Shown here piece by piece: positions 1-64,000 of a stretch of DNA of 64,000 nucleotides. Position 1 is the stretch's first letter. Each line of letters starts with the position of its first letter. The notes beneath the pieces were generated by a model. The model worked only from the letters and a program-made list of their open reading frames with translations. It was not told the DNA's origin and did no database searches. The stretch comes from Cyclobacteriaceae bacterium (lineage in GTDB: Bacteria > Bacteroidota > Bacteroidia > Cytophagales > Cyclobacteriaceae): contig JAEUUI010000030.1 in assembly GCA_016786585.1 (NCBI GenBank), positions 186,001 through 250,000 of the forward strand. The letters run 5' to 3'. The translations under genes and the position numbers were made by a program.

Positions 1-3000
1 CAGCGGATATTGAAAATCTTTCTTTCCAGGAGAAAAGTGATTTCTCGCTTCAACAACTCATCGCTGATTTTAAACTGACTGAAAAAACACTCGCAATCGA
101 TAAATTTCTGATTCAATCAGGATCATCACGAATTGAACTGGAAGGTGACGCAACGTTCACTTCCCTAACCGATTATAAAACTGCACGCGTTAACCTGAAC
201 ATTCCCGAATCGGTTATCGCGACTAAAGACATTTTATCATTTGCCCCTCACCTGCTTGACAGCATTCCTGTTACGCTGCCAAGAGAAACCCGGATCACAC
301 TTGCATCGAACGTTCACGGAACGGTTAACGACCTTACGATTGAAAAGCTTTCAGTAAAAACACTCGCCAGCACTTCGCTGGCGCTAACCGGAAATGTTAA
401 AAACGTAACCGATGCGGATAACATGAAGCTGCGTATGCAGCTCAAAAAATTCTTCACCACCACCAAAGACTTGCGCAGTGTACTTCGTGATTCTCTGTTA
501 CCCGAATCGGTTCAGCTTCCTGATTCAATAAGCCTCGCGGGTAGTTACACTGGTCTCCTCAAGGCTCCTGCTGTCGATCTGCAGCTTACCACCAGCTCGG
601 GAAATGCATCGGCACATGGAAAATTTGATTTTCGTTCCACACCTTCCTACAATGTAACGGTTGAGACAAAACAACTTAGCTTGGGGAGAATTTTAAAACA
701 ACCGGAAACTCTGGGAATGCTCGACATGAAAGCCACAGCAAAAGGTACGGGCATTGAAGTAAATGATATCCGCGCAAATGTTGATATTCTTGTTTCGCGT
801 TTTCAATATAGTAAATATGACTACCGCGATTTCAAGATAAAAGGTTCGCTGAACAAGTATTTGTTTTCAGGGGAAGCAGCGCTTCACGATGAAAACCTTG
901 ACTTCACGGTTACCGGTGACCTGGATTACACCGGGAACGTTCCCACCTACAAGCTAACCGTTAATCTAGTTAATGCAGACTTTCAAAAATTAAATTTGTC
1001 TGAGCGGCCCTTGAAAGCGCGCGGTGGAGTGAAGGTTGATCTCGCTACAGCTGACTTTCGTGCAATCAACGGTGATCTGGCAATCTATAAGGTCGGCATC
1101 TATAATGGTGAATCACTTTACATGGTCGACTCGCTGTTGTTTGCCAGCATCGATCAGGATGGAAAAAGCAGTATGACCATCCGGTCTGAAATCCTCTCCG
1201 GAAAATTTGAAGGAACATTCAACATATTTACCATCGGCACGGTGATAAAACAGCATGTTAACCGGTACTTCTCGCTTCACGACGAATCGGTTAAAGAATT
1301 TACCTCTCCGCAAAATTTCAAATTCGATCTGACGATTCGCGATACTGATCTGATCACTGAAATTCTGGTACCCGAATTGGAACCCTTTGTTCCCGGGGTG
1401 ATCAAGGGAGAATTCGACAGCGAGGAGAACCGGCTTGACCTTGAAATCGCGCTGTCAAAAATAACGTATGCAACAACTTCGTTCGACTCGGTTTCTGTTG
1501 ATGTTGAATCGGATGATGAGGAACTTTCTTACCGTGTGCGGCTAAAAAATATTCTGCTGGATACGTTAACCATCGATGCCATGCAGCTTACCGGTAAGGT
1601 TGAAAATGATTCCATATACAGTGCGCTTCAGATTCTGAACTCAAAAAATGAAAACAAGTATGTGCTGGGCGGAGTTTTCAGAAGCCAGGAAAATAACTTC
1701 CGGTTCAGGTTTTTGAAAGATCAGGTGATGCTGAACTATAGCGAGTGGTCGGTCCCTGACGACAATTACCTTGAGTTTAGCAAGCGGGGGTTGGTTGCTC
1801 ATAACTTTACCATTTCAAAAGATCCCGAGCGCATCGGACTTGTAACAACTGTTAAGGATTCCACGATCGCGCTTGAGTTTCAACACGTGCAACTCTCGAA
1901 TCTCACGCGTATTGTGCGGGGTGTGATGCCAGCCAGCGGGCTGCTTGACGGAAACCTGAAGTTTACATCCTCATCAAGCGGAAAGTTTTCGTCTGAACTG
2001 AAAATCAGTGAGCTTGAAATTCTTGAAAAACCACTTGGGGATCTTACGCTCGGCCTCTCCCATTCGGGCGACCGGTACGCGATTGATCTCGCATTAACAA
2101 GCAACGGTTCCAACCTGATCGCAAAAGGATTCTATATCTCTAACGCGAACACGTCATCGTTTGATTTATCGGCAGAATTTGCACCGCTTAACCTCCAGGC
2201 GATCGAGCCGCTGTCGTTTGGTCAGCTGCGAAAAGTGGAAGGGCGCGCCACCGGAACATTAAGAATTACCGGAACATTCGCGGAACCGAAAATCCGCGGC
2301 AACATTACGTTCGAGGAAGCATCATTCCGGTCGACCTATTTGAACAGTGCCTTCACCCTGCGCAACGAGACGATAACATTCAATGAACAAGGTATCCGGC
2401 TGAACAATTTTACCATTACGGATGCAAAGAAAAACGATGCCGTGCTGGATGGCACAATTCTTACGGATGCTTACCGCGATTTCAGATTCAACCTGCGGTT
2501 AACAACACGCAATTTTCAGGTTCTGAACACCACCGCGGAAGATAACAAGATGTACTACGGAAAAGTTAAACTTAACGCAAAAGCCCGTATCACCGGCAAT
2601 TCGCAGCGCCCCCGGGTTGACGTTACCGTTGGGTTTAGCGATGACACCAATCTTACCTATGTTGTTCCGCAAGAGCAGAAAAGTGTAATGGAACAGAAAG
2701 GGATCGTTGAGTTTGTTAACAAAGATGCCTACAAAGATCCGTTCCTTGACAACCTAAACCTGTCTGATACCGTGCGGAACACATTTGCAGGTGTAAATAT
2801 TTCTGCCAACCTGGAGCTTACGGACAAAGAAACCTTGAACATCGTTATCGATCCCATCACGGGCGATAAGCTAACGGTAAAAGGTAATTCGACACTTACT
2901 TTTGATATGACGTCCTCCGGCAACATGAGTTTATCAGGCCGTTATGAGATTACAGAAGGAACCTACAACTTCTCCTTTTATAAACTGGTTAAGCGCGAGT

Positions 3001-3824
3001 TCAAAATTGTTAAAGGCGGATCGTTAACATGGTCGGGTGATCCGCTGAATGCACAAATCGACATTCGCGCCAGTCACCTCGTAGAAACATCACCGATAGA
3101 TTTGGTGGCCAGCCAAACAACAGACCAAAACATGCTGAATACGTACCGGCAGCGTCTGCCCTTCTATGTTTATCTCGACATCAAGGGCCAGTTACTTGCT
3201 CCGATGATATCCTTTAAAATCGACATGCCGGTAGATAAACAAAGTGCATTTGGTGGGTTGGTATACGCCAAGATTCTTGACATCAACTCCCGTGAATCAG
3301 ATGTTAACAAGCAGGTATTTGCGCTGCTGATCCTGCGAAGATTTATTTCGGAGAATCCGCTCGAAAGTCAGGGAGGATCGGATGTTGCCAATACAACACG
3401 CACCAGCGTGAGCCGCCTGTTATCAGATCAGTTAAACCGGCTTTCCGAAAACGTAAAGGGTGTGCAATTGAGTCTCGATATCAAATCGTACGAAGATTAT
3501 TCGACCGGCCAGGCGCAGGGCAACACACAAGTGCAATTAGGTGTCTCAAAATCGCTGCTCAACGACCGGCTCGTAGTAAAGCTATCCGGAAACGTTTCGG
3601 TAGAAGGTGAAAATACAACGCAAAAAGATGCCTCGGATTACATTGGTGATCTTGCGCTTGAATACAAGCTTACCAGCGATGGACGATTCCGGATCACCGG
3701 CTTCCGCACCAGCAATTATGATATGATCGATGGTGAATTGACCGAAACCGGTGTCGGTTTGATTTACGTAAAAGATTACAACACCCTCAAAGAACTGTTT
3801 AAGGCAAATGCAACTCCAAAATAA
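1..3824 (+). CDS. tamB: TamB-like translocation/assembly protein, 5'-truncated by window edge
   Basis: The reading frame is open from base 3, so the gene enters from the left edge and the ATG at 423 is only an internal methionine; at least 1,273 residues are visible. The protein is a long run of beta-rich, low-cysteine repeats ending in the C-terminal TamB (DUF490) region, with the features of that domain in the last 400 residues (a GxYxxxEGTYNF-like segment, then 'IDIRASH' and 'PFYVYLDIKGQL'). TamB proteins span the periplasm from the inner membrane and help insert outer membrane proteins or move lipids. The last 17 bases overlap the downstream TamL gene, which fits a TamB-TamL pair acting together. 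The N-terminal anchor lies outside the window. Confidence 0.9.
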   Translation, partial: ADIENLSFQEKSDFSLQQLIADFKLTEKTLAIDKFLIQSGSSRIELEGDATFTSLTDYKTARVNLNIPESVIATKDILSFAPHLLDSIPVTLPRETRITLASNVHGTVNDLTIEKLSVKTLASTSLALTGNVKNVTDADNMKLRMQLKKFFTTTKDLRSVLRDSLLPESVQLPDSISLAGSYTGLLKAPAVDLQLTTSSGNASAHGKFDFRSTPSYNVTVETKQLSLGRILKQPETLGMLDMKATAKGTGIEVNDIRANVDILVSRFQYSKYDYRDFKIKGSLNKYLFSGEAALHDENLDFTVTGDLDYTGNVPTYKLTVNLVNADFQKLNLSERPLKARGGVKVDLATADFRAINGDLAIYKVGIYNGESLYMVDSLLFASIDQDGKSSMTIRSEILSGKFEGTFNIFTIGTVIKQHVNRYFSLHDESVKEFTSPQNFKFDLTIRDTDLITEILVPELEPFVPGVIKGEFDSEENRLDLEIALSKITYATTSFDSVSVDVESDDEELSYRVRLKNILLDTLTIDAMQLTGKVENDSIYSALQILNSKNENKYVLGGVFRSQENNFRFRFLKDQVMLNYSEWSVPDDNYLEFSKRGLVAHNFTISKDPERIGLVTTVKDSTIALEFQHVQLSNLTRIVRGVMPASGLLDGNLKFTSSSSGKFSSELKISELEILEKPLGDLTLGLSHSGDRYAIDLALTSNGSNLIAKGFYISNANTSSFDLSAEFAPLNLQAIEPLSFGQLRKVEGRATGTLRITGTFAEPKIRGNITFEEASFRSTYLNSAFTLRNETITFNEQGIRLNNFTITDAKKNDAVLDGTILTDAYRDFRFNLRLTTRNFQVLNTTAEDNKMYYGKVKLNAKARITGNSQRPRVDVTVGFSDDTNLTYVVPQEQKSVMEQKGIVEFVNKDAYKDPFLDNLNLSDTVRNTFAGVNISANLELTDKETLNIVIDPITGDKLTVKGNSTLTFDMTSSGNMSLSGRYEITEGTYNFSFYKLVKREFKIVKGGSLTWSGDPLNAQIDIRASHLVETSPIDLVASQTTDQNMLNTYRQRLPFYVYLDIKGQLLAPMISFKIDMPVDKQSAFGGLVYAKILDINSRESDVNKQVFALLILRRFISENPLESQGGSDVANTTRTSVSRLLSDQLNRLSENVKGVQLSLDIKSYEDYSTGQAQGNTQVQLGVSKSLLNDRLVVKLSGNVSVEGENTTQKDASDYIGDLALEYKLTSDGRFRITGFRTSNYDMIDGELTETGVGLIYVKDYNTLKELFKANATPK

Positions 3825-6204
3825 AAGCCATGTAATCCGTTCGTTCTTGCGCACGTCAAAACAACTAAGCTTGTTTTTGCTAATGGGAGTTGTTGCATCC
3901 GCCTGTACCGCCACCCGCTTTTTAAAAGATGATGAGAGTTTTTACACCGGGGCCAAAATTGATATTAACGCCAAGGGGAAAATTGCCGGTCAGGGCGAAT
4001 TGAAGGAAGAACTCCAAACCTACATAACGCCTGAACCGAACGGGACAGTTCTGGGCATGCGCCCGGCTGTATGGTTTTACTTTATCGCAGGCGAACCGAA
4101 AAAGAAAAAAGGTTTCAGAAATTTTATAAAGACGAAACTCGGTTCACCCCCGGTACTCCTGAAAGACGCGACACCTGAGCAAACGGCAGAGGCCCTCGAA
4201 GGTCAATTGCACAACGAAGGGTATTTTAAATCGGAGGTCACGTTTGACATCAAAACAAAACACAAGAAGAGTAAGGTTATCTACCACATTGAACTCGAGC
4301 GGCCCTACCGGATCAAAAGTGTCAACTACATTTTCCTCGACACCGCGCATGCCCGGTTGCTGAATCAGATTAAAGAAAAAACGCTCATCAAAGAAAATCA
4401 GCGTTACAGCCTCGAACTCTTGCGGGCAGAACAGGAACGCATTGAAGACATTGCTCAAAATGAGGGATTCTATTATTTCGATGATCGCTTTCTGTTGTTC
4501 AAAGCTGATACAACCGTTGGCGAACGAATGGTTGAACTTGACCTGACGGTTGAGCCGGGCATGCCTCCACGGGCTTACCAAGTTTATACAATTAAAGAAG
4601 TAACCGTTTATCCCAGTTATGAGTTGGCCAACGACAGTCTGTCGCGCACGGGCGACACCACCCATGTAGGCAAATTCGTGTATATCGATAACCTGCATAA
4701 TTTCAGGCCGCACATTATTACCGATGTGATCAACATTACGCCTGACAGTATTTACAGACGCATTGATCACGAATATTCCATCAGTCACCTGATGGGATTG
4801 AATACGTTTAAGTTTGTCAATATTAAATACCGGAACGTACACCGTGATTCAACCGGACTTCGCGCGAGTGTTTTTCTGACACCCACCCTGAAAAAATCGT
4901 TCCGGCTGCAGCTTCAGGGGGTTTCAAAGTCGAACAATTTTGTGGGGCCTGGCATGGAGTTCACCTTTACCAACCGGAACATTTTCAAGGGCGCGGAAAT
5001 GTTCCAGCTGAAGCTGAACGCATTGTACGAACTGCAGGTTCGCAGCAAGCAGACCAACCCGTTGAATGCCATTGAGCTGGGGGGCGAAGCAAGTTTGTCG
5101 GTGCCGCGATTCATCACGCCCTTCCACATTCAGTTCCGGTCGGCCAAATATCTTCCGCAAACCCAGTTTAAGCTCGGCTATAGCTTTCAGCAACGGTTGC
5201 AGTATTTCACCCTTAACTCATCGAACATTGCCGCGGGTTATACGTGGCGCGAAACCACGTTGAAAACACATGAGCTTTTTCCGGTCGACATTACCTACAT
5301 TAAAAAAAGCAACACGTCTGAAGCCTTCAATAATATCGTTGATGTGAATCCTGCACTTAAAAATTCGTTTCAGGATCAATTCATTCTCGGAGCGAGGTAT
5401 TCATTTACGTTAAACACGCAACTCAACGATAACATCGAATCAAAATATGTTATTAAAAAAGTAAGGCGTTCGAACTATTACTTCAATGGAAGTATCGATG
5501 TTTCAGGCAATGTTCCGCGCGGCATTCAATCGATTCGCTTTCATGGTGCCGAAGGACCGTACAGCTTTTTTGGCCAAGCGTATTCGCAGTACATCCGTCC
5601 GGTGGTTGACTTCCGGTATTACTTCGATTTAAACAAACGAAACAAGATCGCCACACGGTTAACAACCGGTGTCGGGTATGCGTACGGAAATTCCCAGTTC
5701 ATGCCGTATATCAAACAATTTTCGGTGGGCGGATCAAACAGCCTGCGCGCCTTCCCTGCCCGTTCGGTCGGTCCGGGTACGTATAACTTTTTAGCAATCA
5801 ACGATACAACATTCTTTATCGACCAGCGCGGAGATATTAAACTGGAAGGTAACATTGAATATCGCTTTGATATTTACAAGGCTGTGAAAGGCGGGCTTTT
5901 TGTGGATGCCGGAAACATCTGGCTGATTAAAAATGACACGCTGCGCCCGGGCGGAAAATTTGCGTTCAACAGTTTCTATAAACAGGTTGCTGTTGGAACC
6001 GGTTTCGGATTGCGATTTGATTTCAGTTTCTTCGTGCTGCGATTCGACCTTGCCTTCCCGCTGCGAAAAGCTTATCCGGTTGACGGAAGCGAAGACGGAA
6101 CAAATAACGAGTTCCGCTGGGCCTTCCGTGACATCGACTTTACCAGTAAATACTGGAGGCGCGATAACCTGGTATTTAATATTGCAATCGGTTACCCGTT
6201 CTGA
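3808..6204 (+). CDS. tamL: TamL, BamA/TamA-family outer membrane lipoprotein
   Basis: 798 residues. The N-terminus has a basic stretch, a hydrophobic run and a lipobox VASAC with the acylated cysteine near residue 33, so it is predicted to be a lipoprotein, as is usual for the Bacteroidota TamA homologue. POTRA-like segments follow (about residues 40-330) and then a 16-strand Omp85 barrel; the protein ends in aromatic phenylalanine, as barrels recognised by BAM do. The 'GGSNSLRAFPARSVGPG' segment is the typical Omp85 loop 6 region (the [VI]RG[FY]-like motif appears here as LRAF). The start overlaps tamB by 17 bases, so translation is probably coupled. The 3' end overlaps the convergent histidine kinase gene by 13 bases. 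Confidence 0.9.
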   Translation: MQLQNKSHVIRSFLRTSKQLSLFLLMGVVASACTATRFLKDDESFYTGAKIDINAKGKIAGQGELKEELQTYITPEPNGTVLGMRPAVWFYFIAGEPKKKKGFRNFIKTKLGSPPVLLKDATPEQTAEALEGQLHNEGYFKSEVTFDIKTKHKKSKVIYHIELERPYRIKSVNYIFLDTAHARLLNQIKEKTLIKENQRYSLELLRAEQERIEDIAQNEGFYYFDDRFLLFKADTTVGERMVELDLTVEPGMPPRAYQVYTIKEVTVYPSYELANDSLSRTGDTTHVGKFVYIDNLHNFRPHIITDVINITPDSIYRRIDHEYSISHLMGLNTFKFVNIKYRNVHRDSTGLRASVFLTPTLKKSFRLQLQGVSKSNNFVGPGMEFTFTNRNIFKGAEMFQLKLNALYELQVRSKQTNPLNAIELGGEASLSVPRFITPFHIQFRSAKYLPQTQFKLGYSFQQRLQYFTLNSSNIAAGYTWRETTLKTHELFPVDITYIKKSNTSEAFNNIVDVNPALKNSFQDQFILGARYSFTLNTQLNDNIESKYVIKKVRRSNYYFNGSIDVSGNVPRGIQSIRFHGAEGPYSFFGQAYSQYIRPVVDFRYYFDLNKRNKIATRLTTGVGYAYGNSQFMPYIKQFSVGGSNSLRAFPARSVGPGTYNFLAINDTTFFIDQRGDIKLEGNIEYRFDIYKAVKGGLFVDAGNIWLIKNDTLRPGGKFAFNSFYKQVAVGTGFGLRFDFSFFVLRFDLAFPLRKAYPVDGSEDGTNNEFRWAFRDIDFTSKYWRRDNLVFNIAIGYPF

Positions 6205-9200
6205 TAATTCTCCGGAATATAAATCGTGAAGATCGCTCCCTTTCCCGGTTCACCTTTGGCAGCAATAAAACCGTGGTGATTTTCAACAATCTTCTTGCAG
6301 ATAGCCAGTCCGATCCCCGTGCCTTCATAATCCTGCTTGGTGTGCAACCGCTGAAACACATCGAAAATCCGTTCGTGGTAATTGTTATCGAACCCGATAC
6401 CGTTGTCCTCCACGGTCACTCTATAATAATAGGTTTCCGGATCGGTATTCGAGCCGATAGCAAGGCCATTTAACCGTTCAGAACTGATGTTAATTACCAA
6501 CGGAACATCCTTCTGCCTGAATTTAAGTGAGTTAGAAATCAGGTTGGTGAAAAGTTGGCGAAACTGAAACGGAATCACATCAACTTCAGGCAATTCACCG
6601 ACATTGATCGTGGCCTGTTTATCCTGGATGTACTGCTCAAGATCGTCTATAACACCCGCCACCAAAAAGTTAAGGTTGGTACGAACAAACTCCTTTTCCT
6701 TCTTATTGGTACGGGAGTATGCCAGCAGATCCTGAATCAGCAGTTGAATTCTGCGTGCCGCCTCCTGCATCCGCGTAAAATAGTCCTGGCCGGCTGACGA
6801 TAAATTCTGATACTCCTTTTCAAGAATGCGTGAAGCAAATGCCTGAATCTTGCGCAACGGTTCCTGCAAGTCGTGACTCGATACATACGCAAACGAAGCC
6901 AACTCCTGATTCATTTTCTCGAGTTCGGTGTTAGCCTGCTGAAGTTCACGCGTACGATCATTCACCATCGCCTCCAGCGCCTGCGAGAACGCCTTTTCTT
7001 CTGTAATGTCGCGCAAAGTACCGGTCATCCTCACTGCCTTGCCTTTCTCAAAGAATACGTTACCGCGTCCTTCCATCCATCGAATACTTTTATCAGGCCA
7101 AATGAGCCGCGCCGTGTAAAGCAGTTTACCGGTTTGCATGGCCTCCTTAAAAGCCTTCTCGCGCACCGGCATATCCTCCGGATGCAACCGGCTTAGGATT
7201 TCGGCATGCGTAGGAGTATCATTCTTTCTGAAGCCAAGAATTTCCAGGTATCGTCCGGAGTATCGTGGAGTTCCGCTGATTAAATCGAGTTCCCACGTGC
7301 CCAGCGCACTTGCCTCGATAATTGTTTCAAGGCGCAGGCGGTTCTCCTCCATTTCAAGCTCCGCCTGTTTCTGCAAGGTAATGTCGCGTGCAATTTTAGA
7401 TGCTCCGATAATCCGGCCAAACTGATCGCGGATTGGTGAAATGGTTAATGATACATCGATAACCCGTCCATCTTTCGTAAGACGTTTTGTTTCGATATGA
7501 TCAACACGCTCGCCACGAACCAACCGGCCGATGATGGCCGGCTCTTCATCTAACCGGTCTGACGGAATCAGGCGTGTAATCGGCTGACCGACAATTTCAG
7601 CCGGCATATATCCAAACAAGCGCTCCGCTCCGCGGTTCCAGCTTGTAATCGTTCCGTCCAACCGTTTACTCACAATGGCATCGTCTGACGATTCAACAAT
7701 TGCGGCAAGCCTCGCGCTTTGTTCACCGGCAATACGCACACCCGTGATATCCATGAGTGTACCGAGCATGCGCAACGGTTGACGATCCCTGTCGTAAACC
7801 ACTACACCCCGTGTACGAATCCAGCGAACCGATTTATCCGGATGAATAATCCGTGCTTCATAATTGTAATTACCGGTGTGCAATGCAAGCTCAAAGGATT
7901 TTTCCACTACAGCAATACGATCGTCCGGATGAAGCTGCTCATGCATTTCGCGATGTGTTAACACTTTGCTTTCCGCATGACCAAAAATGACTGCCAGACG
8001 AGGTGAATGGATAATTTCGCGCGTTTTCAAATCAAGGTCCCAGGTCGACAGCTCGGTTGCCTCTACCGCCAGGCGCATGCGCGATTCTGCATCTTCCAGT
8101 TTATGACGTGATTCTACTTTCTCGGTAACGTCATACACGGTTATCATGATACCCGAAATGCTACCGTCTGTTTCAAGCAAGGGTGCGTATTCGAAATCGA
8201 GATAAAATTTCCGCATTCCATCATCACCGCGCACATACGCCATTGCCTCATTTTCCCGATGAATCCGACCGGTTTTTAATACACGTTGCAGGAGCTCCGG
8301 AAATTTCTGCTCCACCAGTTCCGGAAACACGTCTAATGCTTTTCGGCCAATTACATCTTTGGGTTCCTTGCGCCAGATACGTTTAAACATGGTATCGTTC
8401 GCCATCTCAATGATGAAATCATTTCCACGCCAGATCGTCATGGCAATGGGCGACTGCATAATAAAGTTGCTGAACTGACGCTGCTGCTCTTCAAGGGCAT
8501 GACGCTCCTCGACCATTGACGTTACTTCGTTGGCAACGACCATGATACCGGTAACTTTTCCGTGTTCGAAAAGAGGCTGATAAATAAAGTTGAAATAAAC
8601 CTTCTGCCGTTTTCCGAAACGGGTAATATAAACCTCAAGGTCGTTCGCATGATAAGCCTGCCCGCTATCCATCACTCCGGTTAACAACGGCTCAACTACA
8701 CTTTTTACTTCGGGCAATACATCAAACAAATCTCTTCCAACAACTTCGTTCTCAGCTTTATCGATAAACTGAAGATAGGTGCTGTTGGCAAGCTCAAATT
8801 GGAAATTCCGCCCGCGAAGAATTGCAATACCCGAGGGCGCTTGTTGCACCGTATTCCGAAAACGATCGTTGCTCTCTTCAAGTTTTTTCCGGTCGAGAAC
8901 CGAACGCGTAGTTTCCGTACAGGTTACCAGCACTGCTGTTGCTTTGCCCGATTCATCATTTACAGGGCTGTAGCTGAACGTCCAGTAAACATCTTCAATT
9001 TTACCATTTCTGAAAATAGGAATGAGCTGATCTTCACTCCACGTTGCACCGCCACCCGAAAGAACCTGGTCAATTAATGGTTTTATGATCGGCCAGATTT
9101 CAGGCCATGCCTCTTCGGCACGCATGCCGAGAATATGCGGATGTTTCCCGTGTTCACCCAGGCTTGGGCGATAGGCATCGTTATAAAAACAGATTAATTC

Positions 9201-9365
9201 AGGGCCCCACCATAAAAACATGGGGAACCGCGAATTAAGAATTATGCCCAGTGTAGTACGAAGGCTCTGGGGCCACGTGTCGATGGCGCCAACCGGAGTT
9301 TTACTCCAATCTTTAGCACGGACAAGATTCCCCATTTCATTGTCGGGAATAAAACCAGTCTTCAT
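6192..9365 (-). CDS. Multi-PAS sensor histidine kinase
   Basis: About 1,057 residues from the ATG at 9365, chosen because it forms an ATGA overlap with the stop of the upstream response regulator; an ATG 57 bases further upstream would lie inside that gene. About six PAS domains, several with PAC segments, fill roughly residues 1-800 (for example around 'SGIAILRG', 'SPIAMTIWRG', 'DDAIVSKRLDGTI'). Then come a short coiled coil, a HisKA domain with the phospho-acceptor in SHDLQEPLRK, and an HATPase with N-box NLISNSLKFR, G1 box DNGIGFD and G2 box GTGIGLAI. No membrane segment is seen, so it should be a cytoplasmic sensor of redox, light or ligand type. The SHDLQEPLRK form is common in bacteriophytochrome-like and other PAS kinases. 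The ligand cannot be read from sequence. Confidence 0.92.
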   Translation of the reverse strand: MKTGFIPDNEMGNLVRAKDWSKTPVGAIDTWPQSLRTTLGIILNSRFPMFLWWGPELICFYNDAYRPSLGEHGKHPHILGMRAEEAWPEIWPIIKPLIDQVLSGGGATWSEDQLIPIFRNGKIEDVYWTFSYSPVNDESGKATAVLVTCTETTRSVLDRKKLEESNDRFRNTVQQAPSGIAILRGRNFQFELANSTYLQFIDKAENEVVGRDLFDVLPEVKSVVEPLLTGVMDSGQAYHANDLEVYITRFGKRQKVYFNFIYQPLFEHGKVTGIMVVANEVTSMVEERHALEEQQRQFSNFIMQSPIAMTIWRGNDFIIEMANDTMFKRIWRKEPKDVIGRKALDVFPELVEQKFPELLQRVLKTGRIHRENEAMAYVRGDDGMRKFYLDFEYAPLLETDGSISGIMITVYDVTEKVESRHKLEDAESRMRLAVEATELSTWDLDLKTREIIHSPRLAVIFGHAESKVLTHREMHEQLHPDDRIAVVEKSFELALHTGNYNYEARIIHPDKSVRWIRTRGVVVYDRDRQPLRMLGTLMDITGVRIAGEQSARLAAIVESSDDAIVSKRLDGTITSWNRGAERLFGYMPAEIVGQPITRLIPSDRLDEEPAIIGRLVRGERVDHIETKRLTKDGRVIDVSLTISPIRDQFGRIIGASKIARDITLQKQAELEMEENRLRLETIIEASALGTWELDLISGTPRYSGRYLEILGFRKNDTPTHAEILSRLHPEDMPVREKAFKEAMQTGKLLYTARLIWPDKSIRWMEGRGNVFFEKGKAVRMTGTLRDITEEKAFSQALEAMVNDRTRELQQANTELEKMNQELASFAYVSSHDLQEPLRKIQAFASRILEKEYQNLSSAGQDYFTRMQEAARRIQLLIQDLLAYSRTNKKEKEFVRTNLNFLVAGVIDDLEQYIQDKQATINVGELPEVDVIPFQFRQLFTNLISNSLKFRQKDVPLVINISSERLNGLAIGSNTDPETYYYRVTVEDNGIGFDNNYHERIFDVFQRLHTKQDYEGTGIGLAICKKIVENHHGFIAAKGEPGKGAIFTIYIPENYQNG

Positions 9366-9811
9366 CCGTTCTTGTTTAACACAAAATTTTCTTTCGGGGT
9401 TTTGCCGGGGTTGGTGCTCCAATCGATCTCGAGCATGCGCTCAATCACTTCCTTCAGCATGGCAAATGTATTAGGCTTACGAATATAATAATTCGCGCCC
9501 TGTTCGTAAACTTTATCAATCGCCTGACTTTGTGACGTAGTTGAAAATATAACAACCGGGATGTGATTCAATTTGGTGGATTTGCGAATCTCCTGCAAGC
9601 ACTCAAACCCATTCATGCGGGGCATGTTCAGATCGAGAAAGATGATTGCAGGAAGCTCAGCACCGTCTGCTTCAAGCTGTTGCATCAATTGCTGGCCATC
9701 GCGCGCGTACGCAAGCCGCGGTGCGTCCTTTAATTCCTTCAGCGCATCCTGAAACAACAGATGCTCATCCGGATCATCATCCACCAGCAGAATATATCGT
9801 TCAGGTTTCAA
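9362..9811 (-). CDS. CheY-like response regulator, receiver domain only
   Basis: 149 residues forming one receiver domain. The acidic cluster is at residues 11-13 (DDD), the phospho-acceptor is D60 in FLDLNMP, the switch Ser/Thr is about residues 90-91 (FSTT) and the conserved lysine is K112 (RKP). There is no output domain. The form resembles the Rcp1-like single-domain regulators often encoded beside phytochrome-type kinases. Its TGA overlaps the ATG of the downstream multi-PAS kinase, so the pair is translated together. It may relay phosphate to another protein or act as a phosphate sink. Confidence 0.93.
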   Translation of the reverse strand: MKPERYILLVDDDPDEHLLFQDALKELKDAPRLAYARDGQQLMQQLEADGAELPAIIFLDLNMPRMNGFECLQEIRKSTKLNHIPVVIFSTTSQSQAIDKVYEQGANYYIRKPNTFAMLKEVIERMLEIDWSTNPGKTPKENFVLNKNG

Positions 9812-9915
9812 ACGCTTAAAAGTAGCGATTCAGGGTCGCGTGCGCAATACAAGAAAGTGTAGTTCGTATGTGGAAAAAATTCCCCAGTTGCTCTTTGAAT
9901 GATTCAAAACCCGTC

Positions 9916-9933
9916 TGAAATGCAAGCATTTCA
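9916..9933. promoter_or_regulatory. Perfect 8-bp palindrome in divergent intergenic region
   Basis: TGAAATGC-AA-GCATTTCA is a perfect inverted repeat 35 bases before the start of the 82-residue gene on the plus strand and about 105 bases before the response regulator on the minus strand. It is not followed by a T-run, so a binding site for a dimeric regulator is more likely than a terminator. This is inference from the symmetry alone. Confidence 0.35.
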
Positions 9934-9967
9934 AACCATCAGCATGGTAAGGTTTTAGGTACACATC

Positions 9968-10216
9968 ATGAAAGATAAAACTATGCAACTGGATGAATTG
10001 AATCAGGACCAGATCATGACCGAACTCCGCAAAGAATTCAGTCAATCGCAATTGAATATGGTGAATGAGCACCTTACTACGTTGATACGCACCAGCGATA
10101 CCCTCGAGCAATTAGTTGCACGGGTTTACGAAACTGCGAATGTTGAAATCGAGGAACGGCAGGTACACGAAAACCCGAAGATTAACCGGCTGGATACCCG
10201 TAAGGACCGGCTTTAG
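9968..10216 (+). CDS. Small helical protein, member A of a three-copy local family
   Basis: 82 residues, no recognised domain, no signal peptide. The part around residues 16-48 aligns without gaps to the 70-residue protein at 16031-16243: LR(K/Q)(E/R)FS, then L(N/D)xV, then L-x2-T-x2-(T/S)(L/M)-x2-L. A weaker match is seen to the 65-residue protein at 12733-12930. The predicted structure is two or three amphipathic helices. The tail is rich in charged residues. The function is unknown; a cytoplasmic adaptor or regulatory role is only a guess. Confidence 0.7.
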   Translation: MKDKTMQLDELNQDQIMTELRKEFSQSQLNMVNEHLTTLIRTSDTLEQLVARVYETANVEIEERQVHENPKINRLDTRKDRL

Positions 10217-10261
10217 GTAAACCCTTTCAACGTTTCCGGAAAAACAGGTGTCTGATAAGTG

Positions 10262-10280
10262 TCTCCGCGGCTCGCGGAGA
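10262..10280. other. GC-rich hairpin in the leader of the T9SS-cargo gene
   Basis: TCTCCGCG-GCT-CGCGGAGA is a perfect inverted repeat with 8-bp arms, ending 17 bases before the ATG at 10298. No T-run follows, so it is not a typical terminator for the gene upstream; it may be a leader hairpin or protein site. A TATCTTTC sequence just after it (10286-10293) is close to the TAnnTTTG -7 element. Confidence 0.3.
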
Positions 10281-10297
10281 TTCGCTATCTTTCACCT

Positions 10298-11599
10298 ATG
10301 AAAAAAATGCTCGCCCCCATTTGCTTTTTTTTAGTTACAGGCTGTCTGCATGCCCAGAGCGAAGGCGGCTGGTCAGTTACCAGCAGCCCGGATGCTGTTC
10401 GTTATGACGATGTATTTTTTATCAATAAAGACGTGGGCTGGACAGCAGGCGGATGGAACAAAATGATCCATCACACAACAAACGGTGGATTAACCTGGAG
10501 CCCTTCAGGCCTTACCGGAAATCAGAAATATTTGCGGTGTATCGAATTTATGGATGCCAACATTGGCCTTTGTGGTTCAATCCGCGGAAACTCACAGCCC
10601 GCATCATTGTATCGTACAACGGATGGCGGAGTTACGTGGGTAGATATCGCGGGTAATATTCCGCAAGCGGTAGATGGGGTTTGCGGATTGGCGAAGGCGA
10701 GCGAGAATATTATTTATGGAGTGGGCGTGTGGAGTGAGCCCGCGTACGTAATCAAGTCGACTGATAAAGGATTGAACTGGACATTCAAAGATATGTCGGC
10801 CCACGCAAGCTCATTGATTGATGCATACTTCTTTGATGCAGATCACGGATTTGTTACCGGCTCGAAAAGTGAATTGGTTGACGGGCAGATGACCGTGACC
10901 GGAGGCGTTGTGCTATACACCGATGATGGCGGGGAAACATGGACGGAAAAATTCAATACCCATAACGTCAGTGATCGCGTGTGGAAAATTCAAACGCCTG
11001 ATAAAATCCATTTTTATGGTTCCATTGAAACTGACCTTGGTAATACCCGGATGATCCGCTCGGATGATGCCGGCCAGACATGGGAGATGATAACGGTAGA
11101 CGATGATTACTACTACATTCAGATGATCGGCTTTATTGATTCGCAGCGCGGATGGACAGGCGGCAACGAGACATTGTTTGAAACAAAAGACGGTGGTGAC
11201 ACCTGGGCTAAGATTCCGCTGGGCAGCACATACAACCGGTTTTTCAAAATCAATGAAGAGCTGGCGTACATGACGGGCAGAAAAGTTTACAAGTTTGAAC
11301 GTGACGTGATTACCGGAATTGGCGATCCGCAAAAATATGATCCCATCCACGGGATGACCGTTTCACCAAACCCAACACCCGGCAGAGCCGATGTACGGAT
11401 AACGTTTGGTAACCCGACTATGGCGCACGTAAACGTGTTCAGTACGTCCGGTAGTTTTATCAAACGCATATACGATGGGCCGGTGGTGGCGGGCGAAAAA
11501 GTATTGGAACTTGACCTTACTGCGTATCCTTCGCAGCCCTACCTGGTAGTGGTCAATACAAATGAAGGCATGATCAGCGCAAAAGTAATCAGGCGTTAA
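10298..11599 (+). CDS. Secreted YCF48/BNR-repeat protein with T9SS C-terminal sorting domain
   Basis: 433 residues from the ATG at 10298, chosen because it opens directly into a signal peptide (MKK, hydrophobic core, ending LHAQ); an upstream GTG start would add a charged segment in front. The body has repeats of the form (T/S)TDGGxTW / SDDAGQTW / TKDGGDTW, typical of YCF48-like or BNR beta-propellers. The last 80 residues form a type IX secretion sorting domain (type A): 'VSPNPTPG', then strands ending with a short basic tail VIRR. The product should cross the outer membrane through the type IX system and be released or attached to the cell surface. The ligand is unknown. Confidence 0.88.
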   Translation: MKKMLAPICFFLVTGCLHAQSEGGWSVTSSPDAVRYDDVFFINKDVGWTAGGWNKMIHHTTNGGLTWSPSGLTGNQKYLRCIEFMDANIGLCGSIRGNSQPASLYRTTDGGVTWVDIAGNIPQAVDGVCGLAKASENIIYGVGVWSEPAYVIKSTDKGLNWTFKDMSAHASSLIDAYFFDADHGFVTGSKSELVDGQMTVTGGVVLYTDDGGETWTEKFNTHNVSDRVWKIQTPDKIHFYGSIETDLGNTRMIRSDDAGQTWEMITVDDDYYYIQMIGFIDSQRGWTGGNETLFETKDGGDTWAKIPLGSTYNRFFKINEELAYMTGRKVYKFERDVITGIGDPQKYDPIHGMTVSPNPTPGRADVRITFGNPTMAHVNVFSTSGSFIKRIYDGPVVAGEKVLELDLTAYPSQPYLVVVNTNEGMISAKVIRR

Positions 11600-11848
11600 T
11601 TACACTCTTATTAACAACGAAGAGTTTGCCTTGCGTAAGGGAAAAATTTACCCAGAATCCGGGCGGCTTTGTTGCGTTGTTTTCAAAAATCATCACCTAC
11701 AAAACCCTTCACCAGGTTAATCGTGGCGTGAAGCCGATCATCGAACGGAAAAAATAGCCTTAAGACGCTGCGTATAGATTTCATGGATGGAAAGTTGACG
11801 TGATGCCGTTAAAAAACGAATCATTTTAACAAACTAAAACTTACCGTT

Positions 11849-12382
11849 ATGAAAAAAACAGCATGCTTAATAACGTGCCTCGCATTGATCGCGGGCGGCA
11901 CGGCTTTCGCGCAAACTACTCCGCAAACTCAGCCAACAACACAAACACAGAACGCAGAGCCTCGTGCGCTTTCCGATAAGGCTATGAGCACGCGCTTACA
12001 AACTGACATCGGCAAGCGTAACACCTCAATTGGCAACAATCCTGTTTCGTGGTATGATGCCGGCTACGGTTACTACGGAACCTATTCCCTGGACAATCAG
12101 CAATACATGGCGCGCTACGACCGCCAGGGCAACTATGTGGAGACGTTGACCCGCAGAGAATGGAATGATCAGATTCCGCAATCAACCCGCGATGCGTTTA
12201 CCAACAGTTCATACGGCACGCAGCGTGTTACCGGTTATTGGGAATCAACCGATCCGGGCAGAAAAGGTTCATATTATGAGCTTTCGGATGCCACAGGTAA
12301 AACGTCACGCGTATGGAATGACGGGACAGGCAAGTTTTCAAACCAGCCGACTGGTTCAACGTCAGCTTCGCCAAAGCCATAA
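11849..12382 (+). CDS. Secreted hypothetical protein, PepSY-like or BLIP-like repeat fold possible
   Basis: 177 residues. Signal peptide at residues 1-22 (MKK, hydrophobic core, cleavage after AFA-Q). A Q/T-rich low-complexity linker (about 23-42) follows. The rest is rich in aromatic residues and looks like two short beta-alpha repeats ('YMARYDRQGNYVETL', 'YYELSDATGKTSRVW'), which resembles the periplasmic PepSY-like proteins of Bacteroidota, but the match is only by eye. It is a single gene followed by a good terminator. Confidence 0.7.
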   Translation: MKKTACLITCLALIAGGTAFAQTTPQTQPTTQTQNAEPRALSDKAMSTRLQTDIGKRNTSIGNNPVSWYDAGYGYYGTYSLDNQQYMARYDRQGNYVETLTRREWNDQIPQSTRDAFTNSSYGTQRVTGYWESTDPGRKGSYYELSDATGKTSRVWNDGTGKFSNQPTGSTSASPKP

Positions 12383-12405
12383 ACGCTTAATGACTTCTAC
12401 CAATG

Positions 12406-12435
12406 AAAGCCGGGTAAATCCGGCTTTTGTTTTTC
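12406..12435 (+). terminator. Rho-independent terminator
   Basis: AAAGCCGG-GTAAAT-CCGGCTTT stem-loop directly followed by TGTTTTT, 24 bases after the stop of the secreted 177-residue gene. Confidence 0.85.
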
Positions 12436-12732
12436 ACCTGTTTGACGATAACAGCACTTCTGATCCAATGCCATCAAACAAGGTGTATCAAACACTTGCC
12501 AGCGCTCTACCGACTAATTAAGGCACTTAAAGTATATACTTGAGCAAAACATCTTCTGCATAAATGCTGGCATTGATTTATATGTGGTAATAATTCAGGG
12601 TTCTGCCCGAATATCACCTTTATTGTGCAAAACATACACGAACATTTTTATGCATAATCACAAAGGGGAAAATACTTGTTAGCTTTGCCGTGTGGCTTTG
12701 AATAATGTGGGCGTTGTATTTTATGGGATCGT
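12436..12732 (+). promoter_or_regulatory. Intergenic region with a possible Bacteroidota -7 element
   Basis: No gene was seen here. TAGCTTTG at 12680-12687 fits the -7 consensus TAnnTTTG and would place the transcript start about 40 bases before the ATG at 12733. A convincing -33 TTTG at the right distance was not found. Confidence 0.4.
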
Positions 12733-12930
12733 ATGGATATTCAAAACAAAGTGCTGCTGGACAGCAGAATCAAACAATATTTAACCGAGCGGATCAGACA
12801 AGAATTTCAGGATGATTTCAACCTGATTGCAAAAGACTTTGATAAGCTCGTGGAACGGTACAGTTTAAAAGAATTAATGATTGTAGTGCGGCTTGAAATC
12901 GACCGGATCAAAAATCCCCGGAAGAATTAA
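12733..12930 (+). CDS. Small helical protein, member B of the local family (divergent)
   Basis: 65 residues, all helical, charged, without signal or membrane segment. Residues about 21-56 ('IRQEFQDDF...LVERYSLKELMIVV') align with the proteins at 9968-10216 and 16031-16243 if two positions are gapped. The function is unknown. It stands alone, with a -7-like element upstream. Confidence 0.65.
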   Translation: MDIQNKVLLDSRIKQYLTERIRQEFQDDFNLIAKDFDKLVERYSLKELMIVVRLEIDRIKNPRKN

Positions 12931-13145
12931 TAATCATACGTGTCATTCGATTCCTTCCCCTTAGCCGGAATGATGGTAATAAATTATCACTGACTCACCT
13001 CACTCCTTTTGCTGTGGAATTTACCCCGCACCCACTACACAGGTTGTAGTCGTAACGGTATTGGATGCTCTTCCATTAACCTCTATCTCTCCGTCTATGG
13101 ATGGCACGGCTTCTGTTGAATGTTTGAAAACAAACGTATACAACT

Positions 13146-13445
13146 ATGAACGATGCAAATACATTAACTGATTCATTGAAGTCAAAGGCTTCGAAAATGA
13201 ATCCAGAGCGTAAAGAAGGTAAGATAGCGAAGGCTATTGAATCTCAAACATCACGTCTGCCGTCTGATTTTTTCTTATGGACTGCTGGTGGCGTAGCACT
13301 TTCCGCATTGGTGCTGAAACTCTGCAAGCGCGAACATGAAGCGTTGCTGATTGGTCAGTGGACTGCTCCGTTGCTGATCCTGGGCTTGTACAACAAAATG
13401 GTAAAACAAAACGGCCACGATCAGGACGAACCTATTCCGGATTAA
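13146..13445 (+). CDS. Small membrane protein, unknown function
   Basis: 99 residues. The first 40 are polar and basic; then come two hydrophobic segments (about residues 43-60 and 67-84) joined by the charged turn CKREHE; the end is polar and acidic. It looks like a two-helix inner membrane protein with both termini in the cytoplasm. No known family was recognised. It is a monocistronic gene ending in a strong terminator. Confidence 0.7.
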   Translation: MNDANTLTDSLKSKASKMNPERKEGKIAKAIESQTSRLPSDFFLWTAGGVALSALVLKLCKREHEALLIGQWTAPLLILGLYNKMVKQNGHDQDEPIPD

Positions 13446-13470
13446 AGAACAACCATCAACCAAACGAAGA

Positions 13471-13497
13471 ACGCGGCTCCGGCCGCGTTTTTTTTTG
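13471..13497 (+). terminator. Rho-independent terminator
   Basis: ACGCGGC-TCCG-GCCGCGT stem-loop followed by nine or more T residues, 26 bases after the stop of the 99-residue gene. Confidence 0.92.
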
Positions 13498-13636
13498 TAA
13501 CTGTAGAACAACCTCTTTTCATCGAAGAAATAGTGAGGAGAATATGTCGCGGTACAATCCCATGAATGCCTGTTGCCGTCATCCAATACAACGGATTGCT
13601 TTTTGCAACACAAACCGATATTAAACCACTATTCTC

Positions 13637-14800
13637 ATGAAAGCTGCCGTATTCCATAAGCCTGGTGATATCCGGGCAGAAAATATAGAAGACCCGATTA
13701 TTGAACATGCCGAAGATGTAATCCTGAAAGTTACCTCTACGGCTATCTGCGGATCTGACCTGCACATTCTTGACGGGTTCATTCCCCAGGTAAAAGACAT
13801 GGTCATGGGCCACGAATTCATGGGGATTGTTGAAGAAACAGGCTTGGGCGTGACAAAGCTCAGGAAAGGGGATCGTGTGGTTGTACCTTTCCCCATTGCG
13901 TGTGGTCATTGCTTCTTCTGTGCACAAGGTCTTTCACCGGCATGTGAACATTCAAATCCCGAAAAATACGGACCGGAAGGAAACATCCTTGATAACAAAG
14001 GTGGAGCGTTGTTCGGCTATACCGACTTGTATGGTGGTTACAATGGTGGTCAGGCTGAATATGTGCGCGTGCCATACGCCAACTTCGGACCCCGCAAAAT
14101 TTCCGATGCGTTAACAGACGAGCAGAGTTTATTTCTCACCGACATCTTCCCGACAGGCTGGTCGGCCATCGACTGGGCAAAACTTAAAGGCGGTGAAACT
14201 GTAGCAATCTTCGGATCAGGACCCGTTGGGCTAATGGCCCAAAAGGCTGCCTGGTTAAAAGGCGCTGGTCGTGTAATTGCCGTTGATATTCTGGATTATC
14301 GTTTAGCGCGGGCTAAATCGGCAAACAATGTGGAAATCATTAATGCGCATCAGGTTGATGCGATTGAAGTAATTCGGGAAATGACCGGTGGCCGTGGCGC
14401 GGATGTGTGTGTTGATGCTGTAGGGCTGGAGGCTGACCGGACATTTCTCGATAAAGTAAAAGCTACGATCAACTTTGAAAAAGGAACCATCAGCGTGCTG
14501 GAAGCGTGTATCCGCGCGGTTCGCAGGGGCGGAACTGTTACGGTAGTAGGCGTTTATGGAACACCGTTCGATAACTTCCCGGTACACCGGATTTTCGACA
14601 AAGGGCTGATCATGCAATTCGGACAAGCGCCGGTTCAGAAATATATTGATGAACTGATCGGGATTGTAGAAAGCGGAAAAGTTGTGCTTAACGATATTCT
14701 TACCCATACCCTGCCCTTATCGGAGGTAACGCACGCGTACGACATCTTCAAGAAAAAGGAAGACAACTGTATTAAAGTTATTCTGAAGCCGGGAATGTAG
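13637..14800 (+). CDS. Zinc-dependent medium-chain alcohol dehydrogenase
   Basis: 387 residues. GroES-like N-domain with catalytic zinc ligands C38 and H59-E60 (GHE), and a full structural zinc site C89, C92, C95, C103. The Rossmann domain follows, with GSGPVG at about residues 194-199 and an acidic residue (VD) at the end of the second strand, which favours NAD over NADP. The length and the long insertion after the structural zinc loop ('GNILDNKGGALFGYTDLYGGYNGGQAEY' region) resemble the glutathione-independent formaldehyde dehydrogenase-like branch. The substrate is not certain. It is followed after two bases by a small membrane protein gene, so they probably form an operon. Confidence 0.9.
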   Translation: MKAAVFHKPGDIRAENIEDPIIEHAEDVILKVTSTAICGSDLHILDGFIPQVKDMVMGHEFMGIVEETGLGVTKLRKGDRVVVPFPIACGHCFFCAQGLSPACEHSNPEKYGPEGNILDNKGGALFGYTDLYGGYNGGQAEYVRVPYANFGPRKISDALTDEQSLFLTDIFPTGWSAIDWAKLKGGETVAIFGSGPVGLMAQKAAWLKGAGRVIAVDILDYRLARAKSANNVEIINAHQVDAIEVIREMTGGRGADVCVDAVGLEADRTFLDKVKATINFEKGTISVLEACIRAVRRGGTVTVVGVYGTPFDNFPVHRIFDKGLIMQFGQAPVQKYIDELIGIVESGKVVLNDILTHTLPLSEVTHAYDIFKKKEDNCIKVILKPGM

Positions 14801-14802
14801 CC

Positions 14803-15237
14803 ATGCTGATTGTTAATCTTGTACTGAGTTGCATCATTGCTACCACACTCATGACGGCGTTCAGTTATCTGATGAGTGCTATCAGTCGTCAGCAGTTTCG
14901 TGAACCGGAACTGCTGAACGGCTTGTTAAACGGCTGGTTTAAAAAATCATTTTCAAAGAATTCTCCTGCCGGCTGGCTGATTCACTACGGCGTTGGCCTG
15001 ATGTTCATCATCGCTTACTATTTTGTGTTTCAGGTATGGGAACCGACCCTCCTGAATTACGTCATCATCGGCTTCACCAGCGGGCTGATCGGAGCGGGTG
15101 TATGGTTTGCGGCACTGAATATTCATCCGCTTCCGCCAAGCACGAACCGAAAAGGTCATTATGCCCAGCTCGTACCTGCCCACGTTGTGTTTACCCTTGG
15201 TGCGTACATCAATTATTGCTTCCTAGGACTCCAATAA
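14803..15237 (+). CDS. Small integral membrane protein, unknown function
   Basis: 144 residues with about four membrane helices (around residues 3-25, 58-79, 85-105, 122-141). The ATG lies two bases after the dehydrogenase stop, so it is very probably cotranscribed. No known catalytic motif was seen; the family was not recognised. It ends in a terminator shared with the convergent DUF892 gene. Confidence 0.75.
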   Translation: MLIVNLVLSCIIATTLMTAFSYLMSAISRQQFREPELLNGLLNGWFKKSFSKNSPAGWLIHYGVGLMFIIAYYFVFQVWEPTLLNYVIIGFTSGLIGAGVWFAALNIHPLPPSTNRKGHYAQLVPAHVVFTLGAYINYCFLGLQ

Positions 15238-15260
15238 AAAAGCCGGCATGGCCGGCTCTT
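15236..15260. terminator. Bidirectional terminator between convergent genes
   Basis: AGCCGGC-ATG-GCCGGCT stem-loop with A-run on the left (AAAAA) and TCTT on the right, between the membrane protein gene (plus) and the DUF892 gene (minus). Confidence 0.75.
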
Positions 15261-15283
15261 ACGAAAACGGATGAAAGAATATA

Positions 15284-15820
15284 TTATTCAGCAGGCTCTT
15301 CTGCGGCCTCCTGGTTAATATTTGAAACTGCCAACTCGGTTAGCATTTCATCAGTCTTCTTTTCTTCGTTCAGTGTTGCTTCCAGCAACTCAACTGCTTC
15401 CTGTAATCCAAGTGTCTCAGCAAAGGTGCGGAGTGTACCGTAGGATGCAATTTCGTAGTGCTCAACTTTCTGAGCGGCAGAAATAATTCCCGCATCGCGC
15501 ATCACGCCTTCTTCGGTATCTTCCATGATCGACTCAGCTTCATTGATCAGGCCTTCCATGGCTTCACACTTCTTGCCGCGGGGCTCTTTGCCTAACAGCT
15601 TAAAGATTTTCTCGCAACGGTTTACATGCTCTTCTGTTTCCTCGAGATGGGTTTCGATTGCCTCTACCAGTTCTTCTGACGTAGCCTTCTTTGCCATCTT
15701 AGGCAATGCCTTCGCCAGCGCCTTTTCAGCCCAATAGATATCTTTCAATTCATCTTCGAACAGTTTGCCGAGTTGGCTTGACAACTCTTCTTTCTTTTGT
15801 TGGTTTTTAGATCCTTTCAT
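15284..15820 (-). CDS. DUF892 / YciE-YciF ferritin-like stress protein
   Basis: 178 residues, all helical. The sequence matches the DUF892 family (YciE/YciF) in the conserved 'LFEDELKDIYWAEKAL' start, 'HLEETEEHVNRCEKIF' and 'KVEHYEIASYGTLRTFAE' segments, where the Glu and His residues suit a ferritin-like four-helix bundle with a di-metal site. These proteins are induced by osmotic and general stress; their exact role is not settled. A lysine-rich start and a Glu/Ala-rich tail extend the core. Confidence 0.9.
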   Translation of the reverse strand: MKGSKNQQKKEELSSQLGKLFEDELKDIYWAEKALAKALPKMAKKATSEELVEAIETHLEETEEHVNRCEKIFKLLGKEPRGKKCEAMEGLINEAESIMEDTEEGVMRDAGIISAAQKVEHYEIASYGTLRTFAETLGLQEAVELLEATLNEEKKTDEMLTELAVSNINQEAAEEPAE

Positions 15821-16030
15821 AACACATTCTTTTGGTTCGGTTGGAGCGGTGCAAAAACCGTCCCGTGCCCGAAAACCGCCAACCGTGCATTACAAAACCA
15901 AAGTTGAGGATTCCACACAACAGTAAGTCTACAGCTTGTAGAGTTACCGATGTTAGGCATGAACCGGGTTACCCGGAAACATATTGTTAAGCCGTGATTT
16001 ATACGGTATTGATTTTGTCATTAATCTGGT

Positions 16031-16243
16031 ATGTCGCTATACCGGGAAATACCTAAGGAATCCATCGTAACGCTGTTGCGTCAACGCTTTTCAACGGAGG
16101 AGCTTGATGCTGTGCGGCTTGAAGTCCAGGACCTGCTGCTTACCTGCCATTCGATGGCCGAACTGCAGGTAAAGATTTTTGACGCCCTGAAGTCTAAACG
16201 GGGATCAGGTATACGGTCTGCGTCTCAATTTTTGAGCAATTGA
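16031..16243 (+). CDS. Small helical protein, member C of the local family
   Basis: 70 residues. Aligns gap-free with residues of the 82-residue protein at 9968-10216 in the LR(Q/K)-x-FS...EL(D/N)xV...L-x2-T-x2-S(M/L)-x2-L pattern, so the two are clear paralogues. It has no signal peptide or membrane segment. The function is unknown. It lies alone between the DUF892 gene and the TonB-C gene, with a hairpin after it. Confidence 0.68.
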   Translation: MSLYREIPKESIVTLLRQRFSTEELDAVRLEVQDLLLTCHSMAELQVKIFDALKSKRGSGIRSASQFLSN

Positions 16244-16296
16244 TGTAACTCGTCTTTTCTGTGCACACTCTTCCTCGCAGCTCACCGGCCTCAGAT

Positions 16297-16330
16297 AACA
16301 CATCTCCTGGCAGCGTTCAGGGGATGTGTT
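16297..16330 (+). terminator. Probable terminator hairpin
   Basis: AACACATCTCC and GGGGATGTGTT pair with one G-T wobble around a 12-base loop, 54 bases after the stop of the 70-residue gene. A CTTTTTAG stretch follows a few bases later. A second small inverted repeat, TTTAGCC/GGCTAAA (16341-16363), lies between this and the next gene and could be an operator. Confidence 0.5.
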
Positions 16331-16404
16331 TATGAAACTTTTTAGCCATAATTCCCGGCTAAATTGTGACTATCTTCGTTTGTCCAGATTATAGGATAAA
16401 AACG

Positions 16405-17244
16405 ATGACCCCCGGAAAACCTTACCTCGCGTTTAATTGCCCTGAAAATTGGGACACCATGAAGATCGGTATGCAATCGCGCTATTGCGAAAATTGTAAA
16501 CGCGATGTTCAGGATTTTACCAAGCTTAGCCGGCAGGAAATTCTTCACTATCTGTGGGAAAACCGGAACAGTCACGTGTGTGGCCGAATGTACCGGTCGC
16601 AACTCGACTACCATCACTCTGAAATCCTGATCACGATTAGCGCATATCTTAAGAAGAATCCCCGTCAGAACGTTTCCTTTTATTTATTAGCGGTTGCTGC
16701 ACTCATGCTGTCGAGTTGCTCAAATGAAGGCGAACAGAAACTTTCCATCGACTCGCTGGAGTTGACACTTGGCCCGCCCGGAGAGGAAATAGTCAATCCC
16801 AATTCTCTTTTCCCCATGCAGGCCGATTCTTTACCGAGAGAACTTACGTTCACAGGCGTTGTGGCCGCGGTTGATCATGATGCGGTTAATCGATTCGATA
16901 CTGCTGTACAAGAATACGGAGCAAAACGATGCCGGCTCTTTGCCGAAGAAATGCCGGAGTATGTGGGTGGCGTGGATAAGTTGCTGGAATACTTCCGCAC
17001 TAATCTGAAGTATCCTGAATGGGAGAAAAAACAGAAAATCTCCGGCACCGTGTTCGTTGCGTTTATCGTTACGGAAGATGGCAAGATCGAACAATCAAGA
17101 ATTGTTAAGTCGGTTGAGGGCTCAAAGAATTTCGACAAAGAAGTGTTAAGGCTTGTTGATGCCATGCCTGACTGGAAACCGGGTCGCGAAAAAGGCGAAG
17201 CTGTTGCCGTTCAATACACCATGCCGGTAACATTCCAGCTCTGA
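16405..17244 (+). CDS. Membrane-anchored TonB C-terminal domain protein with Cys-rich N-terminus
   Basis: 279 residues from the ATG at 16405 (an ATG 39 bases upstream would add an unlikely leader). Cytoplasmic part with cysteines at residues 12, 28, 31 and 59 (FNCPENW ... CENC), a possible zinc site seen in many Bacteroidota anti-sigma-like or TonB-like proteins. One hydrophobic segment (about 90-105) ends in LSSC, which also resembles a lipobox. The C-terminal 85 residues are a TonB_C domain ('GTVFVAFIVTEDGKI', 'MPDWKPGREKGEAVAV', 'MPVTFQL'). It may contact outer membrane receptors, or transfer a signal across the inner membrane. Confidence 0.82.
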   Translation: MTPGKPYLAFNCPENWDTMKIGMQSRYCENCKRDVQDFTKLSRQEILHYLWENRNSHVCGRMYRSQLDYHHSEILITISAYLKKNPRQNVSFYLLAVAALMLSSCSNEGEQKLSIDSLELTLGPPGEEIVNPNSLFPMQADSLPRELTFTGVVAAVDHDAVNRFDTAVQEYGAKRCRLFAEEMPEYVGGVDKLLEYFRTNLKYPEWEKKQKISGTVFVAFIVTEDGKIEQSRIVKSVEGSKNFDKEVLRLVDAMPDWKPGREKGEAVAVQYTMPVTFQL

Positions 17245-17334
17245 TCAGGAACAAGCTTCTTTTCTGCACATCTGCAAGCGGTTGTCTCCTTACCTGCATT
17301 TCATTCGCGTCAGGCAAGTGCGCCTGACATTATT

Positions 17335-17465
17335 GTTCTTTTTGCCATTGCCGCAAAAAGAACCAAAAAAGGCTAGGCAGAAAAATGCTTCCGCCCGCAT
17401 GCCGGCACACGCCCTTGCCTGCAATGCTTTCCGGCAAGCAGGCGCTTTTCTGCCCGGCCCGCGCA
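17335..17465. repeat. Intergenic palindromic repeat element
   Basis: Non-coding stretch between the TonB-C gene and corA. It opens with GTTCTTTTTGC/GCAAAAAGAAC (17335-17345 and 17353-17363), an 11-bp perfect stem, and continues with a GC-rich part containing GCCTGC...GCAGGC around 17416-17443. The look is that of a dispersed intergenic repeat of Bacteroidota rather than a gene; no second copy was found in this window. Confidence 0.45.
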
Positions 17466-17472
17466 CTAGTTG

Positions 17473-18429
17473 TTACAACCACTTTTTACGTTTAAAAAAC
17501 CAAAGGAATAAAAGCGATGAGATAATCATCAGGGTAATGGCTATCGGGTAGCCCATGGCCCATTTGAGTTCGGGCATGAACTCGAAGTTCATACCGTAGA
17601 TGCTGGCGATCAGCGTGGGCGGCATAAACACTACGGTTACTACCGTAAAGATTTTGATGACGGTGTTTTGTTCAATGTTAATCAACCCCAGAAATGTATC
17701 CTGCAGGTATTCGAGGCGTTCGAAGCTGAATTGGGTATGCTGCAGGATGGAATTGATGTCTCGGAAAATAATCCGCAGACGTTCGTTCTCCGTATCAGGC
17801 ACGACTGAACTTTTCAGCAGTGACGAAACAAGCCGCTGTTTATCGACCACGCTTTCACGTGCCAGGATGGTATTCTCCTGCATTTCGGTAATCTCGAGCA
17901 GCAAATCTTCCTTGTAGTATTTTTCTTTTAATAACCGCTTGCTCACCCGGCTGGTGAGTTTTGAGATATACTCTATAAAGTCGGCATCTTTGTCTATCTG
18001 GGTTTCCAGCAGCATTAAGAAGATCTGGTAGCCGGTAAATGCAGACGAACTTTTATTCACTTTCAGTTTCCTGACGGTCTCGGCAAAGGCCTTAATATCG
18101 GCTTGCCGCATCGTAAACAGGATATCTTTTTTTAGCAGGAACGAAACCTGCTCGGCCATGTAGGTTTTGTTCTCGTAAACAATGAATGAGTTGTTTCCTT
18201 CTATGCTCAGCTCGTCTTCAAAATACCGCGAACTGCTTTCTATCTCTTCTGCTTCCTGCGGTGTAAACAATTCGATCTGAAATGTTCGTTCCACATGCTT
18301 TCGTTCTTCTTCTGATGACGACTGCATGTCCACCCACACAATTCGCTCACAATTGTCAGGGATTAATTTATCGGGAGCCTTTACCCAATGCAGACCACCT
18401 TCCTTTTGCTGATAGAATACCCGAATCAT
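17473..18429 (-). CDS. corA: CorA-type magnesium/divalent cation transporter
   Basis: 318 residues. Large cytoplasmic alpha/beta and helical part (residues 1-255), then two membrane helices. The signature GMN triplet sits at about residues 279-281 after the first helix (YGMNFEFMPEL, where MPEL is the usual loop), and the protein ends in the basic tail KRKKWL that faces the cytoplasm. CorA channels form homopentamers that take up Mg2+ (or Co2+/Ni2+). It is a single gene. Length is normal for the family. Confidence 0.95.
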   Translation of the reverse strand: MIRVFYQQKEGGLHWVKAPDKLIPDNCERIVWVDMQSSSEEERKHVERTFQIELFTPQEAEEIESSSRYFEDELSIEGNNSFIVYENKTYMAEQVSFLLKKDILFTMRQADIKAFAETVRKLKVNKSSSAFTGYQIFLMLLETQIDKDADFIEYISKLTSRVSKRLLKEKYYKEDLLLEITEMQENTILARESVVDKQRLVSSLLKSSVVPDTENERLRIIFRDINSILQHTQFSFERLEYLQDTFLGLINIEQNTVIKIFTVVTVVFMPPTLIASIYGMNFEFMPELKWAMGYPIAITLMIISSLLFLWFFKRKKWL

Positions 18430-18594
18430 AACCGCATTATTTTCGGCTAATATACTTGTAACAATTGGTAAATCAGTTCAGGTTAAGGCTTGTGTTAACC
18501 TGTACCACGGTTTATTCTGATGAATCAAGGTTCCGCGATTACAACCGGTGCGATAATGCCCGTGCACGCTTCGATGTATGCAGATGGGGTAGCG

Positions 18595-19002
18595 TTACTC
18601 GCCATTCTTATTCAGAACAGGATCCCACAGGTAGTTGCCCCGGCTGTTCACGGCAATCCAGGTAGCGCCGGTGTTCAGGTTAACGAGGTAGGTGTACTTT
18701 CTTTCGAAGCCGGACACGAACACCTGGTAATTCACTTTGCCCGGATGCACGATGCTGTCGTACGGATGGTTGAGGCGGGTCATTTTAGTCCAGGATTGAA
18801 AGGCTTTATCGTCAAACACGATGCGATAAACATCACCGGTGTATTTGTCGGTCTTGAATACGATCCGGCCGAGCAGGTTGGATTGAATAATCTCGAAGCG
18901 CGAGTCGGGCGGAACGGTTGTTGACACATAGTCGGTGGTGGTCTGCGAAAATGCTGCAGGGCTTGCCAGCAGCAGTGCAATAATCAGGAGGCGATTTTTC
19001 AT
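18595..19002 (-). CDS. Small secreted hypothetical protein
   Basis: 135 residues. Clear signal peptide (residues 1-20, ending AFSQ). The mature part is beta-rich with aromatic residues ('SRFEIIQSNLLGRIVFKTDKYTG', 'TWIAVNSRGNYLWDPV') and has no cysteine. No family was recognised. It is monocistronic, with about 165 bases to corA and 277 bases to the next gene. Confidence 0.72.
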   Translation of the reverse strand: MKNRLLIIALLLASPAAFSQTTTDYVSTTVPPDSRFEIIQSNLLGRIVFKTDKYTGDVYRIVFDDKAFQSWTKMTRLNHPYDSIVHPGKVNYQVFVSGFERKYTYLVNLNTGATWIAVNSRGNYLWDPVLNKNGE

Positions 19003-19279
19003 AGTGGTTGATTTATTTGGTTGGTGTTATACCGGGTTTGCAAATTTCTTTGAGGTTGTGCTGCGTGTGAGTAAGAAAACATACATCTAACGCTGTTACT
19101 TTACTAAAACGGTGTTTATCGCTTTTAAAAAGGAGTTGTCAATATCTGTAAACACCTGGCAGTATGCGTGTATGGCAGCGGTAAAGTTGGCGTAAACGGT
19201 ACACTTAGCTTTCCGGGGGCTGGTATGTGAATTCCATTTACTCGTGTAAGTTGACGGTATCATTTGAAACTGTTGACTT

Positions 19280-19468
19280 ATGGACCGTTTGTACATTGTT
19301 ATCATTCCTGTTTTTGGTTTACTGATTGTTCATCGTGCGGATAAGCTTGTTCAGTCGATCCGTGAAAAGCGGAAGCGCGCGAGTATGATTCATGCAGTTG
19401 TGTTGGTGGTGCTCCTGGTGGTTGCATCTTTTCTTGTGGCGGTTATCGAGAAGATGTGCGGACGGTAG
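19280..19468 (+). CDS. Two-helix small membrane protein, first of a tandem paralogous pair
   Basis: 62 residues: helix 1 at about residues 4-19, a basic loop (HRADKLVQSIREKRKR), helix 2 at about 36-56. It aligns along its whole length with the next gene (Y-x4-P-x-F ... R-x2-KL-x-QSI ... V-x-L-x-VV ... IE). Nothing is known of the function; the basic loop should lie in the cytoplasm. Confidence 0.65.
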   Translation: MDRLYIVIIPVFGLLIVHRADKLVQSIREKRKRASMIHAVVLVVLLVVASFLVAVIEKMCGR

Positions 19469-19472
19469 GTGT

Positions 19473-19649
19473 ATGTACCTGTTGCTGTTTCCGCTGTTTG
19501 CCGCAATCCTGCTGGACCGCATTCAAAAGCTCAGGCAGTCGATTAAGAAAGATGACCGCGAGGCGATCAGGGCTGAATGGTTGCATGTGGGTTTGATTGT
19601 GGTGGTGATGGGAATACTGCTGTTGCTTATTGAATTTAAGCAAGATTAA
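19473..19649 (+). CDS. Two-helix small membrane protein, second of the tandem pair
   Basis: 58 residues from the ATG at 19473, four bases after the stop of its paralogue. Longer versions in the same frame start inside the upstream gene and lack the paralogue-like N-terminus. Helix 1 about residues 2-16, basic loop RIQKLRQSIKKDDREAIR, helix 2 about 36-54. Tandem duplication followed by divergence is the simplest origin. Confidence 0.62.
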   Translation: MYLLLFPLFAAILLDRIQKLRQSIKKDDREAIRAEWLHVGLIVVVMGILLLLIEFKQD

Positions 19650-19704
19650 TGCCACCGGACCAACTGGTGTTTACAAGAATTTACAGATTTACCTTGAGCG
19701 CAAC

Positions 19705-20229
19705 GCACGAATTTCTTCTGGGAAAGCTCTAAGTCTTTTCAGGAAAGCTTTAATTCCTTTCCGGGAAGCTCTAAGTCTTTTCGGGATAGCTCTAATTCCT
19801 TTCGAGATAGCTCTAAGTCCTTTCCGGGAAGCACTAAGTCTTTTCCAGAAAGCTCTAATTCCTTTCCGGGAAGCTCTAAGTCTCTTCGGGGATGCTCTAA
19901 TTTCTTTTGGGATAGCTCTAAGTCTTTTCCGGAAAGCTCTAAGTCTCTTCGGGGATACTCTAATTCCTTTCGGGAAAGCTCTAAGTCTGCTCGGGGTCGC
20001 TCTAAGTCTGCTCGGGGTCGCTCTAAGTCTGCTCAGGGTCGCTCTAAGTCTGCTCAGGGTCGCTCTAAGTCTGCTCAGGATCGTTCTAAGTCTACTCCGG
20101 ATTGCTCTAAGCTTGCTCGGGGTTGCTCTAAGTCAACTCAGGATCGCTCTAAGTCTGCTCGGGGTTGCTCTAAGCCTCCGCGAAGCTGGTCTAAGTCTCC
20201 GTGAGGGTGCTATAAGTCTCTGTAAGATT
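19705..20229. repeat. Array of 25 tandem 21-bp units
   Basis: Every unit is exactly 21 bp with no insertion or deletion. Each starts with a conserved half, GCTCTAAGTCT (or the variant GCTCTAATTCC), followed by a more variable half. Units 0-12 (left) have variable halves like TTTCCGGGAA, which form dyads TTCC/GGAA, and tend to alternate AAGT and AATT types. Units 13-21 (right) have variable halves like GCTCGGGGTC; neighbouring units 13-14 and 15-16 are identical. The last units are degenerate. Two forward frames are open through the array because 21 is divisible by three, but neither has an in-frame ATG before it. The array starts 55 bases after a small membrane gene and ends 74 bases from the stop of the unknown gene at 20304. 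Confidence 0.95.
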
Positions 20230-20303
20230 ATGAGTTCGCTGGATGGAGATGCCGATTATACCGTTGGGGGGTGCGGAGGTCAAAAAGCAACTGCCTAGTA
20301 CAA

Positions 20304-21611
20304 TCATAATAACTTTTCATCAAGTTTACTCCTCCATTTTTCGAAAGCATCAACAATCCCTGAAGCTATATCTTGATGTTTTATCACACTAAAGACAAGA
20401 TCGGCTTCTTGATGGACATCTCTGTTCGCACGTTTGTAGTTCTCTCTTCCGCTTATCTTTATACTATTGATTTCACTTTCTACTCTCTTGTACTGTAGTT
20501 CAATCTCGTTCTGCATCCTGGGAATGCTCCAGATGTATGTTGCATGAGAGTTAAGTAGCTCCCAAACAAAGTGGTTGTATTCCGTTCCTTCTATCAAAAA
20601 TAAAAAGCCGAAATTCGGATGTAGTGTGTAATGAAGTTTATGATTTTCGGTTTGCTTTTTATCCGCCAAATAAACGAGTTGTTTTCCATTTCGGATACCG
20701 CTCTTAGCAATAAAGAAATTTAAAATATCCTCTTCCGACTGACTAAAAACATTGCCTGCACTATCCCCACTATCTATTTGCGCAAAGATTTCTTGTATTG
20801 TAAATAAAGATTTGTCAGGATTTTGTACACGCGGTTCTTTTGACAACGCAACCGTGCGTTGGTACTTTACACTATCAATTAACTCTGGTGTAATTTGATC
20901 TATATGCGCTGATGTCGCCAATACCTCAGGTGCTTCGTTATGTCTTAGCGTTATTACAACAGTGACTTTAAGCTTCTTTATCTTTAGCTTTTTTGCAAAC
21001 CAAATTTTTATGTGTTCAAACTCAGCTAAAATATGCTCGTTGTAAATCCTGACTTCAAACTCCTTCCTCAATTTCTTTATATGCCTCTTAAAATACACAC
21101 AGCCTAACATGAAACAGACATCATTAAAATCAAGCGAAAACTTTTCTGTAACTATCGATACTCTTGGCTGAATATCTTGCGCTCTATTTACGGAGGACGA
21201 AGGAAAAGGAAGGCCAGACTTGAAAAGTTTATTCGTTGGAAGATCGTCTTTTGAAAATGGTGAAGTTTCTATGTTGAATACAACATCGCGAAGGCCACTC
21301 TTGCGGTAAGATGATAGAAGTGGTTCGAGTTTCTCCCAGTCAAGTTTTTCAAATAACACTTTCTTAACTTCTTTCTTTGGCTGCTGCTCATTAAAGCTCA
21401 AAATATCATTCGTGTTATAATTATTTACTTTAAGTTTTAAACATTTGTCAGACGACTTATACTCAAGCATTTCAACTATCCAGAAAATGTCTTGGTTAGG
21501 GCGAAATGTCAAATGCTCCTTTGGGATATTTGTCTGCTGAAAGGAGATTAAAAGACTCGGATTGAAATAAATCCCTTTGTCGGATACTTTTACGGTCAGT
21601 TGATTATCCAT
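20304..21611 (-). CDS. Unknown protein in AT-rich island
   Basis: 435 residues from the ATG at 21611; a GTG 24 bases upstream in frame would add eight residues including a cysteine, which seems less likely. No signal peptide or membrane helix. The sequence is rich in Lys, Ile, Phe and Asn and visibly more AT-rich than the flanking genes. No known domain was recognised; the C-terminal part contains a basic, helical section ('YKRVESEINSIKISGRENYKRANRD'-type region, residues about 375-405). It is divergent from the HNH gene at 21806, with 194 bases between, so both could share a control region. A role in DNA defence is suggested only by the neighbours. Confidence 0.8.
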   Translation of the reverse strand: MDNQLTVKVSDKGIYFNPSLLISFQQTNIPKEHLTFRPNQDIFWIVEMLEYKSSDKCLKLKVNNYNTNDILSFNEQQPKKEVKKVLFEKLDWEKLEPLLSSYRKSGLRDVVFNIETSPFSKDDLPTNKLFKSGLPFPSSSVNRAQDIQPRVSIVTEKFSLDFNDVCFMLGCVYFKRHIKKLRKEFEVRIYNEHILAEFEHIKIWFAKKLKIKKLKVTVVITLRHNEAPEVLATSAHIDQITPELIDSVKYQRTVALSKEPRVQNPDKSLFTIQEIFAQIDSGDSAGNVFSQSEEDILNFFIAKSGIRNGKQLVYLADKKQTENHKLHYTLHPNFGFLFLIEGTEYNHFVWELLNSHATYIWSIPRMQNEIELQYKRVESEINSIKISGRENYKRANRDVHQEADLVFSVIKHQDIASGIVDAFEKWRSKLDEKLL

Positions 21612-21805
21612 TTTTTTTCTGCAATAAGGCTTCACAGCTGCAATGAAACAATCTTATGCTTGACTGAAATGAGAAGGGTGATGATTATCAAAAGCCCTGA
21701 CATTCGGTCTCATTTGAATGTTTTCTGAGCATATGGGTGTGTTGTTGTTAAAAGTACTGCTAAACCTAAAAACTTGCGCTATCTTGTAAAATAAACACCA
21801 TAAAA

Positions 21806-22753
21806 ATGAGGTTTTATATTGGCGTGACAGACAATAACTGGTACAATTTTCTATCCAAAACCACTCCCGATGACATAAACTTTTGGCAGCCTGGAGGAAA
21901 CTCAAACTTCAAAATACTAAGTCCTGGTGCGCCTTTTCTCTTTAAGCTAAAAAAGCCGTTGAACGCTATTGGAGGGTTGGGCTTTTTTTCGAGTCAAACA
22001 TTTTTACCGCTTTCCGTTGCATGGGACATTTTTGCCGAACGAAACGGTTGCGAAAATCTTTCTGGATTCAAAAAACTTATTCTCTCACATCGAAAAGACA
22101 AACAAGAAATTAATCCAACAATTGGATGCATAGTGTTAACGAACCCGATTTTTTTTGATCAAGAAGATTGGATCGAAACCCCACCGAATTGGGCAAAGAG
22201 TATTGTACAAGGAAAGTCTTACTCCACCGGAGAACCAATAGGCGGCAACATATGGCGAAGGATTGAATTGCTATTGTCTAAATATCTAAATCAGAATGTA
22301 AATCCGGGGCTAAAAAGTCAATTGATACTTGAAGAAACTGACTACCCTTCTGCTTATGGTAAGTCCATCCTGGCAAAAGTTAGACTAGGCCAAAGCGCCT
22401 TTCGCGTCCTTGTAACAGATGCCTACGAAAGACGATGCGCGATCACCGGTGAAAAAACTCTTCCGGTATTGGAAGCCGCACACATAAAACAATACTCAGA
22501 ATCAGGGCCGCACTTTATTTCTAATGGGATTCTTCTAAGGTCAGATGTTCATAAACTATTCGATATCGGCTATTTAACAATAACCAACGATTTAAAGGTT
22601 GAGGTAAGTAAAAGGATAAAAGAAGAGTTTGAGAATGGTCGCGAATACTATCAGTACCATGGCAAAAATCTCAACGTTTTGCCAAACAAAGACAACAATA
22701 GACCAAATTCACTTTACATTGATTGGCATAACTCGAATATCTTTAAAGGGTAG
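21806..22753 (+). CDS. HNH endonuclease with N-terminal PUA/EVE-like domain, possible modification-dependent restriction enzyme
   Basis: 315 residues. The C-terminal part (about residues 205-265) is an HNH_2-type nuclease: 'YERRCAITGE' then EAAHIKQYSESGPH, then 'NGILLRSDVHKLFDIGYLTI', where AAH, N and the H of VHKLFD give the His-Asn-His set. The N-terminal 150 residues begin YIGVTDNNWYNFL and contain a 'LSPGAPFLFKLK...IGGLGFF' stretch that resembles the PUA/EVE fold used to read modified bases; that assignment is by eye. EVE-HNH and SRA-HNH proteins are type IV restriction enzymes that cut DNA with modified cytosine. The gene stands alone, convergent with the 68-residue gene. Confidence 0.82.
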   Translation: MRFYIGVTDNNWYNFLSKTTPDDINFWQPGGNSNFKILSPGAPFLFKLKKPLNAIGGLGFFSSQTFLPLSVAWDIFAERNGCENLSGFKKLILSHRKDKQEINPTIGCIVLTNPIFFDQEDWIETPPNWAKSIVQGKSYSTGEPIGGNIWRRIELLLSKYLNQNVNPGLKSQLILEETDYPSAYGKSILAKVRLGQSAFRVLVTDAYERRCAITGEKTLPVLEAAHIKQYSESGPHFISNGILLRSDVHKLFDIGYLTITNDLKVEVSKRIKEEFENGREYYQYHGKNLNVLPNKDNNRPNSLYIDWHNSNIFKG

Positions 22754-22795
22754 AACTTATTCTATAGAACTTTACTCAACTCAGTTTATCACGTC

Positions 22796-23002
22796 TTAAT
22801 TTCTCAATTTAGCCTCCGCGTAACTCTCTATTACTAACATGTAATTGCATGTAGTCCAGTCGGTATTCTTATGAAGTTCTTGAAATTCTTGAGCCCATTT
22901 AATAAAAGTAGACATATCCATTCTCGAGTCACCCGAGTAATATTTATTTAGACCGGCGGCATACGAAATGTCCGCGACTGTCTCCAATAACTTAAAATTC
23001 AT
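22796..23002 (-). CDS. Small hypothetical protein in HNH operon
   Basis: 68 residues, soluble, mostly helical, acidic, with Trp and Tyr residues (FIKWAQEFQEL). The start lies one base after the stop of the HNH gene upstream, so the two are cotranscribed. No family was recognised. Size and position would fit an inhibitor or accessory subunit of the nuclease, but this is only inference. Confidence 0.6.
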   Translation of the reverse strand: MNFKLLETVADISYAAGLNKYYSGDSRMDMSTFIKWAQEFQELHKNTDWTTCNYMLVIESYAEAKLRN

Positions 23003-23003
23003 A

Positions 23004-23771
23004 TCAATGTTTATAGCGTTCCCGATTATGATAGCGCAAAAATTCCGGATCAGGCAGAAACCTTGAGGGAGCTATTATTTTTTTGCCATCAAATTTCTTA
23101 AAAAAATCAATCGAATATCGCTCCTTGCTCAAGATTCTCGGAGATATTTTAATAACGTAGTCTGGGGTAATAGTCATAAGGCCAGACTCGAACGCTCGAT
23201 CATGAAGCGCATTTATTGAGATCCCATTTCTCGGATTAAGCCTATTGCGCTCATCTATTCCCCAAGGGCGAATATGAGCAGCTATCAAAAACTCCGAATG
23301 TTTCATTCCTGTCACGCAACAGGTTCCGTTATAGGAAGCCAAAATTGTAGATCGAAAAAAAGCTTGATTGACACGAACTTTAATAAGCGCTTCGCGTACT
23401 TTACCAACCTTGGGAAGGTCATCCGTAACAATATTATTCAATTCCTCGACAGTAGTCATTTTAAATTTAGCAACGAGCTTTTCGCTTTCATAAGGTAAGT
23501 CATCCCAATTATTGAAAAACTCATTCCAAATTTCTTTATCAAGATTACTCGTGTTTTCCGCTCCTTTTATCCCTCTTGCTTTAAGACTTGGATCTAAGCT
23601 GGCGAAATTCACAAGTTTATAGGCCACGGAACTTGGGGTTCGTCCAATTAACGATGCAAGGCTTATAACCTCAGGATTACGATTATGAAGCCTCCCAAAG
23701 GGAAGCTTACAGTACAGATTAATGACGAGTATTAATTCGTTTCTTGTCCATAATTTTTGCCCAGCCTTCAT
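23004..23771 (-). CDS. HNH endonuclease with N-terminal Myb/HTH-like region
   Basis: 255 residues. Nuclease core at about residues 148-215: 'SYNGTCCVTGM', then IAAHIRPWGIDERNRLNPRNG, then 'NALHDRAFESGLMTI'; these are the His, Asn and His elements of the HNH_2 family often labelled putative restriction endonuclease. The N-terminal 80 residues start with WTRNELILVINLYCKLPFG and contain 'LASLIGRTPSSVAYKLVNFASLDP', a helix-turn-helix/Myb-like pattern typical of this family and probably used for DNA binding. The ATG overlaps the stop of the zinc-ribbon gene (ATGA), so expression is coupled. It is only weakly similar to the HNH protein at 21806 outside the core. Confidence 0.88.
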   Translation of the reverse strand: MKAGQKLWTRNELILVINLYCKLPFGRLHNRNPEVISLASLIGRTPSSVAYKLVNFASLDPSLKARGIKGAENTSNLDKEIWNEFFNNWDDLPYESEKLVAKFKMTTVEELNNIVTDDLPKVGKVREALIKVRVNQAFFRSTILASYNGTCCVTGMKHSEFLIAAHIRPWGIDERNRLNPRNGISINALHDRAFESGLMTITPDYVIKISPRILSKERYSIDFFKKFDGKKIIAPSRFLPDPEFLRYHNRERYKH

Positions 23772-23971
23772 AATGTATTCAATTCATCATCAGTCACAAC
23801 AACAAATTCGTAGTCGCACTCAGCTGCCAAACAGTTATGTATTTGTGACCCAGTGTTTGTATGCGACATATCTACAATTATCTCGGTTCGAGCACCACAT
23901 ATTGGGCATACGACTGGTTGGTCACAACATACTATCGCCTCGTTATAGTCAATCATTGAACTAATAAACAA
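23768..23971 (-). CDS. Small zinc-ribbon-like protein, first gene of the HNH operon
   Basis: 67 residues. Cysteine pattern CC-x4-CPICG ... C-x4-C (VVCPICG and NCLAAECDYEF), which fits a zinc ribbon or zinc knuckle. It has no signal peptide. Its stop overlaps the start of the HNH nuclease, and a 68-residue gene follows the nuclease, giving a three-gene unit. The role is unknown; it may bind nucleic acid or regulate the unit. Confidence 0.65.
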   Translation of the reverse strand: MFISSMIDYNEAIVCCDQPVVCPICGARTEIIVDMSHTNTGSQIHNCLAAECDYEFVVVTDDELNTL

Positions 23972-24172
23972 TCTGCAAGTTTTTCGGTTCTTTTGTCAAA
24001 ACATCCATTGCAAAACTAATATATAAATTAAACAACAAGCGTATTAATAATCTCTGAGCAATCTAAATATCGCGCAGGGACACAAATTGACAACAACGGG
24101 TTGATCTTATCTTCAATCTTTAATTCAGTAACGAGAAAAATTTAAGGAGCGTACATGGAACCGCGGAGCAGT

Positions 24173-24254
24173 CCGACCCCTGACGGCCTTCGGCATCAGG
24201 ATTAAAACCCTGACGGCCTTCGGCATCAGGGCATATGCCGGAAGGGGGCACGCC
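24173..24254. repeat. Dispersed palindromic repeat, copy 1 (internally doubled)
   Basis: The block CCCTGACGGCCTTCGGCATC plus AGG occurs twice here (24178-24200 and 24208-24230) and is followed by CATATGCCGG, a run of G and GCACGCC. The same order of elements recurs at 29078-29129 with one core instead of two. The core can fold as CCTGA/TCAGG with an inner GCC-TTC-GGC stem. The 335 bases from 23972 to 24306 otherwise show no gene; the first 200 are AT-rich. Confidence 0.85.
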
Positions 24255-24306
24255 AAGATCGAAGTTCGAAGCCAGAGGTTGGAAGTAAAGTCAGGCTTTG
24301 TTTTAC

Positions 24307-24483
24307 TCAGTCACTTTTTTTACTCCGCCTTCTGAAAAAGAGGTAGTTGGAAGAGAGAATCATCATCTCAAATAGTATCGTACCGACTAAACTTGACAGC
24401 CAACTTCGACCAACCCAGTAATGATTCCCTAACAGCATGATTGGAAATGTTATCAGTACAATAATGATAAGCCGGTTGTTCAT
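24307..24483 (-). CDS. Small two-helix membrane protein
   Basis: 58 codons from the ATG at 24483 to the TGA at 24307. The product begins MNNRLIIIVLITFPIML, a short polar turn with GNHYWVGRSW, a second hydrophobic segment, and a basic tail (FFRRRSKKSD). Two membrane helices with a positive cytoplasmic end make it a believable gene although it is short. It is flanked on both sides by repeats. The family is unknown. Confidence 0.5.
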   Translation of the reverse strand: MNNRLIIIVLITFPIMLLGNHYWVGRSWLSSLVGTILFEMMILSSNYLFFRRRSKKSD

Positions 24484-24901
24484 GATGAGATTGCTTCAGT
24501 CGTGATACTTCATTGTAAACGAATCATGCGGGTTACTCCTTCCCGCCAGTGGGCGGGCACGCGCAATGACGGTTGGCAATGACGGTGAGGCCCTTCGGAC
24601 CTTCAATACTAACTATATCATACAACAAGGGGATCCTTCTCCCGACAGGTCGGGATCACGATGACGGTTCGGAACGGGATTGGTTCGGTAGCGATGCTTT
24701 GTTGTAAACGATGAGATTGCTTCGGTCGCGATGCTGTGTTGTAAACCAGTTGTCCGAGGTGCTCTCTCCCGCCAATGGGCGGGCACGCGCAATGACGGGC
24801 GGTCGTGGTACTGCGTGGTAAACTATTCGTCCGTGTTACTCCTCCCGCCAGTGGGCGGGCACGCGCAATGACGGTTGGCAATTACGGTTGCGCAATGACG
24901 G
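24484..24901. repeat. Three composite intergenic repeats
   Basis: Three related blocks lie one after another: about 24488-24590, 24700-24799 and 24803-24901. Each has, in order, a GATTGCTTCRGTCGYGAT-like part (worn down in the third), a TTGTAAAC-like part, a TCCCGCC-A-x-TGGGCGGG hairpin, and GCACGCGCAATGACGG. The last two blocks abut. No coding sequence fits. The 'agattgcttcg...gcaatgacgg' frame resembles a repeat seen between genes of many bacteria, recalled from general knowledge and not checked here. Confidence 0.75.
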
Positions 24902-24905
24902 TGCG

Positions 24906-25649
24906 TTACTGTACCATGCGCACCTGGCCGGAGCTTTCGGATTTCTTGCCGCCTCCGATGAGGTTGATGCCTATGGTGAAACTGATCCACGACCGTGACC
25001 GGGCTTTGTTATCGGCATTGAAGAAGTCGGCACCGGCCAGCAAACCGATCTGGAAGTCTTTACCGAAATTGTACACAGCACCTCCGGCAAGGCTTGCGGC
25101 ATCCACGGAGCGGGTATCTTCCGAGTTTTTTGCGTTAACATCGTTGAGGGGCACTTTGGAATAGCCCGCCGAAAAGATGATGGAGAAATAATTGTCGGGA
25201 CTGCGCTTGCTTGTAAACCGCGGACCGATGTAATAGCCGATTTCGCCCGCACTATAAATCTTAAAGTCTTTCAACTGGAATTTGAACGGCACTACGAGCG
25301 GACCGGTGGCCAACTGCACAGAGGATTTCTTGATGTCGTTCGTCCAGCGTGAACGGCTGATGCAATACTGCTTGCCTTCGATAGCATACGGGAGGGTGTC
25401 GTTGCCGGATACGAGGCGGCACCGGTAACCTTTTTTAATCTTGATGATTACCCGGGCACTGTCGGGCGCAAAGCCGATTACTTCGAACCGGGTGCCATCG
25501 CAGATGCCGAACTTACGGGTGCTGCAGGTTTCGAAGTAGTCGTTAGCGGTGAAGTCGGCCTGGGCCTGGTATGTTCGGCCTTTGATTATTTCCTGGGCCT
25601 GGGTTACGAAGGTGATGATGGCAAACGCGAGGGTAAAGAGTGTTTTCAT
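24906..25649 (-). CDS. Secreted/outer-membrane beta-rich protein, unknown
   Basis: 247 residues from the ATG at 25649, which starts directly with a signal peptide (MKTLFTLAFAII...TQAQ); the longer frame upstream would put 28 Cys/Arg-rich residues in front. The first half holds four cysteines and a small domain ('YFETCSTRKFGICDGTRFEV'-type region, about residues 35-60). The second half ('YSAGEIGYYIGPRF', 'SIIFSAGYSKVPL', 'GLLAGADFF', 'WISFTIGINLIGG') has alternating strands as in small outer membrane barrels. No family was recognised. Upstream lies the 57 bp element shared with the gene at 27810. Confidence 0.72.
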   Translation of the reverse strand: MKTLFTLAFAIITFVTQAQEIIKGRTYQAQADFTANDYFETCSTRKFGICDGTRFEVIGFAPDSARVIIKIKKGYRCRLVSGNDTLPYAIEGKQYCISRSRWTNDIKKSSVQLATGPLVVPFKFQLKDFKIYSAGEIGYYIGPRFTSKRSPDNYFSIIFSAGYSKVPLNDVNAKNSEDTRSVDAASLAGGAVYNFGKDFQIGLLAGADFFNADNKARSRSWISFTIGINLIGGGKKSESSGQVRMVQ

Positions 25650-25689
25650 ACGAAGGAGGTTTAGGGTTATGCGGCCAAGCAGCCGGCAA

Positions 25690-25746
25690 ACGAAAATGAT
25701 CAAACGGTTACACGCGCACCGGCCGCAACACAAGAAAAACCTACAG
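25690..25746 (-). promoter_or_regulatory. Conserved 57 bp upstream element, copy 1
   Basis: Differs at only three of 57 positions from 27867-27923, with no gaps. Both copies lie upstream of minus-strand genes for exported proteins: this one begins 41 bases before the ATG at 25649, the other 57 bases before the ATG at 27810. Read on the minus strand it runs from CTGTAGGTTTTTCTTGTG to GATCATTTTCGT and includes GTTTGATC, a possible -33 TTTG. Confidence 0.7.
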
Positions 25747-25768
25747 TAACACGCAATGGCTTTTCAGG

Positions 25769-25933
25769 ATGGTGTTTACTCATCTTTATCGGATTTATAA
25801 AAGCGCAGCTGATTTATTTCCGAAGCTGAAGAAAAAATTACATGCAGCTTATGATGATGAGCAGTTTGAACTGATTTGCCGGTGCCTGATCGATGCGCGC
25901 TGGCTCATGCGCACAAGAAACTTATCCAATTGA
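25769..25933 (+). CDS. Possible small protein, 54 residues
   Basis: ATG at 25769, TGA at 25931-25933. The product is soluble and helical, with a hydrophobic face and basic clusters (LYRIYKSADLFPKLKKKLH; FELICRCLIDARWL). The composition looks protein-like, but there is no clear ribosome site and no known relative. It sits between two minus-strand genes. Confidence 0.35.
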   Translation: MVFTHLYRIYKSAADLFPKLKKKLHAAYDDEQFELICRCLIDARWLMRTRNLSN

Positions 25934-25984
25934 TGTGGTATTGTTTAAATGTGGATAATGTCTGCAAATTCGCTTTGCACCTTA

Positions 25985-26572
25985 TTACTTCAGCGTTCGA
26001 AATAATTTAGGGTTGCCTATGGTGCTAGTGAGAATTTTTATCGGGTAACCATTTTGCTGATGATAAATTGTAACGACAGGAACGCTGGGTGGTGGAAATA
26101 CCGGATTTTCATCAGGGAAGTGCGACCGATAAATAAGGCGTCCATAAATAACCCGCAAGGGAAGGCCATTGAAGACTTGTGGATAGTCGCTGTTAACGAT
26201 CAATTTATCTCCTTGGTTAAGCTCTTGCTGAAGTGTTGGCATAATGGACTGCAGTGGACTAAAGACCTCCTCGATTGCGGTGGCTCCTGGCTTACTGATC
26301 AACTCAAAAAAATTCTCTTCTAAGGTTTTATCGTTGTTGTACTCCGCAAGCGGAAATTGTACAACGAATATGTCCTGTGGAATACTATCGGTATTCGAAT
26401 AAAACAAAAAACCTTCGACCTCTATCCGCTGTAAACCGGTGCGCTGAAAGAAATCGTTTAGTCTTTGTTCATATCGGGTGTATACGTCCACGGGTTTCAT
26501 CTTCACAGTTTCTTGGGCATTACCTTCACAAACGTTTATTACAATCCATACGGTGAGGCAAAACAATTTCAT
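25985..26572 (-). CDS. Secreted hypothetical protein
   Basis: 195 residues from the ATG at 26572, which overlaps the stop of the upstream lipoprotein gene as ATGA; an ATG nine bases earlier (26581) is the alternative. Signal peptide MKLFCLTVWIVINVCEGNAQ, then a mixed alpha/beta domain without cysteines. No family was recognised. Coupling with the lipoprotein gene suggests both work at the cell envelope. Confidence 0.7.
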   Translation of the reverse strand: MKLFCLTVWIVINVCEGNAQETVKMKPVDVYTRYEQRLNDFFQRTGLQRIEVEGFLFYSNTDSIPQDIFVVQFPLAEYNNDKTLEENFFELISKPGATAIEEVFSPLQSIMPTLQQELNQGDKLIVNSDYPQVFNGLPLRVIYGRLIYRSHFPDENPVFPPPSVPVVTIYHQQNGYPIKILTSTIGNPKLFRTLK

Positions 26573-27810
26573 GGGTTGCATGGCTGATAGTCATTTGGTA
26601 TGATGGGTCGTGAAGGGTTAATTGAACCTTTGCTATCTACCCGACCCAAGCCACCTGTGGCGGAATTCATAAAGTCCCGAAGTTTACCTATCCAGTATAA
26701 TTGATATTGACCTTCGGTTAAATATGGATTCTTTTTAAAATAGTCTACCAAGGCTCGTTCTGCATCGTTATACACATCAGCAGCAATATCTTTTGCAACT
26801 GAGGGTGAATATACCAGCTTTCCAGTTACGTTGTAATACGGCAAGCCAAAGTAAAGCGTAGGAAGCTTTACAGTAACATTCACAAACGCCTTACCGGAAA
26901 ACACCAGACGAACATAGGCATTCGAAAGCGCAGCCTCCTGCCACAGGTTATTGGTGGTGACAGGAACAAACTCAAAGTTTTTGGGACAAATGGGTGCAGG
27001 CAGGCTTACTACCACACCGACTTCTGTAACACCGCTTGAACTACCCGGACATTTGCAGTTCAGCGCTGAACCATTGCCTGTACTGCCTCCTCCGGAAATG
27101 CCAGACCCCGGCAAAAAGGTTCCGCGAGGATTTCCATTGTCTTCCGGCTTATTGTTGTTTGCGCAGGGTCCTTCAATAACTTTCGCTACATCCCAACAAA
27201 CTTCGGTACCTGCCTGAGCCCGGGCAAGCGGAACATCGCCTCCCGTACTCTCTTCCAAACAATAGGTCTCGAGTATGACATCCTTCACACAAGTAGGTTC
27301 CTGAAATAACCTTCCGCTTTCTGATTCCAGAACCATGCGTCCGGCATTCATCCGCTGCTCGCTCAACAAAACTCCGCTGAGGTCTAACCTTCTGATTGAA
27401 CCGTTAAAATCTGCGGATGAGAGACGGATACTGTCGGCTACGTATTCGAGGATATAAGCGAGGTATCCTCCCTCCTGTTCTTCTATGATCAAATTGGCAA
27501 ATGACTGACCAGAATAACTATTCTCAATATCGAATGTGTATATGTGTCGGGTGCTATCATCCTGCAGAACCTTCAGGATGTGCTCAGTATCGATCTGAAA
27601 GCCTGTTGTCGAACTGGTTCTACCGTTATTTCGTGAAACAAATCCAGCCTTATCTAAAACATTATTCAATTGTTGCTCCTGCTGAATTGATACTTCAATT
27701 ATCTTCTGAATAGAAGTGTCATTGCGAAATTTCGTTGGCTTTACGAGTGAATCGTCAGCACATTGCGTTAACATAACAAGCGTTACGAACGTTAGAAAAG
27801 TCTTTTTCAT
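26569..27810 (-). CDS. Lipoprotein with Gly/Ser-rich linker, unknown
   Basis: 413 residues. Signal with lipobox MLTQC, acylated cysteine near residue 17. N-terminal domain about 18-160; a cysteine-bearing middle section (residues 170-275) with a low-complexity linker ('GSGISGGGSTGNGS') and CKCPGSSS; C-terminal domain about 280-413, where aromatic and Gly/Val-rich strands alternate. The composition is similar to surface-exposed lipoproteins. It is first of a two-gene unit and has the shared 57 bp element upstream. Confidence 0.75.
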   Translation of the reverse strand: MKKTFLTFVTLVMLTQCADDSLVKPTKFRNDTSIQKIIEVSIQQEQQLNNVLDKAGFVSRNNGRTSSTTGFQIDTEHILKVLQDDSTRHIYTFDIENSYSGQSFANLIIEEQEGGYLAYILEYVADSIRLSSADFNGSIRRLDLSGVLLSEQRMNAGRMVLESESGRLFQEPTCVKDVILETYCLEESTGGDVPLARAQAGTEVCWDVAKVIEGPCANNNKPEDNGNPRGTFLPGSGISGGGSTGNGSALNCKCPGSSSGVTEVGVVVSLPAPICPKNFEFVPVTTNNLWQEAALSNAYVRLVFSGKAFVNVTVKLPTLYFGLPYYNVTGKLVYSPSVAKDIAADVYNDAERALVDYFKKNPYLTEGQYQLYWIGKLRDFMNSATGGLGRVDSKGSINPSRPIIPNDYQPCNP

Positions 27811-27866
27811 AGTAGTTTAGGTTTTGGTGAAGATGTTGCTTTACATAATCCGATGGTAACAACCAG

Positions 27867-27923
27867 ACGAAAATGATCAAACGCTTACACGCGGACGGGC
27901 CGCAACACAAGAAAAACCTACAG
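27867..27923 (-). promoter_or_regulatory. Conserved 57 bp upstream element, copy 2
   Basis: Second copy of the element at 25690-25746 (54 of 57 bases equal). The rest of the 311 bases between the lipoprotein gene and the gene at 28122 shows no coding sequence; it includes a short poly-A tract near 27975. Confidence 0.7.
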
Positions 27924-28121
27924 CAGTGTTTTGCTTTTTCTTTACCAGGTGTTTAGCAGTGTTTACCGCTATTAAAAAAATCGGGGGTCTAAATTAAACG
28001 GCAGGCTGTAAATGTTACACGGCCGCGAGCCGACACAGAGGACGGTGCTGACGCTGCGATGAGTTTTTGACGCTATCTTCATTCGCATAACCGGCTTTTT
28101 GCATGCGCGGTGTGACGAGGT

Positions 28122-28328
28122 ATGCTTCAGGATTTGATTTTTATTGTACTGTTTGGATTGGGGATTGTGTACTACTTGTTCTCGGTGCTATGTCTGCTGG
28201 CGAAGCCTAACAAATCGGATTTCGAAAAACTGGAGTTGAATTATCATGCAGCGCTGCTGGCGATCTTAATCCTGGCGCTGATCTCATGCCTGCGGACGAT
28301 TGCGTTGATAAGGGGATATCGAATTTAG
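28122..28328 (+). CDS. Two-helix small membrane protein
   Basis: 68 residues. Helix 1 about residues 4-27, polar loop AKPNKSDFEKLELNYH, helix 2 about 43-58, basic end RGYRI. The stop codon falls inside a short tandem repeat that also forms the end of the convergent DUF4188 gene. Function unknown. Confidence 0.55.
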   Translation: MLQDLIFIVLFGLGIVYYLFSVLCLLAKPNKSDFEKLELNYHAALLAILILALISCLRTIALIRGYRI

Positions 28329-28355
28329 AATTTTGAATTTAGAATTTTGAATTTA
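28324..28355. repeat. Short tandem repeat of 14 bp at a convergent gene boundary
   Basis: TTTAGAATTTTGAA occurs at 28324-28337 and 28338-28351 and begins a third time. It carries the stop of the plus-strand gene and encodes the last residues (SKF) and stop of the minus-strand gene. Confidence 0.85.
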
Positions 28356-28815
28356 TCCGCTCAGCTGCTGACGATTTGTTGCCAAGGGCTGGCACTAACT
28401 TACCAATTTTACCAAGACCATATTTTGGCATGTTATTATAAACGCATTCATATTCGCCTGCTCTGACTTTATACGTTTCATGCCAGATGCCTACATCGCC
28501 ATTGCTTTTGATTCGTTTGTTGAAGTCTTTCCAGGCTGGGTAGTGTTGACTATTTCTGTCTTTCGCATATTTCTCCAGGTGTTCAAATGACTTCCAGTAT
28601 TGCACGATTACGGGCTGAAACGTACCGACAATTTGAAAACCAAGAAAGCCGCTTTCCGGGTTGAGTGAAAGTTCGTTAAGCATTTTGGGCATGGCTGACG
28701 CAACGGGCAGCCATTTGTGAATTTTCCAGATTCGGTTAATTCTCATGCCGATCAGAAACACTACGAAGTCGCCAGTAACTTCTACTGTCATTCGTTCATT
28801 TATTGTTTTTGCCAT
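28339..28815 (-). CDS. DUF4188 family protein
   Basis: 158 residues. Matches DUF4188, a ferredoxin-like dimeric alpha/beta barrel related to antibiotic-biosynthesis monooxygenases and heme-binding aldoxime dehydratases: '[22 protein letters not shown]', '[15 protein letters not shown]', '[10 protein letters not shown]', '[22 protein letters not shown]'. The enzymatic role is unknown. A single gene. Confidence 0.88.
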
Positions 28816-29021
28816 GGTGAGGGATTAAATGTTTGAAGGTGGGGTGTAGCCTGTGGTTTGATAGCGGATATGTTTTATCTGCATCTATGGTACATCAATC
28901 TAATATACGCGCTCGCACGCTTGCTTTAACAGTTAGTTGACAGAAAATTCGGTTTGCCATGTTTCTGTATTGGAAATTCTATTGAATAGGCTTGGTGCCT
29001 CGGGGTTCAGCTAATGCTTCC

Positions 29022-29130
29022 GCGTGAGGGATTGCAGCGGAAAGCCCGCAGCGCAGCGAGGACTTGCAGCGAAAAGCCCGACCCCTGACGGCCTTCGGCA
29101 TCAGGACATATGCCGGCAGGGGCACGCCCG
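29022..29130. repeat. Composite intergenic repeat, copy 2 of the CCTGACGG core
   Basis: Contains a direct repeat TTGCAGCGGAAAGCCCG / TTGCAGCGAAAAGCCCG (29032-29048 and 29064-29080), then the palindromic core CCCTGACGGCCTTCGGCATC plus AGG, ACATATGCCGGC and GGGGCACGCCC. Shared with 24173-24254. The 426 bases from 28816 to 29241 hold no gene; the part after 29140 is the treS upstream region. Confidence 0.8.
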
Positions 29131-29241
29131 GGGAAAAATTACCACAACAACACGCTTAAACAGGGTTTACTACCGGCTATTCTATGCCTGTAACCCGGCA
29201 CAATTCTGTTATTAACACGCGCATAACACTGTGCTATCATC

Positions 29242-32200
29242 ATGACTTCACCCGCGCGCGATGGAAATCTTTTATGGTATAAAGATGCCATCATCTATGA
29301 ATTGCATATAAAAGCTTTTGCCGACAGCGACCAGGACGGCATGGGCGACTTTAAAGGACTGCTAAGCAAGCTCGACTACCTGCAGGAACTTGGCGTAACG
29401 GCCATCTGGCTACTGCCCTTTTACCCGTCACCCCTGAAAGACGATGGCTACGACATTGCCGACTACTACACGATTAACCCGGCTTACGGCCAGCTTGATG
29501 ACCTGAAAGAATTATTAGCCGAGGCCCACGCACGCGGACTGAAAGTAATTACGGAACTGGTGCTGAACCACACGAGCGACAAGCACCCGTGGTTTCAGCG
29601 GGCACGCAAGGCACCCAAAGATTCGGAGGAACGAAACTATTATGTATGGAGTGATGACCCAACCCGCTACCCGGATGTGCGCATTATTTTCCAGGACTAT
29701 GAAACTTCGAACTGGACGTGGGACCCGGTTGCCAAACAATATTACTGGCACCGCTTCTTTTCGCATCAGCCGGATTTGAACTACGATAACCCGAAGGTGC
29801 AGGAACAAGTTTTCAAGATTCTTGACTATTGGTGTTCGATGGGTGTGGATGGGTTTCGTTTGGATGCTATCCCCTACTTGTTTGAACGGGAAGGAACGAA
29901 CGGTGAGAACCTGCCGGAGACGCATGCTTTTTTGAAGAAGCTGCGCAAGCATGTTGACGATCACCATCCGGGCACGCTGCTGCTGGCGGAAGCGAACATG
30001 TGGCCGGAAGATTCGGCCGCTTACTTTGGCAAGGGTGATGAGTGCCACATGAACTATCACTTTCCGCTGATGCCGCGCATGTACATGGCGCTGCAGATGG
30101 AAGACCGCTACCCGATTATCGACATATTCGACCAGACTCCGGAGATACCGGAGAACTGCCAGTGGGGAATATTTTTGCGTAACCACGATGAGCTGACGCT
30201 GGAGATGGTGACTGACGAGGAGCGCGATTATATGTATCGCGTATATGTGAAAGACCCGAAGGCGCGCATTAACCTGGGTATCCGCCACCGGCTTGCCCCG
30301 CTGATGGGCAACAACCGGAAGAAGATTGAACTGCTCAATTATTTACTGTTCTCGCTGCCGGGCACGCCATTTATATATTACGGGGACGAGATAGGCATGG
30401 GCGACAACTTTTACCTGGGCGACCGGGACGGGGTGCGCACACCGATGCAATGGGAGTCGGGCCGGAATGCCGGGTTTTCGGATGCGAACCCGCAGCGACT
30501 GTACCTGCCGGTGATTCAGGACATTGACTATCATTACGAATCGCTGAATGTTGAACTGCAAAGCCGCAATCCATCGTCATTATTATGGTGGATGAAGCGG
30601 ATGATTGCCAAGCGCAAGCAGTACAAGGCTTTTGCCCGCGGGGATATAAAATTTATTTCGTGCAAGAACTCGAAGGTATTTGCTTTTACGCGCACGTATG
30701 AGGAGCAAACGATGCTGGTGGTTGCAAACCTGTCGCGCTACGCGCAGCCTGCGATGCTGGAGCTGGAAGAATATGGCGGCCAGACGCTGGTGGAAGTATT
30801 CAGCAAAAATAAATTCCCGATGATCCGCGAGGATCAATCGTATTTCCTTTCGTTAGGCGCTCATGATTGCCAGTGGTTTTTACTGGAGAACAAGCCACAG
30901 GAAGTGCAGCCGGGTGAACTGCCTGAACTGGTGATTAAAGACTTTGACAGCCTGCTGAATCGCCCGAACTGCGCACAGCTTGAAAACATTATTCTGCCCC
31001 AATACCTGGCGGGCCGCAGATGGTTTGGCGGCAAGAGCCGCGTGCTGGAAACATTAAAAGTTGTGAGGCACGGCAAGATTCATACATCGGCCAGTGATGT
31101 GGTGATCCTGTTTATGGAGGTTACGTATCAAAGCGGGTTGCCGGAGTTGTACCAGCTGCCGGTAGCCTTTACGAAAGACCAGGAAGCGGCCCGCATTCGC
31201 GAGAACTTTCCGCAGGCGATGATTGCCCGGATAAAGGTGGGAGCTGATGAAGGCTACCTGTACGATGCCATTTACGGACAACCGTTTCAGTGTGCGATTA
31301 TTGAACACATGAAAACCAATGAGCCGATCGGCCAGGTACAGGGCGACCGCATTGAATTCAGTGGCAAAGACCTGTTGCGTGAATATGAAACGGGCAGTGA
31401 AAAGATCAGGCCACGGGTGATGTCGGCCGAGCAGAGCAATACTTCGGTGGCGTACGGAAATACATTCTTCCTGAAGTTGTTCCGCAAGCTTGACTATGCG
31501 GTAAACTCCGATGCCGAGATATCAGCATTTTTAACGGATGATAGTCCGTTTGACCACATGCCTGCCTTTGTGGGAACATTCCAGTGGAAGTCGCACAACG
31601 AAGCGATCACGCTCGGCCTCATGCAAAAGATGATACCGAACAGCGGCGATGGCTGGAGTTATGTGCTTGACAGGCTGGATGAACTTACGGAAAAGATTTT
31701 AGCGAGTCCGGACATCCTTACGTTGCCAAATGACTTGATGACGTACGATGAAAGCAGTTATGATGGACGGGTGAACCCCTTGCTGCATGAGATTTTCGCC
31801 GGCCCGTTAACGGAACAAATCCGGCTACTGGGTATCCGCACGGCTGAACTTCACAAAGCGCTGGCCGCGCGGGGCGACATTCCGGCATTTACTCCCGAAC
31901 CGTACTCGCTGCACTATCAGCGGTCGTTGTTTTCGGGATTGAAGTCGCTGGTGCGGAGTGCATTCCAAAACCAATCGGAGAATCTTGAAAAGCTCTCACC
32001 GGAAGTACGGCCGCTGGCGGAAGAAATTTTAGCGCGCCAACCGGAGATACTCGATCGCCTGAAAGAGATTTATAAGAACAAGATTGACGTGGTGAAGATC
32101 CGCATCCATGGCGACTACCACCTCGGCCAGGTATTGTTTACCGGGAAGGACTTTTTTATTACGGACTTTGAAGGTGAACCTGCGCGAAGCTACACCGAGC

Positions 32201-32601
32201 GCAGACTGAAGCGCTCTCCGCTGCGGGATGTGGCGGGTATGATCCGCTCCTTCCACTACGCGGCATACGCGAGCCTGTTTCTCGATAACCAGATCCGCAA
32301 GGAAGATTATCCGAAACTGATTCCGGTGATGGAGGCATGGTACCATCATGTAAGTCATGTGTTTATGACGGCCTACAAACAAAACGTGAAGGGAACTCCG
32401 TTTGTACCGCGCACGGAAGAGGAGCTTCACATAATGATGACGACTTTTTTGCTGGAGAAGGCAATCTATGAACTGAACTACGAGCTGAACAACCGGCCGG
32501 ATTGGGTGATCATTCCGCTAACGGGGATTAAGGCGATACTCGATTCGAAGGCTGATATTCGAAGTTCGGAGCATGAGGTTAGAAGTTCGGTTACGGTATA
32601 A
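29242..32601 (+). CDS. treS: Trehalose synthase - maltokinase fusion (TreS-Mak)
   Basis: 1,119 residues. Residues 1 to about 555: GH13 trehalose synthase (maltose to trehalose), with nucleophile Asp in GFRLDAIPYL, acid Glu in LLAEANMWPED and third Asp in FLRNHDELTLE. From about residue 570: maltokinase (aminoglycoside-kinase-like), with AGRRWFGGKSR at the start, the catalytic loop in IRIHGDYHLGQ and the metal-binding DFEG. The fusion converts trehalose to maltose and phosphorylates it to maltose 1-phosphate for glucan synthesis (GlgE route). No glgE is in the window. The last 15 or so residues (after 'SKADI') look like translated repeat DNA. It is convergent with the TreY-MalQ operon. Confidence 0.96.
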   Translation: MTSPARDGNLLWYKDAIIYELHIKAFADSDQDGMGDFKGLLSKLDYLQELGVTAIWLLPFYPSPLKDDGYDIADYYTINPAYGQLDDLKELLAEAHARGLKVITELVLNHTSDKHPWFQRARKAPKDSEERNYYVWSDDPTRYPDVRIIFQDYETSNWTWDPVAKQYYWHRFFSHQPDLNYDNPKVQEQVFKILDYWCSMGVDGFRLDAIPYLFEREGTNGENLPETHAFLKKLRKHVDDHHPGTLLLAEANMWPEDSAAYFGKGDECHMNYHFPLMPRMYMALQMEDRYPIIDIFDQTPEIPENCQWGIFLRNHDELTLEMVTDEERDYMYRVYVKDPKARINLGIRHRLAPLMGNNRKKIELLNYLLFSLPGTPFIYYGDEIGMGDNFYLGDRDGVRTPMQWESGRNAGFSDANPQRLYLPVIQDIDYHYESLNVELQSRNPSSLLWWMKRMIAKRKQYKAFARGDIKFISCKNSKVFAFTRTYEEQTMLVVANLSRYAQPAMLELEEYGGQTLVEVFSKNKFPMIREDQSYFLSLGAHDCQWFLLENKPQEVQPGELPELVIKDFDSLLNRPNCAQLENIILPQYLAGRRWFGGKSRVLETLKVVRHGKIHTSASDVVILFMEVTYQSGLPELYQLPVAFTKDQEAARIRENFPQAMIARIKVGADEGYLYDAIYGQPFQCAIIEHMKTNEPIGQVQGDRIEFSGKDLLREYETGSEKIRPRVMSAEQSNTSVAYGNTFFLKLFRKLDYAVNSDAEISAFLTDDSPFDHMPAFVGTFQWKSHNEAITLGLMQKMIPNSGDGWSYVLDRLDELTEKILASPDILTLPNDLMTYDESSYDGRVNPLLHEIFAGPLTEQIRLLGIRTAELHKALAARGDIPAFTPEPYSLHYQRSLFSGLKSLVRSAFQNQSENLEKLSPEVRPLAEEILARQPEILDRLKEIYKNKIDVVKIRIHGDYHLGQVLFTGKDFFITDFEGEPARSYTERRLKRSPLRDVAGMIRSFHYAAYASLFLDNQIRKEDYPKLIPVMEAWYHHVSHVFMTAYKQNVKGTPFVPRTEEELHIMMTTFLLEKAIYELNYELNNRPDWVIIPLTGIKAILDSKADIRSSEHEVRSSVTV

Positions 32602-32602
32602 G

Positions 32603-32750
32603 TTCAAGGTTTAAGGTCTAAGGTTTAAAATTCAAGGTTGAGATTGACCAGTTTCCGGTATTCCGGTCAATGTTTTTACATCTGAAATTCCTGGTTTAAC
32701 GGTAACGTGTAAGATTCATGCTTACTCCTTGAATTTTGAACCTTGAACCA
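32603..32750. terminator. Long inverted repeat between convergent trehalose genes
   Basis: AAGGTTTAAAATTCAAGG (32619-32640 region) pairs with CCTTGAATTTTGAACCTT (32727-32746 region) with one mismatch; extra GGTTTAAGG copies lie at the left. It could terminate both converging transcripts, though the loop is long. Similar AAGGTTTAAAATTCAAGG-type repeats are common between genes in Bacteroidota. Confidence 0.45.
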
Positions 32751-32758
32751 GAAATCTC

Positions 32759-35700
32759 TTACCGATTATAGAGACGGGAGAAGGTAATCAGTTGTTCGGA
32801 CAGGGATTTCGGGGCGCGGCTTTTCATCTGCCACAGCCAGTTGTTCTGATACGTTGACGGCATGTTCATCCGGGCGCTTTCGTTGAGGTTAAGCAAATCC
32901 TGCATCGGGGTGATGACAATCTTAGCAACCGAGCCGTACCCCAGGCGAATCATTAATTCGGTAATGTTCTTCTCTGTTACTTTTGTCGGGAAGAATGAAG
33001 CAATACGTTTACGATGTCCTTCGGAGATATCCTTGCGATACCAGCCGCGGGTTGTGTTGTTATCGTGCGTGCCGGTGTAAACAATAAAGTTCTCGGTGAA
33101 GTTGTGCGCTGAATAGATCGACTCGGTCATGTCTTCCTCAAATGCAAACTGAAGAATCTTCATGCCCGGAAGCTGCAACGCATCGCGTAGTGAAAATACC
33201 TCGGGATTGATCTCGCCCAGGTCTTCGGCCACGAACGGCAACGAACCGAACTCCTTTTTAACAGCCTCGAAGAATTCCCTGCCCGGTCCTTTCTGCCAGC
33301 TGCCATGGATCGCAGTGGTTTTGTCGGCCGGTACTTCCCAATAATCCACGAAGGCGCGGAAATGATCGAGCCGAACTTCATCAAACAACTCAAGATTCTT
33401 GCGAAGTCGTTTCAGCCACCAGTCGAACTTATGTTCGCGCATTACATCCCAGCAGAATACCGGCATGCCCCACAGCTGGCCTTCGTTATTGAAGTAATCG
33501 GGCGGTACACCGGCTACACCTTTCATCTTGCCGGTTTCATCCAGGCAGAAAAGTTCGCGGTGCGCCCAAACATCGGCTGAGTTATAATTAACATAGAACG
33601 GGATGTCGCCCAGCAGGGTAATGTTGCGATCGTTACAGTATTTCCTGAGGTGCGCCCATTGTTCGGCAAAGATGAATTGAATCCATTTTGTTTTTTCGAG
33701 CGGGTTATCATGTTTCGACAGGTTCAACGTGACAGAGGAGTTACTGTCGGTGCTCTCGGGGTTGCTATTAGTGTCAAGTCGTCTGACACTTTCGAAGTGT
33801 CTGACGACAGAATCCTTTCTATCCCGCACCTCTTCAGGCCATTCGTACCAGGGTGCACCGTTGTATTTGGTTCGATAGAATTCGAACAGCGCAAAGTCAT
33901 CCAGCCAGTAGGCTTCGGTTTCCTTGAACTTCTCAAATTTCTTCCGGAGTGAACTAAACTCACCGCGGTTGAAATTCTCCCAGGCCTTCGCTAACAACGT
34001 GTGCCGCAATGCTTCTGCCTTGCGATACTTGATCTTACCATTGTTCCAAAGCTCATGCTTTTCAACTTCTGCTTCGGTTAACAAATGCATCTTAACCAAT
34101 TCCTCCGGACTAATCAGCAACGGATTGCCGGCCATTGAGGAGTATGAACTGTATGGAGAGTAAGCCGTATCGGGACTAACAATATTGAGCGGCAACAACT
34201 GCCAGATGGTTTGATTGCTTTCGAACAGGAAGTCGGCAAATGCGCGCGCTTCGGGGCCCATGTCGCCAATGCCGAATTCGGAAGGCAATGAACTGATCGA
34301 CAGCAGCACTCCTGCCCTTCTTGACTTCTGCGGATCTTCCAGCTTGATCAGACCAATGAAAAAATCGGAAAGCATTTCTTTTACCGATAACTCACCGGTA
34401 TGTTTTCCTTTCTTTCCGAACAACAGGTTCGTGTACGTAAGCGGTGCATGTGCCGGAATGATAATACGTGTATCATCCCAGTCGGGCTGGAGAGTTTCGT
34501 TGAGCTTTGATACCCGCGCGAGATTAAGCGGAACGATGGTAACAATCCATGTTGCTTTGTGTGCGCGCGCAAATGCGAAGCAATGATCTTTGAGTTTGCC
34601 TTTCACCTCAAGCGGAATGTACTGGCCTTCGCAGAACACACCTTTACATGCAGCGCGGATTCTGAACAACTTATGCATGAGCCAGAGCTTGATGCGACTG
34701 TCGGCACGTGTTTCCCACAATTCTTCTACCAGCGCAGGTGTGCTTTGTGCCTTGCTGACGTAGTTGAGCATGTTGCCGCTCTCTTCGAAGTTTACTTGTC
34801 TGCGGTTGTCGGGATCGACCAAGGTAAGATCCCAACCGGTTGTTCCCTGGTAGCTATCTGGCACACCGGGGCAGGTAAACTTTAACGCTACCTGCACGAG
34901 TGAATTGATCATTCCAAAATCAGAAACCTTTTGATGGAATGCCTGAAAGCTGCTGATGAATTTATGTTCGGGTTTTAAGATTTCTGTTACGAAAGCTTTT
35001 ACCGCGTGTTCATATTGCTGATCGGGATCAGCCCAATCGGAATACCGTTTTGCTTCGCGGAAAGCTTTCGTGAAATATTCTTCGAGGCGCTGCAGAAGAT
35101 CGGTTCCCGAGTCCGCACGAACTGTCCTCGACTCCGCTCGGACTGACGTGTCATCGCTGCCTTCGACTACGCTCAGGCTGACAGGGAACGATCCAATTAA
35201 TGTCTGGTAAATGAAATACTCATCGTTTAAATCAGGAGCGCCATTCTTTTTGTAAATCTGGTTCCACTCCATCCACTGCGTAACGTTAGCAATCCATTCT
35301 TCCGCGAGATCGGTGAGTACATTTAACCGCATACGCGCATCTTCACCTCGCTTGGTATCGTGGGTAGATGTTGCGTTCAGTGCCAGCGGCCAGTTCTCGT
35401 GCCGGTCGCGCATTTCTTCGTGGAAATCATCTGCATCAAGTCCAAAGAAACCCGGTGAATCGCCTACTTCGTTGTGTGCAAGAAACCGGTTAAAGGTATA
35501 CAGCAAGGTATCCTCCACACCTTTTGCCATGAGCGGACCGCTGAACTGCATGCAGCGCATGTAAAACTGACATGCACGCGCGTTGAACTCCTGATCGCCC
35601 TGTTGCGGCTTTTCAATAAAAATTTCTTCCAGCAAATCGAATGCTTCCGATAAATCGGGGCGTGCCTGACGGCCGCGTTTCAAGATCGACTTTACTACCG

Positions 35701-37087
35701 CGGCTTCATCCGCGTGAAGCGGAAAAGAATTTCCGTACAACTTGTACACGGGGCAATGCACCAGGAACTCAGCAATAGCCTGACGCATCTTGTCCGGATC
35801 AATATCCTGCGGGACCAGATTTTTGTCGCGCAGAAATGAATACAGGTTCTGAAGCTCGCCACCCATGTGTTCCCTCAGGATTAGCGATTTCTTTTCGGTG
35901 ATTTTCTGTTCTACCGGCTTCTGATCCTGCGTAAGCATTTTGTAGAAACGCGAGAATTTATTCTCCGCGCGGTTACGCGTAACGAGGTTGTTCACCAGCG
36001 CCAGAAACTCGTACCCCGTAGTGCCCTGGATCGGCCATGCCTTCAGCTTCTCGCCCGGTTCAAGAATTTTTTCGACTATGATGTAGGTATCGTCTCCGCA
36101 CAATTCGCGCAAGCGTTTCAAATACGTTTCAGGATCGTATAACCCATCGATGTGATCTACGCGAATGCCTTTGAATAATCCTTCATCGACAAACGTCTTG
36201 ATCAATTTGTGATACTGATGAAACACTTTCTCCGACTGCATGTTCAGACAGATCAGTGAATTCACCGTAAAGAACCTGCGGTAGTTAATGCTGCTTACCG
36301 TTTCCTTCCAGCTGCATAACCGGTAAAACTGCTGATCAGCCAGTGCCTTGAGCGAGGCAGGATTGGAATTGATGGCAGTAACATTTTTTTCAATATAACT
36401 CCGCGTTTCGAGCTCGTTCAATAATGTGTTGAACTGCATCTTCAGCTCGTGCGAACGCAACGCGTACTGAACCGGATCGGTGATCGCATGCACGTCATTC
36501 AGTTGCAATTGAAACTGCCGTACGCTGTCCATCGACCGGGCTTCATCGCTGTTCAACACCATTTCATACGACCGCGTGTTGACGGGATAAAGCTGATCGG
36601 CATACTGAAAGAACAATGCGCCTTCCTGCAACACAAGCTGCAACTCTCCTTTTGATGCAACTTCCTCGAGCGTGTCGCCCAGAAACGGAACCATCAGCCG
36701 GTCGCTGAAAAACTCTGTGGAAGAAGGAACATCGAACACATTCGCATAAACGGATAAGGTACCTTTCTCCAGCACATCCATCAGCCAAAAATTGGAGTGA
36801 TGGAATGCCATGTGATTGGGAACAATGTCTTGCACCCATCCCATTCCTTCCTGATCAAGCTCGCGAATGAGTTCGCGCAGCTCTGCTTCTGTTCCAATCT
36901 CCGGGTTGATTTCGTACGGGTTTGTTACATCGTAGCCGTGCATGCTTCCGGGCACTGCTTTGAAAACAGGCGATGCATAAATCGTCTTCACTCCGAGTTG
37001 TTTGAAATACGGAATGTGACTTTTTATGTGCCGGAAGGTAAAGTCTTTATTGAATTGAATGCGGTATGTAGAAACAGGATTATACAT
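32759..37087 (-). CDS. treY: TreY-MalQ fusion: maltooligosyl trehalose synthase + 4-alpha-glucanotransferase
   Basis: 1,442 residues from the ATG at 37087, chosen because it opens into the TreY start (MYNPVSTYRIQFNKDFTF) and overlaps the treZ stop by 8 bases; a further 24 codons upstream lie inside treZ. Residues 1 to about 915 are GH13 TreY, which turns the reducing end of a maltodextrin into a trehalose unit: Asp in KGIRVDHIDGLYD, Glu in YIIVEKILEPGEK, Asp in STHDTKRGEDAR. From about 920 to 1442 comes GH77 MalQ, which moves glucan segments: Asp in VRLDHFRAFVDYWEVP, Glu in FVAEDLGEI, Asp in TGTHDNNTTRGWY. Two in-frame insertions (about residues 633-661 and 1092-1127) look like repeat DNA. 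Confidence 0.95.
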   Translation of the reverse strand: MYNPVSTYRIQFNKDFTFRHIKSHIPYFKQLGVKTIYASPVFKAVPGSMHGYDVTNPYEINPEIGTEAELRELIRELDQEGMGWVQDIVPNHMAFHHSNFWLMDVLEKGTLSVYANVFDVPSSTEFFSDRLMVPFLGDTLEEVASKGELQLVLQEGALFFQYADQLYPVNTRSYEMVLNSDEARSMDSVRQFQLQLNDVHAITDPVQYALRSHELKMQFNTLLNELETRSYIEKNVTAINSNPASLKALADQQFYRLCSWKETVSSINYRRFFTVNSLICLNMQSEKVFHQYHKLIKTFVDEGLFKGIRVDHIDGLYDPETYLKRLRELCGDDTYIIVEKILEPGEKLKAWPIQGTTGYEFLALVNNLVTRNRAENKFSRFYKMLTQDQKPVEQKITEKKSLILREHMGGELQNLYSFLRDKNLVPQDIDPDKMRQAIAEFLVHCPVYKLYGNSFPLHADEAAVVKSILKRGRQARPDLSEAFDLLEEIFIEKPQQGDQEFNARACQFYMRCMQFSGPLMAKGVEDTLLYTFNRFLAHNEVGDSPGFFGLDADDFHEEMRDRHENWPLALNATSTHDTKRGEDARMRLNVLTDLAEEWIANVTQWMEWNQIYKKNGAPDLNDEYFIYQTLIGSFPVSLSVVEGSDDTSVRAESRTVRADSGTDLLQRLEEYFTKAFREAKRYSDWADPDQQYEHAVKAFVTEILKPEHKFISSFQAFHQKVSDFGMINSLVQVALKFTCPGVPDSYQGTTGWDLTLVDPDNRRQVNFEESGNMLNYVSKAQSTPALVEELWETRADSRIKLWLMHKLFRIRAACKGVFCEGQYIPLEVKGKLKDHCFAFARAHKATWIVTIVPLNLARVSKLNETLQPDWDDTRIIIPAHAPLTYTNLLFGKKGKHTGELSVKEMLSDFFIGLIKLEDPQKSRRAGVLLSISSLPSEFGIGDMGPEARAFADFLFESNQTIWQLLPLNIVSPDTAYSPYSSYSSMAGNPLLISPEELVKMHLLTEAEVEKHELWNNGKIKYRKAEALRHTLLAKAWENFNRGEFSSLRKKFEKFKETEAYWLDDFALFEFYRTKYNGAPWYEWPEEVRDRKDSVVRHFESVRRLDTNSNPESTDSNSSVTLNLSKHDNPLEKTKWIQFIFAEQWAHLRKYCNDRNITLLGDIPFYVNYNSADVWAHRELFCLDETGKMKGVAGVPPDYFNNEGQLWGMPVFCWDVMREHKFDWWLKRLRKNLELFDEVRLDHFRAFVDYWEVPADKTTAIHGSWQKGPGREFFEAVKKEFGSLPFVAEDLGEINPEVFSLRDALQLPGMKILQFAFEEDMTESIYSAHNFTENFIVYTGTHDNNTTRGWYRKDISEGHRKRIASFFPTKVTEKNITELMIRLGYGSVAKIVITPMQDLLNLNESARMNMPSTYQNNWLWQMKSRAPKSLSEQLITFSRLYNR
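33706..33812. repeat. Repeat-like insertion with hairpin inside the MalQ domain
   Basis: Lies in frame in the TreY-MalQ gene. It contains GTCGTCTGACACTT (33778-33791) and AAGTGTCTGACGAC (33795-33808), which pair over 14 positions with one mismatch around a 3-base loop, and TTTCGACAGGTTCAACGTGACAG (33713 on), a sequence type usually found between genes. Encodes a Ser/Asn/Asp-rich stretch (residues about 1092-1127) absent from a usual MalQ. Confidence 0.6.
35104..35190. repeat. Repeat-like insertion inside the TreY domain
   Basis: In frame in TreY-MalQ. Holds two near-identical copies of one motif in the same orientation: CCTCGACTCCGCTCGGACTGAC (35126-35147, shown here in parts CCTCGACTCC and GCTCGGACTGAC) and CCTTCGACTA then CGCTCAGGCTGAC (35160-35182). 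The CGACTMCGCTCRGRCTGAC type is familiar as an intergenic repeat. Encodes a Ser/Val/Arg/Glu-rich loop at about residues 633-661. Confidence 0.6.
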
Positions 37088-38912
37088 GTGTGAACAGTAG
37101 GAATGATTCCGGGGCGAGCTTAAGCTGTCCGGACGGATTAGAATCAGTGTCATGAACACCCAGCCATTGTGAAGCGGCTGAGTTCAGCGCAAGCTTCCAC
37201 GGTTTGCCGAGCAACGCTGATTCAATGGTTTGAAACTGATTTGAAAAATTAAAGACACATAATACGCGCTCCTGATGATGCCAGCGTTCAGCCAGCAAGA
37301 CGTTTTGCGCTTCGTGTACATCAAGCGCCAACTGACCGCGCTCTGTGCGACCAATCGGGGCGAACTTCTTCCGTAACGTGATAAGTGTTTGATAATACTT
37401 GAAAAGTGCAGCGTGTTCGTCTTTCTTTATGATATCCCACGCGAGCGCGGATTGCCGAAATGTATTTTCACTTTGCGGATCAGGAACTTCACCTTCGCTG
37501 TGAAATGCACGGAACTCACGCTTCCGTCCCTGCCGTACGGCCTCCGCTAGCTCCTCACCTGAATGGCTGACGAAGTACAGGAACGGATTTTTTTCTCCAT
37601 ACTCTTCGCCCATAAACAGCAAGGGTAAAAATGGACTCATGAGTACGGCAGCAGCTAACGTCTTTTGCATTTCGAAGCTAACGAGCATCGAAGTGCGTTC
37701 GCCCAGCATGCGGTTGCCGATGTGATCGTGGTTCTGTGAAAAAACAATAAACCGGTAAGGCTCTATATTAATGGTGTCGGTACCGAATGCCTTGTTGCGG
37801 TGTGGTGAATACTGGCCGGTATATACATATCCATCCTGCCACGATTTGGCGAGGTGAAGAATACCATCAAAGTCTTCGTAATAACCGGTCTTTGAATGGC
37901 CGGTTGTTACGCGCAACGCGTGATGAAATTCATCGACCCATTGCGCATGCATGCCGTACCCTTGTGCCGATAGCGGATCAATGAACCTCCGGTCGTTCAG
38001 GTCGCACTCAACGATCAAGTAATGCATGCGGTTGGTTTCCTGCATCAGCTCATCCACACGTTCGCGCAGTTCGCGCAACCAGTGTTTCGGACTAAAGTCT
38101 TTGATGGCGTGCACGGCATCCAACCGCAATGCATCGATATGAAAATCGCGCAGCCACATGAGCGCGTTCTCCATAAAGTAATGACGAACAGCATCGCAAT
38201 GCGCATCGTCAAAGTTCATAGCCTGGCCCCAGGGCGTTTTGTATTTATCGGTAAAGTATGGGCCGAACATCGGCAGCACGTTTCCTTCCGGCCCGAGGTG
38301 ATTGTATACGACATCGAGGATCACAGCAATGCCATGGGCGTGACATGCGTCTACCAGTTTTTGCAGGGCAACCGGACCGCCATACGAGTTTTGTACGGCA
38401 AACGGAAACACGCCATCGTAACCCCAGTTGCGCGCGCCTGAAAATTGCGCGACCGGCATGATCTCAATGGCTGTGATACCGAGCTCAACGAGGTAAGGCA
38501 ACTTTTCAATAATTCCTTCGAATGTTCCGGACGATGAAAACGTACCGGTGTGCAATTCATAGATGATATACTCCTGTTGCGGGATGTTGATCCATTTGTT
38601 GTCCGTCCAATGAAATGCGCCCAGGCTTACAACTTCCGATGGACCGGTTACGCCTTCCGGCTGATATACTGAAGCGGGATCGGGAAATTGCTTACCATCA
38701 AGTTCGATATAGTATTGGTCACCCGGAGTAATTTCCGGTGTGATGCAACTCCAGTAGCCAAACTCCCGATTGATTAATTCCAATCGCCTTTGCTTATCAA
38801 CAAGCCAAACGTTTACCGTTTTCGCCTCCGGGGCCCATACCAACACCTCTGCCTCACCCCGCGCGGAAAAATTCACCCCCAACGACTTCCGGTTAACGCG
38901 CAGCATGGTCAT
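37080..38912 (-). CDS. treZ: Malto-oligosyltrehalose trehalohydrolase (TreZ)
   Basis: 610 residues. N-terminal CBM48-like domain (about 10-95), GH13 barrel with Asp in FHIDALRLDAVHAIKD, Glu in YLIVECDLNDRRFI and Asp in FSQNHDHIGNR, and a C-terminal beta domain. Releases trehalose from the end formed by TreY. The ATG overlaps the glgX stop (ATGA), and the end overlaps treY by 8 bases: a tightly coupled operon in the order in which the pathway acts (debranch, then TreZ, TreY). Confidence 0.95.
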   Translation of the reverse strand: MTMLRVNRKSLGVNFSARGEAEVLVWAPEAKTVNVWLVDKQRRLELINREFGYWSCITPEITPGDQYYIELDGKQFPDPASVYQPEGVTGPSEVVSLGAFHWTDNKWINIPQQEYIIYELHTGTFSSSGTFEGIIEKLPYLVELGITAIEIMPVAQFSGARNWGYDGVFPFAVQNSYGGPVALQKLVDACHAHGIAVILDVVYNHLGPEGNVLPMFGPYFTDKYKTPWGQAMNFDDAHCDAVRHYFMENALMWLRDFHIDALRLDAVHAIKDFSPKHWLRELRERVDELMQETNRMHYLIVECDLNDRRFIDPLSAQGYGMHAQWVDEFHHALRVTTGHSKTGYYEDFDGILHLAKSWQDGYVYTGQYSPHRNKAFGTDTINIEPYRFIVFSQNHDHIGNRMLGERTSMLVSFEMQKTLAAAVLMSPFLPLLFMGEEYGEKNPFLYFVSHSGEELAEAVRQGRKREFRAFHSEGEVPDPQSENTFRQSALAWDIIKKDEHAALFKYYQTLITLRKKFAPIGRTERGQLALDVHEAQNVLLAERWHHQERVLCVFNFSNQFQTIESALLGKPWKLALNSAASQWLGVHDTDSNPSGQLKLAPESFLLFTHV

Positions 38913-41026
38913 GTCACTTGTCTGTATTTAAAGAGTAACAAGGATCGGGCGTCAGCCTTTACGATAGCTTCCGGGTCGAACGTTGCGCTCGGATCTTCAC
39001 CGGTTGCTGTATTGAGTACCATCTCCCATTTCTTACCATACTTGGATGGCGGGAGTTTGAAATCCAGCGGCTCGTGGTGCGCGTTGAAGATCAAATAAAA
39101 CGAGTCATCCACTACGGCAGAACCATCGGCATGAGCGGTGTGAATACCTTTTCCATTCAAATACACACCGAGAGATTTTGCGAAGTCGTGCTGCCAGTGA
39201 TCGTCCGTCATCTCCGAGCCCTCGGGTAGAAACCACGCGATGTCTTCCAGCCCGCGGCCGGTAACGGCCATGCCCTGAAACCATCTTCTTCTGCAGAAGA
39301 CCGGATGAGATTTGCGTAAGCCGATTACCTTTTGGGTGAACGTGAGTAAGTCATCGTCCATGTTCTTCCAGTCGACCCATGATATCTCGTTGTCCTGGCA
39401 GTACGCGTTGTTATTTCCCTTTTGTGTGCGACCGAACTCATCGCCCGCTACAAGCATCGGGATACCTTGCGACAGGAAAAGAGTCGCGATAAAATTTCTT
39501 TTTTGTTTGTTACGCAGTGCGATGATTTCCTTGTCGTCCGTATCGCCCTCTGCGCCACAGTTCCACGACCGGTTATGGCTTTCACCGTCTTTGTTGTCTT
39601 CACCATTGGCTTCGTTATGCTTTTCGTTGTACGACACAAGGTCATTCAATGTAAAACCATCATGTGCCGTGATGAAGTTAATGCTGGCCGATGGCTTACG
39701 GTTGTTGCCGGCATATAAATCCGGACTTCCCGTAAAGCGAAGCGCAAATTCGCCTAACTGACTATCAGCCCCGCGCCAGTAATCGCGCACGCAGTCGCGG
39801 TACTTACCGTTCCATTCGCCCCAGCCGGGAGGAAAATTTCCGACCTGGTAACCACCTTCACCGATGTCCCACGGTTCAGCGATCAGCTTCACCTGTGAAA
39901 TGATTGGATCCTGGTGGATGATGTCGAAGAACGAGCCGAGCCGATCAACTTCGTGCAGTTCACGCGCAAGCGTTGATGCAAGATCGAACCGGAATCCGTC
40001 TACGTGCATGTCGACAATCCAATAGCGCAGGCTGTCCATGATCAACCGCAATACACTCGGAAGGTTTGCACTGAGTGTGTTACCCGTACCGGTGTAGTCG
40101 TTATAGTAACGCTTGTCGTCCATCAACCGATAGTACGAGGCGTTGTCAATTCCTTTGAAAGAAAGTGTCGGACCGAGTTCGTTCCCTTCGGCTGTGTGGT
40201 TATACACTACATCGAGGATTACTTCAATGCCGGCCTTGTGCAGGGCCTTCACCATTTCCTTGAATTCGGTAACCTGCTCACCACGCACGCCCGAGCTTGA
40301 GTAGCGCGCATCCGGAGCAAAGAACCCAATGCTGTTATAGCCCCAGTAGTTATTCAGGCCTTTCTCTTTTAAATGTCTGTCGGAAACAAAGTGGTGTACC
40401 GGCATTAGTTCAATAGCGGTAATGCCCAGCGCTTTCAAATAGTTGATCGTTTCCGGGTGACCGATTGCAGCATATGTTCCGCGAATGTTGTCGGGGATTT
40501 TATCCAGTTGCTTTGTCAACCCTTTTACATGGGCTTCATAGATAATGGTATGATGATACGCAACTTTTGGAGCGGTGTCGTCCTCCCAGTTAAAGGACTC
40601 GTCAATGACTACCGACTTCGGTACAAAGGGAGCGCTGTCGCTTTCGCTGAAGCTGAGATCTTTGTCAGCATGATTGAGATCATATCCGAACAGTGAATCA
40701 TCCCAGTTGATGATACCAGCTACTGCTTTCGCGTATGGATCGATTAATAACTTATTGGGATTGTACCGATGACCGTTTTGCGGCTCATACGGTCCGCTGA
40801 CGCGATAGCCATACAGCTGACCGGGCTTGAGATCGGGAATGTACCCGTGCCAGATCTGGTGGTTACGCTCGGTGAGCTTGATGCGATACTTTTCTTTTTT
40901 ATCGCTTTCAGAATCGAAAAGGCATACTTCAACCTCTGTCGCGTTCTCAGCAAACAGCGCAAAGTTCACACCTTTCTTGTCCCAGGTCGCGCCCAAGGGA
41001 TATGGATGTCCGGGGTATATTTTCAT
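38909..41026 (-). CDS. glgX: Glycogen debranching enzyme GlgX/TreX (isoamylase type)
   Basis: 705 residues. CBM48 domain at the start (GATWDKKGVNFALFAENATEV), GH13_11 catalytic barrel with Asp in VDGFRFDLASTL, Glu in LIAEPWDIGEGGYQVG and Asp in INFITAHDGFTLNDLV; 'RSWNCGAEGDTDD' is typical of the GlgX/TreX branch. Cuts alpha-1,6 links in glycogen or limit dextrin and supplies linear chains to TreY. It starts two bases after the GH57 gene stop. Confidence 0.95.
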   Translation of the reverse strand: MKIYPGHPYPLGATWDKKGVNFALFAENATEVEVCLFDSESDKKEKYRIKLTERNHQIWHGYIPDLKPGQLYGYRVSGPYEPQNGHRYNPNKLLIDPYAKAVAGIINWDDSLFGYDLNHADKDLSFSESDSAPFVPKSVVIDESFNWEDDTAPKVAYHHTIIYEAHVKGLTKQLDKIPDNIRGTYAAIGHPETINYLKALGITAIELMPVHHFVSDRHLKEKGLNNYWGYNSIGFFAPDARYSSSGVRGEQVTEFKEMVKALHKAGIEVILDVVYNHTAEGNELGPTLSFKGIDNASYYRLMDDKRYYNDYTGTGNTLSANLPSVLRLIMDSLRYWIVDMHVDGFRFDLASTLARELHEVDRLGSFFDIIHQDPIISQVKLIAEPWDIGEGGYQVGNFPPGWGEWNGKYRDCVRDYWRGADSQLGEFALRFTGSPDLYAGNNRKPSASINFITAHDGFTLNDLVSYNEKHNEANGEDNKDGESHNRSWNCGAEGDTDDKEIIALRNKQKRNFIATLFLSQGIPMLVAGDEFGRTQKGNNNAYCQDNEISWVDWKNMDDDLLTFTQKVIGLRKSHPVFCRRRWFQGMAVTGRGLEDIAWFLPEGSEMTDDHWQHDFAKSLGVYLNGKGIHTAHADGSAVVDDSFYLIFNAHHEPLDFKLPPSKYGKKWEMVLNTATGEDPSATFDPEAIVKADARSLLLFKYRQVT

Positions 41027-41028
41027 GG

Positions 41029-42363
41029 TTAGTGACTTACAAAAACTTCCTGTCTTATCTCAGCACTCTTACGCTCGGCCCAGAACGGAACCTGCGGATG
41101 CTGGCGTTCATATTCATTTTGTTTGGCGGCTTCCGTGAGCTCAGCCTGTGCAGATGCAGCTTTTACTCGGATTACAAAGTCGCTCATCACATTCATATAG
41201 TTGATGAAGGCTTCGTAGGGTGACGGGTAATGGCTGAAATAGGAATGCACATCGCCATCGTTTAATTTCTTTGTGCACATGTAGTAAAAGTGATCGCTTG
41301 TTTGCAATGCGCGCCATGTGTTTAACAACGCAGTGTTTGCTGTACGCTTTACGGAGGCTTCCAGCGACTTCGTCATGTCGAAGGCATCGCGTTGCATGTC
41401 GTTGCCCAGCCAGGCTGATAAATCTTTGCGTTCATCAGCCCATGAGATTGCACCATCGATATCGAGTGCCTGGTTTGAGTTCACCAGCCCGATTACTTCG
41501 GAAGGTGTCGAGAATCTGAACTTTCTGTCTTTTGCAACCTTGGTCAGAATTCCTTTCATGAAATCAAAAATTCCGCTTGTCTTTTTATAATGCTCACCGA
41601 ATGTTTCGTAATCCATGCCGAGCGTGATCACAGGCTCCGTAACCGGCATGTTGTTAAGCCAGTTTGCGTAGCGTTCTGCCGACAGAACTGCATTGCCCTG
41701 CACGTACCGGAAGGCAATGTCATCGCTCAGCCGGTTGCTGCGAAGCAACAATTTGAAGTTGCTATTTTCGGGATGGTGATACAGCTGGAATGTGCTGCGT
41801 TTGCCCAGTACACGGTCTACCCCATCGGTAATCATTCCTTTGAAACCCATGTTGGCGATTTGCGTACCGATGGCGTTGCTGTAAATCAATTCCGTGTTGC
41901 GGAATACAGCAGGCCGCACACCGAGGTGGCGGTAAATATTTTCTGCATGCTCAAATACCTGGGTCTGAAATTCATCCGCTGAAATGAGCGATGCAAGCGA
42001 GTGACAATTGGTTTCGCACAGAAACTCAACGTTGCCGGTTTGTGCCAATGCCCTGAAACTTTCAAGAACTTCGGGAACGTATTCTTCGAATTGCGCCAGC
42101 GCTACTCCGGAGATCGAAAAGCATGCTTTGATCTGCGGATGCTTCCTGATAAGATCAAGCAACAATGCATTTGCCGGCAGGTAACAATCCTTTGCAACAC
42201 GCTGAATAATCTCGCGGTTAAGCTTGTCATCAAAATATTCGGGATGCGTACCGATTGAAAAGAAATTGATTTTATTCAGCCTTCTGGGCTGATGTACCTG
42301 GAAATACAATACCAGGTGTTGTTCGTTGCTATTAGTTTGGGTTGATGTTGCTGGTGAGTTCAT
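41029..42363 (-). CDS. GH57 glycoside hydrolase (alpha-amylase family)
   Basis: 444 residues. GH57 conserved regions: HQPRR near the N-terminus (region 1), FSISGVALAQFEEY (region 2), the nucleophile Glu in VFRNTELIYSN (region 3) and the acid Asp in GMDYETFGEH (region 4). Members are alpha-amylases, 4-alpha-glucanotransferases or branching enzymes; this short form with RNTELIY is best called an alpha-amylase-type GH57, specificity open. The 5' end overlaps the GT4 gene by 32 bases. GH57 and GT4 genes next to each other suggest coordinated building and trimming of an alpha-glucan. Confidence 0.92.
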   Translation of the reverse strand: MNSPATSTQTNSNEQHLVLYFQVHQPRRLNKINFFSIGTHPEYFDDKLNREIIQRVAKDCYLPANALLLDLIRKHPQIKACFSISGVALAQFEEYVPEVLESFRALAQTGNVEFLCETNCHSLASLISADEFQTQVFEHAENIYRHLGVRPAVFRNTELIYSNAIGTQIANMGFKGMITDGVDRVLGKRSTFQLYHHPENSNFKLLLRSNRLSDDIAFRYVQGNAVLSAERYANWLNNMPVTEPVITLGMDYETFGEHYKKTSGIFDFMKGILTKVAKDRKFRFSTPSEVIGLVNSNQALDIDGAISWADERKDLSAWLGNDMQRDAFDMTKSLEASVKRTANTALLNTWRALQTSDHFYYMCTKKLNDGDVHSYFSHYPSPYEAFINYMNVMSDFVIRVKAASAQAELTEAAKQNEYERQHPQVPFWAERKSAEIRQEVFVSH

Positions 42364-43696
42364 AGTACAAATTGTTTAGGCGTTGCGCTGCTTTTTCCCA
42401 CGTTATCGTATCGATTGCCTTCCCCGCATTGCGCTTAAGCTCGCGCGACAGGCTGCCGTAATGCAACACACTGCAAATAGCCTGCGACAAAGCTTCCGTA
42501 TCCCAAAAATCTACTTTCAGGGCATGATGCATCACTTCCGAAACGCCCGACTGATTTGAAATAATGATCGGCACATTTCGCTGAATGGCCTCTAAAGGCG
42601 TGATCCCGAAGGGCTCTGACACGGAAGGCATCACGTAAACACTCGTGGATGCGAGTACCTGATCTATTTCATCCTTTTTCAGGAAGCCTGTAAAATGAAA
42701 TCGGGAGGACAGTTTTAGTCGCGCAACTTTCTCAATTATCTGTGGCATAAAATCCCCACTTCCGGCCATAATAAAATGCGCATCCGGAAACAGATTAAGC
42801 ACTTTTTCGGCTGCTTCAACAAAATACTCCGGACCTTTCTGATAGGTGATTCTGCCCAGGAATGTGACCACATGTGATCCGAGCGTTTGTTTCACTTCCG
42901 GTATCGGCTTCTCCTCCGGAATCACTCCGTTATGAACGACTTCGATTTTATTTGCTGCTATGTCGTAACGTTCCACGAGGATACGTTTCGTCCATTGACT
43001 GACAGCAACAATTTTATCGGCTTCATCAAGTCCTTCGCGCTCAATCGTGTAAACCATTTCACTTCCTTGTTTACCGGCCCGATCGAATTCGGTAGCGTGC
43101 ACATGCACAACCATCGGCTTACCGCTTAAACGTTTCGCAGCGATAGCCGCAGGATACGTCATCCAGTCGTGCGCGTGAATAATATCAAACTCTTCTGACG
43201 TGGCAATCTCCGATGCAACTTGTGCATACCGAAAAACTTCCTCAATCAACTGCGGCCCATAACCCCCTTTAAAAGAGTACAAACTACCGGTTGATGATTG
43301 TGTTACATGTGTCTTGCTTTCAACCGATGTCTCCGCAACGTTAACCGGATAGTTCCAGTGTGCGAGTGCATGAACGGGTTCCTGCAAGTGGGCCATGTTA
43401 TAGGCCGAAAGCGTTGACGGAACCTCCAGCGTGGTAAACGAGCCTTCTTTCAGGAAATGTTTGAAACGCGTAAAATGCTGCTCTTCCGTATCGGTAGAAA
43501 CAACCTGGCGTATCCCAACATTCGATGCGCTCAATAATTTACTTCCGTTATCCGGTTCATCGCCCATCAGCTTCGGCACCACGAACAACACATCAATTCC
43601 TTCCTGCACGAGTGCCTGGGTCAGCCCGTAGCATGCGGTGCCCAATCCACCCGAAATTTGGGGAGGAAATTCCCATCCGAACATTAATACCCTCAT
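42332..43696 (-). CDS. GT4 family glycosyltransferase, glycogen-synthase-like
   Basis: 454 residues, GT-B fold. N-terminal domain begins MRVLMFGWEFPPQISGGLGT, as in GT4/GT5 starch or glycogen synthases; 'DIIHAHDWMTYPAAIAAKRLSGKP' is the usual acceptor-side region; the C-terminal donor domain has FLGRITYQKGPEYFVEA and the EX7E motif in EPFGITPLEAIQ. It is the first gene of the alpha-glucan/trehalose operon. Likely role: glucosyl transfer from a nucleotide sugar to a growing alpha-glucan. The donor and product cannot be read from sequence. Confidence 0.9.
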   Translation of the reverse strand: MRVLMFGWEFPPQISGGLGTACYGLTQALVQEGIDVLFVVPKLMGDEPDNGSKLLSASNVGIRQVVSTDTEEQHFTRFKHFLKEGSFTTLEVPSTLSAYNMAHLQEPVHALAHWNYPVNVAETSVESKTHVTQSSTGSLYSFKGGYGPQLIEEVFRYAQVASEIATSEEFDIIHAHDWMTYPAAIAAKRLSGKPMVVHVHATEFDRAGKQGSEMVYTIEREGLDEADKIVAVSQWTKRILVERYDIAANKIEVVHNGVIPEEKPIPEVKQTLGSHVVTFLGRITYQKGPEYFVEAAEKVLNLFPDAHFIMAGSGDFMPQIIEKVARLKLSSRFHFTGFLKKDEIDQVLASTSVYVMPSVSEPFGITPLEAIQRNVPIIISNQSGVSEVMHHALKVDFWDTEALSQAICSVLHYGSLSRELKRNAGKAIDTITWEKAAQRLNNLYYELTSNINPN

Positions 43697-43844
43697 ACGA
43701 GCCGGACAGAATAGTTATACATATACTCACTTTTCGTTCTAACACACATTGGGAACAGGGTTACGATTTGACCCATTACGATTTTCATGCCACTGACGCT
43801 GGCGAGCGATTTGTTGCCAACTATGCAACTAAAATCTTACTAAA

Positions 43845-45380
43845 ATGACCTTACGTGACGGATCACACATCAGCTTGTGGCAAGAGACCGCAGCTTCATC
43901 GATACACCCATCAACATCATCAGCTTCAAAAGTTGATATCATCATCGCAGGTGCCGGAATTACAGGACTTTCCACCGCATTAATGCTTCAGAAATCGGGC
44001 AAGCGCTGCATGATACTCGAAGCTGAAACAATAGGTTATGGAACTACGGGCGGTACAACTGCTCATCTCAATACATTACTGGACACTCCCTATACAACCA
44101 TCATTAAAAACTTTGGGGAAGACAATGCCCGGTTAGTGGCGCAGGGTGCCGGGCAAGCGCTTGCGCACATCCGGGAAAACAAGGAGCAATATTCCATCGA
44201 CTGCGGCTTTAAAAATTGTAAGGCATACTTGTTTTCACAGGATGAAAAACAAACCAAAGAACTTCAGGATATTTTTGACGCATGCGGCAAAGTAAACCTG
44301 AACATTGCCGATGAATCGATGATTCCGGTTCCGGTACCGTTCGATCGCGCGATGAGTGTTGACTGCCAGGGGAAGTTTCATCCGTTGCGATACATCCAGG
44401 CGCTGGCAGAAGAGTTTGTTCGCTTAGGCGGAATCATACTCGAACACATGCGCGTTACTGGTGTAACCGAGGAAGAACATATTTTAAACGTTGAAACGGC
44501 CGGAAAAATTTATGTGTGCGACAAGCTGATTTATGCCACGCACGTTCCGCCCGGCATTAACCTCATTCACCTTCGGTATACGCCCTTACGCAGCTACGCG
44601 ATGGCTGTAACGCTGAAGAGTGATGTTTACCCGGAACATTTGTCGTACGATATGTACGATCCTTACCATTACTACCGCACCCAGGAAATTGATGGCGTTA
44701 AGTACCTGATTGTTGGCGGGGAAGATCATAAAACCGGTGACGATACGAATACCGAAGCACAATTCAGTAAACTGGAAGCGCACATCCGTAAATATTTTGA
44801 TGTAGACGAGATCACACATCGCTGGTCGTCACAATATTACGATACGACAGACGGTCTTCCGTACATTGGTGTGCTGCCCGGACACTCCGATAAATTTCTT
44901 GTAGCAACAGGTTTTGGCGGAAACGGGATGACGTACGGAACGCTTTCGGCACTCGTACTGAAGAGCATTGTGTTTCAGGAAGAAAACCCGTTGATCAAGT
45001 TGTTCTCACCTTCGCGCATTAAGCCTGTTGCCGGGTTCAAGAGCTTTGTCGAACACAACACCGATGTATTAAAAGAAGTATTAAGTAAGTTCTTTTCGTC
45101 CGATCCAAACACCGGCTTTGCCGACATCGCTCCTACTGAAGGAAAGGTGATTGATGTCGATGGACGGAAGATTGGAATTCATAAAGATGAATTGGGCTCG
45201 GTACATGCCGTTCATGCCGCTTGCACACACATGGGTTGTACAGTCGCCTGGAATCAAACCGAACAATCGTGGGATTGCCCATGCCATGGTGCACGCTACT
45301 CGACTGATGGTAAAGTACTCAATGGGCCGGCTGACCGTGACCTGGAATACGTAAACGTTGAGATATTGGCAGAGAAGTAA
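43845..45380 (+). CDS. FAD-dependent oxidoreductase with C-terminal Rieske [2Fe-2S] domain
   Basis: 511 residues. DAO-type flavoprotein with the dinucleotide-binding GAGITGLS near residue 40, ending around residue 400. The last 100 residues are a Rieske domain: C460-T-H462 and C478-P-C480-H481 bind the cluster, and C465 and C480 are placed for the extra disulfide of the bc1-type Rieske fold. The family is found in many soil bacteria; the substrate is unknown, possibly an amino acid or amine. Divergent from the GT4 operon with 148 bases between. Confidence 0.92.
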   Translation: MTLRDGSHISLWQETAASSIHPSTSSASKVDIIIAGAGITGLSTALMLQKSGKRCMILEAETIGYGTTGGTTAHLNTLLDTPYTTIIKNFGEDNARLVAQGAGQALAHIRENKEQYSIDCGFKNCKAYLFSQDEKQTKELQDIFDACGKVNLNIADESMIPVPVPFDRAMSVDCQGKFHPLRYIQALAEEFVRLGGIILEHMRVTGVTEEEHILNVETAGKIYVCDKLIYATHVPPGINLIHLRYTPLRSYAMAVTLKSDVYPEHLSYDMYDPYHYYRTQEIDGVKYLIVGGEDHKTGDDTNTEAQFSKLEAHIRKYFDVDEITHRWSSQYYDTTDGLPYIGVLPGHSDKFLVATGFGGNGMTYGTLSALVLKSIVFQEENPLIKLFSPSRIKPVAGFKSFVEHNTDVLKEVLSKFFSSDPNTGFADIAPTEGKVIDVDGRKIGIHKDELGSVHAVHAACTHMGCTVAWNQTEQSWDCPCHGARYSTDGKVLNGPADRDLEYVNVEILAEK

Positions 45381-46277
45381 TCAGACAAGAAAATCAAGCG
45401 CTCCCCTTCTCGCCCACAGCGAGATAGGAGCCTGTTTCTTCTGTTCAAGCAACATATCATCGGCATGCAGCAGCTTACCCTTCCATTTGATTTTTACATT
45501 GGAAGCTTTAATCGCGTTGCCGAAAAACACTTCATCTTTTCCTTTTTCCAAGCGATTCTTCACATAATTCGCGAGCGCTTCGCGCTGATCCAGCGGAACT
45601 GCAACAACGTCAAGCTTGCCATCGTGCGTGTCGGCCAACGGTGCAATGTTCAGGTTCGGACCTACCGACTGGATGTTCATAATCTCCACCATCAGGTATT
45701 GCCCTGAGAGATCTTTCCCATCTACAATAAGCTCACAATTGCGGCCTTTATAGCCAAGAACGATGTCATGCAAAATCTTCAATGCGAGCTCCAGTTCCTG
45801 CTCGGCATCTTCCGGTTTGCTTTTAAGTGACTTCATTTTTTTGATCAGCTTCGGAAAGACACCAAAGCCTAACGCCTCCATAATGAAGTTCGTTTCTTTC
45901 AAACCTTTCACCTCGGCTACATCGAACGGTTGAATGTTTTCGGCAGCCCACCGGCTCACGATTTCTTCTTCCGTCCCTTCAATGTTCAGCGTGCGGCCTA
46001 TGTTGTTGGCTGTACCGCACGGAAGCAACGCGATCGGCAACCTGCGATTGATGACTTTACGATTGAGCATCTGATCGGCCAGCTTGCGCACGGTTCCGTC
46101 TCCGCCAACCACGGCCATGATGTCAGCACGGTCGGAAATGAACTCGTCCTGCTGAGTTTTTTTTGTGGAATAATAGCTACACTCAAACCCCACATTCTGT
46201 AGCTGTGTTTGCAATATTTCCCGGGAATGATCGGACGTACCCGCACTGGGGTTGTGCAAAATCCTGATATGCTTCAT
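45381..46277 (-). CDS. YegS/DagK-family lipid kinase
   Basis: 298 residues. DAGK catalytic domain: NPSAGTSD at the start, VVGGDGTVRKLAD (nucleotide-binding GGDGT) at about residues 57-70, LPCGTANNIGRTL at about 85-97. The C-terminal domain is of the YegS kind (LLHADDML). Phosphorylates diacylglycerol, sphingolipid or a related lipid. Its stop abuts the stop of the Rieske gene. The start is supported by the conserved MKHIRILHNPSAG beginning. Confidence 0.92.
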   Translation of the reverse strand: MKHIRILHNPSAGTSDHSREILQTQLQNVGFECSYYSTKKTQQDEFISDRADIMAVVGGDGTVRKLADQMLNRKVINRRLPIALLPCGTANNIGRTLNIEGTEEEIVSRWAAENIQPFDVAEVKGLKETNFIMEALGFGVFPKLIKKMKSLKSKPEDAEQELELALKILHDIVLGYKGRNCELIVDGKDLSGQYLMVEIMNIQSVGPNLNIAPLADTHDGKLDVVAVPLDQREALANYVKNRLEKGKDEVFFGNAIKASNVKIKWKGKLLHADDMLLEQKKQAPISLWARRGALDFLV

Positions 46278-46361
46278 GTAATCAATACAATAAAAAACCT
46301 CTATGCAAAAAGACTGACTGGAATGATTTTCCCTATATCAAACGACCAACAGAATCATTTT

Positions 46362-47108
46362 ATGAATATCCTGATCACCAACGATGATGGCATCTACAGC
46401 CCGGGTATCGCTTCACTGGCACGGGTCGCTTCCAATTTCGGAACCGTACGTGTTGTTGCACCTGACGTTGAGCAGTCGTCAATGGGTCATGCGATTACTG
46501 CATCGCGGCCACTGCATTACAAGAAGTCACCCGTAAACTTTGATAATAACATCGAAGCCATCCGGGTTAATGGTACACCTGCAGATTGCGTTGCGCTCGG
46601 CCTGCATCTCTGGAAAGAAACCGATGTGATTCTGAGCGGAGTGAACATCGGATTGAATGTCGGTAACTCGATGTGGCATTCAGGTACGCTGGCAGGCGCC
46701 AAGCAAGGCGTTTTATTCGGAAAGAAAGCAATCGCGTTAAGCGCACCTGCCGGGGAAAGTGAACCGGACTTTCCGGCACTCGAACCTTTTGTGAAGGAAG
46801 CACTTGAGCTGTTACTGGCTGATGAAACTGTTAACCTTACGAACGTGAACTTCCCGCAAAAGCCAATCGGGATGAAGTACACACGCCAGGCCGTGCAGCA
46901 ATATGATGGCATTGTAATACCCGGAAATGATCCGCGCGGCAAAAAACATTACTGGTTTACCATTATGCCACTTGATCCGGCAGAGGCCGATACCGATCGC
47001 TGGGCCGTTGAAAACGGATACACTTCGATAACGCCATTGCGACTTGATCTCACCAACGAAGGTGAATTGAACCGCTTATTACGCGTACAACCTGTTGAAC
47101 AACATTGA
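46362..47108 (+). CDS. surE: SurE 5'/3'-nucleotidase
   Basis: 248 residues from the ATG at 46362; the frame extends further upstream, but MNILITNDDGIYSPG is the classical SurE beginning. Metal-binding residues: D8-D9 of NDDG, then S in EQSSMGHA (about 39-43), and N in SGVNIGLNVG (about 95). GTPADCVALGLH is also conserved. Removes phosphate from nucleoside monophosphates; assists survival in stationary phase. Normal length. Confidence 0.95.
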   Translation: MNILITNDDGIYSPGIASLARVASNFGTVRVVAPDVEQSSMGHAITASRPLHYKKSPVNFDNNIEAIRVNGTPADCVALGLHLWKETDVILSGVNIGLNVGNSMWHSGTLAGAKQGVLFGKKAIALSAPAGESEPDFPALEPFVKEALELLLADETVNLTNVNFPQKPIGMKYTRQAVQQYDGIVIPGNDPRGKKHYWFTIMPLDPAEADTDRWAVENGYTSITPLRLDLTNEGELNRLLRVQPVEQH

Positions 47109-47136
47109 TATTGTTATACTCATAAATACTACCAGC

Positions 47137-47271
47137 ATGAAAACTGAAATCAAAGCAAACACATTAGCAACAGCAAGCCGTGATCGCAAACCGGAACCAA
47201 CATTGAAAGGCTGGCCAGCAACCCAGGAAAAGCCAAAGAAAGTCTGGAACCCGTCAGCTCTGTATTTCTGA
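47137..47271 (+). CDS. Possible small protein, 44 residues
   Basis: ATG at 47137, TGA at 47269-47271, 28 bases after the surE stop. Lys- and Pro-rich polar product with two Trp (KGWPATQEK, KKVWNPSALYF). It could be a small cytoplasmic protein cotranscribed with surE. No relative is known; the short length leaves doubt. Confidence 0.4.
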   Translation: MKTEIKANTLATASRDRKPEPTLKGWPATQEKPKKVWNPSALYF

Positions 47272-47351
47272 TTTTGGCAAGCGTATGGCGTAAAGGCCTC
47301 GCCCTGACGACAAAATAACATTACCTTTCGAAAGAATACCCTCCTTTCGAA

Positions 47352-47696
47352 GTGAACGAGCTCGACAATTTTTATATCCGGCAGGATGAACCCGTAAAAA
47401 ATTGCCTGTTAGCCATGCGAGACATCATTCTTGCACTCGATAAAGATGTATCTCCAGCATGGCGGTACGGCATGCCGTTCTTTTTATATAAAGGCAAACG
47501 ATTTTGCTACTTGTGGTATCATAAAAAATTCAAGCAACCCTATCTCGGAATAGTAGATGGCAGTCGTTTTACTGATTCCTTTCTTATACAGGAAAACCGA
47601 TCAAAAATGAAAATCATGCTGCTTGATCCGGATAAAGATTTACCAATAAAGAAGATTACCTCACTTCTAAAAAAATGCATTGCGAATGTTGCCTGA
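47352..47696 (+). CDS. DUF1801 domain protein (YdhG-like)
   Basis: 114 residues with a GTG start at 47352; no in-frame ATG would give a complete domain. Conserved 'VSPAWRYGMPFFLYKGKRFCYLWYHKK' and 'PYLGIVDG' stretches of the DUF1801/YdhG fold, which is related to frataxin-like proteins and is thought by some to bind metal. Function open. Confidence 0.8.
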   Translation: MNELDNFYIRQDEPVKNCLLAMRDIILALDKDVSPAWRYGMPFFLYKGKRFCYLWYHKKFKQPYLGIVDGSRFTDSFLIQENRSKMKIMLLDPDKDLPIKKITSLLKKCIANVA

Positions 47697-47805
47697 TAAA
47701 TGCCGGGCTGATTTATGTTTAAAAAGTCCACTGTGTGACTTTAATCACGGATAGTTCCGTAATCGCCTGATACCTTTTGGTTAGTAAGAATAAATCTTAT
47801 CAACC

Positions 47806-49008
47806 ATGACAACCACGGTAGTAGTGGGCGGAAGTTTTGCAGGCATGACGGCCGCCATCGAAATCAAACGAAAAGGCAAACATGAACATCGGGTAATCCT
47901 GATCGATAAATCGCCTCTGTTCCTGTTCATTCCTTCATTAATCTGGATTCCGTTCAGGAGGCGCGAAATGAAAGATATTTCGTTTCGAAAAGTTGATATC
48001 CTCACAAAAAAAGGGGTTGAATTCGTACACGCAGATGCACTGAAAGTTGACACCGAAACACACGTTGTTTCCACCACCGAAGGTGATTTTAAGTATGACC
48101 ACCTGGTGATCGCCACCGGGCCCAAAGTGAAATTCGATGTCGCCCCCGGAGTTGCCGAATACTCGCATTATGTAGGCACGCCTAATGGGGCCATGAAACT
48201 ACGGGCCGCGCTTGACGAGTTTAAAAAGAATCCCGGACCAATTGTTATCGGAGCCACGCAAGATGCAGGCTGCATGGGTGCGGCATACGAATTTTTATTT
48301 AATGTCGAGAAATGGCTGCGCGAGCAAAACATTCGCAAGAAAGTCGACCTCTACTGGATCACCCCGGAAGACTATCTCGGTCATTTTGGAATTGACGGGA
48401 TGCCGTTAGGCGAAACCATGCTGAAAGCATTTATGAAAATGTTTCACATTCATTATCGTACCGGGGTAGCCGTAAAAGAAGTGACACCTGATTCCGTAGT
48501 TCTTACCAACGGTGAAGTACTCAGGAGTTCTTTAACGCAACTCATGCCGCCATTTGTGGGTGTTGATTTCGTGCAAAACTCACCGTCTCTGCATGCAACG
48601 GCAAAAGGATACGTCCCGGTAGAAGACACGTATCAGCACAAACAAATAAAGAATGTCTGGGCAGCAGGCATTGCCGTGCAGGTCGACTTGCCGTTTACTT
48701 GTAAGAACATCCCGTTCTCCGCACCAAAAACAGGCTACCCATCCGATGAAACCGGAAAGATTGTAGCCGAAAACATTGTAAGAACTGTAAAAGGAAGAAC
48801 AGACCTCGTGAAAAAAGCATGGGGCAAGATACCCGGCTTGTGTGTGATGGATGCCGGTAAGAAAGAAGTACTAATCTTCTCCAACCATCTCTTCCGTCCG
48901 CGCACCTTCGCGATCATGATGCCCAATGTGTTGTACGACTTTACGAAAGTGCTGCTCGAAAAATACTTTATGTGGAAATCCAGGAGGGGATATGCCTGGT
49001 TACCGTAA
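47806..49008 (+). CDS. SQR-like NAD/FAD-dependent oxidoreductase
   Basis: 400 residues. Rossmann motif VVVGGSFAGMTAAIE at the start, a second dinucleotide fold around residues 145-175, and the end-of-fold segment 'IKNVWAAGIAVQVD' that binds FAD. The C-terminal amphipathic part (residues 345-400) suits membrane association, as in sulfide:quinone oxidoreductases. Three cysteines (about residues 157, 303 and 345) may serve as the redox set, but they are not in the usual SQR spacing, so the substrate is uncertain (sulfide or another quinone-linked donor). Confidence 0.82.
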   Translation: MTTTVVVGGSFAGMTAAIEIKRKGKHEHRVILIDKSPLFLFIPSLIWIPFRRREMKDISFRKVDILTKKGVEFVHADALKVDTETHVVSTTEGDFKYDHLVIATGPKVKFDVAPGVAEYSHYVGTPNGAMKLRAALDEFKKNPGPIVIGATQDAGCMGAAYEFLFNVEKWLREQNIRKKVDLYWITPEDYLGHFGIDGMPLGETMLKAFMKMFHIHYRTGVAVKEVTPDSVVLTNGEVLRSSLTQLMPPFVGVDFVQNSPSLHATAKGYVPVEDTYQHKQIKNVWAAGIAVQVDLPFTCKNIPFSAPKTGYPSDETGKIVAENIVRTVKGRTDLVKKAWGKIPGLCVMDAGKKEVLIFSNHLFRPRTFAIMMPNVLYDFTKVLLEKYFMWKSRRGYAWLP

Positions 49009-49148
49009 AGGTTGGCGTGGTGCAAAACCTCCGGTGGCAGTAAGCGGTTGCCGGAGGTCCCACTGTTCCCGCACGTCCACGCTTCAATACCGATAAAACT
49101 ATTGTTACCTTCACACGTTCGTAAGAAGGAATCAATCGTTTTATCCCC

Positions 49149-49787
49149 ATGTACGACCTCCCCTATCACAAAGAAAACAATCCGGTTGTTATCAAGCAGT
49201 TCATCGACCGGTATCCATTTGCTTTTTTAACAGGTTGCGATTCCACTAACGCACCCATCGCTACGCAGGTCCCGTTATTTATTGAAGAACATAACGGCCG
49301 GCAGGTGCTTCGCAGCCATATCATGAAGAACACCGATCATCATAAAGCATTTCTTCATAATCCGAACGTGCTGGCTGTATTTACCGGTCCTCATACGTAT
49401 GTAAGCGGAACGTGGTACAGCAATCCGTATATCGCATCGACCTGGAACTACATGAGCGTACACGTGAAGGGTGTGATGCGGTTTGTTGATGATGCGGGCC
49501 TTGAGGATGTGCTGCGCAAAACAACATTGCATTTCGAAAACTACAATCGCGAGTCGACTACAATCTATGACAACCTGCCTGCAGAATTTAAAAAGCGGGT
49601 GATGGGCGCTATCGTAGCGTTTGAAATTGAGATCACCGAAATGAAAAATGTGTTCAAGCTTAGCCAGGACCGCGATCAGGCAAGTTATCAAAACATCATT
49701 GCCAAATTAAAAGAGCAGGACGAAGCCGGACGCGCCATCGCCCATGAAATGCAAATCCGCTTGGCCGATTTATTTCCAACGATCTAA
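49149..49787 (+). CDS. PaiB-family FMN-binding protein / negative transcriptional regulator
   Basis: 212 residues. Opens with the PaiB pattern MYDLPYHKENN, then a split-barrel FMN-binding domain ('FAFLTG', 'APIATQVPLFIEEH', 'HIMKNTDHHKAF', 'VLAVFTGPHTYVSGTWY'). In Bacillus PaiB is linked to repression of sporulation and protease genes; in most bacteria the role is unknown. A single gene with a short gap to the next. Confidence 0.9.
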   Translation: MYDLPYHKENNPVVIKQFIDRYPFAFLTGCDSTNAPIATQVPLFIEEHNGRQVLRSHIMKNTDHHKAFLHNPNVLAVFTGPHTYVSGTWYSNPYIASTWNYMSVHVKGVMRFVDDAGLEDVLRKTTLHFENYNRESTTIYDNLPAEFKKRVMGAIVAFEIEITEMKNVFKLSQDRDQASYQNIIAKLKEQDEAGRAIAHEMQIRLADLFPTI

Positions 49788-49797
49788 CCCGATCCCC

Positions 49798-50325
49798 ATG
49801 GAAGAATTCAGAACCAGTATTTTTGAAAAGACAAAGGCGAAAACGCGAAGGCGAATGGTGTCAACACTGATCTTCATCGGGACGCTTACTGTGGCCTGGG
49901 CGCTTTGTCTGTTTGGCTTCCCCGGCACCGAAATCGCGATCAGTTACAAAACAGCGTTTTTTTTCAGCATTGCCGTAATTGGAGTAAAGCTCTACGATGA
50001 CAAAGCCGCAGGCATCTCAGCATATGGCGAACGAAAAGATAACCTGACGATCACTGAGCAATATCTCGAAATCCGAGAAACAAAAATACCTTATTCAGAA
50101 ATGTCGAACCTGGTTATTTATGTCGATGAATACCTTGGCAAACAAAAAGAGTTCTTCGGAATTCATCATGGCGGAAACAACAAAATAGAATTTGAGCACC
50201 GCGGAAAATTGGTGGCGATAAATTATGTCATAAAAAACAAAGCTGATTTCGATTACGTGGGTCGGCTGGTAAACAAGATTGAAAACAATCCTGACCTTAA
50301 ACAAAATTTGCGCACCCCGAATTAA
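49798..50325 (+). CDS. Membrane protein with PH-like C-terminal part, unknown
   Basis: 175 residues from the ATG at 49798, which lies ten bases after the paiB stop; an upstream in-frame start would overlap paiB. Two membrane helices (about residues 23-42 and 50-66) and a soluble C-terminal half ('YLEIRETKIPYSEMSNLVIYVDEYLG') resembling bacterial PH-like domains. Family not identified. Probably cotranscribed with paiB. Confidence 0.7.
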   Translation: MEEFRTSIFEKTKAKTRRRMVSTLIFIGTLTVAWALCLFGFPGTEIAISYKTAFFFSIAVIGVKLYDDKAAGISAYGERKDNLTITEQYLEIRETKIPYSEMSNLVIYVDEYLGKQKEFFGIHHGGNNKIEFEHRGKLVAINYVIKNKADFDYVGRLVNKIENNPDLKQNLRTPN

Positions 50326-50346
50326 ACGATTTTAATCCCTTACGTT

Positions 50347-50718
50347 ATGGAGATCAATTCAATCAACATCATGCAAAAGTTTTCATTGTTCGAAAAGCAA
50401 TGGACTCCGCATATTATTGGCGAGCTTAACGGACAATATGTTAAGCTTTGCAAACTGAAAGATGAATTCGTGTGGCACAGTCACGAGCATGAGGATGAAT
50501 TATTCATGGTTTTTAAAGGCACGCTGCTGATGGACTTCCGCGATGGCCGCACGGTGGAAGTAAAAGAAGGCGAAATCTTGATTGTACCAAAAGGTGTTGA
50601 ACACCGGCCTCATACCAACGGTGAGATTGTGTTCAACCTGCTGTTCGAACCAAAGGCAACCAAGCACACGGGTGATGTAGAAAGTGAAATGACGGTGAAA
50701 GAACTGGGTTGGATCTGA
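50347..50718 (+). CDS. Cupin-domain protein
   Basis: 123 residues. Cupin motif 1 in 'WHSHEHEDELFMVFKG' (His-x-His ... Glu) and motif 2 in 'PKGVEHRPHT', so a metal site is complete. Such single cupins bind small molecules or isomerise sugars; the substrate is unknown. The stop overlaps the next ATG by one base. Confidence 0.9.
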   Translation: MEINSINIMQKFSLFEKQWTPHIIGELNGQYVKLCKLKDEFVWHSHEHEDELFMVFKGTLLMDFRDGRTVEVKEGEILIVPKGVEHRPHTNGEIVFNLLFEPKATKHTGDVESEMTVKELGWI

Positions 50719-51362
50719 TGACCTTTCATTCAAACATCAACCGGAAGTATGAGATCATTGCCGTGCTGGCAACGGCTGCAGGCAAATTCATTTTCATGGA
50801 TTTTCTGCAATGGAAACTGGTGTTTATCATCATCTCCACATTAGGATGGGCCTATTACGTTTACATCCGGAACAAAAAAGAGCCGGGTATACTTGCCCAC
50901 TGGGGGTTTCGGCTCGACAACGTTAACAAGGTATTGCGCATGGTTCTGCCGTTCGGCATCCTTGCGGTGATTACATTTTTCGTTACGGGATATTTTTTGG
51001 GAACGATAAACCTTAACTGGCACATCATCCCGATTCTCATCTTCTATCCGATCTGGGGCGTAATTCAACAATTCCTGGTGATCGGACTGATGGCAGGCAA
51101 TCTTCAGGACATTCAAAATCAAAAACTCAGCAAACCTGCCATCATCACCCTAACGGCCCTGTTATTCGGCCTTGTTCATTATCCGTACTACTGGCTGATG
51201 ATCGGAACGTTTGTGCTCGCTTTGTTTTACGGATTCATCTATTTAAAAGAGCGTAACGTTTATGTGATGGGACTCTTTCACGGCTGGCTGGGCGGATTAT
51301 TCTTTTACACGGTCGTTAATCGTGATCCGTTTGCAGAAGTGTTTGGAAAATTGTTCAATTGA
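50718..51362 (+). CDS. CPBP-like membrane protein with degenerate protease motif
   Basis: 214 residues from the ATG at 50718 (TGATG overlap with the cupin stop). About seven membrane helices. The region 'WGVIQQFLVIGL' takes the place of the EExxxR motif of CPBP/Rce1 proteases; both Glu are Gln and the Arg is Ile. FxxxH (FGLVH) and the later His (LFHGWLGG) are kept. So it belongs to the CPBP superfamily but may not be a protease. Confidence 0.75.
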   Translation: MTFHSNINRKYEIIAVLATAAGKFIFMDFLQWKLVFIIISTLGWAYYVYIRNKKEPGILAHWGFRLDNVNKVLRMVLPFGILAVITFFVTGYFLGTINLNWHIIPILIFYPIWGVIQQFLVIGLMAGNLQDIQNQKLSKPAIITLTALLFGLVHYPYYWLMIGTFVLALFYGFIYLKERNVYVMGLFHGWLGGLFFYTVVNRDPFAEVFGKLFN

Positions 51363-51367
51363 AGAAC

Positions 51368-51826
51368 ATGAAGTTCACGTTCAAAGCAAAAATATATAAG
51401 GTTGGCATCAACCTGGTTGTTGAGGTTCCACATCGCGTCACCAAAACGATGCAGCCGAAGAAAGGCTACATCCCGGTAAACGGAACAATCGAAGGACATC
51501 CGTTTCAGCAAACACTTTGTCCGGTAAAAGACAAACCGTACCGGCTTTATGTTAACGGTTTAATGCTGAAAGGTTCCGGAATGAGCCTCGGCAAGACGGC
51601 TACGTTTATAATCGAACAGGATTTGTCGGACAAACCACGCGAAGATTCCGTTATCACTCCTGCTTTTAAAAAGAGATTAAATACTGCCGGTGTCTGGGAA
51701 ACGTTCAGCAAACTCACGCCATCCCGACAAAAAGAAATCGTGCGCTATCTTCATCACCTCAAAACAGAAGAATCGAAAGAGCGCAACCTGAAAAAAGTTA
51801 TTGCCAGTCTGCGCGAAAACGATTAG
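51368..51826 (+). CDS. DUF1905 / YdeI-like protein
   Basis: 152 residues from the ATG at 51368. N-terminal DUF1905 barrel ('VVEVPHRVTKTMQPKKGYIPVNGTIEG', 'YRLYVNGLMLK') and C-terminal YdeI/OmpD-associated helix bundle ('FSKLTPSRQKEIVRYLHHLKTEESKERNL'). Possible role in resistance to antimicrobial peptides, known only for YdeI-like proteins in general. Overlaps the convergent DUF3667 gene by four bases. Confidence 0.85.
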   Translation: MKFTFKAKIYKVGINLVVEVPHRVTKTMQPKKGYIPVNGTIEGHPFQQTLCPVKDKPYRLYVNGLMLKGSGMSLGKTATFIIEQDLSDKPREDSVITPAFKKRLNTAGVWETFSKLTPSRQKEIVRYLHHLKTEESKERNLKKVIASLREND

Positions 51827-52590
51827 TGAAACAACTGTGTTCTCAAAAACACAAATCCAAAAATGGGTAACCAGAACAGGATGATGAACAGTAAAAAGAT
51901 GGCAATCGTTTTCAGGATCGTCCATACAACATGATTTCGGAAAAGTTGCCGGTACGCAACAGCCTGATAAGCAAAGAACATGAACTGGAAGATGTCGTTG
52001 TTAAGACTCGCATTCCCGAAAATCAAAAATAACGGCACAAAAATCAGCGCGAGTGCAAGATGACTTTCTCCTACTAACAATGCCTGCAGCACAAGATTTT
52101 CAGCAAACGAGTGTTTCCCCTTCCTGAAAAATATCCAGGTTAAAAAACTGAGTAACGGAACGGTTATGATGAGACTGATAACTTTCCCGTACGCGACAAT
52201 TATTTTGGTGCTTTCAGAAAAATAGAAGGCAAGTTCTTCGGGCATACCTTGATTTTCCTGCTTCATGCCCGAGCCGATTGATTCGAAGTAACCGGTTTTA
52301 GACACAACCAATGCCCAGATGGCCGATGCCAGCACCAGAAAACTTAGCGGATTGAAATATTTTTTCCGCTTTCCTTGCAGGTAATCCACTACCACATGGC
52401 CTGGGCGATAGAGAAGTTCTTTCATCAAAAACAAAAAGCCTTTATCCGCATGCGTTAATGCGTGAAAGAATTCGTGAAGCAGGTGCTTGAGGGTGATAGC
52501 ATGAACGTCTGATTTCTGGCCACAGTTCTGACAGAAGTTTCCGGAAAGCGTAGCCCCGCAGTTCTTGCAGGCCGTTGAGATTTGGGTCAT
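51823..52590 (-). CDS. DUF3667 zinc-ribbon membrane protein
   Basis: 255 residues from the ATG at 52590; a second ATG is six bases upstream. Zinc ribbon at the start (CKNCG ... CQNCGQ, residues about 8-25), then the conserved 'LHEFFHALTHADKGFLFLMKELLYRPGHVVVDYLQGKRKKYFNPL' region and about four membrane helices. The family is common in Bacteroidota; the role is unknown. Confidence 0.9.
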   Translation of the reverse strand: MTQISTACKNCGATLSGNFCQNCGQKSDVHAITLKHLLHEFFHALTHADKGFLFLMKELLYRPGHVVVDYLQGKRKKYFNPLSFLVLASAIWALVVSKTGYFESIGSGMKQENQGMPEELAFYFSESTKIIVAYGKVISLIITVPLLSFLTWIFFRKGKHSFAENLVLQALLVGESHLALALIFVPLFLIFGNASLNNDIFQFMFFAYQAVAYRQLFRNHVVWTILKTIAIFLLFIILFWLPIFGFVFLRTQLFH

Positions 52591-52776
52591 GATCAAAGAT
52601 ACAAATAAGCGTAAATCGATATAGCTTCTTTTCAGTGGGCAGAAAAGAAACGGATGAATAAAACACTACTGGTTCGCTACTTAAATTCAAAATCTACTGA
52701 AAAAAATCTGTCACTTTAGAATACATCCAAACAAATCCTGGCAAAAGAACGTTAAGCACTCAGCAATGCCATCGCT

Positions 52777-53196
52777 ATGAAAAATTCTCTCAGATTTGTC
52801 GTTCTCTTATCGCTGCTTCTAACTGCATACCGAAATGTAAATGGTCAGCCAGCGACTCAAAAAGCAATTGAAAAAACATGGACGTTCACCTACCTCAAAG
52901 CCATCAACGGCCAGAAAGACAACCTGAAAACCTATCTGAAAAAGAACTGGTTTGCTATGGACAGCATAGCCGTAAATCGAAAGCTTATCAGCCGATACGA
53001 ACTGATGGAGAACCTTAACGCAGACGCGGAATGGGACTTTATCGTAGCCGTGGAATACTTTACCCGCGATACATATACCGACATTGAAAAGGCATTTGAA
53101 CAAATACGAGCGGAACACCACTCAGTTACTGTTAATGGCTTGACACTAAAAGACCTTGGCAGGATTGTGCGATCGGAGACGCTTCAAAAGCGATAA
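52777..53196 (+). CDS. Secreted hypothetical protein
   Basis: 139 residues. Signal peptide residues 1-24 (hydrophobic core, ending NVNGQ). The mature part is alpha/beta with 'FTYLKAINGQKDNLKTYLKKNW' and 'FIVAVEYFTRDTYTDIEKAFEQIR', reminiscent of dimeric ferredoxin-like (ABM or EthD type) folds. No family was assigned. Confidence 0.68.
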   Translation: MKNSLRFVVLLSLLLTAYRNVNGQPATQKAIEKTWTFTYLKAINGQKDNLKTYLKKNWFAMDSIAVNRKLISRYELMENLNADAEWDFIVAVEYFTRDTYTDIEKAFEQIRAEHHSVTVNGLTLKDLGRIVRSETLQKR

Positions 53197-53211
53197 TCGT
53201 ATGTTTTTAAT

Positions 53212-54096
53212 CTAGGATTGGTTTTCAGGCACAGGACTAATCTCAAGGCGGTAGCCCTTGCCATGAACGCTGACGAGTTTGATAGACGCGTCAAACGCCA
53301 GTTTCTTCCGAAGTTTCGACACAAACATGTCGAGGCTGCGCCCGGTAATCACACCTTCATCTTCCCAGACTTCTTTTAACAGCCGGTCGCGCATCAGCAA
53401 TTGATTTACGTTGGCTGCAAAAAGTTTTAGCAGCGTACATTCTTTGCGCGAAAGTTCAACGCTGCCGCTCGCATGCTGAAGCAGGCCTTTTTCTTCATAA
53501 AATTTATACTGGCCGATGGAAATAAAATCTGTTGCAGCGTCTGGTTGCCCTACAACAACCGGAGATTCTTTTCTCTTTCGACTAAAACCGATTACCAACC
53601 CGATCAGTGTGATCCCGCCAAGGGCCACCGCCAGAAACGATTGATTATATGGAATGATCGGTTCTGAAAACGTAATTTGTACGGCATAACATCCTGCTGG
53701 CTGAATCCTGCCCACGCACGGAGCAAAAGCTTCACGACCGGTGATCTCAAATCCATACACGATGTTCCGATCGACACAGTTCATCACGTGTACCGCGTAC
53801 TGGGCAGGGAATTCCGTTTTAGAAAGCGCTTGCTTTGCAATCTTAACAAGCGAATCCGGAGAGAACGAAAAATTGTTTTCAAACTCAATCAGGTACACAT
53901 GATCATCCAGCTTACGAACAGGCATTACGCGTGAAGTTGAATCCCCGGAACTTCGCAGCAATTCGTGCCCGATTGACCGCATCACCAGAACTTTATGACT
54001 TTCCGAGAATCGCGGAGTAAACACGGTGAGGCTGCCGGCCGAAAGCACAATCACCACCATGATCACCAAAACAATTATCGTAACGCGCATCTTCAT
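53212..54096 (-). CDS. Membrane-bound winged-helix (OmpR-type) transcription regulator
   Basis: 294 residues. Membrane helix at about 5-25, a periplasmic domain of about 120 residues with two Cys pairs (NCVDRN, APCVGR, AGCYAV), a second helix near 155-175, and a C-terminal Trans_reg_C winged helix (about 195-290: ELSRKECTLLKLFAANVNQLLMRDRLLKEVW then 'MFVSKLRKKL' and 'VHGKGYRLE'). The DNA-binding end lies in the cytoplasm, so a periplasmic signal may be passed straight to DNA, as in ToxR/CadC. Here the order is reversed relative to ToxR (wing at the C-terminus). Confidence 0.85.
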   Translation of the reverse strand: MKMRVTIIVLVIMVVIVLSAGSLTVFTPRFSESHKVLVMRSIGHELLRSSGDSTSRVMPVRKLDDHVYLIEFENNFSFSPDSLVKIAKQALSKTEFPAQYAVHVMNCVDRNIVYGFEITGREAFAPCVGRIQPAGCYAVQITFSEPIIPYNQSFLAVALGGITLIGLVIGFSRKRKESPVVVGQPDAATDFISIGQYKFYEEKGLLQHASGSVELSRKECTLLKLFAANVNQLLMRDRLLKEVWEDEGVITGRSLDMFVSKLRKKLAFDASIKLVSVHGKGYRLEISPVPENQS

Positions 54097-54220
54097 AAAG
54101 TAAAAGTACGCACCGCTTTCGTGCGGGATTCAATTTTTACAATCATTTTACAATTATTTACGAGGCATTTGCCAACGCGCGCGTTCAGGGAGATACGTTT
54201 GAAACCAAATGAAAAAACCT

Positions 54221-54820
54221 ATGAAACACGCGCTATTTCCATTCGCACTGCTTGTCACATTTTTCGCCCATGCTCAACTTACGGATGGCAGCCATACCCT
54301 GTCGTTACCGGAAAGCCTTATCACCTGGAAAGTTGATTACTCCATCGGCACGAAAGGCCACGAGGGAACGCTAAAGCTCAGTTCCGGTACCATGCTCGTG
54401 AAAGATGGCCTGATCCAGGGTGGCAGCTTCATCATCGATATGAATAGTGTACGCGTGACTGACATGAAACCTGACGATGGCGGAAAAGACCTCGAAGAGC
54501 ATTTACGCTCAGCTGATTTTCTCACAACATCGGAATTTCCGCAAGGCCATTTTACAGTTCTAAATTCCGTGCGGGAGTCTCCGAACAAATACACGATTTC
54601 CGGCTACCTGATTCTGAAAGGTATTTCGAACACCATCACCTTTCCTGCCACGATTACGGAAACGAAGACCACGCTAACGGTAAAATCACAGTTCGCAATT
54701 AACCGGACGTTGTGGGGAATCAACTATCAATCCGGTTCGATTTTTAACCTCATGAAAGATGAAGTTATCTCCGATAATATGAACGTTACATTGAATTTTC
54801 TGTTCAAAAAGGCCCAGTAA
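54221..54820 (+). CDS. YceI-family lipocalin-like secreted protein
   Basis: 199 residues from the ATG at 54221 (start of the signal peptide MKHALFPFALLV...AHAQ). YceI fold: 'LITWKVDYSIGTKGHEGTLKLSSGT', 'GSFIIDMNSVRVTDM', 'HLRSADFLTTSEFPQGHFTV', 'ISGYLILKGISNTITFP', 'FAINRTLWGINYQSGS'. Binds isoprenoid-like ligands in the periplasm in known members. The stop lies in the stem of the terminator. Divergent from the wHTH regulator, which could control it. Confidence 0.93.
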   Translation: MKHALFPFALLVTFFAHAQLTDGSHTLSLPESLITWKVDYSIGTKGHEGTLKLSSGTMLVKDGLIQGGSFIIDMNSVRVTDMKPDDGGKDLEEHLRSADFLTTSEFPQGHFTVLNSVRESPNKYTISGYLILKGISNTITFPATITETKTTLTVKSQFAINRTLWGINYQSGSIFNLMKDEVISDNMNVTLNFLFKKAQ

Positions 54821-54834
54821 AGGGCCCTTTATTC
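54806..54834 (+). terminator. Terminator overlapping the yceI stop
   Basis: GGCCC-AGTAAA-GGGCC stem with flanking A-run and CTTTATTCATTTTT after it. Confidence 0.75.
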
Positions 54835-54858
54835 ATTTTTAACGATTTCAATAATTTT

Positions 54859-54874
54859 TTAAACATTTGATTAA
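54859..54874. promoter_or_regulatory. Predicted TetR operator, site 1
   Basis: TTAAACA-TT-TGATTAA, a near-perfect palindrome (six of seven arm pairs). Lies about 57 bases before the tetR start and 31 bases upstream of the -7 element at 54905. The same 7+7 base arms occur again before tolC at 55563. Confidence 0.7.
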
Positions 54875-54904
54875 AATATCCGTATAAATTCCGAGACAGC
54901 TTGG

Positions 54905-54912
54905 TATATTTG
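54905..54912 (+). promoter_or_regulatory. Bacteroidota -7 element for tetR
   Basis: TATATTTG matches TAnnTTTG exactly and places the transcript start about 15 bases before the ATG at 54931. A TTTG exists at 54866-54869 but is too far for a -33 box. Confidence 0.6.
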
Positions 54913-54930
54913 CAGCTGAAACGAAAACGG

Positions 54931-55545
54931 ATGGCCAAAAAGATTAAACCGGAATCAGACATTTCCACCGAAGAGAAAATCAAGGAGGCTGCCCGCATCG
55001 TGTTTATGAAAAAGGGTTTCTCGGCAACGCGCACGCGCGACATTGCCGAAGAAGCGGGCATAAACCTGGCCTTGCTGAACTATTATTTCCGCAGCAAAGA
55101 AAAATTGTTCGAGCTGGTGATGATGGAAAAATTTCAGGCGTTCTTCGGAGTGATCTTCCCTATTCTGAACGATGCAAATTCAACACTCGAACAGAAAGTG
55201 GAATTGATTGCAGACCGGTATATCACGTTGCTGACGGAAACACCTGATTTACCAATCTTCATCCTGAGTGAGATTCGCACAAATGCCGATCGCATGATTG
55301 AAAATGTACGGCTGGATAAAATTCTTGGCGAGTCGCAATTTGTCAAACAACTGCATGCACGCAGGCCCGACATGCACCCCGTGCAATTGATCATGAGCAT
55401 TCTTGGGTTGGTGGTGTTTCCATTTATTATGCGGCCGATTCTGGTGCAGTCGAAAAGTACTGACGACAAAATGTTCAACGCCATGATGAATGAACGCAAG
55501 GCGTGGATCCCGAAATGGTTTAATTCGATCCTGAACGCGCGCTAA
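54931..55545 (+). CDS. TetR/AcrR-family regulator of the efflux operon
   Basis: 204 residues from the ATG at 54931. N-terminal HTH: 'IKEAARIVFMKKGFSATRTRDIAEEAGINLALLNYYFRSKEKLF' spread over residues 18-61, which is the typical TetR DNA-binding domain. The C-terminal helices form the ligand pocket, which cannot be interpreted. Adjacent to a TolC-HlyD-ABC system and flanked by two copies of one palindrome, so autoregulation and control of the pump are likely. Confidence 0.93.
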   Translation: MAKKIKPESDISTEEKIKEAARIVFMKKGFSATRTRDIAEEAGINLALLNYYFRSKEKLFELVMMEKFQAFFGVIFPILNDANSTLEQKVELIADRYITLLTETPDLPIFILSEIRTNADRMIENVRLDKILGESQFVKQLHARRPDMHPVQLIMSILGLVVFPFIMRPILVQSKSTDDKMFNAMMNERKAWIPKWFNSILNAR

Positions 55546-55562
55546 ATTTTTTTATCTGAATG

Positions 55563-55578
55563 TTAAACAAGTGATTAA
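55563..55578. promoter_or_regulatory. Predicted TetR operator, site 2
   Basis: TTAAACA-AG-TGATTAA, the same arms as site 1, ending 23 bases before the tolC ATG. The following bases AA extend the identity to TGATTAAAA. Confidence 0.7.
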
Positions 55579-55601
55579 AACAATATTTTAATACGATTGC
55601 A

Positions 55602-56858
55602 ATGAAAACCAAATTACTCCTCCTTCTCCTCGCCTGCTCGGGTGCACTGCATGCCCAGTCGCTGACGATCGAGACATGCTATTTGCTTGCCGCGGAAAAC
55701 TATCCGTTGGTTAAACAACGTGAGTTGCTCGCTAAAAGCAATGAATACACGTTGCAAAACTTATCAAAAGGCTACCTGCCTCAGCTTACAGTTGCCGGCC
55801 AGGCAACGTACCAATCGGAGGTAACTCAGGTTCAAATCAGCTTACCCGGTATGGACATCCCCACGTTAAGCAAAGACCAGTACAAATTTTACGGTGAAGT
55901 AAATCAAACCCTGTTCGATGGTGGAGTAATTAAACAGCAAAAGCTAACCCAGCAATCGAACCTGGAAGTCGAACAACAAAAACTGGAGGTTGAACTTTAT
56001 AAAATCAAAGAGCGGATCAACCAATTGTTTTTCGGCATGTTGCTGGTGGATGAGCAAATTCGTCAGACAGAATTATTAAAACAGGATATCAATCTCGGAT
56101 TGAAAAAAACTGAGGCGGCTATCGCGAACGGAACGGCTTTCAAAAGCAGCGCAGATGTGCTTCGCGCGGAGTTACTGAATGCTGACCAGCGCACCACTGA
56201 ACTTAAAGCCGCCCGTAATGCTTATGCCGAAATGCTCGGGCTGTTTATCAACCGTCCACTTGATGCTAACGTAACAGTTGAAAAACCTGAAACACTTACG
56301 GTATCGTCAGACATCAATCGCCCTGAGATCACACTCTATGAATCGCAGAACAAAACAATTGATGCCCAATACAAGTTGCTCACGGCACGCAATCTCCCCA
56401 AACTGAATCTTTTTGTGCAGGGCGGCTACGGACGCCCCGCGCTGAACATGCTGAGCAATGATTTCGAAGCGTATTACATCGGTGGTATTCGCCTGAATTG
56501 GTCGCTAAGCGGGTTGTACACGTTGAAGAAGGACAAAGCACTGCTCGATCTGAACCGGAAAACCATTGCCGTACAAAAAGAAACCTTCCTGTTCAACACA
56601 AACTACAGTCTGCGCCAGCAAAGCGCTGAAGTAAATAAATACACCGAGTTGCTTACCAGCGACAACGACATCATCGCACTTCGTACAAGCGTTAAACAAA
56701 CTGCGTCCGTACAGCTTGAAAATGGCGTGATCACGTCAAACGACTACCTGCGGGAAGTGAATGCAGAAGATAAAGCGCGACAAAATAAAATCGTGCATGA
56801 AATACAATTACTGATGGCGCAATACGCGCAGCAAACTACAACCGGAAACTCTCTTTAA
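55602..56858 (+). CDS. TolC-family outer membrane efflux protein
   Basis: 418 residues. Signal peptide (residues 1-19, ending LHAQ), then two OEP repeats of helices and short strands. Typical TolC motifs: 'GYLPQLTVAGQATYQSE' near residue 50 and 'ARNLPKLNLFVQGGYG' in the second repeat. Trimeric channel of the pump encoded by the next genes. Confidence 0.92.
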   Translation: MKTKLLLLLLACSGALHAQSLTIETCYLLAAENYPLVKQRELLAKSNEYTLQNLSKGYLPQLTVAGQATYQSEVTQVQISLPGMDIPTLSKDQYKFYGEVNQTLFDGGVIKQQKLTQQSNLEVEQQKLEVELYKIKERINQLFFGMLLVDEQIRQTELLKQDINLGLKKTEAAIANGTAFKSSADVLRAELLNADQRTTELKAARNAYAEMLGLFINRPLDANVTVEKPETLTVSSDINRPEITLYESQNKTIDAQYKLLTARNLPKLNLFVQGGYGRPALNMLSNDFEAYYIGGIRLNWSLSGLYTLKKDKALLDLNRKTIAVQKETFLFNTNYSLRQQSAEVNKYTELLTSDNDIIALRTSVKQTASVQLENGVITSNDYLREVNAEDKARQNKIVHEIQLLMAQYAQQTTTGNSL

Positions 56859-56889
56859 TAAACTGACCCCAAATTAATAATCCATAACA

Positions 56890-57792
56890 ATGAAAAAGTT
56901 AATCATAATCTTAGCAGCTTTTGTAGCCGGATGTGCCGGAGGCGAAATCAAGTACGATGCATCCGGAACATTTGAAGCCGTTGAAACGATCGTATCGGCC
57001 GAAGCAAACGGCATCATTAAAAGGTTTACAATCGAAGAAGGCCAGGAATTAAAAGCAAACCAGGTGGTTGGCTATGTAGACAGCGTGCAGTTATACCTGA
57101 AAAAGAAACAGCTTGAAGCGCAAATTGCTGCCGTGCTCAGCAAGAAACCGAACATCGCAACCCAGATCGCGTCATTACAGGAACAACTCCGCCAGGCGCA
57201 GCGCGAACAGACGCGAGTAGAAAATCTGCTGAAGGCAGACGCGGCAACGCAAAAACAACTCGATGATGCAACGGCACAGGTCGAAATCATTAAAAAGCAA
57301 ATTGCTGCACAGGAATCATCGCTCGGCATCACATCAAAGAGTATCAATGAGGAGAGCGGGCCGCTCACCGTTCAAATTGCGCAGTTGGAAGATCAATTGT
57401 CAAAATGCAAAATCGTGAACGAAGTAAACGGCACCGTGTTAACCAAATATGCCGAAGTGAACGAAATGACCGCTACCGGCAAGCCGTTGTACAAAATTGC
57501 CGACTTGTCGGAGATCATCCTTCGAGCATATGTAACAGGCGATCAGTTACCGGATCTTAAACTCGGGCAACATGTAACGGTGTTAATTGATGCACCGGAA
57601 AACTCTTACAAAGAGTATCCGGGTGAAATCCAGTGGATCAGCAGCAAGGCCGAGTTCACTCCTAAAACTATCCAGACAAAAGATGAGCGCGCAAACCTGG
57701 TGTATGCAGTTAAGATCCGTGTAAAGAATGACGGCTTGATCAAGATTGGCATGTATGGTGAAGTGAAGCTAACAGCCGGATCCGCTAACTGA
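56890..57792 (+). CDS. HlyD-family membrane fusion lipoprotein
   Basis: 300 residues. Lipobox VAGC with acylated cysteine at about residue 15. Biotinyl-lipoyl-like half (SAEANGIIKRFTIEEGQELK), a coiled coil around residues 70-165, then the second lipoyl half ('IVNEVNGTVLTKYAEVNEMTATGKPL') and beta-barrel domain. Links the ABC permeases to TolC. 31 bases after tolC. Confidence 0.92.
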   Translation: MKKLIIILAAFVAGCAGGEIKYDASGTFEAVETIVSAEANGIIKRFTIEEGQELKANQVVGYVDSVQLYLKKKQLEAQIAAVLSKKPNIATQIASLQEQLRQAQREQTRVENLLKADAATQKQLDDATAQVEIIKKQIAAQESSLGITSKSINEESGPLTVQIAQLEDQLSKCKIVNEVNGTVLTKYAEVNEMTATGKPLYKIADLSEIILRAYVTGDQLPDLKLGQHVTVLIDAPENSYKEYPGEIQWISSKAEFTPKTIQTKDERANLVYAVKIRVKNDGLIKIGMYGEVKLTAGSAN

Positions 57793-57797
57793 TTTTT

Positions 57798-58709
57798 ATG
57801 CATGCAGTAAAACTCGATAGCCTCACCAAGGTTTACGGAAAAGAAAAAACAGTAGCAGTCGACCGCGTGTCGCTTACTGTTGAACAGGGCGAAATATTTG
57901 GATTGATCGGTCCGGATGGCGCAGGAAAGACAAGCATTTTCCGGATGCTCACTACACTCCTGCTTCCGGATGGCGGCCATGCTTCTGTCGATGGATTCGA
58001 TATCGTAAAAGATTATGCATTCATCCGCAGTACGGTTGGGTACATGCCTGGAAAGTTTTCGCTGTACCCGGATCTTACCGTGGAAGAAAACCTCGGCTTC
58101 TTTGCTACCGTATTCGGAACAACGATCCGGGAAAATTACCACCTGATCAAAGACATCTACGTACAAATCGAAAAATTTAAGGACCGCAGGGCGGGCAAGC
58201 TCTCAGGCGGAATGAAACAGAAGCTTGCGCTTTGCTGTGCGCTGATTCATAAACCAACGGTCTTGTTTCTGGATGAACCAACTACGGGTGTTGATCCGGT
58301 TTCGCGCAAAGAATTCTGGGAAATGCTGAAACGGCTGAAGGCTCAGGGAATAACGATTATGGTTTCCACTCCCTACATGGATGAGGCTACGTTGTGCGAC
58401 AGGATTGCACTCATCGACCAGGGAAAAATTCTCTCCATCGAAACACCCCAGAACATTACCAACTCCTACCCCGACAAACTCTATGCAGTTAAAGCTGAGA
58501 ACATGTACGCACTCTTAAAAACACTCAGCGCATACGACCGGGCGGCTGACAGTTACGCTTTCGGAGAATATGCGCATGTTTCTTTCCGCGAAGCGATCAA
58601 TGAAAACTTATTGAAAGACTATCTGCGAGAAAAAGGATTGACCGGAGTTGAGTTGAAAGAAATCGATGCAACCATTGAAGACTGTTTCATTAACCTGTTA
58701 AGAAAATAA
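57798..58709 (+). CDS. ABC transporter ATPase, first of pair
   Basis: 303 residues. Walker A GPDGAGKTS, signature KLSGGMKQKLAL, Walker B VLFLDEPTTGVDP. The Walker A second position carries Asp rather than Asn. C-terminal extension of about 85 residues, as in the YbhF/CcmA-like exporters. Five bases after the HlyD gene. Confidence 0.95.
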   Translation: MHAVKLDSLTKVYGKEKTVAVDRVSLTVEQGEIFGLIGPDGAGKTSIFRMLTTLLLPDGGHASVDGFDIVKDYAFIRSTVGYMPGKFSLYPDLTVEENLGFFATVFGTTIRENYHLIKDIYVQIEKFKDRRAGKLSGGMKQKLALCCALIHKPTVLFLDEPTTGVDPVSRKEFWEMLKRLKAQGITIMVSTPYMDEATLCDRIALIDQGKILSIETPQNITNSYPDKLYAVKAENMYALLKTLSAYDRAADSYAFGEYAHVSFREAINENLLKDYLREKGLTGVELKEIDATIEDCFINLLRK

Positions 58710-58711
58710 GC

Positions 58712-59452
58712 ATGCAGGACGTTGTTATTAAAACCGATAAGCTAACCAAACGCTTTGGTGATTTCGTGGCAACAAACGCGATCACGTTTGGAGTATATAA
58801 AGGTGAGATTTTCGGATTCCTCGGAGCGAACGGTGCCGGAAAAACCACTGCCATGCGAATGCTGTGCGGACTGTCGAAACCTTCTTCCGGTGATGCGACC
58901 ATTGCGGGATTTAATGTTTACCGCGAAACAGAGGAGATTAAGAAGAATATCGGGTATATGAGCCAGAAGTTTTCCTTGTATGAAGACCTCACCGTGCTTG
59001 AAAACATCCGGTTCTTCGGTGGTATTTATGGCTTGACTGATCAGCAGATCAAAACCAAAAGCGAAGAATTGATTGAACGCCTGGGTCTGGAGAGTGAAGC
59101 GAAAAAGCTTGTTGGCTCACTTCCACTAGGCTGGAAACAAAAGCTTTCATTTTCGGTGGCTGTGCTGCACGAACCAAGGATTGTATTTCTGGATGAGCCC
59201 ACTGGCGGAGTTGATCCGGTAACACGAAGACAATTCTGGGATCTGATTTACGCAGCAGCCGAAAGAGGCGTAACCGTTTTTGTTACCACACACTACATGG
59301 ACGAAGCAGAGTACTGCAACCGAATCTCGATTATGGTTGACGGTAAAATCGAAGCGCTTGATAGTCCAACACAACTGAAACGAAATTTTAACGCCAGCTC
59401 GATGGATGAGGTGTTTTACCAACTCGCCCGGGGTGCAAAACGCGGAGACTAA
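58712..59452 (+). CDS. ABC transporter ATPase, second of pair
   Basis: 246 residues. Walker A GANGAGKTT, Walker B IVFLDEPTGGVDP, but the signature is SLPLGWKQKL where LSGGxKQK is expected, a change known from the second half of fused YbhF-like pumps. One site of the heterodimer is therefore likely weak. Two bases after the first ATPase gene. Confidence 0.95.
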   Translation: MQDVVIKTDKLTKRFGDFVATNAITFGVYKGEIFGFLGANGAGKTTAMRMLCGLSKPSSGDATIAGFNVYRETEEIKKNIGYMSQKFSLYEDLTVLENIRFFGGIYGLTDQQIKTKSEELIERLGLESEAKKLVGSLPLGWKQKLSFSVAVLHEPRIVFLDEPTGGVDPVTRRQFWDLIYAAAERGVTVFVTTHYMDEAEYCNRISIMVDGKIEALDSPTQLKRNFNASSMDEVFYQLARGAKRGD

Positions 59453-59453
59453 T

Positions 59454-60560
59454 ATGAAACAGTTTGCAATATTTGTTAAAAAGGAGTTCGCCCATGTACT
59501 CCGCGACCGAAAAACGCTTCTGATTCTGTTCGGGATGCCCGTCATGCAAATCCTGATCTTCGGATTCGCGCTCACCAACGAAGTAAAGAACTCCGCGATC
59601 GTGGTAGTCGACTATGCACAAGACGAGGCGTCACAGCGATTAATCAGTCGCATCGAAGCAAGTCGGTATTTTGAAGTGAATAAGGCTGCTATTGATCACC
59701 ACCAGATTGAAGAATCGTTCAAGCAGGGGAATGTAAAGCTCGCGTTGATCTTTCCGCAAAATTTTGAGGCCGACCTGATGCATCAAAACAAAGCCCAGGT
59801 TCAGATCATTACCGATGCAACCGATCCGAACACGGCAAACACATTAACGAACTACATGACGGCTATCATACAGGATTACCAGGCCGACATCAATCAAAAC
59901 GCTTCAATTGCCTATCGCATCATTCCAGAAACGAAAATGTTATACAACCCGCAATTGAAAAGTGTTCACGGATTTGTTCCCGGGGTAATGGCGCTTGTTC
60001 TCATGCTGGTTTGCGTGATGATGACTGCGGTATCCATCGTTCGCGAAAAAGAAATGGGCACGATGGAAATTCTGCTCGTGTCTCCGTTCAAACCCTTGCT
60101 GGTGATCTTGTCAAAAGCCGTTCCGTATCTTATTCTTTCACTGATCAATGTTGCCTCAATCTTGTGCCTGAGTGTATTTGTTCTTGATCTGCCGGTAAAT
60201 GGAAGTTTGATCCTGTTATTTGCAGAAAGTACGCTGTTTATCATAACCTGTTTAACGATCGGCATTTTTATTTCCGTGCGGACTGGCTCGCAGCAAGTGG
60301 CCATGCTGATTTCACTGATGGGCATGATGCTGCCGACAATTTTATTCAGTGGATTTATGTTCCCGATTGAAAACATGCCGAAAGTATTACAGTTGATCAC
60401 TAACATCGTTCCGGCAAAATGGTACTACATCATCGTGAAATCAATCATGATCAAAGGCCTTGGCTTTTCCGCCATCTGGAAAGAGACTGTAATTCTGCTC
60501 GGCATGACATTGTTCCTGCTGATTATTAGCTTAAAAACTTTTAAAATCCGTTTAGCATGA
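59454..60560 (+). CDS. ABC-2 type permease
   Basis: 368 residues from the ATG at 59454, two bases after the ATPase stop. One N-terminal helix, a large periplasmic domain of about 150 residues, then five C-terminal helices (YhiI/YbhS type). Conserved 'VREKEMGTMEILLVSPFKP' before the second half of helices. Confidence 0.93.
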   Translation: MKQFAIFVKKEFAHVLRDRKTLLILFGMPVMQILIFGFALTNEVKNSAIVVVDYAQDEASQRLISRIEASRYFEVNKAAIDHHQIEESFKQGNVKLALIFPQNFEADLMHQNKAQVQIITDATDPNTANTLTNYMTAIIQDYQADINQNASIAYRIIPETKMLYNPQLKSVHGFVPGVMALVLMLVCVMMTAVSIVREKEMGTMEILLVSPFKPLLVILSKAVPYLILSLINVASILCLSVFVLDLPVNGSLILLFAESTLFIITCLTIGIFISVRTGSQQVAMLISLMGMMLPTILFSGFMFPIENMPKVLQLITNIVPAKWYYIIVKSIMIKGLGFSAIWKETVILLGMTLFLLIISLKTFKIRLA

Positions 60561-61672
60561 GAACCGTAAGATTTCTGTTGCAAAAAGAATTCCGGCAAAT
60601 TTTCCGCAACCGCGCAATCCTCGCCATGATCTGTGTGATGCCGGTTGTACAACTTGCTGTGTTGCCCTGGGCTGCCGACTACGAAGTGAAAAATGTAAAT
60701 CTCGCGGTTGCCGATCACGATCATTCAACGTTCTCGCAACAGCTTGTAAACTCGATCACCGCTTCGGGGTATTTCCGGTTAACAGGCTATAATGGATCAT
60801 ATCAGGAAGCGATGCACCTGGTAGAAAGTGATCAAGCAGACCTTATTCTTGAGATTCCGGCTGGGTTCGAACGCAACCTTGTCCGGGAAAATCAACAGAA
60901 ACTTTTCGTGGCTGTAAATGCCATCAACGGAACGAAAGCGAACCTTGGGGGGGCATATCTCGCGGAGATTATAAAAAATTATAACCAACGAATCCGGACC
61001 GAACTTATTTCGGAAGCGGGCGAACCGATACATGTGATCGAGATTACTTCATCAAACTGGTTCAATCCTTTAATGAACTATAAAGTTTACATGGTTCCGG
61101 GTATTCTGGCAATTTTGATTACCATGATCGGTGGATTTTTGTCGGCCTTAAACATTGTCAAGGAGAAGGAGGTCGGTACAATCGAGCAAATCAACGTCAC
61201 ACCCATCCGTAAGCATCATTTTATTTTGGGAAAGCTTATCCCCTTTTGGGTTTTAGGAAACGTAGTGTTCACCCTCGGACTGATTGTATCGTGGGTAATT
61301 TATGGAATCATCCCGGCCGGAAACCTCGCAGTGCTATACGCTTTCATATCGGTGTACCTGGTTTCTGTTTTAGGATTTGGGCTGCTGGTTTCAACATTCT
61401 GCGACACGCAACAGCAGGCCATGTTCATCATGTTCTTTTTTATGATGCTGTTTGTTTTGCTGGGCGGATTATTTACGTCCATCGACAGCATGCCCGAATG
61501 GGCAAAAACCGTTACCCGATTCAATCCCGTCCGGTATTTGATCGAAGTAATGCGCATGGTAATCCTCAAAGGCAGTGGCATGAAAAACATCCTGTATCAT
61601 TTAGGCATTGTTACACTCTTTGCCATCGGATTGAATTCACTGGCCGTTCTTAACTACAAAAAAACATCCTAG
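60557..61672 (+). CDS. ABC-2 type permease, second
   Basis: 371 residues. Same architecture as its neighbour, with 'VKEKEVGTIEQINVTPIRKHHFILGK'. The ATG overlaps the previous stop (ATGA). Probable heterodimeric permease of a two-permease, two-ATPase pump. Terminator after it. Confidence 0.93.
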   Translation: MRTVRFLLQKEFRQIFRNRAILAMICVMPVVQLAVLPWAADYEVKNVNLAVADHDHSTFSQQLVNSITASGYFRLTGYNGSYQEAMHLVESDQADLILEIPAGFERNLVRENQQKLFVAVNAINGTKANLGGAYLAEIIKNYNQRIRTELISEAGEPIHVIEITSSNWFNPLMNYKVYMVPGILAILITMIGGFLSALNIVKEKEVGTIEQINVTPIRKHHFILGKLIPFWVLGNVVFTLGLIVSWVIYGIIPAGNLAVLYAFISVYLVSVLGFGLLVSTFCDTQQQAMFIMFFFMMLFVLLGGLFTSIDSMPEWAKTVTRFNPVRYLIEVMRMVILKGSGMKNILYHLGIVTLFAIGLNSLAVLNYKKTS

Positions 61673-61691
61673 TCTTTTCAGTAAACACATC

Positions 61692-61730
61692 GTCCCATTC
61701 ATGTAAAAAGTGAATGGGACATTCTTTTTC
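61692..61730 (+). terminator. Rho-independent terminator of the efflux operon
   Basis: GTCCCATTCA and TGAATGGGAC form a perfect 10-bp stem (loop of nine bases), followed by ATTCTTTTT. Confidence 0.9.
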
Positions 61731-61764
61731 ATCGCTAATTTGATGAACACATCAATTGTACCGG

Positions 61765-62889
61765 ATGAAAAAGTCTATCTCAGCTTTGCTGGCCATTGCA
61801 CTTTGCCTGCTCGCAGTATCTTCTTTTGCCCAGAAGTCTCCTGATCAATTAAAATCTGTTCTTCAACAGAAAATTGATTCAGTTCGCCAGGCGATTGACA
61901 TTCCTTCGATGGCGTTCAGTTGTATTCTGCCGTCAGGTGAACAAATTAGCGTGGCTTCGGGCATGAAACCCGAACAACGGATGCTGGCGGGAAGTACGGG
62001 CAAAACATTCTTTGAATCGCTTGCGATGAAACTGGTAAACGAAGGCAAGCTTTCGCTGGATGAAAAAGTATCGCACTACCTTGGCAAGGAAGCCTGGTAC
62101 GCGAAGGTGCAGAACGCAGAAACAATAACGATAAGAATGCTGATGAATCACACAACCGGTATTGAAGAATACTATGAACTTGGAAACTTCATGGAAATAC
62201 TGATCAGCAATCCGGACAAAAAATGGACTCCGGAAGAGTGCATTAGCTATACGCTCGGCCGGCCACCTTTATTTCCTGCCGGCACCGACTGGGGTTATGC
62301 CGATACCAATTATCTCATTCTCGGGTTAGTTATGCAATCAATCACCGGCAAGGATGCATACAAACAAATTGATGAGTTTTTCATCAAACCGAATAAGCTT
62401 GCTGCCACCGAGCCATCCGTAAAGCGCGACCTGAAAGACCTCGTTACCGGTATTTCCGGTCCAAACAGTCCGTTTAAAGTCAGCGGACCTGTTCTCGTGA
62501 ATGGCAAGATGCTGATCAACCCACAAATGGAGTGGGCAGGTGGCGGATATATCTCGAACACAATCGACCTTGCACGATGGGCCCGAATTTATTACGATGC
62601 TGCTGCACTAACGGAAGATATCCGCAAGCAACAGCGAGCTGGTGTTACCGCCAAAACCGGAAGGAATCACCAGTATGGTTTGGGAATGCAAATCAGGCCT
62701 TCGCCTCTTGGGATTAGCTACGGACATGGCGGCTGGTTCCCCGCATATCTTACGGAAATGGATTACTTCCCGGATAAAAATATTTCCGTTGCCATTCAGC
62801 TTTCAACAGACGATTTTCAAAAGCTTAAGCGTGCACCACGCTTTTTCGAAATCTTCTTTGCGAGCGAAGTCGCAAAATTTTTAAATTAA
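61765..62889 (+). CDS. Serine beta-lactamase-fold hydrolase (class C/esterase type)
   Basis: 374 residues from the ATG at 61765. Signal peptide (ending SSFAQ). Catalytic SxxK in GSTGKTF, YxN position taken by YAD in GYADTNYLILG, and HGG in GHGGWF. Resembles D-Ala-D-Ala carboxypeptidase or esterase members of the beta-lactamase family more than true class C lactamases. Exported; followed after four bases by an esterase gene, so they likely form an operon. Confidence 0.9.
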   Translation: MKKSISALLAIALCLLAVSSFAQKSPDQLKSVLQQKIDSVRQAIDIPSMAFSCILPSGEQISVASGMKPEQRMLAGSTGKTFFESLAMKLVNEGKLSLDEKVSHYLGKEAWYAKVQNAETITIRMLMNHTTGIEEYYELGNFMEILISNPDKKWTPEECISYTLGRPPLFPAGTDWGYADTNYLILGLVMQSITGKDAYKQIDEFFIKPNKLAATEPSVKRDLKDLVTGISGPNSPFKVSGPVLVNGKMLINPQMEWAGGGYISNTIDLARWARIYYDAAALTEDIRKQQRAGVTAKTGRNHQYGLGMQIRPSPLGISYGHGGWFPAYLTEMDYFPDKNISVAIQLSTDDFQKLKRAPRFFEIFFASEVAKFLN

Positions 62890-62893
62890 GTGC

Positions 62894-63793
62894 ATGAAAC
62901 GATTCCTATTCTCCGTCTGGCTGGCAGCAGCAACAGTCTGCACCTATGCACAGGTGCCCGTTAACTTTTTTGGGACCATTAAGCGGGTCGATTCATTTGC
63001 TTCAAAATATGTTCAGCTGCGCACCATCGCAGTATGGCTTCCGGAGGGCTATGATTCCACCAAAAAATATCCGGTGCTTTACATGCACGATGGTCAGAAC
63101 TTGTTCGACAGCACGGTAACGTTCAATCACCAGGAATGGAAAGTTGACGAAACCATTATGCGATTGATCCGCGAAAAGCGGATGCGCCCGTGTATTGTTG
63201 TGGCGATCTGGAATACCGGCATGACGCGCTGGAATGAATACTTTCCGCAGAAAGCCGTGAATTACTTCTCCGGTCCGGACATGAACACATTCACGTCAAC
63301 CTATCTGAAAACTCCTCTAGTGGCAGATGACTATTTGAAATTTTTAGTGAGGGAGCTTAAGCCGTTCATCGACAAAACCTTTCCTACCCTAAGCGACCGT
63401 GACAACACATTTATTTCCGGCTCGAGCATGGGTGGATTGATATCGCTTTATGCGATGTGCGAATACCCGAAAGTGTTTGGGGGCGCTGCATGTATTTCCA
63501 CGCATTGGATCGGTGGCTGGCCTCCGGTGGTGCAGTACATCCCGAATGGATTCTTCCAGTACTTTAAAGCAAATCTTCCGTCACCAAAAACACATAAGAT
63601 TTACTTCGACTACGGAACTGAGACGCTTGACCAATACTACAAACCTTTTCAGGCTGAGATGGACAAGATTATGACTGAAAAGGGATACACATCAGCAAAC
63701 TGGATGACAAAAGAATTTCCGGGAGAAAACCATTCGGAGCAATCATGGAACAAGCGGTTTTATATTCCGCTTGAGTTTTTGTTAAGCAACTAA
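62894..63793 (+). CDS. Secreted putative esterase (alpha/beta hydrolase)
   Basis: 299 residues. Signal peptide ending TYAQ. Esterase (PF00756-like) features: 'YPVLYMHDGQNLFD' near residue 60, nucleophile Ser in SGSSMGGLISLY, and His in the FPGENHSEQSW part near the end. Fold of Fes/esterase D type enzymes. Probably cotranscribed with the upstream hydrolase. Confidence 0.92.
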   Translation: MKRFLFSVWLAAATVCTYAQVPVNFFGTIKRVDSFASKYVQLRTIAVWLPEGYDSTKKYPVLYMHDGQNLFDSTVTFNHQEWKVDETIMRLIREKRMRPCIVVAIWNTGMTRWNEYFPQKAVNYFSGPDMNTFTSTYLKTPLVADDYLKFLVRELKPFIDKTFPTLSDRDNTFISGSSMGGLISLYAMCEYPKVFGGAACISTHWIGGWPPVVQYIPNGFFQYFKANLPSPKTHKIYFDYGTETLDQYYKPFQAEMDKIMTEKGYTSANWMTKEFPGENHSEQSWNKRFYIPLEFLLSN

Positions 63794-64000
63794 TCAGGCA
63801 ATCTTTAACTCAGCCATGCGGTTCTTCAGGCTTTGAAGTTCACGCGAAAGTTTGATATTCTTTTCAACAGCTACATGCTTATAATCTTCAAACTCTTTGT
63901 AAAGATCGTCACTTACTTTCTTGCTTTCGCGGGATGACTTGAACGCCATCCGGCTGATGACAAACAATGCAGCGGCCAGAACCAGTAATCCGATAATTAC
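63794..64000 (-). CDS. Small membrane/coiled-coil protein, cut by right edge
   Basis: The minus-strand frame is open from the right edge to the TGA at 63794-63796; 68 residues are visible. The visible part begins with a membrane helix ending in FVISR, then a charged coiled coil ('SRESKKVSDDLYKEFEDYKHVAVEKNIKLSRELQSLKNRMAEL'-type region). The stop directly abuts the esterase stop. It may be a small inner membrane protein or the end of a longer one. Confidence 0.6.
   Translation of the reverse strand, partial: VIIGLLVLAAALFVISRMAFKSSRESKKVSDDLYKEFEDYKHVAVEKNIKLSRELQSLKNRMAELKIA

Follow-up and report, generated by a model that had tools for sequence, protein, structure and literature searches.

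A 21-bp tandem array from Cyclobacteriaceae points to a two-part system of a helical protein family and constant-period repeats

Introduction

What holds 25 tandem units at exactly the same length while half of each unit is free to change? The question is raised by array A, which occupies positions 19705–20229 of the window, that is, of the whole 64,000-nucleotide stretch of DNA analysed here (contig C9, positions 186001–250000, of the 4.19-Mb Cyclobacteriaceae genome G000). The original prediction pointed out that 21 bp amounts to two turns of B-DNA, which would put every conserved core on one side of the helix; it considered that such an array would suit a DNA–protein complex, serving in binding, bending or segregation, as well as a transcribed structural repeat, and doubted that it is translated.

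Results

Units of array A

The predicted layout of 25 units of 21 bp was borne out with zero insertions or deletions, and TRF assigned the array a score of 357. The 25 units comprise 22 different sequences, with an identity of 0.77 at lag 21. The division into a conserved and a variable half also holds: columns of the GCTCTAA core stand at 0.92–1.00, with AA in 25/25 units, and the variable positions are 11–13, 16 and 19–21. Both predicted subfamilies are there, with TTTTC..GGAA units on the left and GCTCGGGGTC from 19978 onwards, as are the identical neighbouring units (19978/19999 and 20020/20041); a third kind of unit (CTCCGYGA) occupies 20167–20208. Two forward frames had been thought to stay open; only one is fully open, the second having 2 stops and the third 27. 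The units are contiguous without spacers and no cas match was found among the ten window neighbours scanned, so that array A shows no CRISPR features.

Table 1. Array A and its immediate neighbours in the window. The strand given for array A is the one equivalent to the gene-sense strand of home copies.
Feature	Position	Strand	Remarks
Array A, 25 x 21-bp units	19705..20229	-	Orphan, TTAGAGC unit family (GCTCTAA on the + strand)
Left unit block (GCTCTAA[G/T]TC..TTTC..GGAA/GGATA)	19726..19977	-	Nearest match: home array on contig C1 of G011
Right unit block (GCTCTAAGTCTGCTCGGGGTC and variants)	19978..20166	-	Holds two identical neighbour pairs
Final three units	20167..20229	-	20167–20208 resemble the contig C30 home array (CTCCGYGA)
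443-aa ORF	20304..21635	-	Stop 74 bp from array A, array-sense direction; no family match; neighbour only
Small ORF, 58 aa, membrane-like	19473..19649	+	End 55 bp from the other end of array A; neighbour only

A gene family beside 21-bp arrays

A DNA search of the genome found the units of array A at two more places, array B (C9:454.7–455.3 kb) and array C (C30:505.7–505.9 kb). Array C adjoins a 248-aa gene whose family we name SETGHAKN, after its N terminus. G000 holds four such genes, and behind each of them come a terminator-like hairpin and, next, a 21-bp array of its own; SETGHAKN genes also lie beside GCTCTAA-type arrays in the congener G011, in Flavobacterium JAD_PAG50586_2 and in F. 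aquatile.

The proteins are about 248 aa long, basic (pI 9.1–10.4 in 15/15) and predicted to be all-alpha. They contain two internal repeats, and the alignment of 15 sequences (A1) has 12 invariant columns, with R70, R196, K215 and K219 among the invariant residues. The AlphaFold model, obtained for four sequences, is all-alpha with two similar halves (pLDDT 87, pTM 0.75); Foldseek returned nothing for it at E <= 0.001, the best values being 0.13 in PDB and 0.03 in BFVD. SETGHAKN had zero matches above the curated cut-offs in Pfam, NCBIfam and PADLOC and weak matches only in PHROGs, which has no cut-offs, and neither the family scans nor the model revealed a catalytic domain. DUF6261, matched by 1/23 members at E 0.0021, under its cut-off, was taken as a chance match, as were 14-3-3 and other weak PDB sequence matches (E 0.013 and above).

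SETGHAKN was detected in 7/59 relatives, in 10/392 genomes of a phylum sample, in 5/32 genomes reached via array loci and on one IMG/VR contig, in total in 20 distinct genomes and that contig. Within the genus it occurs in 2/17 genomes, and the GCTCTAA triple pattern occurs in the same two. One case comes from a Verrucomicrobiaceae MAG (L160), and the largest number of copies per genome, 12, from a Dysgonamonadaceae MAG (G811). Searched with the L112 protein as query, 50,697 phage and 72,556 plasmid records contained no SETGHAKN. Among 89 neighbour ORFs (of 96 found) no conserved partner gene was prominent beside the home copies, judging by the first 25 of 71 Pfam families and the first 25 of 80 PADLOC families listed. 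We found no description of this gene and array system in the family libraries scanned or in the literature covered (mainly papers outside subscription, preprints excluded), and together the SETGHAKN family and its 21-bp arrays suggest that bacteria have a two-part system so far unrecorded.

Linkage of gene and array

Linkage was measured by scoring the ungapped self-match at lags 8–60 in the stretch around each gene copy; a copy was positive if the score at lag 21 or 42 exceeded 16, the maximum of 200 random genus segments. A lag-21 array was thereby located near 39/48 SETGHAKN copies or fragments from the 20 genomes and the IMG/VR contig (24/30 and 15/18 in the two batches). As a second control, 100 segments were drawn from four further genomes that carry the gene, and two of them exceeded 16; one was a masked N run and the other a 21-bp array of Flavobacterium JAD that is real and probably itself an orphan. 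Overall, a comparable 21-bp array was present in 1/299 random 3.7-kb segments (300 drawn, one masked N), and chance is excluded because only this one was positive. Five copies had first been found through an array (L170, L171, L112, L084, L160), and without them the linkage is 34/43. Left out of all counts were L179, which is the second half of the ORF in L176, the repeat fetches L186, L196, L199, L201 and L172 (the first fetch of L187), the repeat fetches L311, L312 and L315 (of L112, L084 and L160), and the 26–37-aa pieces L326 and L333.

The nine copies lacking a 21-bp array include three fragments of 27–32 aa (L180, L198, L200), L194, whose gene is broken by two stops, L319 and L325, which lie by contig ends, and L330; both G672 copies (L188, L197) have 8-bp arrays in place of 21-bp ones. 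The flanks of L194 (G727) hold repeats of 23–121 bp, none of 21 bp. Among the positives, L190, L192 and L195 are weak (score 23–26), and L190 also contains one stop. In 32/39 cases the array lies 3' of the gene, usually 74–175 bp and up to about 1 kb from the gene stop; in 7/39 it lies 5'. All four gene copies of G000 and all five of G011 have a 3' 21-bp array, and the unit sequences differ.

Approached from the arrays, the association is looser. Among 32 array-locus genomes, SETGHAKN was present in 0/9 with heptamer arrays and missing from 18/23 of the others, some of which have coding repeats; this means either that some arrays go with other partner genes or that the pattern by itself does not identify the system. 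F. psychrotolerans (L138) has 14–15 units of the JAD family, with the gene undetectable in the genome. Small helical-looking ORFs without a Pfam match adjoin 21-bp arrays in a Prevotellaceae MAG and a Dysgonamonadaceae MAG (L131, 154 aa, and L079, 172 aa), and these are possibly other partner families. The GCTCTAA triple was rejected as a sole marker: it matched 3/390 family genomes and so did the reversed control, and because the control matches equally often such triples alone prove nothing. A scan of the whole collection for GCTCTAA (at least 114 stretches) returned coding coiled coils, heptamers and 21-bp arrays mixed.

Orphan arrays

Array A is best explained as an orphan (trans) array of this system, whose home locus combines a SETGHAKN gene with a terminator-like hairpin and a 21-bp array. 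Its unit family is common to home arrays, with a similarity of 0.75 to that of G011 contig C1 and 0.65 to that of its own contig C30, as against at most 0.51 in the antisense direction, and the sharing of units also appears in BLAST matches. No SETGHAKN remnant is present within 18000–22400 around array A, and the four gene copies are elsewhere in the genome. By eye the gap next to array A looked like the terminator of the home copies, a likeness that did not hold.

When the remaining three home arrays were pooled as queries, orphans came to light for each G000 unit family, bringing this genome to at least four home and at least seven orphan arrays (A, B, C23:139.0 kb, C30:384.0 kb, C8:85.5 kb, C7:450.0 kb and C7:421.2 kb); G011 has at least three orphans (C4:484.6 kb, C1:165.4 kb and C4:1116.7 kb). 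These counts are lower bounds, the G011 families having been searched in part. No gene remnants were found beside orphans (tblastn best E 0.21). In 11/13 orphan segments the closest home array belongs to the same genome; the exceptions are array A and the G011 orphan at 484 kb, which is nearest to G000 C14b. One G000 orphan is adjoined by a 99-bp tandem repeat of 5.5 copies (L251, 2730–3261).

G000 and G011, which is another species of the same genus, have three orphan places in common. The genes next to them are orthologous: one is WD40-like (83% over 95 aa), one is 120 aa long (89%) and one is DHFR-like (68%). In the gene-less congener G002, where one place was compared, the DHFR-like block (72%) has no array. 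The recurrence of orphans beside the same three genes in two species suggests retention, not necessarily use.

A constant period with a free sequence

The fixed unit length claimed for array A holds well beyond it, in 37 arrays with unrelated units (35 home arrays, A and B). Mean self-identity in this set is 0.81, 0.82 and 0.79 at lags 21, 42 and 63, against 0.23–0.29 at lags that are not multiples of 21. Relatives with a freely varying unit length, against which the original prediction had set its reading, were unseen among the 21-bp arrays; the arrays of the G672 copies are of 8 bp. An origin of the 21-mer from heptamers, prompted by nearby 7-bp arrays, was rejected on the identity of 0.24 at lags 7 and 14, and no 7- or 14-bp substructure was found in the 37 arrays. 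The units read as direct repeats, some of which contain short dyads such as GAATTC. In four composite arrays the 21-bp phase is unbroken where one unit family gives way to another. Multi-unit periods of 42–105 bp occur and, with the identical neighbouring units, indicate ongoing duplication. Across the nine genus home arrays, unit similarity was not correlated with that of the proteins (Mantel r 0.13, p 0.19). The constant period, combined with the free sequence, excludes most coding and slippage readings.

Discussion

How the two parts might work together can be approached from the shape of both. We tentatively propose that SETGHAKN protein coats the 21-bp arrays with one molecule per two helical turns, a reading that may well be right, although we stop somewhat short of calling it likely. 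The basic, internally duplicated helical candidate protein would bind the double-stranded DNA of the arrays, each unit taking one molecule; with 21 bp making two turns, bound molecules would lie on the same face of the helix, and the contiguity of the units would turn them into a regular protein coat. Orphan arrays would be places coated in trans by the same or a sister protein, where the coat might anchor, insulate or bridge DNA beside gene ends. The two turns per unit, the basic two-half helical protein and the phase kept through family switches favour such a coat on double-stranded DNA; the regular orientation of arrays in the genus, described below, would not be needed by a strand-symmetric DNA site and counts against it, as do the nine gene copies lacking a 21-bp array, the arrays in genomes where the gene was not found (F. 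psychrotolerans and the 18/23) and a fold search that returned no match telling of function. Of the two options that the original prediction left side by side, the DNA–protein array has thus gained a candidate partner, encoded beside homologous arrays, whose binding we infer; for a segregation site we saw no evidence. In a wider version of the coat reading, which is conceivable but rather doubtful and would make this a nucleoprotein system of a new kind on the chromosome, sister proteins, each with its own 21-bp barcode, would coat home and orphan arrays on one face, the barcode being rewritten over time while the places and the two-turn period are kept, so that what is conserved as a signal would be the period rather than the sequence.

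The missing co-variation of unit and protein is odd for base-specific recognition and favours a protein that measures length, which makes a selfish amplifier the main rival, if in our judgement an unlikely one. SETGHAKN would then make or spread 21-bp arrays in a RAYT-like manner, as a ruler for tandem duplication or copying, and the orphans would be products needing no function. The unit length is indeed constant with a sequence turnover independent of the protein, multi-unit periods coexist with identical neighbours, most orphans resemble home arrays of their own genome, and paralogues are many (12 in G811) and their neighbours diverse. Yet SETGHAKN shows neither a catalytic domain nor a family match, and in two species orphans persist next to the same three genes.

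Should the arrays instead be transcribed, the protein might bind the 21-nt repeats in RNA, for storage or as a sponge or titration device. Orientation is what speaks for this. By inspection, 10/10 orphans examined in G000 and G011 follow the 3' end of a gene that runs in the sense direction (sense being the gene-sense strand of the home array), the other neighbour being of mixed orientation, and unit families weakly share their orientation to the gene (p 0.025). Against it, between gene and array stands a strong hairpin with a T-rich stretch after it in all nine genus home copies, and similar hairpins were seen by eye in several distant ones; because of this terminator-like element the home array is probably outside the main transcript of its gene. 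Moreover, both judgeable orphans of Flavobacterium JAD are reversed, the case of F. psychrotolerans being ambiguous, no orientation signal exists between the genus and other families (52/99), and seven arrays are on the 5' side. The sense-orientation rule for orphans may be local, and a system acting on RNA appears improbable to us.

The earlier doubt about translation was supported. Array A would, on the opposite view, be a present or past coding repeat, with the ORF 19630–20298 specifying a heptad-repeat peptide of seven-codon units, for which one could cite the open forward frame through the array, a slight excess of open frames per array over column-shuffled versions (2.62 against 2.15 in 37 arrays) and the F. 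aquatile array, with p 0.011 in the codon test. But 19/20 arrays show no three-base rhythm (1/20 at p<0.05; array A is outside the 20), 2/37 have no open frame at all, the open frame of array A is broken in array B and in F. aquatile, and home arrays sit behind terminator-like hairpins; we give this reading very little credence. An ordinary slipped-replication minisatellite without a partner, to which the further 21-bp array in random stretches of a gene-bearing Flavobacterium genome and the equal yield of the reversed pattern might point, is just as hard to believe in view of the one fixed length and the linkage to one gene family (39/48 against 1/299).

Several known systems invite comparison. 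RAYT transposase genes are flanked by their own REP/REPIN sequences, more copies of which are dispersed, and REPs are palindromic and singly dispersed. SETGHAKN resembles them in a gene flanked by its repeat, in dispersed further copies and in family-specific pairing, whereas its arrays read as direct repeats, long and contiguous, and no HUH/Y1 transposase match was found in Pfam, NCBIfam or PHROGs scans. In type III toxin–antitoxin systems (ToxIN), an array of longer units precedes the toxin gene and constitutes the RNA antitoxin. There, too, the gene is small and has a terminator and a tandem array of direct repeats next to it; the SETGHAKN array, in contrast, mostly follows its gene and has a 21-bp unit, the modelled protein is all-alpha, and no ToxN-like endoribonuclease match was found in Pfam, NCBIfam or PADLOC. 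Iterons and partition centromeres are direct repeats of about two helical turns that are bound by a dedicated protein. SETGHAKN arrays share the repeat type and its length, with a candidate cognate protein that may bind them, but they are chromosomal, contain up to about 25 contiguous units and are many per genome, and no replication or ParA neighbour of home copies was prominent among the first 25 Pfam and PADLOC families listed. The cyanobacterial STRR are heptamer repeats. TAACTGA heptamer repeats are described from Beggiatoaceae and some Bacteroidetes (PMC4679880). Heptamer repeats likewise form intergenic tandem arrays in partly the same phyla, 21 being 3 x 7; unlike them, 21-bp arrays have no heptamer-based substructure, and none of the nine heptamer-array genomes carried the gene. 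A long heptamer run of the GCTCTAAG type was observed in Salinicola salarius (L153, 1306–1809), perfect throughout the 12 lines of 21 bp inspected.

If the proposed system is real, several bacterial lineages carry an undescribed protein family tied to arrays, both home and trans, that keep their period while their sequence is free to vary. It would allow a direct test of how a protein can hold repeat length while sequence changes, and of what chromosomal arrays do in bacteria when they have no known centromere-like or mobile role. Many unexplained minisatellites would become typed elements with a candidate partner gene, and even the selfish reading would represent a new way for genomes to fill with tandem repeats.

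Other features of the window

The predicted nuclease neighbourhood of array A exists, in the form of two HNH_2 proteins at 21806–22753 and 23004–23771, the second of which (− strand) strongly matches the PADLOC model PDLC04132 (1.1e-89) and is likely a restriction-like nuclease. A link between the array and these genes was unsupported, relatives of the array having diverse neighbours. Compared with the genus, the flanking genes of array A gave distant CorA matches only, or none. The window contains no tRNA or tmRNA, and two Rfam matches in 18000–22000, both far under their gathering scores, were dropped. A sigma-70-like site (TTGACC-17-TATAAT, 11/12 to consensus) at 20255–20283 on the − strand is directed into array A and may be due to chance, the scan having returned 3 sites against 1.9 expected. 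Five GAATTTA heptamers stand at 28321–28355, and similar 7-bp arrays adjoin several home copies (L170, L171, L181, L182). At 24723–24874, a 76-bp unit in two copies is followed by a 13-bp array.
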